Assembly: GCF_040616545.1 (NCBI RefSeq)
Contig: NZ_CP156688.1
Location: 434,001 to 498,000, forward strand
Length of the DNA: 64,000 nt
From: Akkermansia muciniphila
GTDB taxonomy: Bacteria > Verrucomicrobiota > Verrucomicrobiia > Verrucomicrobiales > Akkermansiaceae
Direction: 5' to 3'
Positions 1 through 64,000 of the stretch are shown one piece after another. The stretch's first letter is position 1. Each line of letters begins with the position of its first letter. The notes below the pieces were generated by a model. It was not told where the DNA came from. It did not search any database and saw only the letters and a list, made by a program, of their open reading frames with translations. A program made the translations under genes and the position numbers.

Positions 1-850
1 GGGAATTCTGATACTGGAAACTGGTCGTCAGCACCGTCTTGGTGCGGGAATCATGCTGCCAGCGGAAAATGGGGGAAACCGTGTACTTCTGGCCCCCGTT
101 GGCTCCGTTGCTCAGCCAGAACGGACGTTCATACTCGGCAGCTACCACCGTGCGCAGGGCAAACCCCTCCGTTTCATCCCCCCTGTACCGGGTGTCGTCA
201 ATCGTTGCGCGGTACTTCTGCCCGTGGTGGGAAAGGCGGGCGTAAGCCGTCAATTCCGTCCGTTCCACGAAATCAGGCTCCTTCAGGATCAGGTTGATGG
301 AACCTCCGGCGCCGTATGCCCCGAGCGTACTGGTCTGGCCGCCGGAAATGGACCCGATGGGACCTTTGACAATTTCAATATTTTCAATCAGGGACGTATC
401 CATGCCGTACCCCATGCCGCGGGGAAGAGGCATGTTGCCTATCTGCACGTCGCTGCCCGCAAAACCGCGGATGGTGTACTGGTCCGCCGTGCGGGACAGC
501 AGCATGTCCCCGCCCGTATTGACGGAGGAATCCATGCGCAGGGCTTCCACCAGGGAATCGGAACCCTTGGAATCCATCAGGTCACGCGTAATGACGTTCA
601 CCGTCTGCGGCACCTCCTCCGTCTTCATGTTCGTGAGGGTGGCGGAACTGACCGTCTCCGCCCGCAGGGATTTGGAACGGATGGTCATCACACGTTCCGG
701 CATTTCCTGAACGCCCTCCTCTGCTGCGGCGGGTTTTGTCTCGGCATAGGCCGACTGGCCAAGGACGAGCAGGCTCCCGATGGCGGCGGCGCGGTGCAGT
801 CCACGCCCCTTGAGATGATGGCGGGGGGTATTCGTGTTGGATAAACGCAT
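1..850 (-). CDS. TonB-dependent outer-membrane receptor, N-terminal part
   Basis: The gene starts at 850 and runs off the left edge, so only about 283 N-terminal residues are visible. A signal peptide (hydrophobic run around residues 24-36, AYA-like cleavage site) is followed by a region matching the TonB plug domain. Visible plug motifs include an EVPQTVNVITRDLM segment, YTIRGFAGSDVQIG, and IENIEIVKGPIGSISGG followed by a glycine-rich loop and GGSINLILKEP. The beta-barrel begins after this and is cut off. Plug sequences of this kind are typical of siderophore or ferrichrome receptors that import ligands using TonB-ExbBD energy. The substrate cannot be read from the fragment. The gene is not coupled to its neighbour tyrA, from which it is separated by about 120 bp. 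Confidence 0.9.
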   Translation of the reverse strand, partial: MRLSNTNTPRHHLKGRGLHRAAAIGSLLVLGQSAYAETKPAAAEEGVQEMPERVMTIRSKSLRAETVSSATLTNMKTEEVPQTVNVITRDLMDSKGSDSLVEALRMDSSVNTGGDMLLSRTADQYTIRGFAGSDVQIGNMPLPRGMGYGMDTSLIENIEIVKGPIGSISGGQTSTLGAYGAGGSINLILKEPDFVERTELTAYARLSHHGQKYRATIDDTRYRGDETEGFALRTVVAAEYERPFWLSNGANGGQKYTVSPIFRWQHDSRTKTVLTTSFQYQNS

Positions 851-969
851 GGGGCAAGTATAAAAAGGAACGGACCTCCGTCCATCCCGGATTGTTAACA
901 ATTTGATAACAGGAAACCCTTCTCCCTTCCTGCCAAGGCACATCCATCCGCGGAAAATCCCGGCGCCCC

Positions 970-1857
970 TTACAGGCCAAGGGCGCGCGCACGGCTCTCC
1001 GCCGCGGCTTTCAGCCACTCCCGGAGCGCCTCCTTGTCCCCGGAGGCCAGACGGTTCCGCACCTCACCCAGATGGGACAGCGCGGCATCCAGCCGGTCCA
1101 GGACGGCAGGGGCATTTTCCGTCAGGATTTCCGCCCACATGGACGGTTCCCCCATGGAAACACGGGTGGTGTCCCGGAACCCTCCGGCGGAAATCAGCCC
1201 CAGGCGCTCCACATCCCCCCCGTCCAGGGCGGCGTGGACGCACAGGGCGGACAACGCATGCGGAATGTGGGAAATACGGGCTACGGAAGAATCATGGTCC
1301 GCCGCTTTCATCCGGATGCAATGGCAGCCCACGCGCTCCCAGAACCGCTGAAGCAGCAGCAGCATGTCCTCATGCACGTGCTCGTCATTCGTCAGGATGC
1401 AGGTGGCGTCCCGGAAAAGTTCTCCGGTGGCATGCTCCATGCCCTGCTTTTCAGAGCCGGCCATGGGATGGGAGCCGATGAACGCCACTCCGGCTTCCGT
1501 CAGGGCGGAACCCACGGCCTGGTGAACGCAGCCTTTCACGGAACCCACGTCCGTCACCAGGGCGCCCGGCTTCAGCAGGGGAAGCAGGCCGGGAACCAGG
1601 CGCGCCATCACGCCTACCGGGGTAGCGAGTATGACCAGGTCCGCACCTTCCACCACCTCTTCCACCCGGGTGGAGGCGCGATGCGCCGCTCCGGAAGCCC
1701 GGGCGTATTCCAATGGCTCCTCCCTCCTGCCCCACAGGCGCACGTGGGCATGGGGCATCTGCGCCCTCACGGCCAGCGCCAGGGACCCGCCCAGAAGGCC
1801 GGGGCCGAGAATGGCGATGGAGGAAAAGGAAAGCTGTTTGCGGGAAGGCTCGCTCAT
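970..1857 (-). CDS. tyrA: Prephenate dehydrogenase (TyrA family)
   Basis: This enzyme oxidatively decarboxylates prephenate to 4-hydroxyphenylpyruvate with NAD(P), in tyrosine biosynthesis. The N-terminus carries a Rossmann motif, AILGPGLLGGSLA (GxGxxG around residues 18-23). Family segments follow: VILATPVGVM, LVTDVGSVKG, FIGSHPMAGSEKQG (the prephenate-site His) and DHDSSVARISHIPHAL. At 295 residues it is a monofunctional enzyme with no chorismate mutase or ACT extension. An upstream ATG at 1941 would add 28 residues without family resemblance. That ATG overlaps the TGA of the preceding lipoprotein gene (TGATG), so translational coupling from it cannot be excluded. I chose 1857 because it lies just ahead of the conserved domain. 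Confidence 0.9.
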   Translation of the reverse strand: MSEPSRKQLSFSSIAILGPGLLGGSLALAVRAQMPHAHVRLWGRREEPLEYARASGAAHRASTRVEEVVEGADLVILATPVGVMARLVPGLLPLLKPGALVTDVGSVKGCVHQAVGSALTEAGVAFIGSHPMAGSEKQGMEHATGELFRDATCILTNDEHVHEDMLLLLQRFWERVGCHCIRMKAADHDSSVARISHIPHALSALCVHAALDGGDVERLGLISAGGFRDTTRVSMGEPSMWAEILTENAPAVLDRLDAALSHLGEVRNRLASGDKEALREWLKAAAESRARALGL

Positions 1858-1940
1858 GGTTTTCACAGGCGGATACGTCAGCGCCCCGGAACATGCGGGA
1901 TGCTCAGGGGCGCGGACATCATGGTTCTGCGGCGGCGGCA

Positions 1941-2498
1941 TCAGGGCACGCGGAACTTTTTGACTTCATTCGGGAAGTTGGTGTCGCGCAGCACGGTGCC
2001 GGAAGGATAGGGCTTGTTGGTGCTCCTGTTCAGAATCTTGATCTTCTTGGTGCGGTCATACGGGCTGACCACCACGGTGGGGTCCGCCGTAGGCCATGCC
2101 ACGGGAATGGAAGAGGGAGCGGAAGGCTCCACGGGCCTGGGAGCGGCAATGCCGGAACTGGAAGCATCACCCACGGGATTGGGAACGACGGGCTTCGGGA
2201 CGACAGGCGCGGGCGGCGTAATGTTATTGCTGCCGCCCACCAGGTTGCCGATGGTTCCGGAATTGGTCTGGGCCGGATCCGGATTAAAGCCGGAATTCTG
2301 CCCCCCTGCCGGGTCCAGAGAATTTTCACGCTGAATTTCATTCAACAGGCTGCTGCCCTGGGAGCCAGAGCCGGACGGGTAGACATTTTCCGTAGGATAA
2401 ATGCCTATTGGGCGTTCATTCACGCGTTCCGTTTCACAGGAAGGCAGAAGAATTGCGCCTGCGGCCAGCAGCACGCCTATCGTCTGGGAAGTATTCAT
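1941..2498 (-). CDS. Proline-rich lipoprotein of unknown function
   Basis: A 185-residue protein with a lipoprotein signal: a short hydrophobic helix ending in the lipobox LLPSC (Cys about residue 21). The central third is low-complexity and rich in Pro, Val, Asn and Ser (for example APVVPKPVVPNP), like a periplasmic spacer or wall-spanning linker. The last 45 residues look structured, with a basic TKKIKILNRSTNK segment and a stretch reading SGTVLRDTNFPNEVKKFRVP. I do not recognise the family. The start at 2498 fits the signal peptide and follows a purine-rich stretch. The stop overlaps an upstream ATG of the tyrA frame. Confidence 0.75.
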   Translation of the reverse strand: MNTSQTIGVLLAAGAILLPSCETERVNERPIGIYPTENVYPSGSGSQGSSLLNEIQRENSLDPAGGQNSGFNPDPAQTNSGTIGNLVGGSNNITPPAPVVPKPVVPNPVGDASSSGIAAPRPVEPSAPSSIPVAWPTADPTVVVSPYDRTKKIKILNRSTNKPYPSGTVLRDTNFPNEVKKFRVP

Positions 2499-2895
2499 AT
2501 GATCTCTCTTCGGGTGATAGCTTTCTGCCAGCATCCTACGGCCCCCCACCCTCATGTCAACCATAAAGCCTGTTTGCCGAACCGCTTCATGACAAGGATT
2601 CTCCGGTCCCTGGCAGCGCATTTGCGCAAAGCCGCATGGGGCTTGCTGCCGGCGGAATGCCTTTTTCTCCGGAAAAAGCGGGGAAATAACCCGTAATAGC
2701 CCGGTCCGGACAGGCGGAGGGAGCAGATGATGCCCCGCTGTCCTCTTGCTGTCCATCCTGTCCCTCATGGAAGCCACCCTGTTCCCATCCCGTGGTTTCC
2801 CGGCCTCTCCAGCCCCATCAGGGCACGCTCCGGCCCCGCCCTGCGGAAACAGATTATCCTTCCCTACCCCCTGTGATCTGCTACAATCCGCCCAC
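2499..2895. other. Divergent intergenic region without a gene
   Basis: About 400 bp between the lipoprotein gene (leftward) and the MFS-acyltransferase gene (rightward). Apart from the possible leftward promoter near 2533-2560 I see only a short weak inverted repeat around 2660-2680. The frame of the rightward gene is open upstream to 2746, but those 50 residues are proline-rich, unlike the family, and precede the usual N-terminus. Confidence 0.5.
2533..2560 (-). promoter_or_regulatory. Possible sigma-70-type promoter for the 1941-2498 lipoprotein
   Basis: Read on the minus strand there is a perfect TTGACA (2555-2560), a 16-bp spacer and TAGGAT (2533-2538), about 35 bp ahead of the start codon. 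The -10 matches the consensus at only four of six positions. Confidence 0.45.
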
Positions 2896-5538
2896 ATGGA
2901 TGACGTACAGACATCTAAGAAAAAAATGCCCTCAAAAAAAGAATGGAGGGGGTTTTATTCCCTGATTCTCATTCAAGCCCAGAACGCCTTTAATGAAAAA
3001 GCCGCCCAGTTCCTGCTGATTCCGCTGGGCGTCTGGCTGGCCGCCAACAGCGCCGTGTACGGACCGGATTCCTGGGTCAACTCCCTCCAGTACATTCTGG
3101 CCTGCATCTTCGTACTCCCCTATATCCTGTTCTCCCCCTTCGTCGGCTGGCTGGCGGACTGCTTCTGCAAGGCACGCATCATCCAGTTCATGTCCTTCCT
3201 CCAGATCCTGGTGCTGGGGGCCATGTTCCTGTGCTACAAGTATGAGAATATTGAAATGGCCGTTTTCTGGTTCTGCGTCTTTTCCGTCCAGGCAACCATC
3301 CTGAGCCCGGCAAAAAAGGGGGTGGTCAAGGACATGGTGGGCTCCCGGCAATTGGGCTATGCCTCCGGCCTGATGGAAATGAGCCTGATCCTGTCCATGC
3401 TGGCGGCCCAGATCGGCATTTTCGTCTGGTTTGACATCCTGCAAGTCTCCTCCAATGACGGCTGGGAAGCGGCCGCCTTCCCCACGCTCATCCTCACCTG
3501 CATCGCCGTTCCGGTAGCCATCGCGGCCCTGTCCCTCCCCCGGTATCCGGCCAACCAGACCCGGAAATTCGAATGGAAGCTATTTTACGAGCACTTCGTG
3601 CAGCTCAAGTACCTGTGGAGCCAGCGCGACCTGCGGCTGAGTGAAATAGGCGTCTCCTACTTCTGGTTCCTGGCCGGAGCCCTGATGCTGATCTCCCTGC
3701 AAATCGCCCAGGAGCATCCGATTGACGGCACAGGCTTCAGCATGTCCGCGGCCATCCTCATGGCGTGGCTCAGCGGCGGCACCGTGGTGGGCGGCGTGAT
3801 CGCCTCCATCATCTGCCGCAAGAAAATTGAACTGGGGCTCATCCCCCTGGGCGCCATCGGGTTCACGATCGGCTGCATTTTCATGTCCTTCTTCGCTCCC
3901 GGCTCCCTGCCCAGCAACATCGGCTTCGGCATCACGGGGGCCTTTGCCGCCGCATACCTGGTGCCGCTGAACGCCCACCTTCAGGATAATTGCGACCCAT
4001 CCAACCGCAGCACGGTGATTGCCGCAGGCAACCTGATGGACTGCCTGATGGGCCTGGTGGCCGTCGGCGTCCAGCTCATGCTGAGGAACATCTTCTCCAT
4101 CCAGAACCAGTTCTGGGTGCTGGCGGCCCTGGGCGCGGGCATCACGATTGTGGCGTTCCGCCTCATTCCCCGTGAATTCATCCGCATGATGGGCCTGTGG
4201 ATCATGCGCATCGTGTACCGCTCCCGCATCATCCACCAGGACCGCATCCCGGAGGACGGGGGAGCCATCATCGTTTCCAACCACGTCACTTACGGGGACG
4301 CGCTCTTCCTTTCCCTCATCTGCCCGCGCCCCATCCGCTTCATCGTGGCGGAGGAGTTCGTAGCCATCCGCTGGCTCGGCTGGATTCTGGAACTCTTCAA
4401 CTGCCTCCCCATTTCCTCCCGGAACCCCCGTGAAGCGCTGTCCAAGGCCATCCAGGCCCTCAAGGCCGGGGAAGTGATCTGCATCTTCCCGGAAGGCCAG
4501 CTCACCCGCACGGGCACCCTCTGCGCGGCGCGCAAGGGCCTGGAAATGCTGGCCAAAAAATCAAGCTGCCCCATCGTCCCCATTTACATGGACGAGCTGT
4601 GGGGGAGCATCTTCTCCTACTCCGGCAACCGCTTTTTCTCCAAGGCCCCCCTCCGCATTCCCTACCGCTTCACCGCGGCCATCGGAGAACCCATTGCGCC
4701 TGAAGCCGTCAACCCCCGCATCGTCATCAACACCCTGCGGGAACTTTCCTCCACCTGCCTGGAAATTGCCGCCAGCATCGGCCGGGATACCATCCTGAAC
4801 CATCTGGAACGCATCGCCCACAAGCCGCTGGTCATCGCTAAAAACGCACGGCTCACCGGGTATGAAATTGCGGAATGCCTGATGAACGACACCGTGGACG
4901 CGGAACATCCGGAACTCAGGAAATGGCTGGCCAACCTGCTGGACAGCTCCCGCTCCCAGAGCCGCCTGTGCGATTTCTGGATGAACGCCCAGCAGCTTGA
5001 ACGCGTGAACTCCCTCCAGCCCCGTGAACTGCTGCTGACCAGCGTGGGGCATGACGAGGTGCATGAGACGGTGGCTTCCGTTCTGTGGCCCATCCTCACC
5101 AGCACCCCCGTGTACCTCATTGGAGACACGGACCACAGCATGCCGGAAGGCATCAAGCAGGTGGCGGGCTCCGACTTCCTGCGCCGCAGGCTGTACGGCC
5201 TGGTGCCGGAGACGCGGACGCCGTTTTATGATTTCAGCGGCTCCGGGGACCTGGTGCTTCCCAACATCGGGTGGCGCCCCTGCTTCGCCACGGACCGCGG
5301 CATCATCCTGGCCATGTCCATGAAGAGAAGCGTCTTCAAGCTGGATGACGGCACCGTGCAGCTCGGCATGAGGGCCAGAACCAGAGGACGCCTGCTGCCC
5401 GGCTTCTACCTGAAGCCCCCCCTGTCCAACGTCATCGCCGGGGCAACGCTCCCCACCCCTTATTCCCTGCCGCCCAACCTGTATCTGGATGAATCCGGAT
5501 TCCTGGCGGAACTCCAATCCTCCAACCATGAGCAATAG
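2896..5538 (+). CDS. MFS transporter fused to a PlsC-type acyltransferase (lysophospholipid import and re-acylation)
   Basis: An 880-residue fusion. Residues about 15-420 form a 12-helix major facilitator domain resembling LplT-type lysophospholipid flippases. Residues about 430-640 are a 1-acyl-glycerophosphate acyltransferase domain with the catalytic NHxxxxD box (His463 and Asp468 in SNHVTYGDALF) and the FPEGQLTRTG acceptor-site motif. In the three-part Aas-like fusions known from many bacteria an acyl-ACP synthetase (AMP-binding) domain follows. Here only about 230 residues remain and I see no AMP-binding signature, so the tail is shorter and of unclear function. The likely role is uptake of lysophospholipid across the inner membrane and its re-acylation. 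The start at 2896 gives the expected short cytoplasmic N-terminus. The 3' end overlaps the next gene by 11 bp. Confidence 0.88.
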   Translation: MDDVQTSKKKMPSKKEWRGFYSLILIQAQNAFNEKAAQFLLIPLGVWLAANSAVYGPDSWVNSLQYILACIFVLPYILFSPFVGWLADCFCKARIIQFMSFLQILVLGAMFLCYKYENIEMAVFWFCVFSVQATILSPAKKGVVKDMVGSRQLGYASGLMEMSLILSMLAAQIGIFVWFDILQVSSNDGWEAAAFPTLILTCIAVPVAIAALSLPRYPANQTRKFEWKLFYEHFVQLKYLWSQRDLRLSEIGVSYFWFLAGALMLISLQIAQEHPIDGTGFSMSAAILMAWLSGGTVVGGVIASIICRKKIELGLIPLGAIGFTIGCIFMSFFAPGSLPSNIGFGITGAFAAAYLVPLNAHLQDNCDPSNRSTVIAAGNLMDCLMGLVAVGVQLMLRNIFSIQNQFWVLAALGAGITIVAFRLIPREFIRMMGLWIMRIVYRSRIIHQDRIPEDGGAIIVSNHVTYGDALFLSLICPRPIRFIVAEEFVAIRWLGWILELFNCLPISSRNPREALSKAIQALKAGEVICIFPEGQLTRTGTLCAARKGLEMLAKKSSCPIVPIYMDELWGSIFSYSGNRFFSKAPLRIPYRFTAAIGEPIAPEAVNPRIVINTLRELSSTCLEIAASIGRDTILNHLERIAHKPLVIAKNARLTGYEIAECLMNDTVDAEHPELRKWLANLLDSSRSQSRLCDFWMNAQQLERVNSLQPRELLLTSVGHDEVHETVASVLWPILTSTPVYLIGDTDHSMPEGIKQVAGSDFLRRRLYGLVPETRTPFYDFSGSGDLVLPNIGWRPCFATDRGIILAMSMKRSVFKLDDGTVQLGMRARTRGRLLPGFYLKPPLSNVIAGATLPTPYSLPPNLYLDESGFLAELQSSNHEQ

Positions 5539-5995
5539 CACCTCTCCCTCCCGCCTCCCCATCCCGCAGTATGTAATGACGCTGGCGCATGCGGCCGCGC
5601 TGCGCTCGGAAGACCCGTACCGCAAGGTGGGGGCCGCCGCCCTGGACGCGGACAACCGCGTGATCGGCACCGCCTACAACGGCCTGTATCCCGGATTCAA
5701 GGCGCAGGACACCTTCTGGGCCAGCCGGGATGAACGCCAGAAGTACATGCTGCACGCGGAGATCAACCTGTGCAGCCTGTTCCGGAGGGGGGAAGCCAGG
5801 GTGGTGGCATGCACCACGATGCCCTGCACCTCATGCATGCAGGCCCTGTGCGCCCACGGCGTGAAAACCATCTATTACTGTGAGCCGTATGAAAAATCAG
5901 AGGCTCCCGCCATTGCCAGCCTTTACGGCGTGGAACTGATCCAGGTCACGGATTACCCGCTCAGCCGGCACTTCCCCCTTGTTCTGGACTGTTGA
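5528..5995 (+). CDS. dCMP-deaminase-like zinc cytidine deaminase family protein
   Basis: A 155-residue protein of the cytidine/deoxycytidylate deaminase fold. The zinc site is complete: His76-Ala-Glu78 (HAEINLC) and Pro-Cys100-x-x-Cys103 (MPCTSCMQAL). The stretch DPYRKVGAAALDADNRVIGTAYNG is typical of dCMP deaminases, which make dUMP for thymidylate synthesis. The start overlaps the preceding fusion gene by 11 bp, so translation is probably coupled. An in-frame ATG at 5489 would give 13 extra residues. The substrate (dCMP versus another cytidine) is inferred from family resemblance only. Confidence 0.85.
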   Translation: MSNSTSPSRLPIPQYVMTLAHAAALRSEDPYRKVGAAALDADNRVIGTAYNGLYPGFKAQDTFWASRDERQKYMLHAEINLCSLFRRGEARVVACTTMPCTSCMQALCAHGVKTIYYCEPYEKSEAPAIASLYGVELIQVTDYPLSRHFPLVLDC

Positions 5996-6009
5996 GCCTC
6001 CGGGAGGCT
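5995..6009. other. Short inverted repeat over convergent stop codons
   Basis: AGCCTC and GAGGCT face each other with a 3-nt loop between the ends of the deaminase gene and the convergent lipoprotein gene. No T-tract follows on either strand, so its use as a terminator is uncertain. Confidence 0.3.
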
Positions 6010-6469
6010 AATCCCGGTGCACGCGGCAGGTCCATCCGGCCATGGGGCGGGGAACGCCGTCAATGGAGAAGTCCAGATCGGGCCCGGTTTCCGTGATGGT
6101 TCCTGAAACAACCACGCCCGCCTCCCTTCCGGAATCGTCAAAGGAAATATTCACATCCCTCATGGAGCACGCGGCGACGCTGTTTGAAGCCGGGGAAATA
6201 TTCAGAACGCCGGAATTGGCGCCTTCATTGAACCGGTACGTGTAAACTCCATCATACACGGTTCTCGTCTCCATCCTGATGACGTCCGCATCCTGCGCGC
6301 CGAACTGGAGCCTGTACAGCATGGTTCCGCCCTCAAACAGGCTCACCTGCTGCCCGCTCAGGGAAACATTCCCGTCATCTCCGGATTTTCCCGAACCTCC
6401 CCCGCATCCGGACAAGAGCCCAACCATCGGCACAGGAAGCAAAAACAGGACAGAAAAAAACTTCTTCAT
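6008..6469 (-). CDS. Small Cys-Gly-Gly lipoprotein
   Basis: A 153-residue predicted lipoprotein. The signal MKKFFSVLFLLPVPMVG ends in the lipobox LLSGC, followed by a Gly/Ser/Asp linker. The remainder is beta-rich with a segment YTYRFNEGANSGVLNIS. A similar pattern (aromatic, basic, Gly-Asn-Ala, LNL) occurs in the lipoprotein at 23675-24157, so the two may belong to one family. Two Cys residues in the mature part could form a disulfide. Function unknown. The start at 6469 is preferred over an upstream ATG at 6505 because it begins a normal signal peptide. Confidence 0.7.
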   Translation of the reverse strand: MKKFFSVLFLLPVPMVGLLSGCGGGSGKSGDDGNVSLSGQQVSLFEGGTMLYRLQFGAQDADVIRMETRTVYDGVYTYRFNEGANSGVLNISPASNSVAACSMRDVNISFDDSGREAGVVVSGTITETGPDLDFSIDGVPRPMAGWTCRVHRD

Positions 6470-6551
6470 GCCCGGGAAAATGCACAACAGAAAAATACAA
6501 GTCAAGTTTACTCAACTATTATCTCATTTTTCCAACATTTTTTCATCTTAT

Positions 6552-6580
6552 AAAAAAACCGCCTGTTTTCACAGGCGGTT
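6552..6580 (-). terminator. Rho-independent terminator after the OsmC-family gene
   Basis: A perfect 10-bp stem (AACCGCCTGT / ACAGGCGGTT) with a TTTC loop. An A-run at 6552-6558 becomes the T-tract on the minus strand. It lies 20 bp past the stop of the 6602-7009 gene. Confidence 0.85.
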
Positions 6581-6601
6581 TCAAGAAAACACGGATGGCC
6601 G

Positions 6602-7009
6602 TCAACCAACCCAGTTCCAGGTGATGGGGATTTCAATGTCGGGATGCAGGCTGTGCTTCACGGGGCAGCTCAGCGCGGCCTGCTCCAGCATCTTCCTGTC
6701 CGGATGATCCGCAGGAAGGGGCACGGTGATCACTACTTCCAGCTTTCCGATGCGGCGGGGTTCCGCGTTCATGTGCTTGCCCACTTCCACTGTCATGCCT
6801 TCCAGCTTAAGGCCCTTGCGTGCGGCCACGATGCCCATGATCGTGCTCATGCAGCCTGCCAGGGCCGCGCCCACAAGGTCCGTGGGGGAGAAGGATTCCC
6901 CCTTGCCATTGTTATCCACGGGGGCATCCGTGGAGAACGTGGCCCCGGAAGGTTCGTGAACCATGGAGCAGCGGAGGCCGCCCTCGTACGTCGTTTTAGT
7001 TTTTACCAT
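6602..7009 (-). CDS. OsmC/Ohr-family peroxiredoxin-like protein
   Basis: A 135-residue OsmC-family protein. The two conserved Cys residues are present: Cys53 in LVGAALAGCMST and Cys115 in AALSCPVKHSLH. In this family they form the thiol pair that reduces organic hydroperoxides. The segments ESFSPTDLVGAALAGC and the C-terminal HP-D-ITW ending are typical of the OsmC-like branch rather than Ohr. It is a single-gene unit with its own terminator. The precise substrate is not readable from sequence. Confidence 0.88.
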   Translation of the reverse strand: MVKTKTTYEGGLRCSMVHEPSGATFSTDAPVDNNGKGESFSPTDLVGAALAGCMSTIMGIVAARKGLKLEGMTVEVGKHMNAEPRRIGKLEVVITVPLPADHPDRKMLEQAALSCPVKHSLHPDIEIPITWNWVG

Positions 7010-7089
7010 GACCGTATTTTATACAAGCCGCCGCACCATGCAACACACAAACATTGAATCCCCCCCTTGTTTATGGTTCTCTGCTTGTC

Positions 7090-9405
7090 ATGAGAACCTT
7101 TTTGAAAGCCGCGGCCGTTTCCCTGGGTATTTTTGCCGGGGTTTGCAGTACGGGAGCGGCACAGGACTTCGGGGCCATGGGCTTTGGCGGCGCGGGAGAT
7201 TCCGGGTCCCCCCAGGCTTCCGGAACTTCCAAGGCTACCGTCACGTCCTATGGTGAAGCTCCCTTCGTCATCGTGGCGGAACTGGCGCTGCCGGACCACT
7301 GGCACGTTTATTACAGGAATCCGGGAACCGTAGGCCTTCCCATGGAAGCGGCGCTTAAACCTGTGCCCGGTTTCCGGGTGGAGGGCCCCTTCTGGCAAGT
7401 CCCGGAACTGGGAAAAGGGATCGTGGATTTTTACGGTTACAGCGGAACGGCAAAAATGGCCTTCCGCGTGACTCCGGAGAAGGACGCCCCTGCGGAGGCC
7501 ACCTTCACCACCACCATGACGTGGCAAATGTGCGCGGAACAGTGCGCCTCTCCGGAAACGAAAGACTTCAGCGTTACGCTGAAACGCGGAGACGGCCAGG
7601 CTGCTCCCGATGCGGACGGGCTGACGGGCGGCCTCGTGGGGCTTTCCACTCCCGCCTGGGCGGAAGGGCTGAAAGCCCGCATTTCCCAGGAAGGGAAGAC
7701 CGTCACCCTGCACCTCAGGACAAACGGACAGCCGCTCCCGGAAGATTCCGTCTACTTTTTCTGCAACGAAGGGGAAATCAACCCCACCACGCCCCAGACC
7801 TTCAAGAAGCTGGACGACTCCAATTACGAGCTGTCCATGCAGTACAATGATACCACGGATGGCTTGTACCCCAACAACCTGCCGGACGCAGGCAAGGGAA
7901 AGCCGCTGGCCGTCCTCTCCGGCATCCTGCGCGCCGGAAAGGAAGGCGTCAATATCACGGCGGACACCCGCCCCTTTTCCGAGGGGGCACAGGCGGCAAT
8001 GACAGGAATGGAAACGCCCGCCGCATCTTCCGGCCCCGTTCCCGCGCCGCCGCTGATGGGGCTGGGGGAAATCATGTTTTTCATGTTTATCGGCGGCATT
8101 ATCCTGAACGTGATGCCGTGCGTCTTCCCGGTGATAGGCCTCAAGATCATGAGCTTCGTCCAGCTGGGCGGGGGCGAACGGAGGAAAGTGCTGGCCCACT
8201 CCCTGACCTTCGTGCTGGGCATCCTGATCTCCTTCTGGGTCATCACGGCCATCCTGATTGCCCTGAAAGCGAACATGTTTGACTGGAGCGCGCCCGCGGG
8301 ACCCGGCATTTTCAGCAGTGACTTCTGGCTGGGCCACGGCGCGGAAGGCGTGGTGAACTGGGCCTTCTGGTTTGAAAACCCCTGGGTGAACTTCTGCCTG
8401 CTGGGCCTGATGCTCGCCATGGGGCTGAGCATGTTCGGCGTCTTTGAAATAGGCGTGAAGGCCACCACCATGGGCAACGACCTCCAGCACCAGAAGGGCT
8501 ATGCCGGCTCCTTCTGGTCCGGCGCCCTGGCTACGGTCATTTCCACCCCGTGCAGCGCTCCGTTCCTGGGGCAGGCCATCGGCGCGGCCATGCTCCAGCC
8601 GCCGCTGGGCATCGTGCTCTGCCTGACCATGATGGGCCTGGGGATGTCCCTGCCCTACATCATTCTGGGCGCCTTCCCCGTCCTGACCAAATACCTGCCC
8701 AAACCGGGAGCGTGGATGGAATCCTTCAAGCAGTCCATGTCCTTCCTGATGTTCGGCACCGCCGCCTATTTCCTGTGGATTTACATTGCGTTCTTTGACG
8801 CGGACAACCATCCGCAGGACATCCTGTTCCTGTTCTTCGGCCTGGTGCTGTTCTCCATGGCCTTCTGGGTGTACGGCAGATGGTGCCCCATGTACCGCAG
8901 CCGGAAATCCCGCATCACGGGGGGCGTCTTCTCCGTGATTTTCCTGCTGGCCGGCCTGTACTACATGCTTCCTCCGGAAGGAGCCGCCTGGTTCGGCCGC
9001 GGAGGGGAAGCCGGAGCGGCGGATTCCTCCGCAGCTACAGCTCCCGCCCATCAGGCGGAAGGGAGCGTGTGGACCCCGTGGAGCCCGGAAGCCATGCAGG
9101 CGGCCCTGGACGAAGGAAAGCCCGTTTATGTGGACTTCACGGCCCGGTGGTGCTCCACCTGCCAGGTGAACAAGGCGTCCTACACGGATGAAGTGCTGGC
9201 CGCCTTCAAGAAATACGGCATCGTCATGATGAAGGCGGACAAGACCCGCACGAACCCGGCCATTGACCAGGAGCTCAAAAACCTGGGCCGCACGGCGGTT
9301 CCCGTGAACGCCCTGTATCTGCCGGGCAAAAAGCCCATCGTCACCCGGGAGCTCCTGTCCCCGTCCTACCTGCTGGAATTCCTGGAAACGGAAATGAACC
9401 GCTGA
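7090..9405 (+). CDS. dsbD: Thiol:disulfide interchange protein DsbD
   Basis: A 771-residue inner-membrane reductase that carries electrons from cytoplasmic thioredoxin to periplasmic thiols. A signal peptide (MRTFLKAAAVSLGIFAG) leads to an N-terminal periplasmic domain of the DsbC/ScsB-like type with Cys148 and Cys152. A polytopic CcdA-like membrane domain follows, with its two redox Cys residues (Cys344 in NVMPCVFP, Cys488 in STPCSAPFLG). A C-terminal thioredoxin domain carries ARWCSTC (Cys688 and Cys691). All three Cys pairs expected for DsbD are present. An in-frame ATG 36 bp upstream is possible, but 7090 starts the signal peptide cleanly. It stands alone between an OsmC gene and a convergent hydrolase. 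Confidence 0.93.
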   Translation: MRTFLKAAAVSLGIFAGVCSTGAAQDFGAMGFGGAGDSGSPQASGTSKATVTSYGEAPFVIVAELALPDHWHVYYRNPGTVGLPMEAALKPVPGFRVEGPFWQVPELGKGIVDFYGYSGTAKMAFRVTPEKDAPAEATFTTTMTWQMCAEQCASPETKDFSVTLKRGDGQAAPDADGLTGGLVGLSTPAWAEGLKARISQEGKTVTLHLRTNGQPLPEDSVYFFCNEGEINPTTPQTFKKLDDSNYELSMQYNDTTDGLYPNNLPDAGKGKPLAVLSGILRAGKEGVNITADTRPFSEGAQAAMTGMETPAASSGPVPAPPLMGLGEIMFFMFIGGIILNVMPCVFPVIGLKIMSFVQLGGGERRKVLAHSLTFVLGILISFWVITAILIALKANMFDWSAPAGPGIFSSDFWLGHGAEGVVNWAFWFENPWVNFCLLGLMLAMGLSMFGVFEIGVKATTMGNDLQHQKGYAGSFWSGALATVISTPCSAPFLGQAIGAAMLQPPLGIVLCLTMMGLGMSLPYIILGAFPVLTKYLPKPGAWMESFKQSMSFLMFGTAAYFLWIYIAFFDADNHPQDILFLFFGLVLFSMAFWVYGRWCPMYRSRKSRITGGVFSVIFLLAGLYYMLPPEGAAWFGRGGEAGAADSSAATAPAHQAEGSVWTPWSPEAMQAALDEGKPVYVDFTARWCSTCQVNKASYTDEVLAAFKKYGIVMMKADKTRTNPAIDQELKNLGRTAVPVNALYLPGKKPIVTRELLSPSYLLEFLETEMNR

Positions 9406-9447
9406 CCAACGCCTCCCTCCGCGGGCGGATGCCGGCCACGGAAAGGT

Positions 9448-10179
9448 TCAGTCTTTACGGTCCAGAAGAGGCAGCAGGGCTTCCGCCCAGACCTGGTAGC
9501 CTTTAGGCGTCAGATGGACCTTGTCCTGGAACATTCCTTCCCGGAACGTCCCGTCCGCATTCAGCAGGCGGCCATTGATGGAAAGAACGGTAGTCCGGGG
9601 CAGATTCAGACGGCGCAGGCGTTCATTGATTTCCTCCTGCCGCTTGCGCAGAGGGGCTGAAGGGTCGGGGCCGTAAGGCGTCACCTCCATCAGAACCAGA
9701 CGGGTTTCCGGGAATTTCTTCAGCAGGCGCACGGCCACCTCCCGGATGCCCTTCACCGTTTCTTCCGCAGGCTGCTTTCCCTCCCACAGGCCGATGTTGT
9801 TCGTCCCGGCCAGCAGAACGCAGTAACGCGGCGGAGTCCTGACCGCCAGCCCCGTATCCTCCATGCGCCACAGCATGCTTTCCGTCCTGTCTCCGCTGAC
9901 GCCGAAGTTGACAGCCTTCATCGGCAGGAACAGCTTCTTCCAATATTCCGCACCTTCCCGTTCCCAGCCCTGCGTGATGGAATCCCCCACGAACAGGACG
10001 CCGCATTCCTTCCCCAGCAACTGCTCCCGCACCACCTTGTAACGGGCCGGAACCCAGTGCTGCGTATTCATTTTGGGAACATCCGGGGGGTCCGGAACCA
10101 CCTTTTCCGGGGCCTTCTCCGCAAAAACGGAAGAAAGGGTGAGGAAAACGAGAGCGGCAAGAAAAACGGGAGCTTTCAT
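9448..10179 (-). CDS. Secreted SGNH/GDSL hydrolase (PAF-acetylhydrolase-like)
   Basis: A 243-residue exported esterase or lipase of the SGNH fold. The signal peptide (residues 1-20, ending SSVFA) is followed by block I FVGDSITQGW (nucleophile Ser67), block II FGVSGDRTE, block III LAGTNNIG (Asn128) and block V FQDKVHLTPKG (Asp218, His221). All four catalytic elements are present. The resemblance is to the beta/gamma subunit of platelet-activating-factor acetylhydrolase. In gut bacteria such enzymes often remove O-acetyl groups from glycans, but that role is inference here. An ATG 18 bp upstream (10197) is an alternative start. Confidence 0.9.
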   Translation of the reverse strand: MKAPVFLAALVFLTLSSVFAEKAPEKVVPDPPDVPKMNTQHWVPARYKVVREQLLGKECGVLFVGDSITQGWEREGAEYWKKLFLPMKAVNFGVSGDRTESMLWRMEDTGLAVRTPPRYCVLLAGTNNIGLWEGKQPAEETVKGIREVAVRLLKKFPETRLVLMEVTPYGPDPSAPLRKRQEEINERLRRLNLPRTTVLSINGRLLNADGTFREGMFQDKVHLTPKGYQVWAEALLPLLDRKD

Positions 10180-10233
10180 CTTCCCTGTAATACGCATGGG
10201 CGACGCACCAGCCTTTCCGGGAAAAATGGAAAA

Positions 10234-10827
10234 TTATTTCCCCACCGCCTTGCCCAGCACTTCCAGAGGCTGGGCGGACAGCTTCAGTTCCCGCACCAGG
10301 AACTGGACGACCAGCAGGCTGCCCAGCGCATCATACAGCGCGTCATGCCACCGGCGGCCGGGAAGCAGCGCATCCACGGAGGAGGTGAGCCCCAGGGCAT
10401 CACACAGGGTGGAGAGGGAGTAATCCGGCAGGCCCGGCGCGCACATCTTCCCCAGGGCCAGGGTATCCAGCCACGGACCGAAGCCGTGCCCCGGAAAACG
10501 CCGCAGGAATTTGCGCTCCGTGGCGGGATTATGGCCCACCACCACGGCGCCCCCCAGCCGGGAACGGATATCCGGCCAGAGGGACGGAAAGGACGGGGCA
10601 TCCGCCAGCATCTCCGTGGTGATGCCGTGCACCTGGGAAGCGGACCACAGGACGGGCTTGTCCGTAGCAATGTAGGACGTCCACAGCTCCGGCTCCCCTT
10701 CCAGGGATGCGCATGCGGCAATGCCTATCTGCACGGGCTGGTCCGTCTCTCCGCGGGCCGCCCCGGCGGATTCAAAATCAATGGCGGCAAAGCGCAGGCC
10801 GCCGATCATGTCTGCGGTCAGCGGCAT
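10234..10827 (-). CDS. DEDDh-type 3'-5' exonuclease domain protein, next to mutS
   Basis: A 197-residue DnaQ-fold exonuclease. ExoI reads FAAIDFESAG (Asp-x-Glu). ExoIII reads RWHDALYDALG (His-x4-Asp). ExoII reads VVVGHNPATERKFL, where the position normally occupied by Asp appears to be Glu. The ATG lies one base after the mutS stop codon, which indicates a mutS-exonuclease operon with coupled translation. That arrangement suggests a part in repair or strand excision, but no experimental support is visible. An upstream ATG at 10875 lies inside mutS and precedes a non-conserved leader. Confidence 0.85.
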   Translation of the reverse strand: MPLTADMIGGLRFAAIDFESAGAARGETDQPVQIGIAACASLEGEPELWTSYIATDKPVLWSASQVHGITTEMLADAPSFPSLWPDIRSRLGGAVVVGHNPATERKFLRRFPGHGFGPWLDTLALGKMCAPGLPDYSLSTLCDALGLTSSVDALLPGRRWHDALYDALGSLLVVQFLVRELKLSAQPLEVLGKAVGK

Positions 10828-10828
10828 A

Positions 10829-13330
10829 TCAGAACAACTCCAGCTGGGCGTATTCCCCTGTGGGCATGTCGTCATCCATGTCCGTATTCTTGGCCCTGGG
10901 TTCCGCCAGGCGCGCGCGCTCCTTCCTCCGGGGACGCGTGGAATTCATCTCCAGATGGGACAGGATGGTCTTGGCGCGGTCTACAATGACGGCCGGCATG
11001 CCCGCCAGGCGGGCCACCTGGATGCCGTAGGACTTGTCCGCTGCGCCCTCCACGATCTTGCGCAGGAACACGATCTCTTCCTTCCATTCCCGCACGGCCA
11101 CGTTGTAATTCTGCACCCCGGCCCGGGAACGGGCCAGATCCGTCAGTTCATGGTAATGCGTGGCGAACAGGGTGCGGGACTTCAGCTCGTCATGCAGGTA
11201 CTCCGCAACGGCCCACGCAATGGAAAGACCGTCAAAGGTGGCGGTTCCGCGCCCTATTTCATCCAGAATGATCAGGGAGCGTTCCGTGGCGTTATTCAGA
11301 ATCAGGGAAGTTTCACTCATCTCCACCATGAAGGTGGACTGCCCGCGCGCCAGGTCGTCGCTGGCCCCCACGCGGCAGAAAATGCGGTCCACCAGGCCGA
11401 TGTGGGCGGACTCCGCCGGAACATAGGCCCCGATCTGGGCCATTAGGGTAATCAGGGCCACCTGGCGGATATAGGTGCTCTTGCCCGCCATGTTGGGCCC
11501 GGTCAGCAGAATGAGGCGGCTTTCCTCCGGTTCCAGAAAGGCGTCATTGGGAACGAACGCGTCGCCGGAAATATTCTGTTCAATGACGGGATGCCGTCCG
11601 TTGACAATGCGCAGGGTCATGGATGCGTCCAGCACGGGGCGGCAGTATTGATACTGCTGGGCTCCCTCCGCCAGTCCCAGCAGCACGTCCAGGTCCGCCA
11701 TGGCGTCCGCCGTAATCTGGATGCCGTCAATGTGGCGCCCCACTTCCTCCCTCAGCAGGAGAAACTGTTCATACTCCACCTGGCGGGAACGCTCGTCCGC
11801 CCCCAGGATGGTATTCTCCATCTGTTTGAGTTCCGGGGTGACGAAGCGCTCCGCGTTCACCAGCGTCTGCTTGCGCTGGTAATCCGGGGGCACCTTGTCG
11901 TAATGGCTCTTCGTCACCTCAATGTAGTAGCCGAAGACGTTGTTGAAGCGGATTTTCAGGGAATCAATGCCCGTGCGCTTGCGCTCCTTCTCCTGAAGCC
12001 GGGCCAGCCAGTCCTTCCCGTCGCGGGAGGCCAGGCGCAGTTCATCCAGCCCGGCGTGATACCCTTCCCGGATGATGCCGCCCTCCTTGATCGTGACGGG
12101 CGGTTCATCCACCAGGGCGCGCTGGAGCAGGTCCACCAGCTCATCAAAACAGCCCATGCGGGAACGGATGCTTTCCAGCATCACCCCGCCTCCGGGCAGG
12201 GATTCCAGATCGTCCCTGAGCGCGGGAATGCGGCCCAGGGAGGAGGCCAGCGCCTGGAGGTCCCGGGCGTTCCCCGCGCCCTGGGAAATGCGGCCCGTCA
12301 GCCGCTCCATGTCCCGGACGTTTTTCAGGCTGTCACGGAGCTTGCTCATCAGGTACGGCTCCTCCAATAAAACGGCGATCATCTCCTGCCGCGCCTGGAG
12401 CTTTTCCAGATCGCACAGGGGGTGGAGCAGCCAGTCCCGGAGCTTGCGCGCGCCCATCGGCGTGCTCGTCCTGTCCAGGGTTCCCAGCAGGGAAAGCTTC
12501 ACGCCGCCGCGGGAATCCACCAGGTCCAGGTTCCTCTGGCTGGCCTGGTCAATCAGCACGGCGTTCTCCGTGGCGCGCACGGAAATGCGGCGCAAATGAT
12601 CCGTGGGGCGCCGGAGCTGGTAGCCCAGATAATGAAGCACTGCGCCGGACGCGCCCAGGGCGGCGGTCATCTCCGCGCAGCCGAAGCCGTCCAGGGAATG
12701 AACCCGGAAATGGCCCAGCAGATTGGGAATGGCCGTGGAAGGAAGGAACGTGTACCCGTCGTAATAAAGCGTGGGATGGGCGCCGGGAAAACACTCCGTC
12801 TGCTCGTCGCTGACCAGGAGCTCGGAAGGATTAATGCGGGACAGTTCATCCAGAAGCAGGTCCATGTGCTCAAACTGGGCCACGGAGAATTCCCCCGTGG
12901 TGTGGTCCACGCACGCCAGGCCGAAGTGTTTTTTATCCTTGTACAGGGCCACGATGTAATTGTGGCGGGAGGAGTCCAGCAGGTTCATGTCCGCCAGGGT
13001 CCCGGCGGAAATCACGCGGGTGATCTCCCGCTCCACCAGTTTGCCCGGCTGAGGCAGGGTGGTCTGTTCCGCAATGGCTACGCGCTTGCCATCCTTCACC
13101 AGGCGCCCGATGTACCCTTCCGCGCTGTGATGGGGAACCCCGCACATCGGAATGCCGTGCCGCTTGGTCAGCGTCAGGCCCAGCAGGGAGGACGCATCCT
13201 TGGCGTCCTCAAAGAACATCTCATAAAAGTCCCCCATCCGGAAAAACAGCAGGACGTCTTCCGGCAAACCCTTCTTCATGCGAAGGTATTGCTCCATCAT
13301 CGGCGTTGCGGTAGGTCCGGAATTACTCAT
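10829..13330 (-). CDS. mutS: DNA mismatch repair protein MutS
   Basis: An 833-residue MutS. The mismatch-reading motif GDFYEMF (Phe35, Glu37) lies in the N-terminal domain. Connector, lever and clamp regions follow. The C-terminal ATPase has Walker A GPNMAGKST, the DEIGRGTATFDG Walker B and trans-acting motif, and ATHYHEL. Family length is about 850 residues, so the gene is complete. The start at 13330 fits the typical NSGPTATPMMEQY opening. An in-frame upstream extension to 13504 crosses the rsfS terminator and is rejected. The DEDDh exonuclease gene follows with a one-base gap. Confidence 0.97.
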   Translation of the reverse strand: MSNSGPTATPMMEQYLRMKKGLPEDVLLFFRMGDFYEMFFEDAKDASSLLGLTLTKRHGIPMCGVPHHSAEGYIGRLVKDGKRVAIAEQTTLPQPGKLVEREITRVISAGTLADMNLLDSSRHNYIVALYKDKKHFGLACVDHTTGEFSVAQFEHMDLLLDELSRINPSELLVSDEQTECFPGAHPTLYYDGYTFLPSTAIPNLLGHFRVHSLDGFGCAEMTAALGASGAVLHYLGYQLRRPTDHLRRISVRATENAVLIDQASQRNLDLVDSRGGVKLSLLGTLDRTSTPMGARKLRDWLLHPLCDLEKLQARQEMIAVLLEEPYLMSKLRDSLKNVRDMERLTGRISQGAGNARDLQALASSLGRIPALRDDLESLPGGGVMLESIRSRMGCFDELVDLLQRALVDEPPVTIKEGGIIREGYHAGLDELRLASRDGKDWLARLQEKERKRTGIDSLKIRFNNVFGYYIEVTKSHYDKVPPDYQRKQTLVNAERFVTPELKQMENTILGADERSRQVEYEQFLLLREEVGRHIDGIQITADAMADLDVLLGLAEGAQQYQYCRPVLDASMTLRIVNGRHPVIEQNISGDAFVPNDAFLEPEESRLILLTGPNMAGKSTYIRQVALITLMAQIGAYVPAESAHIGLVDRIFCRVGASDDLARGQSTFMVEMSETSLILNNATERSLIILDEIGRGTATFDGLSIAWAVAEYLHDELKSRTLFATHYHELTDLARSRAGVQNYNVAVREWKEEIVFLRKIVEGAADKSYGIQVARLAGMPAVIVDRAKTILSHLEMNSTRPRRKERARLAEPRAKNTDMDDDMPTGEYAQLELF

Positions 13331-13410
13331 AAATGACGGTGAAAGAGTAATCCGGTTCCGTCCCCAAGGCAAGATTGGAATCTTGTTAGAACCAATCCAG
13401 GAGCGGCCGG

Positions 13411-13450
13411 AAAACAAAAAAGCCGCGCCGCTGGCAGGCAGCGGCGCGGC
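13411..13450 (-). terminator. Rho-independent terminator after rsfS
   Basis: A perfect 12-bp GC-rich stem (13422-13433 with 13439-13450) and a 5-nt loop. AAAACAAAAA on the plus strand gives a T-rich tract downstream on the minus strand. It separates the rsfS-ftsH unit from mutS. Confidence 0.9.
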
Positions 13451-13473
13451 GGGAAAAACCGGATCACAATGGA

Positions 13474-13839
13474 TTAATATTCCACCACGGGGGCATCCTT
13501 CCACAGGGTGTCCATTCCATAGAACTCACGCGTCTCCTGCCCCATGATGTGGACCATCACGTCAATGTAGTCCACCACGGACCACAGCGCCACGGGCGTG
13601 TCTTCCACATAGGTGGGAAGGACTCCCGTTTTTTCCTGAACGGCTTCCTCCACGCCCCGGATGACGGCGCGCAGGTGGGGGACGGACAGGCCCGTGCACA
13701 CCACCATGAAATCCGTCAGGGAAGACATGCCGCGCAGGTCGTACACCTTCACATGTTCAGCCTTGGCTTCATCCGCGGCGCGGGCGCACATCCTGGCCAG
13801 TTCCATCGCATCGTTGGCTACCATATTGATTTTTTCCAT
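13474..13839 (-). CDS. rsfS: Ribosome silencing factor RsfS (Iojap)
   Basis: A 121-residue protein of the Iojap/RsfS family. These proteins bind L14 of the 50S subunit and block subunit joining in slow growth. Family signatures include KAEHVKVYDLRGMSSLTDFMVVCTG, HLRAVIRGVEEAV and WSVVDYIDVMVHIM. The gene starts only 6 bp after the ftsH stop and ends before a strong terminator, so ftsH-rsfS forms an operon. Confidence 0.95.
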   Translation of the reverse strand: MEKINMVANDAMELARMCARAADEAKAEHVKVYDLRGMSSLTDFMVVCTGLSVPHLRAVIRGVEEAVQEKTGVLPTYVEDTPVALWSVVDYIDVMVHIMGQETREFYGMDTLWKDAPVVEY

Positions 13840-13845
13840 ATTAAC

Positions 13846-16269
<2,424 letters not shown>

Positions 16270-16435
16270 AATGTGGTTAGCACACAGAAGTTAATGAATC
16301 GGGCGGCATGATACGCCAGTACTTGTAAAATAAAACTTTTTTCCGAGACATGCCATCTTGCCGGCGCAGGAAGGCGCCAGACGCTTCCGGGCGCAGAAGG
16401 GCCTTCCGGCAATGAGGCAATAGACAGCGCGGGAG

Positions 16436-17233
16436 TCAGTCCCGTTTCCTTTTTCTGCGTCGTCCCTCGTGATTGGCGGTTTCCCCGTTCATGCGCTGCT
16501 GGAGGCGCAGTTTCCACTGGGGCACCTTCCCCTCCGCCTTGGCCGCGTGAAAGCCCTTCCCCTCCCGGCCTTTTTCCCTCCACGCGTGTTCTTCCTGGGC
16601 TTCCAGCCTTTCCCGGCGCCGCTGTTCCTGAATCTCCGCCAATTTCCTGGCCCGGCGGATTTCCACCCGCTTGCTTACCTCCCCATGGGCTGACGTCACG
16701 CGCCAGGGGCCGATGCGGTGTGGATACGTGATGGGCGCGCAGATCAGTTCCGCATCCAGAAAACGCATGGAGGCCACCAGCAGGTTCTTGACGTTCGCCA
16801 GCAGGCCGCCGTCCGTCCAGACGCCGCCCATGCCCATTTCCAGGAGAAAAGCCAGGTGAAGCGTTTCCGCCTCCGAGGCCAGGATGGAAAAATCCCTCAG
16901 GGAGACGCCCTCCGCCGGCTCTTCATCCGGAGCGGCTACGGAAGCGGCCCGGAGCAGGAACAGCGTATCCCTGACCTTGCGGCTCAGGGCGCAGACCAGT
17001 TCCCCCACCTTGGGCCGGGCGTCAAAGCGGTAATCCTTCACCTCCACCAGCCACAGGTCCCGGCGCCCCGGATGGTACAGCAGGAAGTCCATCTCCTTGC
17101 ACCCCCCGCAGAAATTCTGCGCCTGCCGGGAATAATAGTCCGAGCACTCAATGCGGCACACGACGTAGCCTTCATCGATCCAGAAACGGTGGACTCCCTC
17201 CACGTAATGAGCTTCTGACGGCTTATGACTCAT
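16436..17233 (-). CDS. Putative PD-(D/E)XK nuclease-like protein paired with an ATPase
   Basis: A 265-residue protein with a motif resembling the PD-(D/E)XK nuclease core: a hydrophobic strand carrying Asp49 (EMDFLLYHPG) and 15 residues later Glu64-Val-Lys66 (LWLVEVKDYR). Two Cys residues (42 and 45, in FCGGC) just before the first Asp may bind metal or be structural. Residues about 190-265 are highly basic and probably helical or coiled-coil, plausible for nucleic-acid binding. The start overlaps the end of the upstream ATPase gene by 11 bp, so the two are almost certainly translated together. A nuclease plus ABC-type ATPase recalls two-gene defence or repair systems, but I cannot name one that matches. 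Confidence 0.6.
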   Translation of the reverse strand: MSHKPSEAHYVEGVHRFWIDEGYVVCRIECSDYYSRQAQNFCGGCKEMDFLLYHPGRRDLWLVEVKDYRFDARPKVGELVCALSRKVRDTLFLLRAASVAAPDEEPAEGVSLRDFSILASEAETLHLAFLLEMGMGGVWTDGGLLANVKNLLVASMRFLDAELICAPITYPHRIGPWRVTSAHGEVSKRVEIRRARKLAEIQEQRRRERLEAQEEHAWREKGREGKGFHAAKAEGKVPQWKLRLQQRMNGETANHEGRRRKRKRD

Positions 17234-18299
17234 AGCTCAGCTTCAAGTACCTGTCCGCCTGCTCGATTTCCGCTTCAAGAGACTCGATAGGCCCCACATC
17301 CTCCAGGGATTCCCCCCAGGACACCCTTACCCCGGAGCGGTCACCCCGCGGAACGCTCATCCCGAAAAACTTCCTCTGCACCATCGCGTTGCGCGGCTCG
17401 GACAACTGGATCATCAGCTCCCGCAGCAGGAACAGGCTGTGGGAGGACAGGATTACCTGCACCCCCGTTTTGGCAAGCCCTGTCAGGGTTTTCACCAGCA
17501 CGGGCAGATGGGAGGCGTTCAGGTTCATTTCCGGCTCATCCCAGAACAGGACGGAGCCTCTCTTCACGGACCCGTTACGGATCAGGTAGCTCAGCGTGCC
17601 CAGCCTTTTGAAGCCTTCCGCCACCAGGCTCATCTCAATAGGCTCCTGGCCGGGGCGCTGAAGGAAAAACCGCCCGTCACGCTTCACCACCTGCCCGCCG
17701 ATGATCTTTTCCAGCCTGGCGACCACGCGCCCGGCGTCCGTGCTGATGGGCTGCGCCGCCGCATCCGCATCCAGGTAGCGGCAGAGGTCCCAGCTTCCGC
17801 CGTCCAGGAACTCGGGAAACCTGCTTCCCACCTGCACGAAGCTGGGATAAATGGTCAGCACCTCCCGCGCCGCCAGGAACACCACCGGCACGTTCAGGAA
17901 GCGCAGGGGCATCTCCTGAATGGTCAGCCCCTCCTCCTCATGCCCGGCCTTGAAATCAAACACCAGGTTCCCCATGCCCTCCGGCACGCCTTCCCCTTCC
18001 ATGGAGGCCTCCACATGGGCGTGGGCGTTGCCGCGGTTCCGGGCGGTCAGCCCGGCCAGGCCGCGGGACGCAAACACCCGCATCAGGTCCTTCCGGAGCC
18101 TCTGCTCCTCCGCCCACTTCTCCGGCAGGGACTTCCTGCCCCCGTCCGCGCTCCATTTGGCCACGGTATAGCACAGCTTCAGCAGATGGCTCTTGCCGGA
18201 ATCATTGCCGCCCACCACCACATTGATTCCCGGGACAAACTCAAAATGTTCGCTCCCGGGAAACACCGTCACGCCGCTCACCAGTAGGTCATGTATCAT
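17223..18299 (-). CDS. AAA/ABC-type ATPase (AAA_21/OLD-like), partner of the nuclease-like gene
   Basis: A 358-residue soluble P-loop ATPase. Walker A is GGNDSGKS (residues 30-37), right after the N-terminal strand [13 protein letters not shown] typical of SMC/RecF/OLD-type heads. A signature-like [13 protein letters not shown] segment, Walker [13 protein letters not shown] and the H-loop [12 protein letters not shown] follow. The insert between the Walker motifs is short, with no long coiled-coil arms, and no TOPRIM domain is present. This excludes classical OLD/GajA nucleases. The stop overlaps the nuclease-like gene by 11 bp. The start at 18299 is chosen at the first Met of the conserved fold. 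An open frame continues to 18464 without resemblance to the family. Confidence 0.85.
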
Positions 18300-18508
18300 A
18301 CCGTTCCCAATGTAGCACAGAAGCGCATGCCGTAAATTACAAATGCCGCCAGTTTCCGTCACAAAAAAAAACGCCGCCCGCCATGCGCTTCTCCCGGAAG
18401 ACGCGGCAAAAAAGCATTCGCCTCCCATTCCCTGCATTTCCCCGTTCAGACCCGGACACGGCACACTTTAAGCTTCCCATTGACGGGCGCCTTATTAAAG
18501 TAGTCCGC

Positions 18509-19333
18509 ATGAGCGCATCATGGACCACCGCCAGGGAATATACGGACATCAAGTATGAGACAACGGACGACGGCAGCATCGCGAAAATCACGATCAACCG
18601 CCCCCATGTCCGCAACGCTTTCCGCCCCCAGACCGTGCATGAAATGCTCAATGCCCTCAACGCCGCGCATGAAGACCCCAAGGTGGGCGTGGTCATCCTG
18701 ACCGGGGAAGGCCCGGACGCCTTCTGTTCCGGGGGCGACCAGAAGGTGCGCGGAAACGCCGGCTACATCGGTGAAGACGGCGTACCCCGCCTGAACATCC
18801 TGGACGTGCAGCGCACCATCCGCACCATGCCCAAGCCCGTCGTCGCCATGGTGGCCGGCTACGCCATCGGCGGAGGCCATGTCCTCCACGTCGTCTGTGA
18901 CCTCACCATCGCCGCGGACAACGCCAAATTCGGCCAGACCGGGCCTAAGGTGGGCTCCTTTGACGGAGGGCTCGGCTCCTCCTACCTGGCGCGCATCGTG
19001 GGGCAGAAAAAAGCGCGGGAAATCTGGTACCTGTGCCGCCAGTACGATGCGCAGCAGGCGCTGGACATGGGCCTGGTCAACACCGTGGTTCCGCTGGAAA
19101 AGCTGGAAGAGGAAACCCTCTCCTGGTGCCGCCAGATGCTCCAGCACAGCCCCTTGGCGCTCCGCTGCCTGAAGGCCTCCCTGAACGCGGACTGCGACGG
19201 GCAAATGGGCCTGCTGGACCTGGCCGGCAACGCCACCCTGCTCTATTACATGAGCGAGGAAGCCAAGGAAGGCAAAAACGCCTTCGTGGAAAAGCGCGCC
19301 CCGGATTTCTCCAAATTCCCCAGGCTCCCGTAA
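18509..19333 (+). CDS. menB: 1,4-dihydroxy-2-naphthoyl-CoA synthase
   Basis: A 274-residue crotonase-fold enzyme that closes the naphthoquinone ring in menaquinone synthesis. Diagnostic stretches are [18 protein letters not shown], the oxyanion segment [52 protein letters not shown] and [18 protein letters not shown]. The length matches the family. The Met at 18509 is used because earlier Met codons give an unrelated leader. No other men genes are visible nearby. It is followed after 13 bp by a hypothetical membrane protein gene on the same strand. Confidence 0.95.
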
Positions 19334-19346
19334 CCCTCTCCGCACC

Positions 19347-20177
19347 ATGCCCACCCCCTCCGACAACGAAGGCGCCCCCAGGAACGACTCCGCCAGCAGG
19401 GAACCCCTGCACGACCTGCCGGACCATGAGAACATCGTGGAACATTTCTACGATCCGGAGGAACAGGCCAGGGAAGAAAAACCCGTCCGTGAAAAAACGC
19501 CCTTCTCCCTGATCGGCAATCTTATCTTCCTGTTCACCATAGCCATTCTGGCGGCTATTTCCTGGCTGGTTTACTCCTCCTGGCGCCCGCAGAATACGGC
19601 GGAACTCCCCGGCTTCCGCCAGAAGGAGAATGCCCCGGACATTCCCAAAATCCTGAAACAGGCCATCAGCCGGGACGCCTCCGTTTCCTTCTCGGAAGAG
19701 GACATCAACCGCTACCTCGCCTCCTCCGTCCACCCCCAGCAGCACGGGGCCCTGGCCATCTTCGCCACCAATCCCGCCGTAGGCATCCGGCTTCACGGCG
19801 GCAAGGAGCAGCCGGACGGCACGATTGGGGAAGGCTGCATGGAAATCATCATAGAACGCTACACGGGCATCGACTCCCGCCAGACGATTTCCCTGTTCCT
19901 GACGCCCTTCCAGTCCATGGACCCGCACAACTACATGGCGGTGCAGACGCGCTTTGAATTCTACAATGACGAAACCCTGCCGGGCGGCATCCACGTGGGA
20001 GGAACCATCGGCAGGCTTTCCGTTCCCCAAGGATACATGATCTTTCTCCTTCCCGCGTTTGAAAACCTGCTCCAGGCCTACCTGCCGCTCATCCACATGA
20101 TTGAGGAAAGCGGCATGGGCATCCACATCAGCGAAGGAAGGCTGGACCTGACGCCCCCGCAAAAGCGCACGCTGTGA
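19347..20177 (+). CDS. Single-pass membrane protein of unknown function
   Basis: A 276-residue protein with an acidic, charged cytoplasmic N-terminus (about 50 residues), one transmembrane helix at about 53-76 (SLIGNLIFLFTIAILAAIS) and an extracytoplasmic domain of about 200 residues. The domain includes IEEDINRY-like text (FSEEDINRYLASSV), repeated beta-strand patterns (GIRLHGGKEQPDG, GGTIGRLSVPQG) and no catalytic motif I can identify. It follows menB by 13 bp and may be co-transcribed with it, but shares no evident function. Confidence 0.7.
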   Translation: MPTPSDNEGAPRNDSASREPLHDLPDHENIVEHFYDPEEQAREEKPVREKTPFSLIGNLIFLFTIAILAAISWLVYSSWRPQNTAELPGFRQKENAPDIPKILKQAISRDASVSFSEEDINRYLASSVHPQQHGALAIFATNPAVGIRLHGGKEQPDGTIGEGCMEIIIERYTGIDSRQTISLFLTPFQSMDPHNYMAVQTRFEFYNDETLPGGIHVGGTIGRLSVPQGYMIFLLPAFENLLQAYLPLIHMIEESGMGIHISEGRLDLTPPQKRTL

Positions 20178-20244
20178 ATGCGGAGGCATGCATCAAGTTC
20201 AAAGATAATATTAAGCCGTTATTCCACCCCGAACCATTTACCAG

Positions 20245-20823
20245 GTGAAAAAGACGCCACAATGCCATATCGTCGCAGGTCCGAATGGGGCAGGAAAAAC
20301 TACATTTGCCCTGGATTACCTGATGCATGAAACAAATTGCCGGGCATTTATCAACGCGGACATGATCGCCCAGGGCCTTTCGCCTCTTGCTCCGCAATCG
20401 GTCCAGGTTAAGGCAGGGAAATTGTTTTTGGAAGAATTGAAAAGGCATCTGAAACAAAAAGAGAGCTTCTGTTTTGAAACTACTCTTTCCGGCTCTTCCT
20501 ATCTGCAAAAAATCAACCAGTGGAGAAAAGACGGCTGGCATGTGATTCTTCATTATCTCTGGATACCGGATGCACAATTTTCCGCTTTACGCGTGCAGGA
20601 ACGTGTAGCTCAGGGAGGGCATGACATTCCTCATAAGGCCATTTTAAGACGCTATGATAAAAGCCTGCGCAATTTATTCAATTATCTCCCCATATGCAAT
20701 GAAGTAATGTGCTACGATAATTCAGACGTAAATCATCCCCTCATTTTCACCATGGCAAGAGGAAAGATTGAAGTCATCAACGCACCCCTGTATAAAAGCA
20801 TTCAACAGAAAACCTGTCCATGA
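20245..20823 (+). CDS. Zeta-toxin-like P-loop kinase
   Basis: A 192-residue ATPase starting at GTG. Walker A is AGPNGAGKTT (residues 11-20). The segment FINADMIAQGLSPL with NAD matches the zeta-toxin/UDP-N-acetylglucosamine-kinase family, as do FCFETTLSGSSYLQKI and the Arg-rich stretch RVQERVAQGGHDIPHKAILRRYDKS. Zeta toxins phosphorylate cell-wall precursors. Other members of this broad family are not toxic, so activity is uncertain. The DNA is visibly AT-richer than the flanking housekeeping genes, which suggests acquisition. The stop overlaps the start of a small downstream gene as ATGA, the coupling common in toxin-antitoxin pairs. Confidence 0.8.
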   Translation: MKKTPQCHIVAGPNGAGKTTFALDYLMHETNCRAFINADMIAQGLSPLAPQSVQVKAGKLFLEELKRHLKQKESFCFETTLSGSSYLQKINQWRKDGWHVILHYLWIPDAQFSALRVQERVAQGGHDIPHKAILRRYDKSLRNLFNYLPICNEVMCYDNSDVNHPLIFTMARGKIEVINAPLYKSIQQKTCP

Positions 20824-21044
20824 ACCATCATCCACATCTGTCCGAAACGGCAAAACGAGGGTTGCGGGCTCTTCACAGGGCGGTAAAAAAAGAGATGGAG
20901 AAAAAAAGCAGGTTGGGACAATACGTCATTGTCTTTCGCAACGGAAAAACGGTGCGGATGCTCGCATCAGAAGCCTTGCAAGCTTCCACTCCTGCTCAAA
21001 ACCCGGGAGAAACTGCCCCCCCTGATAGCGCCTGCCACCGGTAA
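20820..21044 (+). CDS. Small partner protein of the zeta-toxin-like gene
   Basis: A 74-residue protein whose ATG shares bases with the TGA of the kinase gene. An N-terminal helix rich in Lys/Arg/Glu (RALHRAVKKEMEKKS) leads to a short strand-turn-strand reading YVIVFRNGKTVRMLASEAL. As I recall, small proteins with a basic helix followed by VVWRDGKVV-like strands often sit beside zeta-type kinases and are taken as the cognate partner, but this assignment is inference. The last 20 residues are low-complexity. Too short for a firm family call. Confidence 0.6.
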   Translation: MNHHPHLSETAKRGLRALHRAVKKEMEKKSRLGQYVIVFRNGKTVRMLASEALQASTPAQNPGETAPPDSACHR

Positions 21045-21131
21045 CCTAATACTCTGAAGGCGTCCGGTCTTTCAAATCTCAGTCTTGCGCCTCAAGTACT
21101 TTCCTCCTTCAGGGGTATATTACAGAAAAGA

Positions 21132-22085
21132 CTATTTCTCCATATCCCTGACCATCAGGGTCATGTATTCTTCCGGCCAAGAATGGATAATCTGCCCGGC
21201 GTCATTGAAGACGGCCACCAGGCGGATGGAGTCCCGCCCATCTGAAAGCACCATTACGGTTTCATCCTTTTCAAAATCATACCGCGGCTTGCCCAGCTTG
21301 AAAGCGGCATTCCTGCGGTCCGTCTTCAACCAGGCGCGCGCCTGCTCCATCGTCAGTCCCCGCAGGGCGCGGTCATCCCTGAACACGCGCCTTGCCGCAT
21401 TCATGGCCGCGGGGCTGGAGACCACCATGCTATTCCGGAACGGACGCGTTTCCCACATGCGGTCAATGTCCCGTTCCAGCGCGCCGCCCATCCCCCCGGA
21501 AAGGAAGAATACGGCCACAGGCCAAACCAGCAGGACAACCACTACCCACGCCGTCAGCCGCCTGCGGCTTTTGGAAAGCGCCGCGATGCCCTGGGCTATT
21601 TTCCCCCATTTCTCCACAAGTTCCTCATCCGCATGCCCGAACAGAAAGTTCACCTGCCTGTGTTCAATGCCGTTCCGGAGTTCCGCCACCGTCTTTCCCT
21701 TTTCCGGGGCCAGATCCTCCAGCGTAGGGCCTCCCTTGACAAAATGGCGCACGATTTTAGGCCACAGCACGGGAACCACGGCAAAACGGACCGTGAGCAG
21801 AACCAGGCTGCCCACCAGGCAGCCGCTGATCAGCAGGACGTCAAACGGACGGCTGAAGAAATAGTCCGGATTCCACATCCAGATGAAAGGCGCGGCCAGG
21901 TAAATCCCCAGCGCAAACAGGCACCACGACCAGACAACGGCGGAAAAACGGCTGACCGCCACGGCCACCCCCAGCAGGAACAACAGGGAGCCCAGGACGA
22001 TTCCCCACGGGAACGTCCCGTAAATGGCGGCCAGAAAAGCCAGAATCATCAACGCCATGCCCACGGGCTGCCGAACTTTTTGCAT
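21132..22085 (-). CDS. Multi-pass membrane protein of unknown function
   Basis: A 317-residue protein. Four hydrophobic helices lie in the first 110 residues (for example MALMILAFLAAIYGTF and VLLISGCLVGSLVLLTVRF). A charged segment of about 85 residues follows (PTLEDLAPEKGKTVAELRN), then a fifth helix (LTAWVVVVLLVWPVAVFFL) and about 110 extracytoplasmic residues. No catalytic or transporter signature is visible. The start at 22085 is taken because the upstream in-frame extension is not hydrophobic or conserved-looking. It may be co-directional with the TolC-like gene upstream but is separated by about 90 bp. Confidence 0.65.
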   Translation of the reverse strand: MQKVRQPVGMALMILAFLAAIYGTFPWGIVLGSLLFLLGVAVAVSRFSAVVWSWCLFALGIYLAAPFIWMWNPDYFFSRPFDVLLISGCLVGSLVLLTVRFAVVPVLWPKIVRHFVKGGPTLEDLAPEKGKTVAELRNGIEHRQVNFLFGHADEELVEKWGKIAQGIAALSKSRRRLTAWVVVVLLVWPVAVFFLSGGMGGALERDIDRMWETRPFRNSMVVSSPAAMNAARRVFRDDRALRGLTMEQARAWLKTDRRNAAFKLGKPRYDFEKDETVMVLSDGRDSIRLVAVFNDAGQIIHSWPEEYMTLMVRDMEK

Positions 22086-22173
22086 ATCCGGACCGTAACA
22101 CAAGCCTTTGAAGGCATCAAGAAAGGAAGCCCCCGCAGTCACACAGGACCGCGCCGCCGCACCGCCTTTCCCC

Positions 22174-23460
22174 TTATTTCAGCCAGCCGTACTCCATGAT
22201 GAGCGCCGCTTCCACCTCCGCATTCTTGGCGGCTTCCGCATCCAAATTCTCATGCATGGTTTTAATATCCTTCCTCTGCGCCAGATATTCCTTGCCTGAT
22301 AGGGCCATCCTGGACTTCTTAAATTCAATTTCCTTCAAAATGACTTTCTTCCAGATTTCAAACCTTTTCCTGCTCTCCATCAGCGCGGCCACTTTGATGC
22401 GTCTCTGTTGCAAATCCATCACAACCTTTTTCTGCATCAGATCATGATTTTCCTTAGCCGTCTTGTATTGGAACCAGGAAGTCAACCGAGTGTCCAATTC
22501 TTCACGCAGGCTCATATTCACCTGCATGTCTCCGGCTCCTGCAAAGAACCCCTGATAAGTACCACCCGTACTGGAAAACAGGGTAGGGCTGTAAAAATTA
22601 ATATCTACGGACGGGAAAAACTTCATCTTGGCATTTAGAACCTGCAGTCTGGAAGCTTCCAATTCCATGGCCACCATGGTCACTACCAGCAAATCCAAAT
22701 GCCGGGAAGCGGTCCTGTATTTCACCCAGTCCACCCTGGGCATCGTTTCAGGCCTGACAAGCCACTGAGCATCCATATTCCCCATAAGGACAGCAAACCC
22801 CTGAGAAATTTCACTCACCCTTTTCTCCCAATCATCCTGGATCAATTTTTTCTGAACGCCATCATCGTTATAAGGCACGGCATCCAGCCGATTCTTGTAG
22901 CTGGTGTATGCATTTTGATAGGAAAGCACCTGCCTATACAACCTAGACACAAGTTCCCTTTTTTTCATCTCCAAGGTTTTCCGGGCTGTATAGACGGCAG
23001 ATTTAGCTGAGTAATAATCAAAAGGTATCTGCGTCAGGGACGGCATATTAAACAGAATATTGGTATTATACTCTACATCCTGTGCTGTTACTCGGGTCAG
23101 TTCATTCAACTCTTTTGTCAGCATCCAATCCAGATTCACACCTGGAATGACTTGGGTATATACGCTGATTACAGAACGTTCCGTTGCCCGAAGAGCCTGT
23201 TCCGAGCGCTTCAAATCCAAATTTCCCTCCATCATAGCAGCCATCGCCGTATCCCAGGATATTTCCTTTCGGGGCAACTCCTCCCAATCGGGAATGGCAG
23301 CCATTTTATCCATCAGCTCCACAGTTTTTCTTTCCATGTGCTTATCCACGGAACAGGAAGTACACGCAACGGAGCAAATACAGAAACCCAACAGAGTCTT
23401 CCACCAAGCCACCCTGAATGGACTCCAGAAAAAGCTGCAAACCGAGGAGAAAAGGAGCAT
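22174..23460 (-). CDS. TolC-family outer-membrane efflux lipoprotein
   Basis: A 428-residue protein. A membrane signal ending in CSVACTSC suggests lipidation at Cys33 or Cys36. The rest is long amphipathic helices in two similar halves, with coiled-coil segments such as YTARKTLEMKKRELVSRLYRQVLSYQNAYTSYKNR and HDLMQKKVVMDLQQRRIKVA. This is the TolC/OprM pattern of outer-membrane export tunnels. The gene lies about 1.3 kb from a permease-ATPase-adaptor operon on the same strand that lacks its own outer-membrane factor, so it is the likely third part of that exporter. It is transcribed divergently from the lipoprotein gene at 23675. The region is AT-richer than the surroundings. Confidence 0.75.
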   Translation of the reverse strand: MLLFSSVCSFFWSPFRVAWWKTLLGFCICSVACTSCSVDKHMERKTVELMDKMAAIPDWEELPRKEISWDTAMAAMMEGNLDLKRSEQALRATERSVISVYTQVIPGVNLDWMLTKELNELTRVTAQDVEYNTNILFNMPSLTQIPFDYYSAKSAVYTARKTLEMKKRELVSRLYRQVLSYQNAYTSYKNRLDAVPYNDDGVQKKLIQDDWEKRVSEISQGFAVLMGNMDAQWLVRPETMPRVDWVKYRTASRHLDLLVVTMVAMELEASRLQVLNAKMKFFPSVDINFYSPTLFSSTGGTYQGFFAGAGDMQVNMSLREELDTRLTSWFQYKTAKENHDLMQKKVVMDLQQRRIKVAALMESRKRFEIWKKVILKEIEFKKSRMALSGKEYLAQRKDIKTMHENLDAEAAKNAEVEAALIMEYGWLK

Positions 23461-23613
23461 ACTGGTGCCCGTTTCATAACTTCTGCTTCTGAAAAGTCAA
23501 GTACCAACACAGCAGAACCGATAAAAGGAGTATAGGAGGAAGATCATCAATACCCGCTCAAATCCCTCTTCCATTCGTTTGTGAAATGCGTTCCATTTTC
23601 CAAATTTCCTTCC

Positions 23614-23640
23614 TTGACAGATCATATGAAATACTACAAT
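23614..23640 (+). promoter_or_regulatory. Possible sigma-70 promoter for the 23675 lipoprotein
   Basis: TTGACA at 23614-23619 and TACAAT at 23635-23640, 35 bp before the ATG. The spacer is 15 bp, short of the optimal 17, so strength is uncertain. Confidence 0.45.
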
Positions 23641-23674
23641 CTCCTTCAATAAACATTATCTATAGTTATTTGTT

Positions 23675-24157
23675 ATGTTCCCTCTTTCCCAGAATATCTC
23701 CCTGGCCTGCTGTTCCCTCGGACTTCTCTTTTTGACGCAATGCGGCGGAAGCAGTAGTAGCGGCGGTAATGCCCCCGATACTCTCAACGGCACCGTATTA
23801 TCCATCAGACTGGGAATAACGGCATCAGATTTTCCTAATATTTTTGAATTGATCACCGCTACTAACGGACAGTCCAGCCTCCAGACCAGGGGACAGAATA
23901 TTGAAGAATGGAATGGCTCCCCAACCGTGATTTATCACAAGACAGGCGATAATGCAGCTACTCTGAACCTGCGTTGGATTGCGGGGAAAAACAATACTAT
24001 AGCATATTCCATGGACCTCCCTGCTCTGGAATTTGACCAATCCACCCATGCAGCCGCAGGCGGCGAAGGCGGAACGCTTTCACGCCAGCCGGCAGGAGAA
24101 GAAATGCAAACTCTCAATGGTGTCAGTGCAGACGTCACCATTACTTACAGCAACTAA
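23675..24157 (+). CDS. Small Cys-Gly-Gly lipoprotein beside the TolC-like gene
   Basis: A 160-residue predicted lipoprotein. The N-terminal helix ends LLFLTQC, followed by GGSSSSGG. The mature part is beta-rich with the segment VIYHKTGDNAATLNLRW, which resembles YTYRFNEGANSGVLNIS in the lipoprotein at 6008-6469. No enzyme motif. It precedes a second lipoprotein gene on the same strand by 47 bp and lies between the TolC-like gene and the permease operon. That position suggests a functional link to the exporter, as cargo or accessory factor, without proof. Confidence 0.7.
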   Translation: MFPLSQNISLACCSLGLLFLTQCGGSSSSGGNAPDTLNGTVLSIRLGITASDFPNIFELITATNGQSSLQTRGQNIEEWNGSPTVIYHKTGDNAATLNLRWIAGKNNTIAYSMDLPALEFDQSTHAAAGGEGGTLSRQPAGEEMQTLNGVSADVTITYSN

Positions 24158-24204
24158 TCGTCCCTTCCTGTCTTACTCATATAATTTCAATATCCTCCAT
24201 CTAT

Positions 24205-24672
24205 ATGAATACTCGTTTTTGCATCATGGCATCTCTGCTCCTTCCCTCCTTTTTGTGCACATCCGTGCTCACAAGTTGCGGAGGCTCCAGTAAAACGGAA
24301 GAAATCTATATTCCTATCGGAACAGCTCGCAATGTAGAAATCTCCTTGGAAAACAACCAGGTATATACAGTTGCCTTTGATGTTGTTTCCACACACAACG
24401 CTAACATCTATTCCGGAGAAAGTGCGGACCCCAGTGTCGCGTCCATCCATGTTAGAGGTTATGTTCCCGCTGATGACACCGCCGCTGAAATAGCTTTGTA
24501 CTGGTACACCAACAGAGCCGGTGAAGAGGCCTTCCCCTGCTACTTGATTATGACCGACGTTAAAAATGTAACCAAAGGTACAGGAACCGCTACATGCGCT
24601 CTGTCTGATCCCTATTTTGCCAATCCTGCCGTTACCGATCGGCCCGGTACCCTGACGAAATTCAATAAATAA
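24205..24672 (+). CDS. Small Cys-Gly-Gly lipoprotein, second of the pair
   Basis: A 155-residue predicted lipoprotein. The signal MNTRFCIMASLLLPSFLC leads to SVLTSC followed by GGSS. The mature protein is beta-rich and acidic, with two distal Cys residues (FPCYLIM and TATCALSD) that could form a disulfide. Sequence similarity to the neighbouring lipoproteins outside the leader is weak. It is followed by a strong terminator and converges on the ABC permease gene. Function unknown. Confidence 0.68.
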   Translation: MNTRFCIMASLLLPSFLCTSVLTSCGGSSKTEEIYIPIGTARNVEISLENNQVYTVAFDVVSTHNANIYSGESADPSVASIHVRGYVPADDTAAEIALYWYTNRAGEEAFPCYLIMTDVKNVTKGTGTATCALSDPYFANPAVTDRPGTLTKFNK

Positions 24673-24705
24673 TACGAGATATTTACTATCTTACTATCTG
24701 ATTTT

Positions 24706-24738
24706 AAAGGCCTGCAGACTTCCTCTGCAGGCCTTTTT
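24706..24738 (+). terminator. Rho-independent terminator after the lipoprotein pair
   Basis: A perfect 13-bp stem, 24706-24718 (AAAGGCCTGCAGA) pairing with 24724-24736, a 5-nt loop, and a T-run continuing to 24738. It lies between convergent genes, 34 bp past the lipoprotein stop. Confidence 0.9.
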
Positions 24739-24806
24739 ATATCAAAACAGCATCTCCGAACGAAGAAAGAACAGTTATTCAGTCCAAGCACGGACGTGTA
24801 CTCCGC

Positions 24807-25952
24807 TTATTTCAAGACTTTCCCAATAGGACGATAGGCAGAGAAGGCAACTGGTACGGAAGAAAGCAACACACAAATCAAAAGAGAAATGCCTAAAAGC
24901 CATAGATCCTGCCATATGTCTGCATACGTTAAAACAGCATCTCCCAGCTTGAAAAATTCTCCCAGGACAATCTTTTGAGTCTTCATGAAAGCCCATACAG
25001 CTCCAGCATAAGAAATTCCTATCAAGAAAATATTTTCAACAATAAATGTCAACACCAGCAAAGCCGGGCGCACCCCAAAACTTTTCATTAGTGTATAAAC
25101 ATACTCGTTCTGGCGAAATTCCATAGAAGCCAGGGCAATTAGAAGAATCCCCACAATAACAGCAATACCAACGGAAAAACCGGTCCGGCATTCCATCTGG
25201 TTGCTCATCAGCACTTCCAATCTTTTCAACATGCCTACATGAGTCTGAACCATCGTCATGCTTCCGTCATAGCGCACCATATTATTCAGCGTTTCCTCAA
25301 TATTCTGGATATTATCCGCGGTCATCTCATGAACCCTGATCACATAACGGTCGTTGCTTACAGGGGCAACCTGTCCGGTATTAAAAGCTCCCTCCGGAGC
25401 CAGCACAACTCCGGAAGGATATAATTTTCCTAAAAGGTGATTCTCCGGCAACGGAGATGCATTCAATGAAAAGTCGAAATCCCCGATGACAACTTTGCAC
25501 GGTCCAGGATGCAGGGAACTCCTGCCCGGGTGAAACAAAAGGACGACAGGCACTTCCTCCAGCCCCAGATCAGCAAGATAAAAGCAGGACTCCATGTTGT
25601 ATTCCAGAATAGGGAAAACCGCTTTTCCCACACGGGCGAATCCCGCGGGAGCGTCTTTTAACGCCAGAACGTCGCAGCCATACAAGGAAGGCAACTCATG
25701 TTGAAGCAGATTCCTTTTGGAAGGTTCACCGTCGCGCACGGTATCAAGGACTACAATCAAATCAGCACCGTTTCTTTTGATCTCATCATGCAGCATCTTT
25801 GCAGAAAGAACGTAATTCGCAAGAAATGAAAGAGCGCACAGCGAGAGGAAAAACGCTACCAATACCCGGGAAAGCGGGCTGGCGGGCCTTTCCCTCCACC
25901 GGTGCAGAGTATCCTTAAAGAGATACAGACTGATTAAAATCAATGATTTCAT
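24807..25952 (-). CDS. FtsX/MacB-type ABC transporter permease
   Basis: A 381-residue permease with the four-helix layout of type VII ABC transporters. One helix at about residues 27-50 precedes a periplasmic domain of about 210 residues, and three helices fill the C-terminal 120 residues (VGIAVIVGILLIALAS, PALLVLTFIVENIFLIGIS, WLLGISLLICVLLSSVP). The end GAVW...AYRPIGKVL recalls the FtsX domain ending of MacB and LolC/E. Such permeases act by mechanotransmission, driving periplasmic substrates or lipoproteins rather than cytosolic ones. The start overlaps the ATPase gene by 38 bp. Confidence 0.82.
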   Translation of the reverse strand: MKSLILISLYLFKDTLHRWRERPASPLSRVLVAFFLSLCALSFLANYVLSAKMLHDEIKRNGADLIVVLDTVRDGEPSKRNLLQHELPSLYGCDVLALKDAPAGFARVGKAVFPILEYNMESCFYLADLGLEEVPVVLLFHPGRSSLHPGPCKVVIGDFDFSLNASPLPENHLLGKLYPSGVVLAPEGAFNTGQVAPVSNDRYVIRVHEMTADNIQNIEETLNNMVRYDGSMTMVQTHVGMLKRLEVLMSNQMECRTGFSVGIAVIVGILLIALASMEFRQNEYVYTLMKSFGVRPALLVLTFIVENIFLIGISYAGAVWAFMKTQKIVLGEFFKLGDAVLTYADIWQDLWLLGISLLICVLLSSVPVAFSAYRPIGKVLK

Positions 25953-26547
25953 GAGTCAGGTCGAAGAGCCGGGAATCATGCGTACTTAAAATGCATATCT
26001 TATCGGACGGATATTCCCTGATCAATTTCTTGATGATCTCCGTATTGCTGTCATCCAGCCCGGAAGTAGGTTCGTCCAACAGCAGAATATCTGAATCCTT
26101 CATCAGCGTACGGGCCAGAGCCGCACGCTGGGCTTGTCCGCCGGACAGGCTACCTGCCTTCTTGTGACGCAGGGATTCCAACCCCAAACGCTCCACGAGG
26201 TCGTCCACTCTTTGTGTCCACTGTTTTTTAGGCAACATGGCCATCTCCGCACATAATTGAAGATTCCTCTCCACCGTAGCTAGAGGCAGCAGATTGATTC
26301 CCTGAAACATATAACTCACCTCCTTCCGGCGATAAAGAGCATCAGTCAGAAATCGCCTGCCGGGAGCAAGCACCTTTCCGCGCTGGGGTTTCAGATAACC
26401 GGCCAAAAGTTTCAGCAGCGTGGTTTTTCCGCATCCGGAATACCCTTTTAAAATAGTGATTCCAGATGAAAAAAGCCTACTGTAGTTTTCAAAAATCCAT
26501 TGCTTTCCCGAATAGCTGAAATAAACGGATTCACATGCCAATTTCAT
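25915..26547 (-). CDS. ABC transporter ATPase (MacB/LolD-like)
   Basis: A 210-residue stand-alone nucleotide-binding subunit. Walker A is GYSGCGKTT, the Q-loop is YMFQGINLLPLATVERN, the signature is SLSGGQAQRAALAR, Walker B is ILLLDEPTSGLD and the H-loop is ILSTHDSRLFD. The motif set is complete. Size and Q-loop context resemble the MacB/LolD/FtsE group. Its ATG overlaps the adaptor stop (ATGA) and its 3' end runs 38 bp into the permease gene, so adaptor-ATPase-permease are tightly coupled. Confidence 0.92.
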   Translation of the reverse strand: MKLACESVYFSYSGKQWIFENYSRLFSSGITILKGYSGCGKTTLLKLLAGYLKPQRGKVLAPGRRFLTDALYRRKEVSYMFQGINLLPLATVERNLQLCAEMAMLPKKQWTQRVDDLVERLGLESLRHKKAGSLSGGQAQRAALARTLMKDSDILLLDEPTSGLDDSNTEIIKKLIREYPSDKICILSTHDSRLFDLTHEIIDFNQSVSL

Positions 26548-27608
26548 TTTTTCCGTACAATCAATTCCGTTTCTCCATTTACGATCAGCTCCATATCCGG
26601 ATGCGTTTTTTCAAGCAGTTCCTGCCAGGAGGAACATTTCCTTCCTTCCGGACTGGAAGCCAGCAAAATCTTATTGAGACGAACCACCTCTCCAGAAGGA
26701 GAATAATAAAGCCTGGCCGTACAATTAGAACCCAGCATGGCGTGAGCCCGGTCATAGTCCTTTGGAGACAGGCGGAAAAAATAAGCCAGTAAATCTCCTC
26801 CGCTGGAAGTGTTTTTCTCTACACGCTTGAAAGCAAAATTCCCCCGCAGCATGGAACCGTCACTCATGGGGACAGCCAAATATAATGATTCTGGCGGCAG
26901 TCTGGTCAAATCAGGATCCGCTATGGAAATAGTAATATAATAGGCGGAATCATCACAAACAGTTGCAATGGCCGCCGCCGCATCCAGATATAAGGATACA
27001 CTGTTGTCTCGTGGGAAGGAAAACTGGTACTGCAACTTGCCGTCAAAAGGCATTTTAAGGATGTATTTTTCCTCTTTCTTGCTGAAGTCCAATCTGGCCT
27101 TGTCCCCAACCATGGCTAATTCCTTTTTGGTCAGTTCAATCTTGTCCCTCAAGGATTTTTCCGCTCGTTGTCCGCCTTCCGGCTGTTTGCTGGCATACTG
27201 TCTTTCCTCTCTCGACAAGGAAGAATAAAATTTCATTTCTTCCAATTGTTTTTCTAATTCGGACAGTTCCTCCTCCTTGGCGATACGGTCTTTTAAAATC
27301 TTGACCTCCAGTTCCCTCCGCTCCATCTCGATTTCATCCTCATTGACTGTAGCAATGATAGTATCCCGCCGAACACGACCATCCGCCGGAATCCAGTTGC
27401 TGACGATGCCGTCTGCCGGCATGCTGAAAGAACGTATCCTCTCAGGGACGACCTTGGCCCTGAATACATTGATGTAGCAATCCCTGGCTGTTTCCGGGAC
27501 CTCTTCTTGAACGTTCGGAGCAATCACCGTTCCGAAGCCATGCGGCAAAATAGACGCCAGCAGGCACGAAAATATCACCAGGCATAATTTTCCCCAATTT
27601 TTCAACAT
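26544..27608 (-). CDS. Periplasmic adaptor (HlyD/MacA-like) of the ABC exporter
   Basis: A 354-residue exported protein. An N-terminal hydrophobic segment (CLVIFSCLLASILPH) is followed by a lipoyl-like half (MPADGIVSNWIPADGRVRRDTIIATVNEDEI) and a charged coiled-coil hairpin at about residues 90-155 (LEVKILKDRIAKEEELSELEKQLEEM). The second lipoyl half (ILKMPFDGKLQYQFSFPRD) and beta-barrel regions follow. This is the membrane-fusion-protein order. The hairpin is short, as in adaptors that contact a TolC-like tunnel tip. It is the first gene of the three-gene operon, just downstream of a lipoprotein gene with its own terminator. Confidence 0.78.
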   Translation of the reverse strand: MLKNWGKLCLVIFSCLLASILPHGFGTVIAPNVQEEVPETARDCYINVFRAKVVPERIRSFSMPADGIVSNWIPADGRVRRDTIIATVNEDEIEMERRELEVKILKDRIAKEEELSELEKQLEEMKFYSSLSREERQYASKQPEGGQRAEKSLRDKIELTKKELAMVGDKARLDFSKKEEKYILKMPFDGKLQYQFSFPRDNSVSLYLDAAAAIATVCDDSAYYITISIADPDLTRLPPESLYLAVPMSDGSMLRGNFAFKRVEKNTSSGGDLLAYFFRLSPKDYDRAHAMLGSNCTARLYYSPSGEVVRLNKILLASSPEGRKCSSWQELLEKTHPDMELIVNGETELIVRKK

Positions 27609-27617
27609 ATTCCCTGC

Positions 27618-27657
27618 AAAAAAAAGTGCGGCCATCCTTCACGAACGACCGCACTTT
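27618..27657 (-). terminator. Rho-independent terminator between lipoprotein and adaptor genes
   Basis: AAAGTGCGG (27623-27631) pairs with CCGCACTTT (27649-27657) around a 17-nt loop. An A-run at 27618-27625 gives the T-tract on the minus strand. It may allow partial read-through from the lipoprotein gene into the exporter operon. Confidence 0.75.
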
Positions 27658-27686
27658 GAATATAAAACCTGTGACTCATGAGCCAC

Positions 27687-28253
27687 TTAATTACCGGTAG
27701 GATAATAGAACACCGTACCATCTGTTCCCGCCCAGGGATTCCCGGCCACAATTTCTCCTTCTCCGTTCTGAATACCGCTTACGAACGAAACGTTGCCCGT
27801 ACACGTACCCTCGGCCGTTTCATACTTTGTAGAAGCATTAAATGTGATGTCCATATTTACCTGAACGGAGCCGTAGAAAATCACCACAATCGGACCAGGC
27901 AAAGTGACCTGACCCTGAGCAATCACGAAATTGCCCACCAGAGAAGCTTTTTCCGCAGTCGTCCTTCTGTACACCATGTGGGTCGTGGCGGGAATCGAAG
28001 TACCGGCAGCGGCTCCCTGAATCTTCGCCAGAGGAAGGTCGGAATCATTACCATCCAGCTGAATGATAAGAGAGGACGAATTATTCGGGTCCACCTGATC
28101 CGTAATCGGCACTATCATATTCAGCCTGCTTCCGGAGGGAAGGCATGTCCCTTCTCCACTATCGCCGCTGCCTCCGCATGACAGAAGTCCAGCAGACACT
28201 ACCGCCAGAGACAAAAAGGAGAGAGAATACTTGTTAAATACACGGGCAAACAT
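27687..28253 (-). CDS. Small Cys-Gly-Gly lipoprotein upstream of the ABC exporter operon
   Basis: A 188-residue predicted lipoprotein. The leader ends SAGLLSC, followed by GGSGDSGEG. The mature protein is beta-rich with two further Cys residues (EGTCLPSGS and EGTCTGNVS) spaced for a disulfide. It lies directly upstream of, and on the same strand as, the adaptor-ATPase-permease genes, separated by a terminator. The leader style is shared with the lipoproteins at 6008, 23675 and 24205. Function unknown. Cargo, surface display or regulation of the exporter are all possible. Confidence 0.68.
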   Translation of the reverse strand: MFARVFNKYSLSFLSLAVVSAGLLSCGGSGDSGEGTCLPSGSRLNMIVPITDQVDPNNSSSLIIQLDGNDSDLPLAKIQGAAAGTSIPATTHMVYRRTTAEKASLVGNFVIAQGQVTLPGPIVVIFYGSVQVNMDITFNASTKYETAEGTCTGNVSFVSGIQNGEGEIVAGNPWAGTDGTVFYYPTGN

Positions 28254-28477
28254 AATGGAAAATGAGTTTTTTCCAAGATAGTGATTCTTGGGAGAACGTC
28301 AACAAAATAACTGCATTGATCTACATCTTCATACTGTTCCACACACCGGAGCCCCTGGAAAAAGAACGAACAGCATGGTCTATCTTACTCAGCACATCAA
28401 AACACGCAAAATATGGAAATCCCTTTCTGCCTTTTCCAACAGCATCCATGCCTAGGCAGTATCACCCTATGATAGAC

Positions 28478-31400
28478 CTACCTGGCTTTTTCTAGGCGCC
28501 GCTTGAGCACGCGCCCCGTAATGAAGAGGGGAACGGCCCCCATCAGGAACAGGATCAGGGAATCCTTCCAGGGGGTGGGTACCGTGCCTTCGTCCGCGCT
28601 GTAGCCGGGGTCGTCCGGAGCCTTTCCGGTGTTGCCCCACGGCAGGGGCTGCCGGCGCGCCAGGAAAATTTCCGGACGGTCCAGCGTATCCCGGCTGACG
28701 CGCTGGATTTCCGCGGATTCATCCAGCATCACAATGCGGTCATTGACGTAAAAGGATTTGACGGAGGGCTTGCCCTTCCCCTGCTGTTCCAGTCCGGCAA
28801 TCACCTGCCTGTAGTTTTTCTCATAGCCGTTGACCGCCGCTCTCCGGACCTGGCGGACCGCGGCCTTGGCCTGTTCCGGATCATCCGCGCCAATAGCGGC
28901 AATGTGGAGGAGCGCCATCTTGAGCAGCTTGAATTCCTCAAACTCCCGGTTATTGAGATGGGGCTGCGCCTTGAGCTCGTCCACCTTTTCCTGAATGGTT
29001 TCACGTTCCCGTTCCCAGACATTTTTGGAGGCCTGGTCCACCACCATCATTTCAAAGGAGTAGCGCAGGGGGCAGAATTCCGCCACCAGCGGAACGCGGC
29101 CCGGCTTGAGGCGCCCGTGTTCATCCGTACGGTGGGCGGACCACGGGATGAACTGGTTCATTTCATCAAAGCGGACAATGGCCCCGGCCATCAGAATCTG
29201 GGGAATGAGCAGCAGCGGCACCATGTTGAGCGCCGCCCGCTCCGTCTTGGCGAAGACGGAGACCAGCAGGGACAGGCTCACGCCGATGAAGGCCGTCAGG
29301 GTCATGGTTCCCAGGTAGATCAGGAACATTTCATGGATTTCCAGGATAGCGTTCCCCACCCACAGGAAGAGGGCGGACTGCACGGCGGAAAGCCCCGTAA
29401 GCACCAGCGCCTTGGCAAGCACATACCCGGTCACGAATACCTTGGCGTTCCCCTCGCGCTTGAGCAGGGCGCGGTCCTTGAGCACTTCGCTGGCCGCCCC
29501 CGTGAGGCCGAAGAACATCGCCACGATGATCGCCAGGAACAGGTAGGAGGGAATGTGGAGGGCGGTGGCGAAGGTGTATTCCGGGCTGGAGGAGGCGCGC
29601 AGGGTCAGGGAAATCAGCAGGGCCAGCACCGGGCCTTCCAGCAGCATGGTGTACAGCCCCATGCGGCTCCGCACCCGGCCCAGGAAGGTGCGCACGGCCC
29701 AGATGCGGAACAGGCGCCACAACTGCATCACGCTGCGCCTGGGGGCAGGCGGAAATTCCAGCGTGCCTTCATACAGGGTCCTGGGGGCGCCCCCCTCATG
29801 GTGGTGCCCCATCACGTTGCGGAACCGGTAGCCTTCAAAGCGTTCCTGCCACAGACGCGGATGCTGCCGCCTGCGGCGGTCATGCCAGGAAAGGGGCGCC
29901 TCCAGCACTTCAAACACGTAATCCGCACCGCCGGCGGTCCGCGCCTCCTCGGAAACGTCAATGGCCATGTCCACGGCCGCCTTCCGGAAATACCGCATCA
30001 TGCCCGGCACGTCCCCCCAGTAGGCCATCTGGCCGCCGTGGTCCAGCACCAGCACCTTCTGGAACTGGTTCAGGATGGCCGTGCTGGGCCGGTGCATGGT
30101 GGCTATCACCATCTTGTCACGGCTCATGTTCTGCATGGTCTGCATGACCAGCTTGGCGTCGGAGGTGGAAAGGCCGCTGATGGGTTCGTCCAGCAGGAAA
30201 ACGTCCGCAATGCCCGCCAGGTCCAGCCCCAGGTTCAGGCGCGTGCGCTCCCCGTCGGAAATGGTGCGCGCATTCATCTCACCCACGCGGCGGGAGGCGA
30301 TGTGCGTCAGCCCCAGGAATTTCAGGATGGCGTTCACGCGGCGGACGCGTTCCGACCGCGTGAGGCGGGGCCGGCGGATGATGGTAGCCTGCGCGATGTG
30401 CTCGGAAACGCTCATGGCCGCATCCAGAATGTCCTCCCGCGGAATAAAGGCGATGTAGGGCCGGATCAGGTCCGGAGCGCTGTACAGAAGCTGGTTGTTG
30501 TAACGGATGCAGCCCCGCGTGGGCGGCAGGTGCCCGGCCAGCATGGACAGCAGGGTGCTTTTCCCGGACCCGCTGGGGCCCAGGATGCACACCATCTCCC
30601 CGCGCTTCACGGTCAGGTCAATGTTGTCCAGCACGCGCCCGGAGCGCATGAACTCCTTGGTCACGCCCTCCACGCTGAGGGTTCTGATGGCGTGGTATTC
30701 TTCATCCAGCACCCCGGCGGAAAAACGGCAGCGCAGCGCGTGGTACGCGTTCAGGTGAACCACGTCCCCGTCACGCAGGGATACCCTCCCCCTCACCGGC
30801 CTTCCATTAAGCAGCAGCGGCATGGAGGCCTCCACCACTTCCAGCCAGCCGGAATTGGTAGCGCTGGAAAAGGACACCTCCAGCACCACGCCGGAGGCCA
30901 GTCCCGGCGTGAGCAGCATGTCCCCCTTGCGCGCCTTTTCCGGCAGGTTGGTCACGCGCAGCTTGCGGGTTCCGGGGTCCAGGCGGAAGCGCCGCCCGAT
31001 GTCCGACATGGAATTCTGCACCTCTCCCATGGAGAAAGGCCCCTCCCCGTCCAGCGTGAAGGAGGAATAATAGGCCATGCGCACATTTTCACCGGGGTAC
31101 AGCCGCCTCCCATCCACCATGAATTCCACTTCCGGTCTCAGCACCTCCACCTCGCACGCCAGCCCCATGTTCACGCGCACCTCACTGGCCCGTGAGCGTA
31201 CCCGGCTGATTTGCAGCGCCCCGTTGTCCAGGGAAATGTAACAAGCCTCCTGCTTGCCGGAGCGCTTGCAGTCCAGGAAAAACGCAAAGTCCTCAAAGCT
31301 CAGGGGGCCGGACGGCAAAAGAACCACCTGTCCGTTGGTCAGGGGCATCACCCCGCCGGGAGCCAGATGGCGCCCGCGCACCACAATCGGTTTGGAGCCG

Positions 31401-32014
31401 TCATTCACCACCAGCACCAGGCGGGAGCACCGGATCAGGCGGAAGGAGATGCCCTTGTCCTGCTCCGGCAGGGAAACCTCCGCGCCAATGCCCGCGGAAA
31501 AACCGACGCTGTAAGCCGGTTCCTGGGCCTCCACATCCGGCGTCATCAGCAGCTGCCTCAAGAGGTTCGCCGTGCCCGGCAATTCCAGGCCGTACGTCAC
31601 CTGGTCAAACAGTTCCCCGATCATCCGTGGATCTCCCGTATTGATGAGCAGGGAGAGCACTTCCAGCGCAATCGCCATGCGCTCCGTTTCATCCCTGCCG
31701 GAGGCGGCGGAAGCCAGCACGTCCGCCACCGTCAGATTGGCCCGCATGGACCGTTCAAAACGGTTGGAAAGCCAGCGGTGCTCCACTTCCGGAAAGGTAT
31801 AGCGCAGAATGTCCAGCGCGGCGTCCGCGTCACGGGCGCTCAAATGGCGGCGTCCGCTCAGAATGGTGGCAAACAGGTCCACCAGCGTCCCGGCGTGAAC
31901 CTTCATGGAGCCGTCGTCCCGGCGCAGCCACGGCACATAGGCGCCCAGCGTCCTGACCAGGTTCAGCCTCCAGTGAATCAGCTTGGAAGGTATGTCAAAA
32001 AACCATCGGATCAT
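28478..32014 (-). CDS. ABCG-type ABC transporter with N-terminal TerB-like and FHA-like regions
   Basis: A 1178-residue fusion. Residues about 30-140 are helical and resemble TerB/DjlA-like domains (LVDLFATILSGRRHLSARDADAALDIL). Residues about 170-430 are beta-rich, and the end of this region (MPLLLNGRPVRGRVSLRDGD, VVHLNAYHALRCRF) looks like an FHA fold. The ATPase carries Walker A LGPSGSGKST (about 478), signature TISDGERTRLNLGL and Walker B VFLLDEPISGLS, all in ABCG style. An ABC2-type membrane domain of about six helices follows, with a large loop (about 200 residues) before the last helix. The ATG at 32014 is used. The frame is open to a TTG at 32098. Substrate unknown. Confidence 0.83.
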   Translation of the reverse strand: MIRWFFDIPSKLIHWRLNLVRTLGAYVPWLRRDDGSMKVHAGTLVDLFATILSGRRHLSARDADAALDILRYTFPEVEHRWLSNRFERSMRANLTVADVLASAASGRDETERMAIALEVLSLLINTGDPRMIGELFDQVTYGLELPGTANLLRQLLMTPDVEAQEPAYSVGFSAGIGAEVSLPEQDKGISFRLIRCSRLVLVVNDGSKPIVVRGRHLAPGGVMPLTNGQVVLLPSGPLSFEDFAFFLDCKRSGKQEACYISLDNGALQISRVRSRASEVRVNMGLACEVEVLRPEVEFMVDGRRLYPGENVRMAYYSSFTLDGEGPFSMGEVQNSMSDIGRRFRLDPGTRKLRVTNLPEKARKGDMLLTPGLASGVVLEVSFSSATNSGWLEVVEASMPLLLNGRPVRGRVSLRDGDVVHLNAYHALRCRFSAGVLDEEYHAIRTLSVEGVTKEFMRSGRVLDNIDLTVKRGEMVCILGPSGSGKSTLLSMLAGHLPPTRGCIRYNNQLLYSAPDLIRPYIAFIPREDILDAAMSVSEHIAQATIIRRPRLTRSERVRRVNAILKFLGLTHIASRRVGEMNARTISDGERTRLNLGLDLAGIADVFLLDEPISGLSTSDAKLVMQTMQNMSRDKMVIATMHRPSTAILNQFQKVLVLDHGGQMAYWGDVPGMMRYFRKAAVDMAIDVSEEARTAGGADYVFEVLEAPLSWHDRRRRQHPRLWQERFEGYRFRNVMGHHHEGGAPRTLYEGTLEFPPAPRRSVMQLWRLFRIWAVRTFLGRVRSRMGLYTMLLEGPVLALLISLTLRASSSPEYTFATALHIPSYLFLAIIVAMFFGLTGAASEVLKDRALLKREGNAKVFVTGYVLAKALVLTGLSAVQSALFLWVGNAILEIHEMFLIYLGTMTLTAFIGVSLSLLVSVFAKTERAALNMVPLLLIPQILMAGAIVRFDEMNQFIPWSAHRTDEHGRLKPGRVPLVAEFCPLRYSFEMMVVDQASKNVWERERETIQEKVDELKAQPHLNNREFEEFKLLKMALLHIAAIGADDPEQAKAAVRQVRRAAVNGYEKNYRQVIAGLEQQGKGKPSVKSFYVNDRIVMLDESAEIQRVSRDTLDRPEIFLARRQPLPWGNTGKAPDDPGYSADEGTVPTPWKDSLILFLMGAVPLFITGRVLKRRLEKAR

Positions 32015-32204
32015 GCCAGGGAACGCGTTGCAGGAACAGTAGTACAGGGATTCCGGGCCCACCTCAAGCGCAACCGGAATTTCACGGAGAAATGACAATA
32101 TTTTCTACACCTTTATCTTGCAATAGGTCGGGAGGAAGTATAGTTCTGTCCAATGTTCATGCTTTCCATGAGAAAGCGAGCCAAATACATAACATTATCA
32201 CAAC

Positions 32205-32627
32205 ATGGATATCTTAGTTTCTACTCTTTGTGACTTCGCCGCCGACTATCAGGGCAAGCTTTGCATCCAGGGCGGTTTTGACTCCCTGGTCGCCCGTCAG
32301 TTCCCGGTCGTCCACCCCGTCTGCGCCGTGGCCCTCCGCATCTGCCTCACCCCTGAAGACGAAGGCACCCACGAACTGGGCCTGAGCATCGTTGACGCCG
32401 ACGGCACGCCGCTGGACAAGGAACGCATGCCCATCAAGATCAACTTCCCGGTGCCCGCTTTCCCGGAAGGCGCTTCCTTCTTCACCCGCAACCTGATCAT
32501 GAACTTCCAGGGCCTGCGTTTTGAAAAGCCGGGTAACTACTCCATCGACCTCACGGTTGACGGCGAACTGGCCTCCCGCGTGCCTTTCCGCGTGGTGCAG
32601 GTGCAGGAAGAAGCTCCCCAGGCTTAA
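32205..32627 (+). CDS. Small conserved cytoplasmic protein (DUF6941-like)
   Basis: A 140-residue protein with no signal peptide. It reads as a compact beta-sandwich: VSTLCDFAADYQGKLCIQGGFDSLVARQFPVVHP, then CLTPEDEGTHELGLSIVDADG and a C-terminal GNYSIDLTVDGELASRVPFRVV. From memory this matches the DUF6941 family, which has no known function. That match is unverified. It is a single gene with its own terminator and is divergent from the large ABCG-type gene. Confidence 0.75.
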   Translation: MDILVSTLCDFAADYQGKLCIQGGFDSLVARQFPVVHPVCAVALRICLTPEDEGTHELGLSIVDADGTPLDKERMPIKINFPVPAFPEGASFFTRNLIMNFQGLRFEKPGNYSIDLTVDGELASRVPFRVVQVQEEAPQA

Positions 32628-32644
32628 GTCCATTCCTTTTCATC

Positions 32645-32678
32645 AAACCGCCTTCCGGATTCCGGCAGGCGGTTTTTT
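32645..32678 (+). terminator. Rho-independent terminator after the DUF6941-like gene
   Basis: AAACCGCCT (32645-32653) pairs with AGGCGGTTT (32667-32675), with an inner CCGGA/TCCGG stem, followed by a T-run to 32678. Confidence 0.9.
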
Positions 32679-32906
32679 ATTGGGGTAATGGGGGAGAAAA
32701 AGCAGCTTCCCAAACGGGGGGAGGCCGCTTCACCCCGCCGCTAATACCTCATTCCCTCCTCCCTCCTGATGGACGCGCTGCCGGGAACAAGGGAGTGGTC
32801 CGCCCTTCACGCGCACCCACCCTCCGGGTTCCATGCCGTGCATTCCGTCCCTCTTTTTTACGTTCCGCAACGCCCTTTTTCATTGCGGTCTCCCGGGGGA
32901 TTGACC

Positions 32907-33776
32907 ATGATACGGACAGCTCCGCCAACCATGCAAACCCCACGCTTCCAGTACGACAGGATTATCATCACGGGCGCCTCGTCCGGCTTCGGGGAGGCCT
33001 TTGCCGGAACGCTGGCTCCTCATGCGGGGGAACTGGTGCTCATCGCCCGCAGGGAAGACGCCTTGCGCCGGCTTGCCGCTGCCCTGGAAGAACGCCATCC
33101 CGGCCTGCGCGCCTCCATACTGCCGTGCGACCTGGCGGATGAAGCTTCCCTGGACACGCTCGTTTCCCGTCTGGAGGGCCTGCCGCCCGGCAGAACCCTG
33201 CTGATCAACAACGCGGGAGCCGGGGATTACGGGGAGTTTGCAGACGGGCGCTGGGAAAAAATACGCGCCCTGCTACGCCTGAACGTGGAGTGCCTCACCC
33301 GCCTGTGCCATGCCCTGATTCCCGGCATGAAGCGGAACGGCGGGGACATCATCAACATCAGCTCCCTGGGGGCCCTGCTCCCTATTCCGGATTTTGCCGT
33401 TTACGCGGCCACCAAGGCTTACGTGTCCAGCCTGTCGGAAGCGCTGCGCCTGGAACTGCGCGAGCACGGCATCCGCGTGCTGGCCGTGTGCCCCGGCCCG
33501 GTTTCCACGGGTTTTGGAAAAGCGGCGCGCCGTCCCGGCTTTACGGGAAACATGATGCCGGGCCGGAACGCCTTTGACACGTCCGTTGAAACCGTCGTGA
33601 AAGACAGTCTGCGCGCCCTGTCCCACGGGCGCGCCCGTGTATTCCCCGGCATGAAAATACGGCTGGCCGCCCTGCTGCTGGGGAGCGCCCCGCTGGGGCT
33701 GATCCGCTTTTTCATGGGCAGGCGTCCCCGGAAAGTCCTGCCTTCCCCCAATAACCACCCCTCTTCAGCATCATGA
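32907..33776 (+). CDS. Short-chain dehydrogenase/reductase
   Basis: A 289-residue classical SDR. The cofactor motif is ITGASSGFGEAFA (TGxxxGxG). NNAGAG and the catalytic INISSLGALLPIPDFAVYAATKAY (Ser, Tyr-x3-Lys) follow, then CPGPVSTGFGKAA. The C-terminus carries a basic, hydrophobic tail of about 40 residues that may touch the membrane, as in DltE- or YqjQ-like SDRs. Substrate unknown. The start at 32907 has a GGGGGA stretch 6 bp upstream. ATG at 32931 is an alternative. The stop overlaps the next start as ATGA, so it is coupled to the GH75-like gene. Confidence 0.88.
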   Translation: MIRTAPPTMQTPRFQYDRIIITGASSGFGEAFAGTLAPHAGELVLIARREDALRRLAAALEERHPGLRASILPCDLADEASLDTLVSRLEGLPPGRTLLINNAGAGDYGEFADGRWEKIRALLRLNVECLTRLCHALIPGMKRNGGDIINISSLGALLPIPDFAVYAATKAYVSSLSEALRLELREHGIRVLAVCPGPVSTGFGKAARRPGFTGNMMPGRNAFDTSVETVVKDSLRALSHGRARVFPGMKIRLAALLLGSAPLGLIRFFMGRRPRKVLPSPNNHPSSAS

Positions 33777-35356
33777 AAGCCCACCGCCGCGGAATACCCC
33801 GCCTCACCTGGTTCAAGCTTGCAGTCTGCATCTGCCTGGCCGCCATGGCGGCCTCCCTGTTCACGCCGTACCCGGCCCAGATCATCCGCGCCCTGAATGG
33901 AGAACCGGAACGGGAAACGGGCTCTGACGCCTACCCGCCGCATGAATCGCGCCCCGCGGAACAACCGGGCCAGGAAGAAACCGCCCCCTCCGTTCCCCCG
34001 GCCCCCGCCAGGGATCAGGAGGATTCACGGCTGGCCACCTCCTGGGAGCCGGAGCGCACCATCGCCCTGCCTCCGGTGCAGTACCCCCCTTTCCCGCCCG
34101 TTCTCCCCACCAGGCCTGCGGAAGGGGCCATGACGAATATTTACGAGCTGGCGCGCGGGCTGAACCTGAAAACGCAGGTCAATTTCCACCCCGGAACCCT
34201 GGCCTCCAAAGACAGGGAGACCAAGAGCAATTACCAGATGACCCTCACCCTGAACGTCAAACAGCCCAAGGCCCTGACGAGGAAGGAGGACATCCTGAAG
34301 ATCAACCCCAAGCTGGAGGCCATGCTTCCCGGTCTCCCCACCCTGTTCAATCAGGCGCGCGTCTCCCCCTATTACGGGCAGATTTACGTGCGCAAGCAGA
34401 CGGAAATCCGCAAGAACCTGGCCTCCCTGCTCAAATTGCTGGACCGCCATAATTATTACGATACGGAAACAATCCTGGAAACCACCCATCCGGACACGGG
34501 CAGAAAGCTTCTCTGGCTCCAGAGTGAAATGGATGTAGTTTCAGACGGCTCGGACGGGGACCGCCTGTCCTCCATGCCGGATAAAATCCTGAAGAGCTCC
34601 TTCTACCAGCCCAGCACCTCCTACCGCTGGAAGAAACGCACGGACAAGCCCAATCCCCTCCTCAAGCCCTGGCAGCAACGGCTGGCCGGCTACAAGAAGA
34701 CGCTGGAAAAAGCCCCCGCGGCGGAAAAGGCGGCCCTGCGCCGCAAGATAGACCATGCGGAACGGGTCATTGAGGAATTGAAGCGGTACAGCTTCCTGAT
34801 CTCGGAATACGATCCGTTCATCGTGGTGCCGCTGGGCGTGGTCAACCAATCCTCCTCCTTCTCCCCGCAATTCGGGGATTACGCCGTCGTCATCGTGGGG
34901 GACAAACTGTACCCGGCCCTGGTGGGAGACGCCGGACCGCGCTACAAGACGGGGGAAGGCTCCCTGCGCCTGAGCAAGGAGATCAATCCCAAGGCAGGCC
35001 CGTACAGCCGCCCCGTTTCTGACCTGGTGGTCAGCTACCTGATCTTCCCCGGCTCCGCGGAGCCGGAGGCCGGGCCGCCCGACTACGCCAAACTTACGGC
35101 CAAATGCCAGGAGCTGCTCAATGACATCGGCGGCACGGGAAAAGGCTTCAAGCTCCACCAGTGGGAAGACCTGCTCGCCCCCAAGCCCCCGCCTGCTCCC
35201 CCCGCGCCCAAACCCGGAACCGGCAATGCTGCGGAAACGCCCGCGAAGGATCAGGAGAAGACGGATGACCCTGCGGACAAGCCCGCGGAAAATCCGGCTC
35301 CGGCCCCTCTTAAGGAACCGCCCTCCTCCGCAGCTCCTTCCAAAACCGGCCCGTAG
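33773..35356 (+). CDS. Membrane-anchored or secreted protein with a chitosanase GH75-like domain
   Basis: A 527-residue protein. A single N-terminal hydrophobic segment (LAVCICLAAMAASLF) is followed by a Pro/Glu-rich linker. Residues about 225-425 contain the sequence style of family 75 glycoside hydrolases: MDVVSDGSDGDR (around Asp254), YDPFIVVPLGV (about 345), FGDYAVVIVGDKLYPALVGDAGP and GEGSLRLSKEIN (about 395). In that family an Asp and a Glu in such segments are catalytic. A low-complexity Pro/Ala/Lys tail of about 70 residues follows. An inserted charged segment at 290-340 may be specific to this protein. GH75 enzymes cleave chitosan, but the real substrate is unknown. Coupled to the SDR gene by an ATGA overlap. 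Confidence 0.7.
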   Translation: MKAHRRGIPRLTWFKLAVCICLAAMAASLFTPYPAQIIRALNGEPERETGSDAYPPHESRPAEQPGQEETAPSVPPAPARDQEDSRLATSWEPERTIALPPVQYPPFPPVLPTRPAEGAMTNIYELARGLNLKTQVNFHPGTLASKDRETKSNYQMTLTLNVKQPKALTRKEDILKINPKLEAMLPGLPTLFNQARVSPYYGQIYVRKQTEIRKNLASLLKLLDRHNYYDTETILETTHPDTGRKLLWLQSEMDVVSDGSDGDRLSSMPDKILKSSFYQPSTSYRWKKRTDKPNPLLKPWQQRLAGYKKTLEKAPAAEKAALRRKIDHAERVIEELKRYSFLISEYDPFIVVPLGVVNQSSSFSPQFGDYAVVIVGDKLYPALVGDAGPRYKTGEGSLRLSKEINPKAGPYSRPVSDLVVSYLIFPGSAEPEAGPPDYAKLTAKCQELLNDIGGTGKGFKLHQWEDLLAPKPPPAPPAPKPGTGNAAETPAKDQEKTDDPADKPAENPAPAPLKEPPSSAAPSKTGP

Positions 35357-35357
35357 C

Positions 35358-36251
35358 CTACAGGGCTTCCTTCCAGGAAAAGAGGAAGGCCTTCCACATC
35401 CGGGAATAAACGGCGCCGCGCGTGATCTTCACCTTTCCGGCCCCGGGCTGCTGCGGGCGCCGGAGCAGTTCCAGCGTATCCAGCCCCAGCCATGCGGGAA
35501 GCACGGTGGAAAAACGCAGCCGCCCGTTCCGCAGGGATTCCGCATAAAACACGCCTTCCTTCAGCCAGCGTTCCGCGCGGTCCAGCCACGGGCCAGCATC
35601 GGCGGCAGGCAGGTAGCTCCTTCCGCGGGAAAGGTCCTCCTCCCGGTCACGGAGGATGTTCACAAGCTGAAGCCCCATGCCGTAGTGCGCGCCCCAGCGC
35701 AGGAGCTGGTCTTCCGGCTGCGTGCTGAACCCCGCGCCCAGCACCAGCAGGCCCAGCCTGGTCCAGAATTCCCCCACGCAGCCGGCCACCATGTAGGCAT
35801 AATGTTCAAGCTGTTCCGGGCAGGAGACGGAAGAGTTCCCTTCAAAATATTCCAGATCCCACGCCTGCCCCTCCACGATGGTGCAGAGCACCTGCCGCAC
35901 CAGCATCTGTTCACGCGGGGGGAGGGCTTCCAGCAGCGCCAGGCATTCCGGGAAACGGGCCAGCAGTTCCGCCTCCCCCCGGTGCGCCTGCACGGTGGAA
36001 AGAACGCCCAGGCGGCCAAAGCAGGTGGAGGCGGCCTCCCGGGAGGCGTCCCCGGCCACCGTCTCGCCCATCATCTTCAGCAGGGCCAGGCGCTCTCCGG
36101 AATCCATGTCCACGGTATCCGCCACCGTATCCGTAGCGCGCGCCAGCAGATAGCCCACGGCCACGCCGGGGCGCATTTCCCGCGGCAGAAAGCGCATGCT
36201 CAGGTAAAAGGACCGGGAAACGGCGGACAGAAGCTGATGGAGGCCTTTCAT
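35358..36251 (-). CDS. Squalene/phytoene synthase family protein (probable squalene synthase)
   Basis: A 297-residue all-helical prenyl-condensing enzyme. The first Asp-rich site reads YLLARATDTVADT, and the second reads LQLVNILRDREEDLSRGRSYLP. Together they bind the diphosphates of two farnesyl groups through magnesium. The SRSFYLSMRFLP opening is also typical. The first site resembles that of eukaryote-type squalene synthases more than the HpnC/HpnD pair. The start overlaps the stop of the upstream sigma-54 regulator (ATGA), so expression is tied to that gene. No other hopanoid or carotenoid gene is visible nearby. Confidence 0.87.
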   Translation of the reverse strand: MKGLHQLLSAVSRSFYLSMRFLPREMRPGVAVGYLLARATDTVADTVDMDSGERLALLKMMGETVAGDASREAASTCFGRLGVLSTVQAHRGEAELLARFPECLALLEALPPREQMLVRQVLCTIVEGQAWDLEYFEGNSSVSCPEQLEHYAYMVAGCVGEFWTRLGLLVLGAGFSTQPEDQLLRWGAHYGMGLQLVNILRDREEDLSRGRSYLPAADAGPWLDRAERWLKEGVFYAESLRNGRLRFSTVLPAWLGLDTLELLRRPQQPGAGKVKITRGAVYSRMWKAFLFSWKEAL

Positions 36252-37774
36252 GGTTTTTGAATTCCCAGCCTGTGCATCTTATAATGGAGCACCCGTGGGG
36301 AGACGCCCAGTTCCCGCGCCGCCGCAGACATGTTGCCCGGCGAGCGTTTCAGCGCGGCGACGATCAGCTCCCGCTCAAAGGAGTCCACCATGGTGGGCAA
36401 ATCCGCATGGTCCTCCCCGTCACGGGCATGCGGGGCTTCATTGCTGGGCATTTGCAGGGAGGCGGGCAGGTTGTAGCCGTAAATGCAGTCCTCCTGCGCC
36501 GTGATGACGGCACGCTCCATGCAGTTTTCCAGCTCCCGCACATTGCCGGGCCAGTGGTAGGCCATGAGCATGTTGATGGCGGGGGTGGACAGCCGCTTGA
36601 TGTCCTTCCCGTATTTCAGGTTGAACTTGGAAAGGAAGTGCTCCGCCAGCAGCATGATGTCCCCCTTGCGCTTGGCGAGGTCCGGCATGACGATGGGGAA
36701 GATGTTCAGGCGGTAGTACAGGTCTTCCCGGAATTTGTTCTCCGCCATTAGCTCTTCCAGATTGCGGCTGGTGGCGGCAATGAAACGCACGTCGGAATGA
36801 AGCTCCCGGTTGCTCCCCACGCGGGAAAACGTTTTTTCCTGGAGGAAGCGCAGCAGCTTCACCTGCATCTGAAGGCTCAAGTCCCCGATTTCATCCAGAA
36901 ACAGGGTTCCTCCGTCCGCCGCCTCCGCCCGGCCGATGCGGCGTGCGGTAGCTCCGGTGAAAGAGCCCTTTTCATGGCCGAACAGCTCGCTCTCCAGCAG
37001 GTTCTCCGGCATGGCCGCACAGTTCAGCGTGACCAGGGGCTTGTCCTTCCTGCCGCTCAGGTTCACCACGGCGCGGGCCACCAGCTCCTTCCCCGTTCCG
37101 GAACTTCCCCGGATCAGCACTGTGGCGTCGCTGGGCGCCACCTGGCGGATCTGTTCATAAACCTGGAGCATGGGGCGGCAGTTGCCGATCAGCTCTCCCG
37201 GATTGGTGGTTAAAAGCTGGCGCAGTTTCTCGTTTTCCGCCATCAGGGCCGCCCGTTCCTCACGCGCCTGAAGGCTGGCCGCCAGCGCGTCCCCCACAAT
37301 GTTGCCCACAATTTCCAGCAGCTTCTGGTCCCGCTCCAGATCAGTGTTCCGGTCCACGGGGCGGTCAATGCTCAGGGTGCCGATCACCTGCTGCAAATGA
37401 ATAATGGGCACGCAGATGAACGCCACTTTTTCCCCGCTCTTGCGCGTGCGGGTGCGGTTCAGGAATCTGGAATCCTGTGAAATGTCTTCAATCACATGGG
37501 GAAGCCCCGTTTCAGCCACATGGCCCGTAATCCCCTCCCCCACGCGGTAATGGCCGCGTTTCATCTCCTGCTCGTCCAGCCCGTGGGACGCTTCAATCAT
37601 CAGATCATTCCCGCGGCGGATGGTGAAGGTGCCGCGCAACATTTTCATGCGGCGGTAAAGAACGTCCAGGATATGCTGCAGCAGAGCCGTGCCATTGCGT
37701 TCATTGACGATGGCGGAGCTGATTTCCCGCAGCACGACCATTTCCAAATCAGGGGACTTGTTTATTCCATTCAT
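36248..37774 (-). CDS. Sigma-54-dependent activator with GAF domain (NifA-like)
   Basis: A 508-residue bacterial enhancer-binding protein. An N-terminal GAF sensory domain (about 15-165) is followed by the AAA+ domain: GNCRPMLQVYEQI, Walker A IRGSSGTGKE, the sigma-54 contact loop GSFTGA, Walker B GGTLFLDEIGDL, and the arginine-rich FREDLYYRLNIFPI. A C-terminal Fis-type helix-turn-helix ends the protein (MSAAARELGVSPRVLHYKMHRLGI). There is no receiver domain, so it is probably controlled by a ligand or protein on the GAF domain, as in NifA, rather than by phosphorylation. Perfect sigma-54 promoters at gltB and glnN in this window are plausible targets. The stop is coupled to the squalene synthase gene. 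Confidence 0.93.
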   Translation of the reverse strand: MNGINKSPDLEMVVLREISSAIVNERNGTALLQHILDVLYRRMKMLRGTFTIRRGNDLMIEASHGLDEQEMKRGHYRVGEGITGHVAETGLPHVIEDISQDSRFLNRTRTRKSGEKVAFICVPIIHLQQVIGTLSIDRPVDRNTDLERDQKLLEIVGNIVGDALAASLQAREERAALMAENEKLRQLLTTNPGELIGNCRPMLQVYEQIRQVAPSDATVLIRGSSGTGKELVARAVVNLSGRKDKPLVTLNCAAMPENLLESELFGHEKGSFTGATARRIGRAEAADGGTLFLDEIGDLSLQMQVKLLRFLQEKTFSRVGSNRELHSDVRFIAATSRNLEELMAENKFREDLYYRLNIFPIVMPDLAKRKGDIMLLAEHFLSKFNLKYGKDIKRLSTPAINMLMAYHWPGNVRELENCMERAVITAQEDCIYGYNLPASLQMPSNEAPHARDGEDHADLPTMVDSFERELIVAALKRSPGNMSAAARELGVSPRVLHYKMHRLGIQKP

Positions 37775-37932
37775 GCAATCAGGGGCTGGGCGAATAGTAA
37801 CCGTACGGCCTTGCCAGACCAACTACTTTTTCCTGCACCGGGACGACGGAGCACGGAAGGAGGGCAAGGAAAATGCGGATAACATCTTATCAATGAAGGA
37901 TGATGTTGTTATAAATGAAGTTGAAAAGAGGG

Positions 37933-37946
37933 TTACAAAATTGTAA
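37933..37946. promoter_or_regulatory. TTAC-N6-GTAA palindrome upstream of the sigma-54 activator
   Basis: TTACAAAATTGTAA, a perfect 14-bp palindrome, 159 bp upstream of the activator start. It has the same half-sites and spacing as the two palindromes between gltB and glnN, so it may be a binding site for autoregulation. I found no convincing -24/-12 promoter between it and the gene. Confidence 0.4.
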
Positions 37947-37971
37947 TGCACGGGCCTTTCACCGTCCTGTT

Positions 37972-39762
37972 TCACATGTCCACGCCTCCGCCGGACTCCC
38001 TTTTCATCATTTCCGTAATGACCTGGAACAACGCATTGCGGTACAGCACGCCGTCCAGCTTCCCGGTTTTTTTCCAGACCACGGGAAAGGCCTCCAGATG
38101 GGTCTGCTCAAACAACTTGAGGGCGTCCGTCAAATGAGTGGCCGCGTCCAGAACCGGAGATCCGGGACGGACCAGCTCCCCGGCGGTGGGAGGCGGCCCC
38201 TTCCCCTTTTCCTCCATCTTCCTGCGGACAGACAGAAAATCATCCGGATAAATGGCGCCTTCATACGTTCCGTCCTTCTTCACCACAAAGATCAGGTCTC
38301 CCGGATTCCGCAGCATCAGGGCGGAAACATCGTCCAGGGGGGCGTCCGGCGCCACCTGGGGCACCACATGGCGCGCCAGGTCATGCACATCCACCTGGAC
38401 CATGGGCAGGCTGACCACGGAAGCCGGGCTGCCGGACAGGCTGGCGGCGTACATGGACCGCGCGCGAATCAGCCGCCCCGTGCCGTAGGCGCTCACCACG
38501 CCAATCAGCAGGGGATAAATCATTTCCCCGCTCATGGAAAACTCCACCACCATCACCAGGGCCGTCAGGGGGGCCTGGGCCGCCACGGCAAAAAAGGCGG
38601 CCATCCCCACCATGGCATACGCCACGGTATGGTTCCCCTCCATGCCAAAGGCCGTCAGAACGGTACTGAAAATAAACCCGACCATGCTCCCTACGTACAA
38701 GGTGGGCGTCATGGCGCCCCCTACCGTTCCGCACCCGAACACCACCGCCACGGCGGACACCTTCACCAGAAGCAGAATGAACGCCTGCTGCGTGCTGTAA
38801 TCCTCATTCACCAGCCCGGTAATCAGGGCCTGCCCGTTGCCCACCACCTCCGGATAGAAAACCGCAAACACGCCTACCACCAGTCCGGCGCCCATCAGGC
38901 GCAGCGGCAGAAAGGCCTGGCGCCCGTTCAGGTACCTGGTGGCCACATCCAGCAGGCTCACCCATCCCCTGGCCGCTATGGCGGCCACCACCCCCAGCCC
39001 AATGCACCAGAGGGACTCTGAAAATACGGCAAAACTTTCAAACGATGAACTGTACAGCGGAGAAGGGTCCCCCAGCATGTGAAGCATCACGAACCCGGTG
39101 CAGGAGGCAATCAGGAGAGGCGCCAGAATGTCCATGCTCACGGTGCCGATGATAATTTCACTCACAAACAGGCAGCCGGCAAAGGGGGCGTGGAACGCCG
39201 TCGTGAACCCGGCGGCCGCGCCGCAGCCCACCAGCAGCCTGAGCCGCGGGATGGACACATGCAGCCGCTGGCCCACCGCGGACGCAATCAGGGCGGAGGA
39301 CTGGATAATGGGCCCTTCCTTGCCGATGGCCGCGCCGGATGCGATGCTCCATGCCGCGGAAAACACCCTCAGGGCGGAGGCCCGGAATTTGATCAGCCCG
39401 TTTCCGATGGACATGGCCTCCATGTATTCCGTAGCCTGCCCCGGCATCCTCCTTTTCAGGAACAGCAAAATGCAGCCGGCCACCAGGCCGCCCACCACCG
39501 GAACAAACATGCGCCATTCCGGCTCCACCTGGGAAAAGGTGCCCACGCGGGAGTCCGACCAGATGCCCGTGAGAATCCACTGGATAACCTCCACCGTCCA
39601 CTCAAAAAACAGGGACATGCTGGCGCCAACGATTCCTACGATGACGGCCAAAACATAGGTAACCTGCCTTTCTCCCACCTTCCAGTGATGAAACAGCTTT
39701 AGAATCCACCCGTACCAAACGGAATCGGACGGCTTCTGAGGCGCGGGAGATGGAGAATTCAT
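37972..39762 (-). CDS. ClC-family chloride channel/transporter with CBS domains
   Basis: A 596-residue membrane protein. The ClC selectivity segment SGAAIGKEGPIIQ contains the gating Glu. A second conserved segment FHAPFAGCLFVSEII and the GCGTVGGAMTPTLYVGSM helix follow. A cytoplasmic pair of CBS domains occupies about residues 430-590 (VAPDAPLDDVSALMLRNPGDLIFVV and HLTDALKLFEQTHLEAFPVV). In the FHAPFAGCLF segment the position equivalent to the proton-pathway Glu203 of the E. coli exchanger is Ile, as in ClC channels. It may therefore be an uncoupled chloride channel. The ATG at 39762 is used. The frame is open to a TTG two codons earlier. Confidence 0.92.
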   Translation of the reverse strand: MNSPSPAPQKPSDSVWYGWILKLFHHWKVGERQVTYVLAVIVGIVGASMSLFFEWTVEVIQWILTGIWSDSRVGTFSQVEPEWRMFVPVVGGLVAGCILLFLKRRMPGQATEYMEAMSIGNGLIKFRASALRVFSAAWSIASGAAIGKEGPIIQSSALIASAVGQRLHVSIPRLRLLVGCGAAAGFTTAFHAPFAGCLFVSEIIIGTVSMDILAPLLIASCTGFVMLHMLGDPSPLYSSSFESFAVFSESLWCIGLGVVAAIAARGWVSLLDVATRYLNGRQAFLPLRLMGAGLVVGVFAVFYPEVVGNGQALITGLVNEDYSTQQAFILLLVKVSAVAVVFGCGTVGGAMTPTLYVGSMVGFIFSTVLTAFGMEGNHTVAYAMVGMAAFFAVAAQAPLTALVMVVEFSMSGEMIYPLLIGVVSAYGTGRLIRARSMYAASLSGSPASVVSLPMVQVDVHDLARHVVPQVAPDAPLDDVSALMLRNPGDLIFVVKKDGTYEGAIYPDDFLSVRRKMEEKGKGPPPTAGELVRPGSPVLDAATHLTDALKLFEQTHLEAFPVVWKKTGKLDGVLYRNALFQVITEMMKRESGGGVDM

Positions 39763-39948
39763 GGGCAAAGCGGCAATATTATTTCATTGTGACAAAAAAA
39801 CGCCTCCGGATGTTCGATGCCGCAGAAAATACCTGGCCGCCCCCGTTATTCCGCCAGCAAAAACTGCGCCGGAAATTCTCCCGCACTTTCAAAGGGCTTG
39901 CACCGCGCCTGAAACCTGCTACACCGGAAGTTCCCCCGCCCCGCACCC

Positions 39949-40548
39949 ATGTCCACCTGCACACAGCGCCCCGCACGCCGGGTATCTCCGCGCCTCCGGG
40001 CGCTCACGCTCCTGCTGGCTGCCTGCGTTATCCTGGGCAGCCAGATGCATGGCGGCAGGCATGCGGCCTCCGGCTGGCCCACGGAACGTGAAGTGCTCTC
40101 CGGCGATTCCATCTTCGGGCAGCCGGGAGATACCGGGTCCCTGGTCACTATTACCCTGCCCTATCCCCTGCGGCCCTCCTGGTCTCCGGATACGGAACTC
40201 ACTTCCATTACCTGCCACCGTTTGATAGCCGCTCCCCTCACCAGGATTTTCCAGCGGACGCTGGAGCATTACGGCCTGGACCGCATCCGGGAACTGCGGC
40301 TGGATATTTACGGCGGCTGCTTCAACAACCGCCCCATCCGCGGAGGCAGCCGCCCGTCCCTGCACGCCTGGGGCATAGCCGTGGACCTGGACCCGGAGCG
40401 CAACACCCTGTACATGAACGCGCCGGAAGCCGCTTTTTCAGGACCGGAATATGACGCCTTCTGGTCCATCGTGGAAAAGGAGGGGGCTTTTTCCCTGGGC
40501 AGGGAACGCAATTACGACTGGATGCACTTCCAGTTCGCCCGTCCGTGA
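39949..40548 (+). CDS. M15-family D,D- or L,D-peptidase
   Basis: A 199-residue exported peptidase. A basic N-terminus with a hydrophobic helix (LRALTLLLAACVILGS) leads to a VanY/endolysin-like catalytic domain. The zinc ligands appear complete: His139 and Asp146 in RPSLHAWGIAVDLDP, and His193 in DWMHFQF. M15 enzymes trim the peptide stems of peptidoglycan. The start at 39949 lies near the basic N-terminus. The 3' end converges on an outer-membrane-like gene 27 bp away. Confidence 0.88.
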   Translation: MSTCTQRPARRVSPRLRALTLLLAACVILGSQMHGGRHAASGWPTEREVLSGDSIFGQPGDTGSLVTITLPYPLRPSWSPDTELTSITCHRLIAAPLTRIFQRTLEHYGLDRIRELRLDIYGGCFNNRPIRGGSRPSLHAWGIAVDLDPERNTLYMNAPEAAFSGPEYDAFWSIVEKEGAFSLGRERNYDWMHFQFARP

Positions 40549-40575
40549 CCGGCCTGCGCCGGAGCACACGGTATC

Positions 40576-41364
40576 CTAGAACGTATATTTCAGGTTGATT
40601 CCGTAATAAAAATCGTTCCCCAGACCGCTCTGTTTCACCACGGTCAGCGCCTGGCTGTAATTGGTGAAAAGCTCCACGGTCAGCCGGGAAGTGGCGCGGA
40701 AGGTAAAGCTCAGGTTGTAATCCAGGGCGTTGGACCCGTGATGCACCACCGGTCCCACGTACCCCCCGTTGTAACCGTACCTCACCACCGCGTCCACCCG
40801 TACGCAATCCGCTATCTCCTCATGCATGCCAGCAAATACGGCGTAATAACCGCGGAACGTATGATTGTTGTACTGCCAGTACAGGTCCGTACCGCCAAAC
40901 CAGCGGCTGGAAAAATGGTAGGTGCTCTTCAGGCCGGGGCGCGGAATGCCCTTGTCCCCCGGAAAAACAAAGCTGTGCTCATACCACGGCATGATCGTCC
41001 AGTTCCCTATTTCCTTGATGTAATCCAGCCTGTACTTCAATTCCGCATGGTTCTGGTGGTCCGTGGAAACGCCGTACCATATCTTCCCCACCCACTCCTT
41101 GTATTGTATTTCGGGAACAAAGGAGCAGAGGGAACCGTCCCACAGGTCAATGCCTTCGCACTCATACTTGCTGGCCCACCCCGTCTGGAAGCGCAGATAA
41201 ACCCGGTCATCCGTGGGACCGGCCAGGGAAAGGGGGTGCGGGCACGCCGTCTTCAGGTAGTAGGACTGGTCCCGGCAACCCCCGTCAGAGCCCCGGGCGC
41301 CGGAGCATGACAGCACGCCCGTGCAGGCCGCCAGCAATAATTGCGTTACGGTTTTCGTGTTCAT
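40576..41364 (-). CDS. Probable outer-membrane beta-barrel protein
   Basis: A 262-residue exported protein. The signal MNTKTVTQLLLAACTGVLSC could be either a lipoprotein (LSC) or an ordinary signal. The mature part is rich in Tyr, Trp and Gly with alternating hydrophobic strands (VYLRFQTGWASKYECEG, WTIMPWYEHSFVFPG, GYYAVFAGM, LTVELFTNYSQA). It ends in the aromatic C-terminal strand YGINLKYTF, typical of BAM-inserted barrels. No close family recognised. Confidence 0.7.
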   Translation of the reverse strand: MNTKTVTQLLLAACTGVLSCSGARGSDGGCRDQSYYLKTACPHPLSLAGPTDDRVYLRFQTGWASKYECEGIDLWDGSLCSFVPEIQYKEWVGKIWYGVSTDHQNHAELKYRLDYIKEIGNWTIMPWYEHSFVFPGDKGIPRPGLKSTYHFSSRWFGGTDLYWQYNNHTFRGYYAVFAGMHEEIADCVRVDAVVRYGYNGGYVGPVVHHGSNALDYNLSFTFRATSRLTVELFTNYSQALTVVKQSGLGNDFYYGINLKYTF

Positions 41365-41799
41365 ATGATTACATGGTTGGACAGGCGATTCCTGAAACAG
41401 TGCATCCTTTTACACAGTGCCTCATTCCGTTTTTAACTGCAAGCGGCCATTCGCCCGCATCCGGATAAAATGCCTTCCAAGGTAAGACCAATATTGGAAA
41501 AACAACATTCAGTACCGAGTGCCAAAAAAACAAATTCCCCGGAAAGATTGTGTCAGCAGCCTCCGCAACTATTATTCCGCACATGAAGCCGCTCATTTCC
41601 GTCCGCATCTTATCCGCCTGACGGGCGAATGCGTCTTTTCCCGGCGCCGCGTCAAACCGGTTTTCCCCCCGTCCAAAAAGGCGCCGGAGGCCGTTACCGG
41701 GCCCCCGGCGCCTGAATGACCGGAATCAATCCGCCGGCGTTTCCTTCCACCGCGCCTGCGCCATATCTTCACAACCGCGGGGAAGGAACCAGGCGCGGA
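41365..41799. other. Intergenic region with one terminator
   Basis: About 435 bp between the outer-membrane-like gene and the end of the small secreted protein gene, both on the minus strand. Apart from the hairpin at 41675-41713 I find no convincing gene. The short open frames here have no signal, motif or codon pattern. Confidence 0.5.
41675..41713 (-). terminator. Rho-independent terminator after the first propeller module
   Basis: AGGCGCCGG (41679-41687) pairs with CCGGCGCCT (41705-41713), with further GC pairing inside the loop. AAAAA at 41675-41679 gives the T-tract on the minus strand, about 90 bp past the stop of the 41800-42327 gene. Confidence 0.75.
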
Positions 41800-42327
41800 T
41801 CACATTTCAGCCATCATCTTTTCCACGTACTGGAAGAAGATGCTTCCATCCTCTCCGCTGACGCCGTAGTCCTTTGTATCCTCAATATTCGCATTCTTGA
41901 TGCGGGTGACGATATAAACCCTGGAAAAAATAATTCCCCATTGTCCATATTTGCTGGAATCAAACCAGACGTGGTGATTATAGGGGGACTGGAAATAGAT
42001 GGTCCCCCCGTCGTCCGGATCGGAAATGTCCCCGCAGTATTTGACCACAATGCGGTCGATGCCCTTGTAGCACCATTCCCGTCCGCATTTCGGATCTTTG
42101 GAGAGCCTGGTGGACATGGTGATGGTGGCATCCGTAATATTGAAGGACAATCTATCCTCATCGTGGTACATGACCCCTTTTTGAGGCAGGGTCACCTCAT
42201 TCTTGATGGAAACCCCGTCATAAATAAGGCGGCCTCCTTTCCATTCCGTTTCCGGCGGCGCTATTTCCCCCTTCAGGAAGCAGGTCCCTGAGAGAGAAAC
42301 CATGATGGCACAGATAATTTTGTTCAT
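41800..42327 (-). CDS. Small secreted protein of the duplicated propeller module, copy 1
   Basis: A 175-residue protein with a signal peptide (MNKIICAIMVSLSGTCFLKGE). The mature part contains the shared text YDGVSIKNEVTLPQKGV, FNITDATITMSTRLSKDP, a central YKGIDRIVVKYCGDIS, and WFDSSKYGQWGIIFSRVYIV ending in DYGVSGEDGS. All of these have counterparts in the paralogue at 48136-48642, about 35 percent identical by eye. Family unknown. The ATG overlaps the TGA of the large propeller gene, so the two are translated as a unit. Confidence 0.75.
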   Translation of the reverse strand: MNKIICAIMVSLSGTCFLKGEIAPPETEWKGGRLIYDGVSIKNEVTLPQKGVMYHDEDRLSFNITDATITMSTRLSKDPKCGREWCYKGIDRIVVKYCGDISDPDDGGTIYFQSPYNHHVWFDSSKYGQWGIIFSRVYIVTRIKNANIEDTKDYGVSGEDGSIFFQYVEKMMAEM

Positions 42328-44903
42328 CGTTGTTTATTGGTTTGTTGTTTCAATAATTCCTTTTTAAGGAATTCCTTCATTTCCTGAACGGATTTTTCAG
42401 GAGGGGTCTTCGCATCGTCCCGGTACTGCCGCCAGTCAATGTGCAGCTTGGCCATGAGGCGCAGTTCCCTGAGCGAGAAAGGAACGGTGCCCGGAGCATG
42501 CGGCATGAAGTCCCGGGACCGGTTGCCGATGTAATAAATCTGGCTCTGGTCCCAGGAGCGCTTCATGGTTTCATCAAAGGAGGCCTGCACGCGCTCGTCA
42601 GTAACTCTGGCTTCCCACTGGAGGATATCCGCCAGGCAGCCGTCTTGCGCCCGTTTTTCCCACCCCTGGCGCCACAGGGCCAGAATGTACCGGTTCTGAA
42701 GGCTGCACGCCGCCGGCGTCAGGTACTTCCTGGTATATTGCAGCTCGTACAGGGGTTTGCACACGGCTTTTTCCTTTTCTCCCAGGGTGGACGCCCCCAC
42801 CCTCTCCGGAGTGGGAACAATGCCCGCCAACTGACCGTCCACGTAATAGGGCAGTTCCTTCGGAAGGCGGATTTCCCACGGGATTTTTTCATTCACGAAC
42901 ACGCCGTTTAAAATGGTATTGAAGGAACCATTCCTGCAAACATGGAACAGGTAGATGCCTCCTTTCCTGCACATGAACCTCTTGTAAACCCCGGACCCCG
43001 CAAACCTGGAAACGCGGGTGCGGGCTTCCACCGGAAGCGCCTGCCACTGCTCCATGGCGGCGGCAAGGGCGTTCCCGTTTTTGGTTTTCTCCCCTATCTC
43101 AAGGTCCCCCTGGTTGTTGAACTGGAGCACCAGGGAGGAGGTGGAGGGATGCCTTCTGGCCTCCACAATGTAATCCCGCCTGGATTCATTCTGAAGATAT
43201 CCGTTGGGATTGTAGAAATACAGGGCTATTTCATGGACGCCTTCCGGCACTTCCACAATGACCCAGATGCCGGGACCGTCCACAAAAGAGGGGTACACCT
43301 CGCCATGGTCGTCCCACTCCGCCTCCGTCCGTATGGAGTCCGTAGGATCGAAAAGGACATTCCGGTTGCCTTCCACCTTGATGCTCTCCACCCACCAGCG
43401 CAGGGCATCCCCCTTGTTGCGGTTGAGCCCCATCACTCCCTGGATCCAGTAAGAAGATAAAGCCCCCTGGTATCCGGGCATTCCAGGAACGGAAGAAAGA
43501 GTGCGGTAAGATACGGTCTTTGCCTCAAACTCGGAATTGCCCATGGGGGCATTCGTGGCGCACAGCGTGGCGCGCGTCAGGCCGTACTTTCCGCACCAGT
43601 CTCCCTTGGTGGACCAGTCCTCCCCACGGAACACGATGCTCTTCCCGGCATGCGCATCCGCGCCAAGCTTTTCCAGCCTTTTCAGGACTGCGGCAGGGTC
43701 TTCCATCCGCGCCGGGGATGGGAAAGCGATCTCATCATCCTGCTGCTTCCTGTCCAGCTTACAGGACAGGGCCCCTTTTTTCAGGCTGACAAAGCCGCGC
43801 CCATACGTTCCGGCCCAGGCGCTTCCATCCCCCAGGACCAGCAGGGAAGACACATCCACGTTTTCCAGCCCCTTCCTGATTCTCTGCCGCACCGTCATCG
43901 TTCCCGCATCCAGCACATCCACTCCCGCCGTCCGGTAGCCCACGTAAATATCCGTTCCGTTCCGGAGGACGAAAGAAACGAAGTCCTCCGACAGCATTTT
44001 GGAATTCCCATCTCCCGGAACAGCGGTTTTCCGCGCCGAGGAGCCATAAATGCCCATGTTCTTCCGCGCATAATCCTTCCCCCTCATATAACGCCAGGAA
44101 CTGATTCCATTGCTGTACGCCAGGCCGGAGCACGTTCCCACCAGCACCTGGTCTTTTTCCGTACAGGCCAGAACGTTGCAGGCGTTAGAGGGCAGCCCGT
44201 CCCCATACGGCTGGTACGGCTGGCGCGCAAACTGCCTCCCGTCCCAGTACCACGGGGCCTGCACGTTCTTCCACTGCATGTACCCCGATTTGCGCGGCGA
44301 GTACGAGATGCCGCCAACTGCATAGGCCAGCCACAGATTCCCTTTGGAATCAAAAGCCGCGGAAGCCGCCTGGTCCTCCACCAGCCCCGTGGACCGGTCC
44401 AGCGTCTTCCAGGAATCGTTTCCCGGATCATAGATGGAGACGCCGCCGGACGTGGCCACCGCCACCTCGCCGGAAACGGGAGAGGCGGCCACCGCGTAAA
44501 CATGTTCCCCGTTCAGGGCATTGCTGCGGTCATACATCTTCCACTCCCTTCCGTTGAAGACGGCCACGCCGCTGTCGTCCGTCCCCACCCAGATGCGGCC
44601 GGCCTTGTCCTCCGCAATGCAGGTGAAATTCTTCCCTTTGGGAAAGCCGGAATAATAATCCATATTGAGCCAGGATTTTTCATAGGCCCGGTCCCCTACC
44701 TGGAGACGGTAAACGCTCTCCTTCTCTCCCACAGCCCAGACAGTTCCGTCCCGCGCCACCAGGGTACCCCGGATAAAGCGGACCGGGCACTCAGGCAGTT
44801 GTTCCGGCACCTGGATGGAAACTACTTCCCCTGCAGACCATGAACCCAGCAATGGGAGGGCCAACATGACCGTTCTTATGAAATGTTTGAATTTAATTAA
44901 CAT
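42324..44903 (-). CDS. Large secreted beta-propeller protein, copy 1
   Basis: An 859-residue secreted protein. A signal helix (TVMLALPLLGSWSAGE) is followed by a propeller of Reg_prop-like blades (about 25-370) with recurring endings such as RIWVGTDDSGVAVFNGREWKMYD, VAVATSGGVSIYDPG, LWLAYAVGGISY, VLVGTCSGLAYS and AWAGTYGRGFVSL. The C-terminal half (about 400-859) has a domain with ED-WSTKGDWCGKYG, an EWDDHGEVYPSFVDG segment, and Trp/Tyr-rich text that may bind glycans, plus a long helical tail. There is no kinase or other catalytic motif. The first 430 residues are nearly identical to the paralogue at 48639. The ATG at 44903 is used. A TTG at 44909 has better spacing to AGGA upstream. Confidence 0.82.
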   Translation of the reverse strand: MLIKFKHFIRTVMLALPLLGSWSAGEVVSIQVPEQLPECPVRFIRGTLVARDGTVWAVGEKESVYRLQVGDRAYEKSWLNMDYYSGFPKGKNFTCIAEDKAGRIWVGTDDSGVAVFNGREWKMYDRSNALNGEHVYAVAASPVSGEVAVATSGGVSIYDPGNDSWKTLDRSTGLVEDQAASAAFDSKGNLWLAYAVGGISYSPRKSGYMQWKNVQAPWYWDGRQFARQPYQPYGDGLPSNACNVLACTEKDQVLVGTCSGLAYSNGISSWRYMRGKDYARKNMGIYGSSARKTAVPGDGNSKMLSEDFVSFVLRNGTDIYVGYRTAGVDVLDAGTMTVRQRIRKGLENVDVSSLLVLGDGSAWAGTYGRGFVSLKKGALSCKLDRKQQDDEIAFPSPARMEDPAAVLKRLEKLGADAHAGKSIVFRGEDWSTKGDWCGKYGLTRATLCATNAPMGNSEFEAKTVSYRTLSSVPGMPGYQGALSSYWIQGVMGLNRNKGDALRWWVESIKVEGNRNVLFDPTDSIRTEAEWDDHGEVYPSFVDGPGIWVIVEVPEGVHEIALYFYNPNGYLQNESRRDYIVEARRHPSTSSLVLQFNNQGDLEIGEKTKNGNALAAAMEQWQALPVEARTRVSRFAGSGVYKRFMCRKGGIYLFHVCRNGSFNTILNGVFVNEKIPWEIRLPKELPYYVDGQLAGIVPTPERVGASTLGEKEKAVCKPLYELQYTRKYLTPAACSLQNRYILALWRQGWEKRAQDGCLADILQWEARVTDERVQASFDETMKRSWDQSQIYYIGNRSRDFMPHAPGTVPFSLRELRLMAKLHIDWRQYRDDAKTPPEKSVQEMKEFLKKELLKQQTNKQR
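43541..44819 (-). repeat. Long near-identical direct repeat, copy 1 (N-terminal propeller coding region)
   Basis: Matches 49841-51119 with a constant offset of 6300 bp. Within it, 43987-44771 (785 bp) has no difference from 50287-51071. Single mismatches bound this block at 43986 and 44772. Outside the repeat the two genes diverge quickly. Confidence 0.95.
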
Positions 44904-44930
44904 AACCAATTATTTCCTGATTATTATGTG

Positions 44931-44959
44931 AGAATATTATCGCATTTTACCGACGTCAA
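44931..44959 (-). promoter_or_regulatory. Probable sigma-70 promoter of propeller gene copy 1
   Basis: On the minus strand, TTGACG (44954-44959), a 17-bp spacer and TATTCT (44931-44936). The promoter of the paralogue has the same GGTTGAC start. AGGA lies between it and the start codon. Confidence 0.5.
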
Positions 44960-45350
44960 CCCATTTTCAATTTATTCGCAATTTTATCCAATGAAAAATA
45001 GGCACAATCCGTTTAGAGTAAGATACATAAATCATTTAATATATGTTAGTTATATAGATTATTTGGGTTTTGGAAAAGCCCCCGGAGAGTCCCTGTCATA
45101 CCCGGACAGAAAAAATGAGGGCACCCAGTTTAAAAGCGTCGGCCAAACGCTTTTTCCACAATGCAAATCCTGTTTAAATCTTTCCTCTACTCTCGTAAGC
45201 ATCGGATTCCGAATCCGTTGCAGGGCATCCGGCGCATGAAAATAAAGACGTTCAAATAGTTATGATTCAAATTATTTTACCGTTGATCTCCCTTCATCCA
45301 AATTTTCCAAATCCAAATTCCGCTAACACGTTTTAACCCAAACTTTCCTG
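44960..45350. other. AT-rich divergent control region between propeller copy 1 and the PEP-CTERM gene
   Basis: Most of the 545-bp gap between the divergent genes. It is strongly AT-rich in its left part and holds a 15-bp palindrome at 45203-45217. A second palindrome lies just beyond, in the PEP-CTERM promoter. No convincing coding frame was seen. Confidence 0.55.
45203..45217. promoter_or_regulatory. Palindromic operator-like site, copy 1
   Basis: CGGATTCCGAATCCG, a perfect odd-centred palindrome. Flanking GCA and TGC extend the symmetry. It differs at one base from the site at 45358-45372, 155 bp away. Confidence 0.55.
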
Positions 45351-45377
45351 TTGACTTCGGATTCGGAATCCGATAAG
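45351..45377 (+). promoter_or_regulatory. Probable promoter of the PEP-CTERM gene with an operator in its spacer
   Basis: TTGACT (45351-45356) and GATAAG (45372-45377) with a 15-bp spacer. The spacer is almost entirely the palindrome CGGATTCGGAATCCG (45358-45372). A DNA-binding protein here would directly block or twist the promoter. The -10 is weak. Confidence 0.45.
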
Positions 45378-45448
45378 AACCGGGTACCACAGGAGGTCTC
45401 CCCCCTTGGATTTGGTTTAAATAATTAACCTGCAACAGCATCAATTTC

Positions 45449-47953
45449 ATGCACCCTCATTTGCCTCATCAATTAACAGCATGGCTTGTGGCCGCAGCCT
45501 TCTTCGGGACACTCGCTTCCCAGTCCCAGGCTGCCGGAGAAAGCATCAGCATCAATTTTGGCACCAACGAATCAAACGGCACTATCACGGATTCCTCCAC
45601 TGCGGGGCTTGACCCGGTCCTTGGATCCAACTGGAACCAATTCAGCGGAGCTTCCCAGTCCACGGCCCAGGACCTGAAAAACAACAACGGAGACGCCACC
45701 GGAGCAACTGTCACGTGGTCCAGCAAAAACACATGGACCGGGGGGGGCACCCCCAGCACCGGGGACGGCCAGATGCTCAAAGGATATCTGGATGACGGCA
45801 ATGGGATCACCATCAATGTCAGCGGAGTGGATTTCCTGACCTACGGCGTTTACATTTACTGCAATACGGACACAGCCAACGCAAACTTCTCCGCCAAAAC
45901 CGTCAACGGCGTTTCCTATACGTGGAACGGCACCTCCACCGTGCCCGGCTCCGGGGCATGGGGAGCAACGGGAACCTTGGGACAAGCGGTGGAAGGAACC
46001 AACACCCTGTACGTGGACGGCCAGACTTCCTCCAACCTGAGCATCACTTCTCCAACCAATACCAGCGGGACAGGAACCCGCGGCTGCATTGCAGGCATCC
46101 AGATCGTCAATACTTATGACGGCGTTAAAATCACCGCCACCCTGGATGGAACGGCTTCCTCCGAGTGGACGGCATCCCAGCTGGGAAATGCCGCATGGAC
46201 GGACGCTGCTGAAGGAGCAGGAACCTATGCTTCCATCAACGTCACCAACGGCCCGGCCGCACTGACGATTGCGGATGACCAGACCCGCAGTACGGACGCC
46301 ATCCTCCTGACCGGGGGCAACCTGTCCATTTCCGGCGGAAGCCTGAACCTGTCCGGCCCCGGCATTCTCCGCGCCGCGGAAGGAACCACGCTGACCGTGT
46401 CTTCCAACATCTCCGGAAACGCCACCCTTGACGGGGCCGGCTCCGTCATCATGAACGGGACCAACAGCCTGACGGGCCTTTCCGGTTCCGGAAACCTGAC
46501 CCTGGGGGACAATGCCTCCATCTCCATCACGGGAGACGGCACTTCCGTCTATACGGGTTCCCTGACGCTGGGGGAAAACGCCTTCATCACGGCCTCCAAC
46601 CCCAACTGGACCTTCACAGGTGCCCTGACCATGGCGGCGGCCAGCTATAATGCCAATGACTCCTGGGCGCACAAAGCCTCCTCCCTCACCCTGACGGGAG
46701 CCGGGGACGTGGAATACACCTTTGAAAGCGGGACGCTGATCCCCATTACCCATGCGGACAGCTCCCTGACGGTCCGCAAAGTAACGAACGGCACCGGCAC
46801 CATCAACGCCGACCATGCCTCCGACATCGCGCACCTGATCATTGACGCCGGCACGGTCAATCTGACTGCCGCTGACACTGCCTATACGTTTGAATCCATC
46901 ACCATCGGGCAGAACTCCAAGCTGAGCTTGAACGGGGTAGGCACCGTGCTGGGCGGCACGCCGGACATGCTGATGAAATCCGGTTCCACGTTTGAAATGC
47001 TTAACTGCAAAGCCTTCGGTGCAGCTACCCCGCTTAATGCAAACATTACCGTTGACGCCGCAGGAGCCGGGGTAACCATCTCCGGTTCCCTTTACGGGAA
47101 TGCCACCAATCTGGGCGGAACCATCACCGGTGAAGGAGAACTGCTGGTTACCAACGGTTCCAGCGGAAGCAACAACTTCACCATCTCCTCCGTCATTTCC
47201 GACAAGGACGCTTCCCACCAGATAAGCGTGAAGGTTAACAAGAACAGCTCCACGGTTGTTTTCTCCGGCAATAACACTTACACGGGAGGCACCTCCATCG
47301 TCCAGGGAACGCTCCAGACAAACTCCGCGACCGCCCTTGGCCAGGGTTCCGTGCTGATACAGGGAGGAACGCTCAACGCCAACAGCCAGGCGCTGGCCAA
47401 CGCCATCACGCTCCAGACGGGAACCGTCCAGAACCTGGGCAGCGTTTCCGCTCCCAAGGACCTCACCGTCGGCCTGACGGGGAATGCCGCCATCAACAAC
47501 TCAACGGTGGTTCTGGGGAACGCCCCCGGCGCTCCCATGATCTCCACGGGACAGGTGCTGACGCTTTCCGGCTCCACCTCCGCCACGCTGAACAACGCCA
47601 CGCTGAACATCTCCAGCTTCAACACGGCGCTGATTAACATGCAGGGAACATCCACCCTCAACGTGACCGGCGGCCTGACGCTTAACCTGAGCAGCGACCT
47701 GGTGCTGGACCTCACTTCCCCTCTGACGATTGACCTGATCACGCTGGGAGAAGGCACTTCCCTGGCCGGCGACATTGACTGGGATGCACTGCTCACGCTC
47801 ACTCAGAACGGCCAGAACCTGCTCTGGGACGGCGTCACTTACAATAACGGCAGCCTGACCTTCACCGGCCTGGCCGTACCGGAACCCGGCACGGCCACGC
47901 TGAGCCTGCTGGGCCTCACGGCCCTGCTGATGCGCCGTAGAAAGAAGGCCTGA
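45449..47953 (+). CDS. PEP-CTERM surface protein with autotransporter-associated repeats
   Basis: An 834-residue secreted protein. A signal peptide (residues 1-29, ending QSQA) is followed by a beta-sandwich region of about 200 residues. A long beta-helix-like region rich in Gly/Asn/Thr/Ser then contains an autotransporter-associated strand repeat near residue 605 (FSGNNTYTGGTSIVQGTL). The C-terminus is a PEP-CTERM sorting signal: VPEPGTATLSLLGLTALLM followed by an Arg-rich end. Such proteins are processed by an exosortase, which is not in this window. The gene sits between two copies of a propeller module and is transcribed opposite to both. Confidence 0.9.
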   Translation: MHPHLPHQLTAWLVAAAFFGTLASQSQAAGESISINFGTNESNGTITDSSTAGLDPVLGSNWNQFSGASQSTAQDLKNNNGDATGATVTWSSKNTWTGGGTPSTGDGQMLKGYLDDGNGITINVSGVDFLTYGVYIYCNTDTANANFSAKTVNGVSYTWNGTSTVPGSGAWGATGTLGQAVEGTNTLYVDGQTSSNLSITSPTNTSGTGTRGCIAGIQIVNTYDGVKITATLDGTASSEWTASQLGNAAWTDAAEGAGTYASINVTNGPAALTIADDQTRSTDAILLTGGNLSISGGSLNLSGPGILRAAEGTTLTVSSNISGNATLDGAGSVIMNGTNSLTGLSGSGNLTLGDNASISITGDGTSVYTGSLTLGENAFITASNPNWTFTGALTMAAASYNANDSWAHKASSLTLTGAGDVEYTFESGTLIPITHADSSLTVRKVTNGTGTINADHASDIAHLIIDAGTVNLTAADTAYTFESITIGQNSKLSLNGVGTVLGGTPDMLMKSGSTFEMLNCKAFGAATPLNANITVDAAGAGVTISGSLYGNATNLGGTITGEGELLVTNGSSGSNNFTISSVISDKDASHQISVKVNKNSSTVVFSGNNTYTGGTSIVQGTLQTNSATALGQGSVLIQGGTLNANSQALANAITLQTGTVQNLGSVSAPKDLTVGLTGNAAINNSTVVLGNAPGAPMISTGQVLTLSGSTSATLNNATLNISSFNTALINMQGTSTLNVTGGLTLNLSSDLVLDLTSPLTIDLITLGEGTSLAGDIDWDALLTLTQNGQNLLWDGVTYNNGSLTFTGLAVPEPGTATLSLLGLTALLMRRRKKA

Positions 47954-47978
47954 GCGTCCTGAACCACAACAAAACTCC

Positions 47979-48015
47979 AGGGGCTGTTCCACCGGCAAGG
48001 CGCGGAACAGCCCCT
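47979..48015. terminator. Terminator-like hairpin after the PEP-CTERM gene
   Basis: A perfect 12-bp stem, AGGGGCTGTTCC (47979-47990) with GGAACAGCCCCT (48004-48015), and a 13-nt loop. The downstream T-tract is poor on the plus strand (GTTTGG). On the minus strand TTTTGTTGTGG follows. It probably serves both convergent genes. Confidence 0.6.
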
Positions 48016-48036
48016 GTTTGGTATATATCCGGCTCT

Positions 48037-48074
48037 AAAAAACAAGGGCATCTGCCATCCAGAAACCCTTGTTT
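48037..48074 (-). terminator. Rho-independent terminator after the second propeller module
   Basis: AAACAAGGG (48040-48048) pairs with CCCTTGTTT (48066-48074) around a 17-nt loop. AAAAAA at 48037-48042 gives the T-tract on the minus strand, 62 bp beyond the stop of the 48136-48642 gene. Confidence 0.6.
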
Positions 48075-48135
48075 GCAATTTTACTGTTTTCCAGGCAAGG
48101 AATAAAGCCTCCGCCTCACGCAGCCGGAATGCCGG

Positions 48136-48642
48136 TCATATTTTCTTTACTAAAGTAAAAGTAGGGTCTTCATCCTTTCCACTAGTCCCAAAATCATTTT
48201 TATTCTCCATTTTAGTTACTTTATGCAGGGCCGTGATATAGACTTGTGAATAAAGCGTTCCCGATGTTCCGAATTTACTTGGATCATAGGCGAAGGGAAC
48301 GTCATTTTTCGTATCGGCGAATATCAACGCTACATATATATCTCCAGTCATGGATATCCGTACTTCATGTATTTTTTTGTACAGCCATTCCTGTTTTTCC
48401 TGAGGATTTTTATTGAGGCTTGTGATTACCGTCACTTTACCCGGCATAATATTGTAGGCGTTTTTTACGCCCTTTTTCGCTTCCACTCCCTTTTGAGGAA
48501 GCGCCGGCTTATTAATAATGGAAACCCCATCGTAATTCAGATGAGTTCCTGACCACAGGGTATGCTCCCCGGTAATCTCACCGTTAAGCACATTCATGCC
48601 CAACAGACTGATTCCCGCGGCCAATATCATTTTATTATTCAT
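48136..48642 (-). CDS. Small secreted protein of the duplicated propeller module, copy 2
   Basis: A 168-residue protein with a signal peptide (MNNKMILAAGISLLGMNVLNGE). It shares with copy 1 the pattern YDGVSIINKPALPQKGV, YNIMPGKVTVITSLNKNP, the central WLYKKIHEVRISMTGDI and DPSKFGTSGTLYSQVYI ending in DFGTSGKDEDPTF. Its start overlaps the stop of the propeller gene copy 2 (ATGA), exactly as in copy 1. The two small proteins have diverged far more than the propeller parts of their partners. Confidence 0.75.
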   Translation of the reverse strand: MNNKMILAAGISLLGMNVLNGEITGEHTLWSGTHLNYDGVSIINKPALPQKGVEAKKGVKNAYNIMPGKVTVITSLNKNPQEKQEWLYKKIHEVRISMTGDIYVALIFADTKNDVPFAYDPSKFGTSGTLYSQVYITALHKVTKMENKNDFGTSGKDEDPTFTLVKKI

Positions 48643-51209
48643 GTTGTCGTTTTCTTTTGGGATTCATGTTCAAGGTATTTCTTCATTTCTTGAACTGATT
48701 TCGCAGGAGGCTGTTCGGCATCATCCCGATATTGCCTCCAATCAATATCAAGCTTATCCATCAAATAAACTTCATTTACGGAAAAAGGTATCGTGCCCGG
48801 GGCATTTGGAACACATTCCCTGGACCTAAGATCCGGATAATAAATCTGGCACTGCTCCCACGCCGATGCCATCGTCCGGTCAAAAGAAGAACGGACATCA
48901 GGAGAGTAAATTCTGGCTTCCCACCGGAACCAGTCTTCCAGGCACATGCTCTTTTTCTTTCCTTCCGCCGCCTTACGGAATGAGGAAAGAACGTATCTGT
49001 TCAAGAAAGAACATCCTGCGGGCGTAGCGTACCGCGGATGATACTGGAGAGTGAGCAGTTGGTTGAGACGCACTTTCTCTTCCCGCCCAATAACAGAAGA
49101 ATGAACTCTTTCCGGAGAAGGAATAATGCCTGCAAATAATCCATCAACGTAATAAGGCAATTCATCGGGCATTCTCATTTCCAGAGGAAGAAGCGCATTG
49201 ACGAATACTCCATTCAAAATAGTATTGAAGGAACCGTTCCGGCAAACATGGAACAAGTACACGCCACCTTTCCTGCACATGAAGCGCTTGTAAACTCCGG
49301 CACCCGCAAACCTGGAAACGCGCGCCCGAGCCTCCACCGGGAACGACTGCCACTGCTCCATAAAAGCAGCAAGCATCTTCCCTTTTTTAGTGCGATTCCC
49401 AATTTCAATATCCGCTTTATTGTCAAATAGGCTTTGAATGGAAGAAGAAGGATGCCTCCGGGCTTCCACTACGTAATCCCGCCTGGATTCATTCTGAAGA
49501 TATCCGTTGGGATTGTAGAAATACAGGGCTATTTCATGGACGCCTTCCGGCACTTCCACAGCGACCCATATATCGGGACCGTCCACAAAGGACGGATAAG
49601 CTTCTCCGTGGTCGTCCCATTCCGCCTCCGTTCTTGTGGAATCACTCGGGTCGAAGAGAACGTTGCGGTTTCCTGCTACATTGGAACTTTGCACCCACCA
49701 ACGCAATCCATCCCCCTTGCTGCGGTTGAGCCCCATCAGTCCCTGAATCCAATAATAGGGATATACTCGTTTCCATTTAGGGTCATCAGCACTCGTTTCC
49801 ATGCGGAGAGGCAATTGCTTGGCCTTAAACTCCGAATTATTCATGGGGGCATTCGCGGCGCACAGCGTGGCGCGCGTCAGGCCGTACTTTCCGCACCAGT
49901 CTCCCTTGGTGGACCAGTCTTCCCCGCGGAACACGACGCTCTTCCCCGCGTGCGCATCCGCCCCCAATTTTTCCAGCTTCTTCAGGACCGCCGCAGGTTC
50001 CTCCATCCCCGCAGGGGACGGAAACGCGATCTCATCATCCTGCTTCTTCCTGTCCACACGATAAGCCAGGGATCCCTTTTTGAGGCCCACAAAACCCTTC
50101 CCGTACGTCCCGGCCCAGACGCTTCCATCCCCCAGGACCAGCAAGGAGGACACATCCACGTTCTCCAGCCCCTTCCTGATTCTCTGCCGCACCGTCATCG
50201 TTCCCGCATCCAGCACATCCACTCCCGCCGTCCGGTAGCCCACGTAAATATCCGTTCCGTTCCGGAGGACGGAAGAAACGAAGTCTTCCGACAGCATTTT
50301 GGAATTCCCATCTCCCGGAACAGCGGTTTTCCGCGCCGAGGAGCCATAAATGCCCATGTTCTTCCGCGCATAATCCTTCCCCCTCATATAACGCCAGGAA
50401 CTGATTCCATTGCTGTACGCCAGGCCGGAGCACGTTCCCACCAGCACCTGGTCTTTTTCCGTACAGGCCAGAACGTTGCAGGCGTTAGAGGGCAGCCCGT
50501 CCCCATACGGCTGGTACGGCTGGCGCGCAAACTGCCTCCCGTCCCAGTACCACGGGGCCTGCACGTTCTTCCACTGCATGTACCCCGATTTGCGCGGCGA
50601 GTACGAGATGCCGCCAACTGCATAGGCCAGCCACAGATTCCCTTTGGAATCAAAAGCCGCGGAAGCCGCCTGGTCCTCCACCAGCCCCGTGGACCGGTCC
50701 AGCGTCTTCCAGGAATCGTTTCCCGGATCATAGATGGAGACGCCGCCGGACGTGGCCACCGCCACCTCGCCGGAAACGGGAGAGGCGGCCACCGCGTAAA
50801 CATGTTCCCCGTTCAGGGCATTGCTGCGGTCATACATCTTCCACTCCCTTCCGTTGAAGACGGCCACGCCGCTGTCGTCCGTCCCCACCCAGATGCGGCC
50901 GGCCTTGTCCTCCGCAATGCAGGTGAAATTCTTCCCTTTGGGAAAGCCGGAATAATAATCCATATTGAGCCAGGATTTTTCATAGGCCCGGTCCCCTACC
51001 TGGAGACGGTAAACGCTCTCCTTCTCTCCCACAGCCCAGACAGTTCCGTCCCGCGCCACCAGGGTACCCCGAATAAAGCGGACCGGGCACTCAGGCAGTT
51101 GTTCCGGCACCTGGATGGAGGCAATTTCCGCCTCAACCCACATCCCCATAACAGCCAGCAGCATGGCGGCAGCCCTGCATAAATTTCCAGATAGGACACT
51201 CATGATCAT
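48639..51209 (-). CDS. Large secreted beta-propeller protein, copy 2
   Basis: About 856 residues, same architecture as the protein at 42324-44903. A signal helix (CRAAAMLLAVMGMWVEAE) is followed by the propeller blades with text almost identical to copy 1 up to about residue 360. The C-terminal half is about 55-70 percent identical to copy 1, keeping WSTKGDWCGKYG, EWDDHGEAYPSFVDG and IDWRQYRDDAEQPP. The start is uncertain. ATGs at 51239, 51209 and 51203 are in frame, but a good promoter covers 51224-51252, so 51209 or 51203 is more likely than 51239. Function unknown. The duplicated pair with the small secreted protein suggests a complex at the cell surface. Confidence 0.8.
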   Translation of the reverse strand: MIMSVLSGNLCRAAAMLLAVMGMWVEAEIASIQVPEQLPECPVRFIRGTLVARDGTVWAVGEKESVYRLQVGDRAYEKSWLNMDYYSGFPKGKNFTCIAEDKAGRIWVGTDDSGVAVFNGREWKMYDRSNALNGEHVYAVAASPVSGEVAVATSGGVSIYDPGNDSWKTLDRSTGLVEDQAASAAFDSKGNLWLAYAVGGISYSPRKSGYMQWKNVQAPWYWDGRQFARQPYQPYGDGLPSNACNVLACTEKDQVLVGTCSGLAYSNGISSWRYMRGKDYARKNMGIYGSSARKTAVPGDGNSKMLSEDFVSSVLRNGTDIYVGYRTAGVDVLDAGTMTVRQRIRKGLENVDVSSLLVLGDGSVWAGTYGKGFVGLKKGSLAYRVDRKKQDDEIAFPSPAGMEEPAAVLKKLEKLGADAHAGKSVVFRGEDWSTKGDWCGKYGLTRATLCAANAPMNNSEFKAKQLPLRMETSADDPKWKRVYPYYWIQGLMGLNRSKGDGLRWWVQSSNVAGNRNVLFDPSDSTRTEAEWDDHGEAYPSFVDGPDIWVAVEVPEGVHEIALYFYNPNGYLQNESRRDYVVEARRHPSSSIQSLFDNKADIEIGNRTKKGKMLAAFMEQWQSFPVEARARVSRFAGAGVYKRFMCRKGGVYLFHVCRNGSFNTILNGVFVNALLPLEMRMPDELPYYVDGLFAGIIPSPERVHSSVIGREEKVRLNQLLTLQYHPRYATPAGCSFLNRYVLSSFRKAAEGKKKSMCLEDWFRWEARIYSPDVRSSFDRTMASAWEQCQIYYPDLRSRECVPNAPGTIPFSVNEVYLMDKLDIDWRQYRDDAEQPPAKSVQEMKKYLEHESQKKTTT
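49841..51119 (-). repeat. Long near-identical direct repeat, copy 2
   Basis: Partner of 43541-44819 at a constant offset of 6300 bp. The 785-bp core (50287-51071) is identical base for base. It lies on the same strand as copy 1. Confidence 0.95.
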
Positions 51210-51223
51210 TCTATGATATTTTC

Positions 51224-51252
51224 TGTATAGTTGATGCATTATTCCAAGTCAA
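51224..51252 (-). promoter_or_regulatory. Probable sigma-70 promoter of propeller gene copy 2
   Basis: On the minus strand, TTGACT (51247-51252), a 17-bp spacer and TATACA (51224-51229). Both boxes match the consensus at five of six positions. The predicted transcript start lies just upstream of the ATGs at 51209 and 51203, giving a very short leader. Confidence 0.6.
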
Positions 51253-51370
51253 CCAAATGGTAAATTATTATTTAATGATGGATTCCAGCAATTTGCTTCA
51301 TTCCTGCTTTCAGCATCAATGCATCGCGTTAAAAAGGCCTAAGGATGCTCCGGCAATGAGATTTAAAAGA

Positions 51371-51404
51371 AACAAAAAGGGGCCCCCGCACCCGCGGGGG
51401 CCCC
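51371..51404 (-). terminator. Rho-independent terminator after gltB
   Basis: GGGGCCCCCGC (51379-51389) pairs with GCGGGGGCCCC (51394-51404), an 11-bp all-GC stem with a 4-nt loop. AAACAAAAA just before gives the T-tract on the minus strand. Confidence 0.9.
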
Positions 51405-51442
51405 AGCTTACCCAAACAACAGAAAACTGCTGCGTGCTCCTT

Positions 51443-54400
51443 TCAGGAATGCATGGACAGGGCGTGACGGTATTCCACCGGGAAGACCTTGATGAACCTG
51501 CCGCGTTCCTCCGGCCAGTTGTTCAGCAGGTCGTAGGCCCGGCGGCTCTTCGTAGCCATGTAGTGTTCATAAATGAGCTGGAGCAGTTCCGCCTCATCGG
51601 CTGAATGGGGCAGGACCGTTTCCAGGTCCACGCTGCCCAGGTTGCACTTCCGGTCAAAGTCATTGTCCGCATCGTACACGTAGGCCAGGCCTCCGGTCAT
51701 TCCCGCGGCAAAGTTGACGCCCACCTTGCCGAGAACAGCCACGCGGCCTCCGGTCATGTATTCGCAGCCGTGGTCGCCGATGCCCTCCACCACCATCGTG
51801 GCGCCGCTGTTGCGGATGGCGAAGCGTTCCCCGGCCTGCCCGTGCAGGAAGATTTTTCCGGACGTGGCCCCGTAGCCGATGACGTTGCCCGCAATGACGT
51901 TGTCCGACGGAGCATAGGAGATGTTTTCCGGAGGCCGCACGACGATCTTCCCTCCGGAGAGCCCCTTGCCTACAAAGTCGTTCGCCTCTCCCGCCAGTTC
52001 AAACGTGATGCCGGGCGCCAGAAAGGCGCCGAAGCTCTGCCCGGCGCATCCCGTGAAGCGCACCGCCAGGGTGTCGTCCGCCAGGCCGCGCGGGCCGAAT
52101 TTCATCACCAGTTCCCCGGAGAGTTCCGTGCCCGCCGTCCGGTCCACGTTGCGGATTTCCCGGAAGAGTTCGGCAGAGGCTCCCTTTTCCAGCAGGGGCC
52201 GCAGGTCCGGCAGCAGATGGCGGCGGTCATAATTGTCCAGAGGTTCCTTTTCCAGGGAGGGGTCAAACCGCCGTCCGTCTCCTTCCGCCGCGTGCAGGAT
52301 GGAGGAGAAGTCCAGATGCCGCGCCTTGTAGAAGTCAATGGCCCTGTTCATGGAGAGCAGGTCCGTGCGCCCTACCGCCTCATCCAGGGAACGGAGTCCC
52401 AGGGAAGCCAGGATTTCACGCGTTTCCTGCGCTACGAAGCGGAGGTAGTTGATGACGTATTCCGGCTTGCCGCTGAATTTGGCCCTCAGGGCCGGGTCCT
52501 GCGTGGCGACACCCACCGGGCACGTGTTTTCATGGCATTTGCGGAGCATCGCGCAGCCCAGGGAAACCAGAACGGCGGTACCGAAGCCGAATTCCTCCGC
52601 TCCCAGCAGGGCCGCCATGACCACGTCCCTCCCGGTGCGGAGCTGTCCGTCCACCTGGAGCCTGACGCGGGAGCGGAGCTTGTTGAGCACCAGGGTCTGC
52701 TGCGTTTCCGCCAGCCCCAGTTCCCACGGCAGCCCGGCGTGCTTCACGCTGGTGAGCGGGGAGGCTCCCGTGCCGCCGTCATGTCCGCTGACCACCACCA
52801 CGTCCGCATGGGCCTTCACCACTCCGGCGGCTACGGCGCCAATGCCCACTTCCGAGACGAGCTTGACGGAGACGCGGGCTTCCGGGTTGGAGTTCCGCAG
52901 GTCGTAGATCAACTGGGCCAGGTCCTCAATGGAGTAGATGTCATGGTGCGGAGGCGGGGAGATGAGGCTGACGTTCGGCATGGAGTGGCGCAGCCGCGCA
53001 ATGTACGGGTCCACCTTATGGGCCGGAAGCTGGCCGCCCTCCCCGGGCTTGGCGCCCTGGGCCATCTTGATCTGTAATTCGGACGCGTGCCGCAGGTAGT
53101 TGATGGTTACGCCAAAACGGCCGCTGGCTATCTGCTTGACCGCGCTGGAACGGATTTCTCCCCGGGAGTTGGGTTCGTAGCGCGCCTCATCCTCCCCCCC
53201 TTCCCCGGAATTGCTTTTCGCGCCGATTTTGTTCATCGCGATGGCAATGGCTTCATGGGCTTCCGGGCTGAGGGACCCCAGGGACATGGCTCCGGAGACG
53301 AAGCGGCGCAGGATGGAGTCCTCACTTTCCACTTCCTCCAGAGGAACGGCGTCCGCCGGGCTGAACTCAAACAGCCCGCGCAGGGTGCAGAGGTGCTGCG
53401 CCTGATGGTTGCTGTATTCCGCGAATTCGCGGTACTTTTCCGCGTTGTTTTCCCGTACGGCGGCGCGGAAGGCCTGGAGCGTCTGCGGATTCCAGAGGTG
53501 GTTTTCCCCGCCCTTTTTGTACTTGTACTGGCCGCCCGCATCCAGGGCGTCCGGCTGTGCCGGGGCGCCTGCGGCGCGCTGGCCGCATTCCATGGCAATT
53601 TCCTCCAGCCCGATGCCGCCGATACGGCTGACGGTGCCGGGAAAGTATTCGTCAATCAATTCCCGGTTCAGGCCCACGGCCTCGAACAACTGGGAGGAAC
53701 GGTAGCTGCGCAGGGTGGAAATGCCCATCTTGGACATGATTTTGAGCAACCCCTTGTCAATGGCGTTGATGTAGTTGCTGGCCGCTTTCACCACGTCCAG
53801 CGGGCAGTCCTGCGGCGCGGCCAGGGAGGTGACCGTAGCCAGGGCCAGATACGGGTTCACCGCCGTGGCGCCGAAGCCCAGCAGCAGGGCAAAGTGCATG
53901 GTTTCCCGCGCTTCCCCCGTTTCCAGAATCAGCCCGGCTTCCGATCTCAGCCCCGCCTCCGCCAGCGCGCGGTGCACCACGGAACAGGCCAGCAGGCTGG
54001 GGATGGGCAGATAACCGGGGCTGATGCTGCGGTCCGTCAGCACCAGGATGCGCACGCCGGATTTGACCAGCCCCACGGCGGATTCCGCCAGGCTGTCCAG
54101 CGTCTCCCGCAGGTCTTTCCCGTTCCCTCCTTCCGGAAACTGCATGGAAAGTCTGGCGGAGGGGAACCCCGCCTCCCGGATGCCGCAGAGGCGGTTGAGT
54201 TCTTCATCCGTAATGACGGGGCGCGCCATCTTGACCAGCCGGGCGTGTTCCGGCGTTTCTTCCAGAATGTTGGGATGGTTGCCTATGTACGTGGTCAGGC
54301 TCATGACCAGCTCTTCCCGGATGGGGTCAATGGGCGGGTTGGTCACCTGCGCGAATAATTGCTTGAAGTAATTGAACAGGAGCGGGGCCTTCCCGGAGAG

Positions 54401-55882
54401 GACGGCCAGGGGCGCATCGTTCCCCATGGAGCCGATGGGTTCCGCACCTTTCATCATCATGGGCCGGATGATCAGGTCTATGTCCTCCTGCGTGAACCCG
54501 AACCGCCGCTGGCGCGCGGTGAGGTCCGGCATTTCCGCGGAAGCGGAAATGGAATCAAACAGGGAGCGCACGGAAATCTTGTTTTCCTCCACCCAGCGGC
54601 GGTACGGCCTGCGCCGGGCCATTTCATTCTTGGTTTCCGCATCGGACACCAGCCGGTGGTTCACCAGGTCGCAGTAGATCATTTCACCGGGACGCAGACG
54701 GCCGCGGCGCGCGACTTTTTCCGCGGGTATGTCCACCACGCCCGTTTCCGAGGCCAGAATGAATATGTCATCCGTGGTCAGCGTGTAGCGGGCCGGGCGC
54801 AGTCCGTTGCGGTCCAGCATGGCCCCGGCGTTGATCCCGTCGGAAAAGACCACGGCGGTGGGACCGTCCCAGGGTTCCATCAGGGCGGAATGGTATTCAA
54901 AGAATCCGCGCACATCCGGCCCCAGATGGTAGTTGGCGCCCCAGGCCTGCGGCATGAGCATGAGCATGGCGTGGCGCAGGTCGCGCCCGCCGGCCACCAG
55001 CAGCTCCACCATGTTGTCCAGGCAGGCGGAATCACTCTGGCCCGGAGGAATCAGGGGCAGGAGCTTCTGCATGTCGTCCCCCAGCAGGGGGGTGGCCAGA
55101 TGCGGTTCCCGCACCTTCAGGTGGTTCAGGTTTCCGCGCAGGGTGTTGATTTCCCCGTTGTGGGCCAGGTAGCGGAAGGGATGGGCCAGGCTCCAGGTGG
55201 GAAAGGTGTTGGTGCTGTAGCGCTGGTGAACCAGGGCCAGGGGTGATTTGAAATGCCCGCTGGCCAGGTCTTCATAAAATCCTTCAATCTGCGTGCCCAG
55301 GAACAGCCCCTTGTACACAATGCTGCGGCTGGAACAGCTGCATACGTAGCAGCCTTCCACGCGCCGTTCCATGTCACGGCGCATCACGAAGAGCTTGCGC
55401 TCCAGTTCCGCCTGGTCCGTAAAGCCGCTGCCGTCAATGAACAATTGCCGGATCAGGGGACAGGTGCGCCGGGCGTTGGCGCCAATGCCGTCCGGGTTCA
55501 CGGGAACCTGCCTCCAGGCAATGACCCTGCCTCCATTTTCCGTAACGGCGGCTTCCAGTTCCTTTTCATGGCCGCTGCCGCCGAATATCATGGCGACTCC
55601 GTATTTTCCCCGCGCGGGAAGCCGGTTGGGAAGAGCCAGGCGGAAGAATTCATCCGGCAGGGCCAGCATGATGCCCGCGCCATCCCCGGTTTCAGGATCG
55701 CTTCCCACCGCGCCGCGGTGCATGAGCCTTTTGAGAACGGTGATCCCCATTTCAATGATCTTGTGGCTCGGTTCGTTTTTCAGGTCCGCCACCAGGCCCA
55801 CGCCGCAGGCGTCCCTCTCCTGTTCAAAGTCATACAATCCCTGCGGCGCGGGGATGCCTGTCTCAAATTGATCACTATTCAT
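51443..55882 (-). CDS. gltB: Glutamate synthase large subunit
   Basis: A 1479-residue GOGAT large subunit. Together with a small subunit it makes two glutamates from glutamine and 2-oxoglutarate. The N-terminal glutaminase has its nucleophile Cys26 in ERDACGVGLV after a propeptide of about 25 residues. The central and FMN domains follow, with SGEGGEDEARYEPN, HDGGTGASPLTSVKHAG and the 3Fe-4S motif Cys-x5-Cys-x4-Cys in CAMLRKCHENTCPVG. The C-terminal beta-helix domain contains YGATSGKIFLHG and GGLAYVYD. Length matches the family. No gltD is adjacent in this window. A perfect sigma-54 promoter lies about 40 bp upstream. Confidence 0.97.
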   Translation of the reverse strand: MNSDQFETGIPAPQGLYDFEQERDACGVGLVADLKNEPSHKIIEMGITVLKRLMHRGAVGSDPETGDGAGIMLALPDEFFRLALPNRLPARGKYGVAMIFGGSGHEKELEAAVTENGGRVIAWRQVPVNPDGIGANARRTCPLIRQLFIDGSGFTDQAELERKLFVMRRDMERRVEGCYVCSCSSRSIVYKGLFLGTQIEGFYEDLASGHFKSPLALVHQRYSTNTFPTWSLAHPFRYLAHNGEINTLRGNLNHLKVREPHLATPLLGDDMQKLLPLIPPGQSDSACLDNMVELLVAGGRDLRHAMLMLMPQAWGANYHLGPDVRGFFEYHSALMEPWDGPTAVVFSDGINAGAMLDRNGLRPARYTLTTDDIFILASETGVVDIPAEKVARRGRLRPGEMIYCDLVNHRLVSDAETKNEMARRRPYRRWVEENKISVRSLFDSISASAEMPDLTARQRRFGFTQEDIDLIIRPMMMKGAEPIGSMGNDAPLAVLSGKAPLLFNYFKQLFAQVTNPPIDPIREELVMSLTTYIGNHPNILEETPEHARLVKMARPVITDEELNRLCGIREAGFPSARLSMQFPEGGNGKDLRETLDSLAESAVGLVKSGVRILVLTDRSISPGYLPIPSLLACSVVHRALAEAGLRSEAGLILETGEARETMHFALLLGFGATAVNPYLALATVTSLAAPQDCPLDVVKAASNYINAIDKGLLKIMSKMGISTLRSYRSSQLFEAVGLNRELIDEYFPGTVSRIGGIGLEEIAMECGQRAAGAPAQPDALDAGGQYKYKKGGENHLWNPQTLQAFRAAVRENNAEKYREFAEYSNHQAQHLCTLRGLFEFSPADAVPLEEVESEDSILRRFVSGAMSLGSLSPEAHEAIAIAMNKIGAKSNSGEGGEDEARYEPNSRGEIRSSAVKQIASGRFGVTINYLRHASELQIKMAQGAKPGEGGQLPAHKVDPYIARLRHSMPNVSLISPPPHHDIYSIEDLAQLIYDLRNSNPEARVSVKLVSEVGIGAVAAGVVKAHADVVVVSGHDGGTGASPLTSVKHAGLPWELGLAETQQTLVLNKLRSRVRLQVDGQLRTGRDVVMAALLGAEEFGFGTAVLVSLGCAMLRKCHENTCPVGVATQDPALRAKFSGKPEYVINYLRFVAQETREILASLGLRSLDEAVGRTDLLSMNRAIDFYKARHLDFSSILHAAEGDGRRFDPSLEKEPLDNYDRRHLLPDLRPLLEKGASAELFREIRNVDRTAGTELSGELVMKFGPRGLADDTLAVRFTGCAGQSFGAFLAPGITFELAGEANDFVGKGLSGGKIVVRPPENISYAPSDNVIAGNVIGYGATSGKIFLHGQAGERFAIRNSGATMVVEGIGDHGCEYMTGGRVAVLGKVGVNFAAGMTGGLAYVYDADNDFDRKCNLGSVDLETVLPHSADEAELLQLIYEHYMATKSRRAYDLLNNWPEERGRFIKVFPVEYRHALSMHS

Positions 55883-55922
55883 CGGTTGCTGTTTCTTGTT
55901 TGGGTTAAGCTGCCTTCATTAT

Positions 55923-55938
55923 AGCAAAAAGCGTGCCA
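55923..55938 (-). promoter_or_regulatory. Sigma-54 promoter of gltB
   Basis: Read on the minus strand: TGGCACG-CTTT-TTGCT, a full match to the -24/-12 consensus TGGCACG-N4-TTGCW. Transcription should begin near 55912, about 30 bp before the ATG. Confidence 0.9.
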
Positions 55939-56067
55939 ACTTTTCTTTCAGGTCCCGCCGAACACCGGAACGGACCTTGACCGCCCGGTTTTACAGGCTT
56001 TTTCCCGTGGACTCCTTCCGCTGTCCGTGAACAGGGAAACGTACGGCATGCTTCGGGAACCCTCTTT

Positions 56068-56083
56068 TTTACATTTCCGTAAA
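56068..56083. promoter_or_regulatory. Putative enhancer site 1 (TTTAC-N6-GTAAA)
   Basis: TTTACATTTCCGTAAA, palindromic in its outer five bases. About 140 bp from the gltB -24 element and 165 bp from that of glnN. Its centre is 33 bp from that of site 2. Confidence 0.6.
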
Positions 56084-56100
56084 TACCCTTTCCGTCTGAT

Positions 56101-56116
56101 TTTACATTTTCGTAAT
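56101..56116. promoter_or_regulatory. Putative enhancer site 2 (TTTAC-N6-GTAAT)
   Basis: TTTACATTTTCGTAAT. It shares 14 of 16 bases with site 1 in the same orientation, three helical turns away, so a pair of activator dimers could bind one DNA face. Confidence 0.6.
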
Positions 56117-56238
56117 GAAATTCCGGCTCCCCATGGCAGCCTTCCCGGAGAACTTTCTTCCGGAATGCACCAAAAGACATTGATTACCATAACTTTAATA
56201 TTCATTCACATCACCCGCGCCAGGCGAGTCAAAAAAGC

Positions 56239-56254
56239 TGGCACGCTTCTTGCT
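56239..56254 (+). promoter_or_regulatory. Sigma-54 promoter of glnN
   Basis: TGGCACG-CTTC-TTGCT, a full match to the sigma-54 consensus. Transcription should begin near 56265, giving a leader of about 17 nt before the ATG at 56282. Confidence 0.92.
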
Positions 56255-56281
56255 GCATAAAAGATGTAACAGTTAACCATA

Positions 56282-58414
56282 ATGAGTGACTCTACCAGAA
56301 CACAAGCCATCAGCGCCATCGCCTCCCTGCCCGTGAGCGGAGTGAGCGAGAGCGCCCCTGTCAGCATTGATTATTACGGCGCCGACGTTTTCAGCACGGA
56401 GGTGATGAAGCAGTACCTGCCCAAGGATACGGCCAAGACCCTTCTGGCTACCATCCAGGACGGCCTGCCTCTGAACGCGGACATCGCCGCGGACGTGGCC
56501 CATGCCATGAAGCAGTGGGCTCTGGAACGGGGGGCCACCCATTACACCCACTGGTTCCAGCCCATGACGGGCTCCACGGCGGAAAAGCATGATTCCTTCC
56601 TGGACCCCCGGGGCATGGAGGCCATCATGAGCTTTTCAGGCAAGAACTTGATCGTGAGCGAGCCGGACGCGTCCAGCTTCCCTTCCGGTGGCCTGCGCTG
56701 CACGTTTGAGGCCCGCGGCTATACCGCCTGGGACCCCACCAGCCCCGCGTTCATCAAGCGCCACGGCAACGGAGCCACCCTGTGCATCCCCACCGCCTAT
56801 TGTTCCTACACGGGAGACGCCCTGGACAAGAAGACCCCCCTGCTCCGTTCCCGGCAGGCGCTGAGCAACGCCGCCAGAAGGCTGATGAAGTGCTTCAACC
56901 TGCCGGATTCCCGCGTGACCATCACGCTGGGAGCGGAACAGGAGTATTTCCTGATTGACAAGAATTTTTACCTGAACCGCCCGGACCTGGTCCAGACGGG
57001 ACGCACCCTGTTCGGCGCGCCGCCCGCCAAGCACCAGCAGCTGGAAGACCACTATTTCGGCTCCATCAAGCCCCGCATCCTGAATTTCATGAATGATGTG
57101 GAAACGGAACTCTGGCGGCTGGGCATTCCTGCCAAGACGCGCCACAATGAGGTGGCTCCGGCCCAGTTTGAGCTGGCCCCCCTGTTTGAGGACGTGAACC
57201 TGGCGATTGACCACAATATGCTGGTGATGGAAATCCTGCGCCAGCAGGCCAGCAGGCACGGCCTGGTATGCCTGCTCCATGAAAAGCCCTTTGTGGGCGT
57301 CAACGGCTCCGGCAAGCATAATAACTGGTCCATCTCCTACGGGGACAAGAACCTGCTGGACCCCGGCACGGACCCGCAGCAGAATGCCATTTTCCTGACG
57401 GTGCTGACCGCCATTATTGAAGCCGTGGACAAGCACAGCGACTTGCTCCGGACTTCCGTAGCCAGCGCCGGGAACGACCACCGCCTGGGCGCGAACGAGG
57501 CGCCACCCGCTATTGTTTCCATTTTCCTGGGCGACCAGCTCAATGAGGTGATTGAGAATATCATCAACGGGGAAGCCGGATGCGGCCGGCGGGATGACAC
57601 GCTCAAGATCGGCGTGGATACGCTGCCCGTTCTGCCCAGGGACGCCACGGACCGCAACCGTACCAGCCCGTTCGCCTTCACCGGGAACAAGTTCGAGTTC
57701 CGCGCGCCCGGTTCCGCCCAGTCCTGCGCCGGGCCCATGATTACCCTGAACACCATCGTGGCGGAGGCCTTCGATTCCCTGGCGGAAGAACTTTCCTCCT
57801 TCGCACCGGAGACTTTCCTGGCCCAGCTCCAGGAAACGCTCAAGCGCCGGATATCCGAACACAGGAGGATCATTTTCAACGGAGACAATTATTCCGGGGA
57901 ATGGGTGAAGGAGGCGGAACGCCGCGGCCTGCCCAACCTGAAGAATACGATGAGCGCCCTCCATACCCTGGTTAATGAAAAGAACGTGGCCCTGTTTGAG
58001 AAGTACGGCGTGTTTTCCAGAAGGGAGCTGGAATCCCGGTTTGAGATTTTCCTGGAGGAATACCACAGGCGCATCCGCATTGAAGGGCGCCTGTCCTGGG
58101 AAATGGCCGCCACCATTATCCTCCCGGCCTTGCGCAATGAATACAAGCAAACCGTTTCCGCGCTTTCCAGGGCGCTGGACGCCAAGCAGACCACTGGCAC
58201 CGCCTCCCTGCGGAAGCTGGCGGACAAGCTGGGCGACGCCCTGGATTCCATCGTGTCCGACCTGGATACGCTGGAAACGGCGCTCACGAGCTGCCATGAG
58301 GACATCCTTGCCGGGATGTCCCGATTGAGAACCAGCGTCGACGCAGCAGAAGCCCTGGTGAACGACCGGTCCTGGCCTCTCCCCAAGTACCGGGAAATGC
58401 TGTTCATCTATTAG
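56282..58414 (+). CDS. glnN: Glutamine synthetase type III
   Basis: A 710-residue GSIII, the large glutamine synthetase of Bacteroidetes, cyanobacteria and Verrucomicrobia, which forms glutamine from glutamate and ammonia. Family text includes THYTHWFQPMTGSTAEKHDSF, LGAEQEYFLID (metal Glu), RHNEVAPAQFELAPLF and the ATP-site segment VNGSGKHNNWSI. NRTSPFAFTGNKFEFRAPGSAQS also matches. The usual length (about 700) is kept. It is transcribed divergently from gltB, with a sigma-54 promoter and shared enhancer-like sites, consistent with induction under nitrogen limitation. carB follows after about 250 bp. Confidence 0.97.
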   Translation: MSDSTRTQAISAIASLPVSGVSESAPVSIDYYGADVFSTEVMKQYLPKDTAKTLLATIQDGLPLNADIAADVAHAMKQWALERGATHYTHWFQPMTGSTAEKHDSFLDPRGMEAIMSFSGKNLIVSEPDASSFPSGGLRCTFEARGYTAWDPTSPAFIKRHGNGATLCIPTAYCSYTGDALDKKTPLLRSRQALSNAARRLMKCFNLPDSRVTITLGAEQEYFLIDKNFYLNRPDLVQTGRTLFGAPPAKHQQLEDHYFGSIKPRILNFMNDVETELWRLGIPAKTRHNEVAPAQFELAPLFEDVNLAIDHNMLVMEILRQQASRHGLVCLLHEKPFVGVNGSGKHNNWSISYGDKNLLDPGTDPQQNAIFLTVLTAIIEAVDKHSDLLRTSVASAGNDHRLGANEAPPAIVSIFLGDQLNEVIENIINGEAGCGRRDDTLKIGVDTLPVLPRDATDRNRTSPFAFTGNKFEFRAPGSAQSCAGPMITLNTIVAEAFDSLAEELSSFAPETFLAQLQETLKRRISEHRRIIFNGDNYSGEWVKEAERRGLPNLKNTMSALHTLVNEKNVALFEKYGVFSRRELESRFEIFLEEYHRRIRIEGRLSWEMAATIILPALRNEYKQTVSALSRALDAKQTTGTASLRKLADKLGDALDSIVSDLDTLETALTSCHEDILAGMSRLRTSVDAAEALVNDRSWPLPKYREMLFIY

Positions 58415-58444
58415 GGTGCGGACGCCGCTCCGGAGCCGCTCCGC

Positions 58445-58476
58445 CCTCCTGCGGGAAATCTTCTCCCCGCAGGAGG
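58445..58476. other. Inverted repeat after glnN
   Basis: CCTCCTGCGGG (58445-58455) pairs perfectly with CCCGCAGGAGG (58466-58476) around a 10-nt loop. The position fits a terminator or 3' stabiliser of the glnN transcript, but there is no T-tract. Confidence 0.5.
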
Positions 58477-58668
58477 TCCGGCAGGGCTCCGGAGCCTTGG
58501 CGCGCCCCGGTCCGCCCCGCATTTTTCCCGCCGTTTTCCGCGTCGCCCCAACCCCTGAAAAATCCGCGTCATTGGCCGTAAAAAAACTTTCCTCAGGAGC
58601 CCTGCGGGCACTTAATTCCCCCGGCGGAAATCTACGGCCCGAACCCGCAAGATTCTTCCATCGCCATT

Positions 58669-61600
58669 ATGCCTAAAGATACCTCCATCAAAAAAATTCT
58701 CGTGATCGGCTCCGGCCCGATCGTCATCGGCCAGGGTTGCGAATTTGACTACTCCGGCACCCAGGCCTGCAAAGCCCTCCGGGAAGAGGGTTATGAAGTG
58801 GTGCTGGTCAATTCCAATCCCGCCACGATCATGACGGATCCGGAGACCGCCCCGCGCACCTACATTGAACCGATCACTCCGGAGTTTGTGGAGAAGATTA
58901 TCATCCGGGAGAAGCCGGACGCCCTTCTTCCCACCCTGGGCGGCCAGACGGCCCTGAACTGCGCCATGGAACTGTTCCGCAGCGGCGTGCTGGAACGGGA
59001 GAACGTGCGCATGATCGGCGCCAACGCGGACGCCATTGACCGCGGGGAGGACCGCAGCCTGTTCAAGGAGGCCATGATCCGCATCGGCCTGGACGTGCCG
59101 TGCTCCGGCATTGCCCACACAATGGAGGAAGCCCGGCAGGTGGCCCGGGACATCGGCACCTTCCCCCTCATCATACGCCCCGCCTTCACGCTGGGGGGCA
59201 TGGGCGGCGGCGTGGCGTACAACAAGACGGAGTTTGAGGAAATCTGCGCCCGCGGGCTGGACCTCTCCCCCGTCTCGGAAATCCTGATTGAAGAATCCCT
59301 GATCGGCTGGAAGGAGTTTGAAATGGAAGTCATGCGCGACCGCGCGGACAATTGCGTGGTGATCTGCTCCATTGAGAATATCGACCCCATGGGCGTGCAT
59401 ACCGGAGATTCCATTACCGTGGCCCCCATCCAGACCCTGACGGACCGGGAATACCAGGTCATGCGGGACGCCTCCTTCGCCGTGATCCGGGAGATCGGCG
59501 TGGAGACGGGCGGCTCCAACATCCAGTTTGCCATTAATCCGGCCAACGGGCGCATGATCGTCATTGAGATGAATCCCCGCGTTTCCCGTTCCTCCGCCCT
59601 GGCCTCCAAGGCCACCGGCTTCCCCATCGCGAAACTGGCCGCCAAGCTGGCCGTGGGCTACACGCTGGATGAATTGCGCAACGACATCACGCGGGAAACG
59701 CCCGCCTGCTTTGAGCCCACCATTGACTACGTGGTCACGAAGGTTCCGCGCTTTACGTTTGAAAAGTTCAAGCAGGCGGACGAGCACCTGACCACCTCCA
59801 TGAAATCCGTGGGGGAAGCCATGGCCATCGGCCGCACGTTCAAGGAGTCCCTGCAAAAGGCCCTGCGCTCCCTGGAAACGGGCCGCTGGGGCTGGGGTTT
59901 TGACGCCAAGGCTCCCCGCGGCGCGACGGTGGAGGAGATTACCCGGAAACTGGGCGTTCCCACCGCGGAACGCATTTTCTGGATCCAGACGGCATTCAGC
60001 AGCGGCTTTACGCTGGAGGAGGTGCACCAGATCACCCAGATAGACCCCTGGTTCCTGGCCCAGATGCAGGACCTGGCGAAGGCGGGAGACCGCCTGGACA
60101 CGCTGGACCTGCGGGAAGCCAAGAAACTGGGCTTTTCAGACAGGCAGATCGCGCTGGCCCGCGGAACCACGGAAGAACATATCCGGAAGGAACGCATGGA
60201 ACAGGGCATCATTCCCGGCTACCGCCTGGTGGACACCTGCGCGGCGGAGTTTGAGGCGTATACGCCCTATTTTTATTCCACTTACGGGGATGAAAACGAG
60301 GCGCGCGACACAGGCCGCAGGAAAATCCTCATTCTGGGTGGCGGACCGAACCGCATCGGCCAGGGCATTGAGTTCGACTACTGCTGCGTGCACGCCTCCA
60401 TGGCCCTGCGGGAGCTGGGGTATGAAACCATCATCATCAATTCCAACCCGGAAACCGTCTCCACGGACTACGATTCCTCAGACAAGCTTTTCTTTGAACC
60501 CCTGACGCTGGAAGACGTGCTGCACATCTGCGCGCAGGAAAAACCGGACGGCGTCATCGTGCAGTTCGGCGGCCAGACGCCGCTGAACCTGGCCAACTCC
60601 CTGGAGGCCCACGGCGTGCCCATCATCGGCACCAGCCCGAAGGCCATAGACCTGGCGGAAGACCGGGAGCATTTCTCCGCCCTGCTGAAGGAGCTGGGGC
60701 TGAAGCAGGCGGATGCGGGAACGGCCACCAACGTGGAGGATGCCGCCGCCATCGCCGCGCGCATCGGCTATCCGGTGCTCCTGCGCCCCTCCTTTGTCCT
60801 GGGCGGCCGCGGCATGATCATTGTGTATGAAGAGAAGGAACTGCGCCGGTACATGACGGAGGCCGTGGAGGCGTCCGAGGAACGCCCCGTGCTGATCGAC
60901 CGCTTTCTGGAAAACGCCGTTGAAATTGACGTGGACGTCATCGCGGACCGGGAACGGGCCGTCATCGGCGCCATCATGCAGCACGTGGAACCGGCGGGCA
61001 TCCACTCCGGGGACTCCGCCAGCATGATTCCGGCCATGGGCATTTCCATGAAGATGCACAAGGAAATCACGCGGGCCTCCAAGGAACTGGCGCGCCGCCT
61101 GAACGTCTGCGGGCTGATGAACATCCAGTTTGCCGTGAAGGACGAACAGCTTTACGTGATTGAGGTCAATCCGCGCGCCTCCCGCACGGTGCCCTTCGTC
61201 TCCAAGGCCATCGGCAAGCCGCTCGCCAAGCTGGCGGCCCAGATTATGGCCGGAAAGACGCTGGCGGAACTGGGCTTCACCCGGGAAATCACGCCGGAAT
61301 ACCACTGTGTGAAGGAGGCCGTCTTCCCGTGGGGCCGCTTCCCGGGCATTGACGTGGTGCTGGGACCGGAAATGAAGTCCACCGGGGAAGTCATGGGGAT
61401 TGACCCGGACCCGGACATTGCCTTCGCCAAGTCCCAGATCAGCGCCTTCAACCCGCTGCCCACGGAGGGCAAGGTGTTCATCTCCGTGAATGACCGTGAC
61501 AAGGAACGGGTGCTCCACATGGCCCGCCAGCTGGCGGACATGGGCTTCATCCTGTGCGCCACGCGCGGCACGATGATCCACCTGCTCCAGCACGACATTG

Positions 61601-61872
61601 AATGCGAACGCGCCTACAAGGTGAACGAGGAGCGCCGCCCGAACATCGTGGACCACATCAAGAACGGGGAGATCAATTTCATCATCAATACCCCCGGCTC
61701 CCATGACGCCCGTGCGGACGACATCATCATCCGCTCCTCCGCCATCGCCACCAAGACGTCCTACTGCACGAACCTGGCCTCCGCCCAGGCCTGCGTGAAT
61801 GCCATCGAGGCGCTGAAAAACAGGGACCTCCAGGTCCGCACCATCCAGGAATACCACGCTGAAACCCTTTAA
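58669..61872 (+). CDS. carB: Carbamoyl-phosphate synthase large subunit
   Basis: A 1067-residue two-lobed ATP-grasp synthetase for arginine and pyrimidine synthesis. The lobes open with [20 protein letters not shown] and [20 protein letters not shown]. Paired ATP-grasp signatures occur in each ([25 protein letters not shown] and [18 protein letters not shown]). A C-terminal MGS-like allosteric domain contains [16 protein letters not shown] and [10 protein letters not shown]. The length is the family standard. carA follows 27 bp downstream, the reverse of the usual carA-carB order. Confidence 0.97.
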
Positions 61873-61899
61873 CCCCGTACCATACAGAATACCCATATC

Positions 61900-63006
61900 A
61901 TGAGAGCCATTCTCGCACTGGAAGACGGCAGCGTCTTTATCGGTTCACACTTCGGAGCCACGGGCACGGAAGTGGGGGAAGCCTGCTTCAACACCTCCAT
62001 GACCGGCTACCAGGAAGTCCTGACGGATCCGTCCTACAGCGGCCAGATCGTCACGATGACCTATCCCCTGATCGGCAATTACGGCGTCAACCCGGAAGAT
62101 TACGAGTCCGGCAAGGCGCAGGTCAGCGGTTTTGTGGTGGCGGAGCTGACGAAGGTCCACTCCAACTGGCGAGCCACGGAGGCCCTGGGTCCGTGGCTGG
62201 AAAAGCAGGGCGTCATCGGCATTGAGGGGGTGGACACCCGCAAGATCGCCAAGCACCTGCGTTCCGCCGGAGCCATGCGCGCCTGCCTCACCACGGAACT
62301 GACGCCGGAGGAAGCCGTGGAAGCGGCCAGAAAGGCCCCCTCCATGGAAGGCTGCAACATCGTGGACAAGATCGGCTCCCATCCCATGACGCCGGAGGAA
62401 GTGGACGCCCTGGTGACGGACCGGGAACTGCCCCCCGTGGAGTATGACCTCGTGGCCTTCGACTTCGGCATCAAGTACAACATCCTGCGCCAGCTGCGTG
62501 AAAACGGCTTCCGCGTGACCGTAGTTCCGGCCCACGCCACGGCGGAGGAAGTGCTCGCCATGAAACCGGACGGCGTCTTTCTTTCCAACGGGCCCGGGGA
62601 CCCCGCCACGCTGACGGACATCCACCGGGAGGTGGGCGCCCTGATCGGAAAGGTCCCCATGTTCGGCATCTGCCTGGGGCATCAGATCATTTCCCACGCT
62701 CTGGGGGCGAAGACCTTCAAGCTCAAATTCGGCCACCGCGGGGCCAACCACCCGGTGAAAGACCTCCGCACGGGCAAAATCAGCATCACGTCCCAGAACC
62801 ACGGATTCGCCGTGGACCCGGACACCGTGCCGGACGACGTGGAGATCACGCTGGTGAACCTGAATGACAATACCGTGGAAGGCATTGCCCACAAGACGCT
62901 TCCCGTTTTCAGCGTGCAGTACCATCCGGAAGCCGCTCCCGGCCCCAGGGATCCCCAGTACCTGTTCCGGGAGTTCAAGCAAATGATTGCATCCCGCAAA
63001 CAATAA
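61900..63006 (+). CDS. carA: Carbamoyl-phosphate synthase small (glutaminase) subunit
   Basis: A 368-residue subunit that releases ammonia from glutamine for CarB. The N-terminal domain opens with LALEDGSVFIGSHFGATG and FNTSMTGYQEVLTDPSY. The class I amidotransferase domain has the nucleophile Cys258 in FGICLGHQI, and His342/Glu344 in QYHPEAAPGP. The SQNHGFAVD segment is also present. Complete length. It is co-directional with carB and certainly in one transcript. Confidence 0.97.
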   Translation: MRAILALEDGSVFIGSHFGATGTEVGEACFNTSMTGYQEVLTDPSYSGQIVTMTYPLIGNYGVNPEDYESGKAQVSGFVVAELTKVHSNWRATEALGPWLEKQGVIGIEGVDTRKIAKHLRSAGAMRACLTTELTPEEAVEAARKAPSMEGCNIVDKIGSHPMTPEEVDALVTDRELPPVEYDLVAFDFGIKYNILRQLRENGFRVTVVPAHATAEEVLAMKPDGVFLSNGPGDPATLTDIHREVGALIGKVPMFGICLGHQIISHALGAKTFKLKFGHRGANHPVKDLRTGKISITSQNHGFAVDPDTVPDDVEITLVNLNDNTVEGIAHKTLPVFSVQYHPEAAPGPRDPQYLFREFKQMIASRKQ

Positions 63007-63161
63007 GCGTCCTGCCGGCGCGCCGCCCTCTTCAAAAGCCGGTGCATTTTCCTCGTCATCATGGGAAGAATGCATTATTTTTGACGGAGGGTATCCATCA
63101 TGCCTCCGGAGGGTTTCACTCCAGGCCTCCTCAACCAGCAAACACCTGAAGTATACATCAC

Positions 63162-64000
63162 ATGAGCAAAATCGCATTGATCTCCGGCATTACGGGGCAG
63201 GACGGCTCTTTTCTCGCCGAGTTCCTGATCGACAAAGGTTATGAAGTCCACGGCATCCTGCGCCGCTCCTCTTCCTTCAACACGGGCCGCATTGAACATC
63301 TTTACCTGGACGAGTGGGTCCGGGACATGAAGAAGAACCGCCTGATCAACCTCCACTACGGAGACATGACGGATTCCAGCTCCCTGATTCGCATTATCCA
63401 GACCGTGCAGCCGGATGAAATTTACAACTTGGCCGCCCAGAGCCATGTGAAGGTCAGCTTTGACGTGCCGGAATACACGGCGGAAACGGACGCCGTGGGC
63501 ACCCTCCGCATGCTGGAAGCCGTCCGCATCCTGGGCATGGAGAAGAAATGCCGCATTTACCAGGCTTCCACCTCCGAACTCTTCGGCCTGGTGCAGGAAG
63601 TCCCCCAGAAGGAAACCACCCCGTTCTACCCTCGCTCCCCCTACGGCGTAGCCAAGCAGTACGGGTTCTGGATTACCAAGAATTACCGGGAATCCTACGG
63701 CATGTTTGCCGTCAACGGCATTCTGTTCAACCATGAGAGCGAACGCCGCGGGGAAAACTTCGTCACCCGCAAGATCACGCTGGCGGCGGCCCGCATTGCC
63801 CAGGGCATGCAGGACAAGCTTTATCTGGGCAATTTGAACGCCCTGCGCGACTGGGGCTATGCCAGGGATTACGTGGAATGCATGTGGCTGATCCTCCAGC
63901 ATGACAAGCCGGAAGACTTCGTCATTGCCACCGGGGAGATGCACACCGTCCGTGAATTCTGCACGCTGGCCTTCCGCGAAGCCGGAATTGAGCTGGAATG
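63162..64000 (+). CDS. gmd: GDP-mannose 4,6-dehydratase, N-terminal part
   Basis: The gene begins at 63162 and runs off the right edge, with about 280 residues visible of the usual 340-370. It converts GDP-mannose to GDP-4-keto-6-deoxymannose, the first step to GDP-fucose and related deoxysugars. The NADP motif is [15 protein letters not shown] (Gly9, Gly12, Gly15). The segments [15 protein letters not shown] and [14 protein letters not shown], the catalytic STSELFG and Tyr161-x3-Lys165 (SPYGVAKQ), and [16 protein letters not shown] are all typical. The gene starts a unit that may hold further deoxysugar genes beyond the window. Confidence 0.95.

Follow-up and report, generated by a model that had tools for sequence, protein, structure and literature searches.

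The gap between the divergent genes gltB and glnN of Akkermansia muciniphila is very probably a two-way sigma-54 control region, in which a GAF-domain activator would act through shared dyads on glutamine synthetase and glutamate synthase (GS/GOGAT), on a gene for a 50-residue protein and, through a self-site, on its own gene, sensing its signal directly. The best reading is a compact, PII-free sigma-54 regulon for GS/GOGAT, predicted from features of the sequence itself: motifs, their conservation, gene order, co-occurrence, the lack of a PII match in 48 genomes and of an Amt match in the source genome, and the coding nature of a small open reading frame (ORF). Such a regulon would comprise three promoters plus the gene of the activator itself. 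Its candidate activator can be named, its dyad is defined and PII is missing, and nitrogen sensing without PII could be tested in it by means of a single purified protein and a single knock-out. An undescribed small protein of this mucus-dwelling gut symbiont also comes to light, and the way it is predicted to be regulated hints at the pathway in which it works.

Divergent sigma-54 promoters of gltB and glnN

The genome is a single contig (C1) of 3,055,113 bp, and the window is the whole 64,000-nucleotide stretch analysed here, C1:434001-498000. Within it, gltB and glnN point away from each other across a gap of 399 bp (Table 1). GltB passes the NCBIfam model for the large subunit of glutamate synthase (1727 bits against a cut-off of 1047), and GlnN carries the Pfam domains GSIII_N and Gln-synt_C-ter of a type III glutamine synthetase. 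GlnN falls below the cut-off of the NCBIfam 'type III' model TIGR03105 (35.6 against 469.6 bits), a model that in our judgement describes another GS group. The same genome encodes GlnN2, a 58% paralogue of GlnN1 (C1:1654651-1656750), and the region upstream of its gene contains neither a sigma-54 site nor a dyad.

Table 1. Features of the proposed regulon. Positions are those of the window unless prefixed with C1 (contig coordinates).
Feature	Position	Strand	Basis
gltB, glutamate synthase (GOGAT) large subunit, 1479 aa	51443..55882	-	ORF and NCBIfam model
glnN (GlnN1), type III glutamine synthetase, 710 aa	56282..58414	+	ORF and Pfam domains
Predicted sigma-54 (-24/-12) promoter of gltB, TGGCACGCTTTTTGCT	55923..55938 (read 55938-55923)	-	exact match
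Predicted sigma-54 (-24/-12) promoter of glnN, TGGCACGCTTCTTGCT	56239..56254	+	exact match
Putative enhancer dyad 1, TTTACATTTCCGTAAA	56068..56083		repeat analysis; exact tandem; conserved
Putative enhancer dyad 2, TTTACATTTTCGTAAT	56101..56116		repeat analysis; 33 bp from dyad 1
GAF-AAA+-Fis sigma-54 activator (bEBP) with GSFTGA loop, proposed for both promoters	36248..37822	-	Pfam, gene order, co-occurrence
Single dyad upstream of the activator gene, proposed self-site, GTTACAAAATTGTAAT	37932..37947		one of three TTACN6GTAA in the window
50-aa ORF, MYKNDLFDL...ERERKA..ARMRSF	C1:154409-154561	-	behind an exact sigma-54 site
Predicted sigma-54 promoter of the 50-aa ORF, third exact site	C1:154610-154625	-	exact match

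An initial annotation of this DNA had reported two perfect, outward-facing sigma-54 sites in the gap, and both hold in sequence and position. Each 16-bp site matches the TGGCACG-N4-TTGCW consensus (TGGCACGNNNNTTGCW) without a mismatch, and each has GG at -24 and GC at -12 with the fixed spacing of a sigma-54 promoter (TGGCAC-N5-TTGCW frame). The accompanying judgement that chance is a very unlikely source of the pair is borne out by an order-2 Markov model, under which 0.5-1.0e-4 exact sites are expected in 399 bp, both strands counted, and 0.4-0.8 in the whole genome; four are observed genome-wide, two of them in this gap. The probability that two exact sites fall in one 399-bp gap is about 1e-9 to 5e-9; allowing for an assumed 3,000 or so gaps brings it to 4e-6 to 1.6e-5. 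Looser searches return no excess: with at most one mismatch the genome has 21 sites against 20 for a reversed control pattern, and with at most two the window has 12 against 12.04 expected, so the motif is informative only as an exact match in context.

Putative shared enhancer dyads between the promoters

Midway in the gap lie two 16-bp TTTACA-N4-TGTAAA dyads, spaced by about three helical turns. The midpoint of the pair (56092) is 155.5 bp from the GG of the gltB promoter and 148.5 bp from that of the glnN promoter, and the pair provides the predicted enhancer sites that a sigma-54 promoter calls for. A search for exact tandem dyads, meaning two TTACN6GTAA separated by 10-40 bp, gave two places in the genome, each next to an exact sigma-54 site, against none for the reversed control; the second place, C1:154703-154745, is upstream of the third exact site. 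Among the 78 genomes searched, exact tandem dyads were found in eight, against two for the reversed control, and those of G034 arise from a 50-bp tandem repeat. The window contains TTACN6GTAA three times, twice as the putative enhancer dyads and once ahead of the activator gene.

Only three of the 21 sigma-54-like sites of the source genome with at most one mismatch have upstream dyads scoring at least 9 of 12, and these are the sites at the two tandem places; no regulon members beyond those reported here were found among the 21. Dyad-like sites with at most two mismatches number 13 genome-wide, three of them at the reported places. The fourth exact sigma-54 match (C1:1793337-1793352) stands 99 bp ahead of a dnaK-like gene. 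It was considered as a regulon member and left as a chance site or that of another regulator, its best upstream dyad reaching 8 of 12.

Conservation across Akkermansia

A GlnN-family match is present in 49 of the 78 genomes, and 13 genomes, including the source genome, have a GlnN copy of at least 65% identity with readable upstream DNA. In 12 of these 13, glnN1 is divergent from gltB, and both outward promoters are found in all 12. Conservation in relatives had been put forward with the initial annotation as a check of its claim, and this check did not refute it. On the glnN side, TGGCACG-N4-TTGCW is kept in every divergent genome, source included, while the gltB side reads TGGCACG in eight of the 12, source included, and TGGCATG in four. 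The two promoters are 155 to 354 bp apart in the different genomes, and much of the remaining gap sequence aligns poorly, so the conservation of the promoters amounts to a footprint, with the reservation that three of the 12 gaps are near-identical (G007, G023 and G035). This 12-genome footprint is counted without partial GlnN hits in G005, G038 and G043 and without the thirteenth genome, G045, which is not divergent and has TGGCATG-N4-TTGCA and three dyads upstream of glnN.

The dyads vary more. Outside an inner clade of five genomes (G000, G004, G017, G037 and G047), six of the seven divergent genomes have TTACAATTTTGTAA as their first dyad and a degenerate second one; in G041 both dyads are 17 bp long.

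A candidate GAF-domain activator

The genome has one rpoN gene and eight matches to the sigma-54 activator domain, two of them full-length, and one of these two is the GAF protein of the window. Among 25 genomes whose copies of it were aligned, the sigma-54 interaction loop reads GSFTGA in the five of the inner clade and GAFTGA in the remaining 20; GSFTGA has been described as a working variant of GAFTGA (PMC6615313). RpoN and an activator with a GAFTGA-type loop, the protein components expected for sigma-54 transcription, are thus both encoded. Both full-length activators of the source genome have GSFTGA rather than GAFTGA, and the true start of the GAF protein may be an ATG 16 codons in.

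Gene order repeatedly places this activator beside its proposed targets. In the source genome it is 13.6 kb from gltB, but it directly follows gltB in G041, G035, G011 and G023, and it also comes after gltB at locus L050. Among seven divergent stretches that were fetched, the activator follows gltB in four and lies outside the stretch in two, both of the inner clade; in the remaining one the contig ends inside gltB. G045 has the activator between glnN and gltB, and G015 has a glnN-gltB-activator row, with the activator last, behind one sigma-54-like site. An activator of at least 60% identity is found in 12 of the 13 GlnN1 genomes, the exception being G024, whose contig ends inside gltB. G010 has a partial activator copy and no GlnN match.

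The single dyad upstream of the activator gene reads TTACAATTTTGTAA in all five inner-clade genomes, and no sigma-54-like site was found near it in these five. It is absent upstream of the activator in five other genomes (G041, G035, G011, G045 and G015), in four of which the activator gene comes directly after gltB. This pattern, a self-site dyad on the one hand and a position directly after gltB where the dyad is absent on the other, suggests that the activator is autoregulated, by co-transcription where its gene lies directly 3' of gltB. The proposed link between activator and dyads draws on gene order, the self-site and co-occurrence, and these also single out the GAF protein as the likely activator. 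In the recognition helix, activators of a group at about 50% identity read TTxRKL, against SPRxxx in the source group. The idea that these letters track the dyads was withdrawn because G016, G040 and G042, members of the approximately 50% group, have exact TTACATTTTTGTAA ahead of glnN.

Co-occurrence of the activator and sigma-54 sites at glutamine synthetase genes

With family membership set at 50% identity or more among the matches listed, the GAF activator is present in 28 of 48 genomes of the genus, source included. All 25 that also have an examinable glnN carry a sigma-54 site with at most one mismatch at such a gene. In 12 genomes this gene is GlnN1 and in another 12 it is of the GlnN2 type; in G015 the site belongs to the glnN-gltB-activator row. 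Where no GAF activator is listed, such a site is found in two of 18 examinable genomes (G008 and G024) and in none of the other 16 (Fisher p 6e-10, ignoring relatedness). The count excludes as unexaminable G012, which has no GlnN match, G005, which has fragments, and G010, G019 and G046, which have the activator and no GlnN match; G015 was counted by its L203 copy, its other copy, L139, having no site. In the GlnN1 genomes, GlnN2 has neither sigma-54 site nor dyad in 12 of 12 examined. Judged by these counts and the bare GlnN2 genes, sigma-54 control seems to follow the activator, at GlnN1 in some lineages and at GlnN2 in others, and it seems to have moved between glutamine-synthetase copies. 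The co-occurrence raises confidence in the gap as an activator-dependent control region. Among GlnN2-type genes of other Akkermansia species (L139-L155), an upstream sigma-54 site with at most one mismatch is found at 13 of 17 loci, 11 of them exact.

The GlnN2-type genomes are less uniform in their dyads. Among the 12 with a sigma-54 site, exact dyads (TTACATTTTTGTAA) occur in three, G016, G040 and G042; exact TTACN5-7GTAA was not found in the other nine, and looser ACAAAAATGT-like repeats can be seen by eye in eight of these nine in the upstream DNA inspected. The approximately 50% activators (G013, G014, G028 and others) were first read as unrelated paralogues, with other genes as neighbours and no dyads. 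That reading was dropped because all 12 genomes with such an activator among the matches listed and an examinable GlnN2-type gene have the sigma-54 site; these activators look like the same system acting on another GS copy.

Taken together, one rpoN gene, conserved promoters, a shared enhancer between them and a candidate activator strongly support coordinated RpoN control of gltB and glnN, as the initial annotation had proposed. The nitrogen part of that proposal is deduced from the target genes, and textbook nitrogen-sensing parts are absent. The enhancer dyads, the activator gene and a third target extend the picture beyond that annotation.

Alternative explanations

That the motifs at gltB and glnN are functionless chance matches would agree with the genome count at one mismatch, which equals its control (21 against 20). 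The probability of the exact pair per 399 bp and the retention of both sites in 12 of 12 genomes, though the gap has otherwise largely diverged, make this explanation almost negligible, and the predicted promoter pair is more than chance. A less extreme alternative accepts the promoters and assigns the dyads to an unrelated repressor or other regulator, the promoters being served by an activator that does not use these sites. One-component repressors also typically use TTAC-N6-GTAA palindromes, the exact dyad is absent in nine of the 12 GlnN2-type genomes with a sigma-54 site, and dyads in Fibrobacter stand without a sigma-54 match. Against this, exact tandem dyads in the source genome occur only upstream of these sigma-54 sites, as helically phased pairs; the one further single dyad in the window lies at the activator gene; and the GAF activator is a recurrent neighbour of gltB and glnN. 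An unrelated dyad-binding protein is accordingly improbable.

The promoters might instead be driven, in the classical NtrB/NtrC way, by a second activator, a receiver-AAA+-Fis response regulator with a PAS histidine kinase (C1:410.6-413.2 kb). This is a very doubtful candidate: it scores 440 bits against the NCBIfam ntrC cut-off of 558.6, is unlinked to gltB and glnN, and has a 15-kb neighbourhood with neither dyad nor sigma-54-like site, even though it is the only other bEBP of the source genome with a full sigma-54 interaction domain and has an NtrC/AtoC-like architecture. G008 and G024, with glnN sigma-54 sites and no listed GAF activator, would fit it, but homologues whose match covers the AAA+/Fis part alone occur in genus genomes without the GAF activator, and 16 of 18 such genomes have no glnN sigma-54 site. 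The second activator and its own PAS histidine kinase occupy L002:35-2475 (C1:410.8-413.2 kb), and the activator matches the PEP-CTERM response regulator family at 431 bits, below the cut-off of 502.6. The GAF activator remains the preferred candidate for both promoters.

A predicted third target encoding a 50-residue protein

The third exact sigma-54 site precedes a 50-aa ORF found in five of the 78 genomes, exactly those of the inner clade. A sigma-54 site stands 64 bp before the ORF start in all five, with TGGCATG in G037 and TGGCACG in the others, and dyads, some of them degenerate, lie about 156-187 bp before that start. Since no long ORF follows the promoter, a small RNA was considered as the product; it was dropped because the ORF shows in-frame indels, start and stop codons conserved in four genomes, and residue conservation above that of randomised substitutions. 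Between G000 and G004, 30 of 49 residues are kept against 18.4 expected (0 of 20,000 simulations), and in a second comparison 43 of 48 are kept against 37.7 expected (p 0.0006). In G037 the ORF is interrupted by an in-frame stop at codon 6, and this copy was excluded from the protein alignment and the coding simulation. Considered as a possible counterpart of the glutamine-synthetase inactivating factors, the 50-aa protein has no Pfam or NCBIfam family match; its predicted fold is a helical hairpin (mean pLDDT 75, pTM 0.36, from four sequences only).

At gathering cut-offs, Rfam returned nothing in the window, nor in L156 or L219. Below that level, a likely 6S RNA gene lies on the plus strand at C1:154101-154286 (L156:4102-4287), matching RF00013 over model positions 1-187 with 35.7 bits against a gathering score of 46.4. 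It is convergent with the 50-aa ORF, whose transcript might extend into it in the antisense direction; in G004 the two are about 5 kb apart.

Possible signal input and proposed mechanism in a genus without detected PII

PII (PF00543) was found in none of the 48 genomes of the genus, against 29 of the 30 others of the order and 13 of 14 named controls, and Amt had no match in the source genome. The genus thus has no detected PII, the component that a classical Ntr cascade includes, and the GAF activator (318 bits), like the receiver activator, scores below the NCBIfam ntrC cut-off. The best PDB match of the GAF domain is 4g3k, Nlh1 of Aquifex aeolicus (E 9e-19).

In the proposed mechanism, the GAF activator would bind the two TTTACA-N4-TGTAAA dyads in the gap, loop the DNA and open RpoN-RNA polymerase at both outward promoters, with GOGAT and type III glutamine synthetase rising together. 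The same activator would drive the 50-aa protein, and it would bind the one dyad at its own gene, probably limiting its own synthesis. As PII was not found in any of the 48 genomes of the genus, nitrogen or carbon status is most likely sensed by the GAF domain itself. Direct sensing is our best guess, with 2-oxoglutarate as the leading candidate, given that the GAF domain of Azotobacter vinelandii NifA binds 2-oxoglutarate (PMC9866876) and that Nlh1 is the closest structure. Four points of this mechanism are inferred: the identity of the dyad-binding protein, the sign of the autoregulation, the ligand and the response to nitrogen.

A wider reading can be built on this mechanism. One self-regulated GAF activator would have replaced PII/NtrB/NtrC and would read metabolite status directly; it would have been handed between glutamine-synthetase paralogues during the history of the genus; the 50-aa protein, a basic helical-hairpin microprotein, would tune GlnN or GltB post-translationally, in the role of PII or adenylylation; and the activator-dyad-GS/GOGAT module would be ancient or mobile, given that parts of it are also found in Lentisphaeria, Kiritimatiellia and Fibrobacter. 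As a joint statement this is speculative and rather unlikely to hold in full.

Comparison with known systems

By score, NifA is the best NCBIfam family for the activator (464.1 bits), and the two have the GAF-AAA+-Fis architecture in common, yet the activator stays below the nifA equivalog cut-off of 528.85 bits. The NifA site is TGT-N10-ACA, from which the Akkermansia dyad differs. The enteric Ntr system (GlnD-PII-NtrB-NtrC, sigma-54 glnA) likewise places glutamine synthetase under sigma-54 control through an upstream enhancer, whereas Akkermansia has no PII, no Amt match in the source genome, a type III GS, and GOGAT on the same predicted enhancer. Divergent outward sigma-54 promoters around common activator sites are also found at zraP/zraSR, with other genes and another activator class, the zra activator being a response regulator. 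Among solved structures, the GAF domain of the Akkermansia activator is closest by sequence to Nlh1, a NifA-like GAF bEBP that has been speculated to activate nitrogen assimilation rather than fixation (PMC9866876); for the Akkermansia protein, proposed targets, putative enhancer sites and a proposed self-site can be named. In Geobacter sulfurreducens, the GS operon is reported to have an RpoN promoter and the GOGAT operon a predicted one; the two are separate operons, and the former includes glnB for PII (PMC2725144), while Akkermansia has one putative shared bidirectional enhancer and no PII.

The main text of a 2025 survey of sigma-54 regulons mentions neither Akkermansia, gltB, glnN nor glutamate synthase (PMC12316311). 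In an A. muciniphila transcriptome, glutamine synthetase and glutamate synthase are up together at 0.05% mucin (PMC8079684), a result that fits co-regulation, although its account names neither mechanism nor locus. To judge from the open PMC papers listed, the longer lists being covered at their top, control of ammonia assimilation in Akkermansia appears to be undescribed. New here are the putative shared enhancer, the likely activator together with its proposed self-site and its co-occurrence with sigma-54 sites at glutamine synthetase genes, the predicted small-protein target and the absence of PII.

Related arrangements beyond Akkermansia

The cross-phylum sample comprises 80 loci, the best of a longer list, with 24 at 61-67% GlnN identity and 54 at 51-56%. 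Two of the 24 were left out for having at most 200 bp of upstream DNA. Among the 22 examined, five have a sigma-54 site with at most one mismatch (shuffles: mean 0.04, largest 1) and eight have a dyad (shuffles: mean 0.20, largest 1). The 51-56% loci, drawn from the same list, show one sigma-54 site and no dyad in 54, against 0.03 and 1.01 in shuffles. Some loci of the sample are related among themselves, namely L044 and L045 and three from Fibrobacter.

Several loci resemble the Akkermansia arrangement in part. L044 and L045 (Lentisphaeria) and L065 (Oligosphaera) have outward-facing sites at either end of the gap between gltB and glnN, under a looser pattern whose chance rate is uncomputed. 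In L051, a Verrucomicrobia MAG, gltB stands opposite a row of a gene that we take from its sequence to be glutamate-dehydrogenase-like, the activator and glnN; the gap contains sequence that resembles dyads and promoters, recognised partly by eye. The Fibrobacter loci L048, L049 and L066 have an activator divergent from glnN and perfect tandem TTACAAAAATGTAA dyads 29 bp apart between them, with no sigma-54 consensus beside the dyads; the L049 activator, the one Fibrobacter protein tested, has no GAF domain by Pfam. Back within Akkermansia, G045 (L216:6720-9021) has two genes directly upstream of glnN that are preceded by tandem TTACN6GTAA dyads and by TGGCATG-N4-TTGCA. By the look of their sequences they presumably encode a diaminopimelate epimerase and an LL-diaminopimelate aminotransferase, and in this genome the predicted regulon may reach lysine and cell-wall synthesis.
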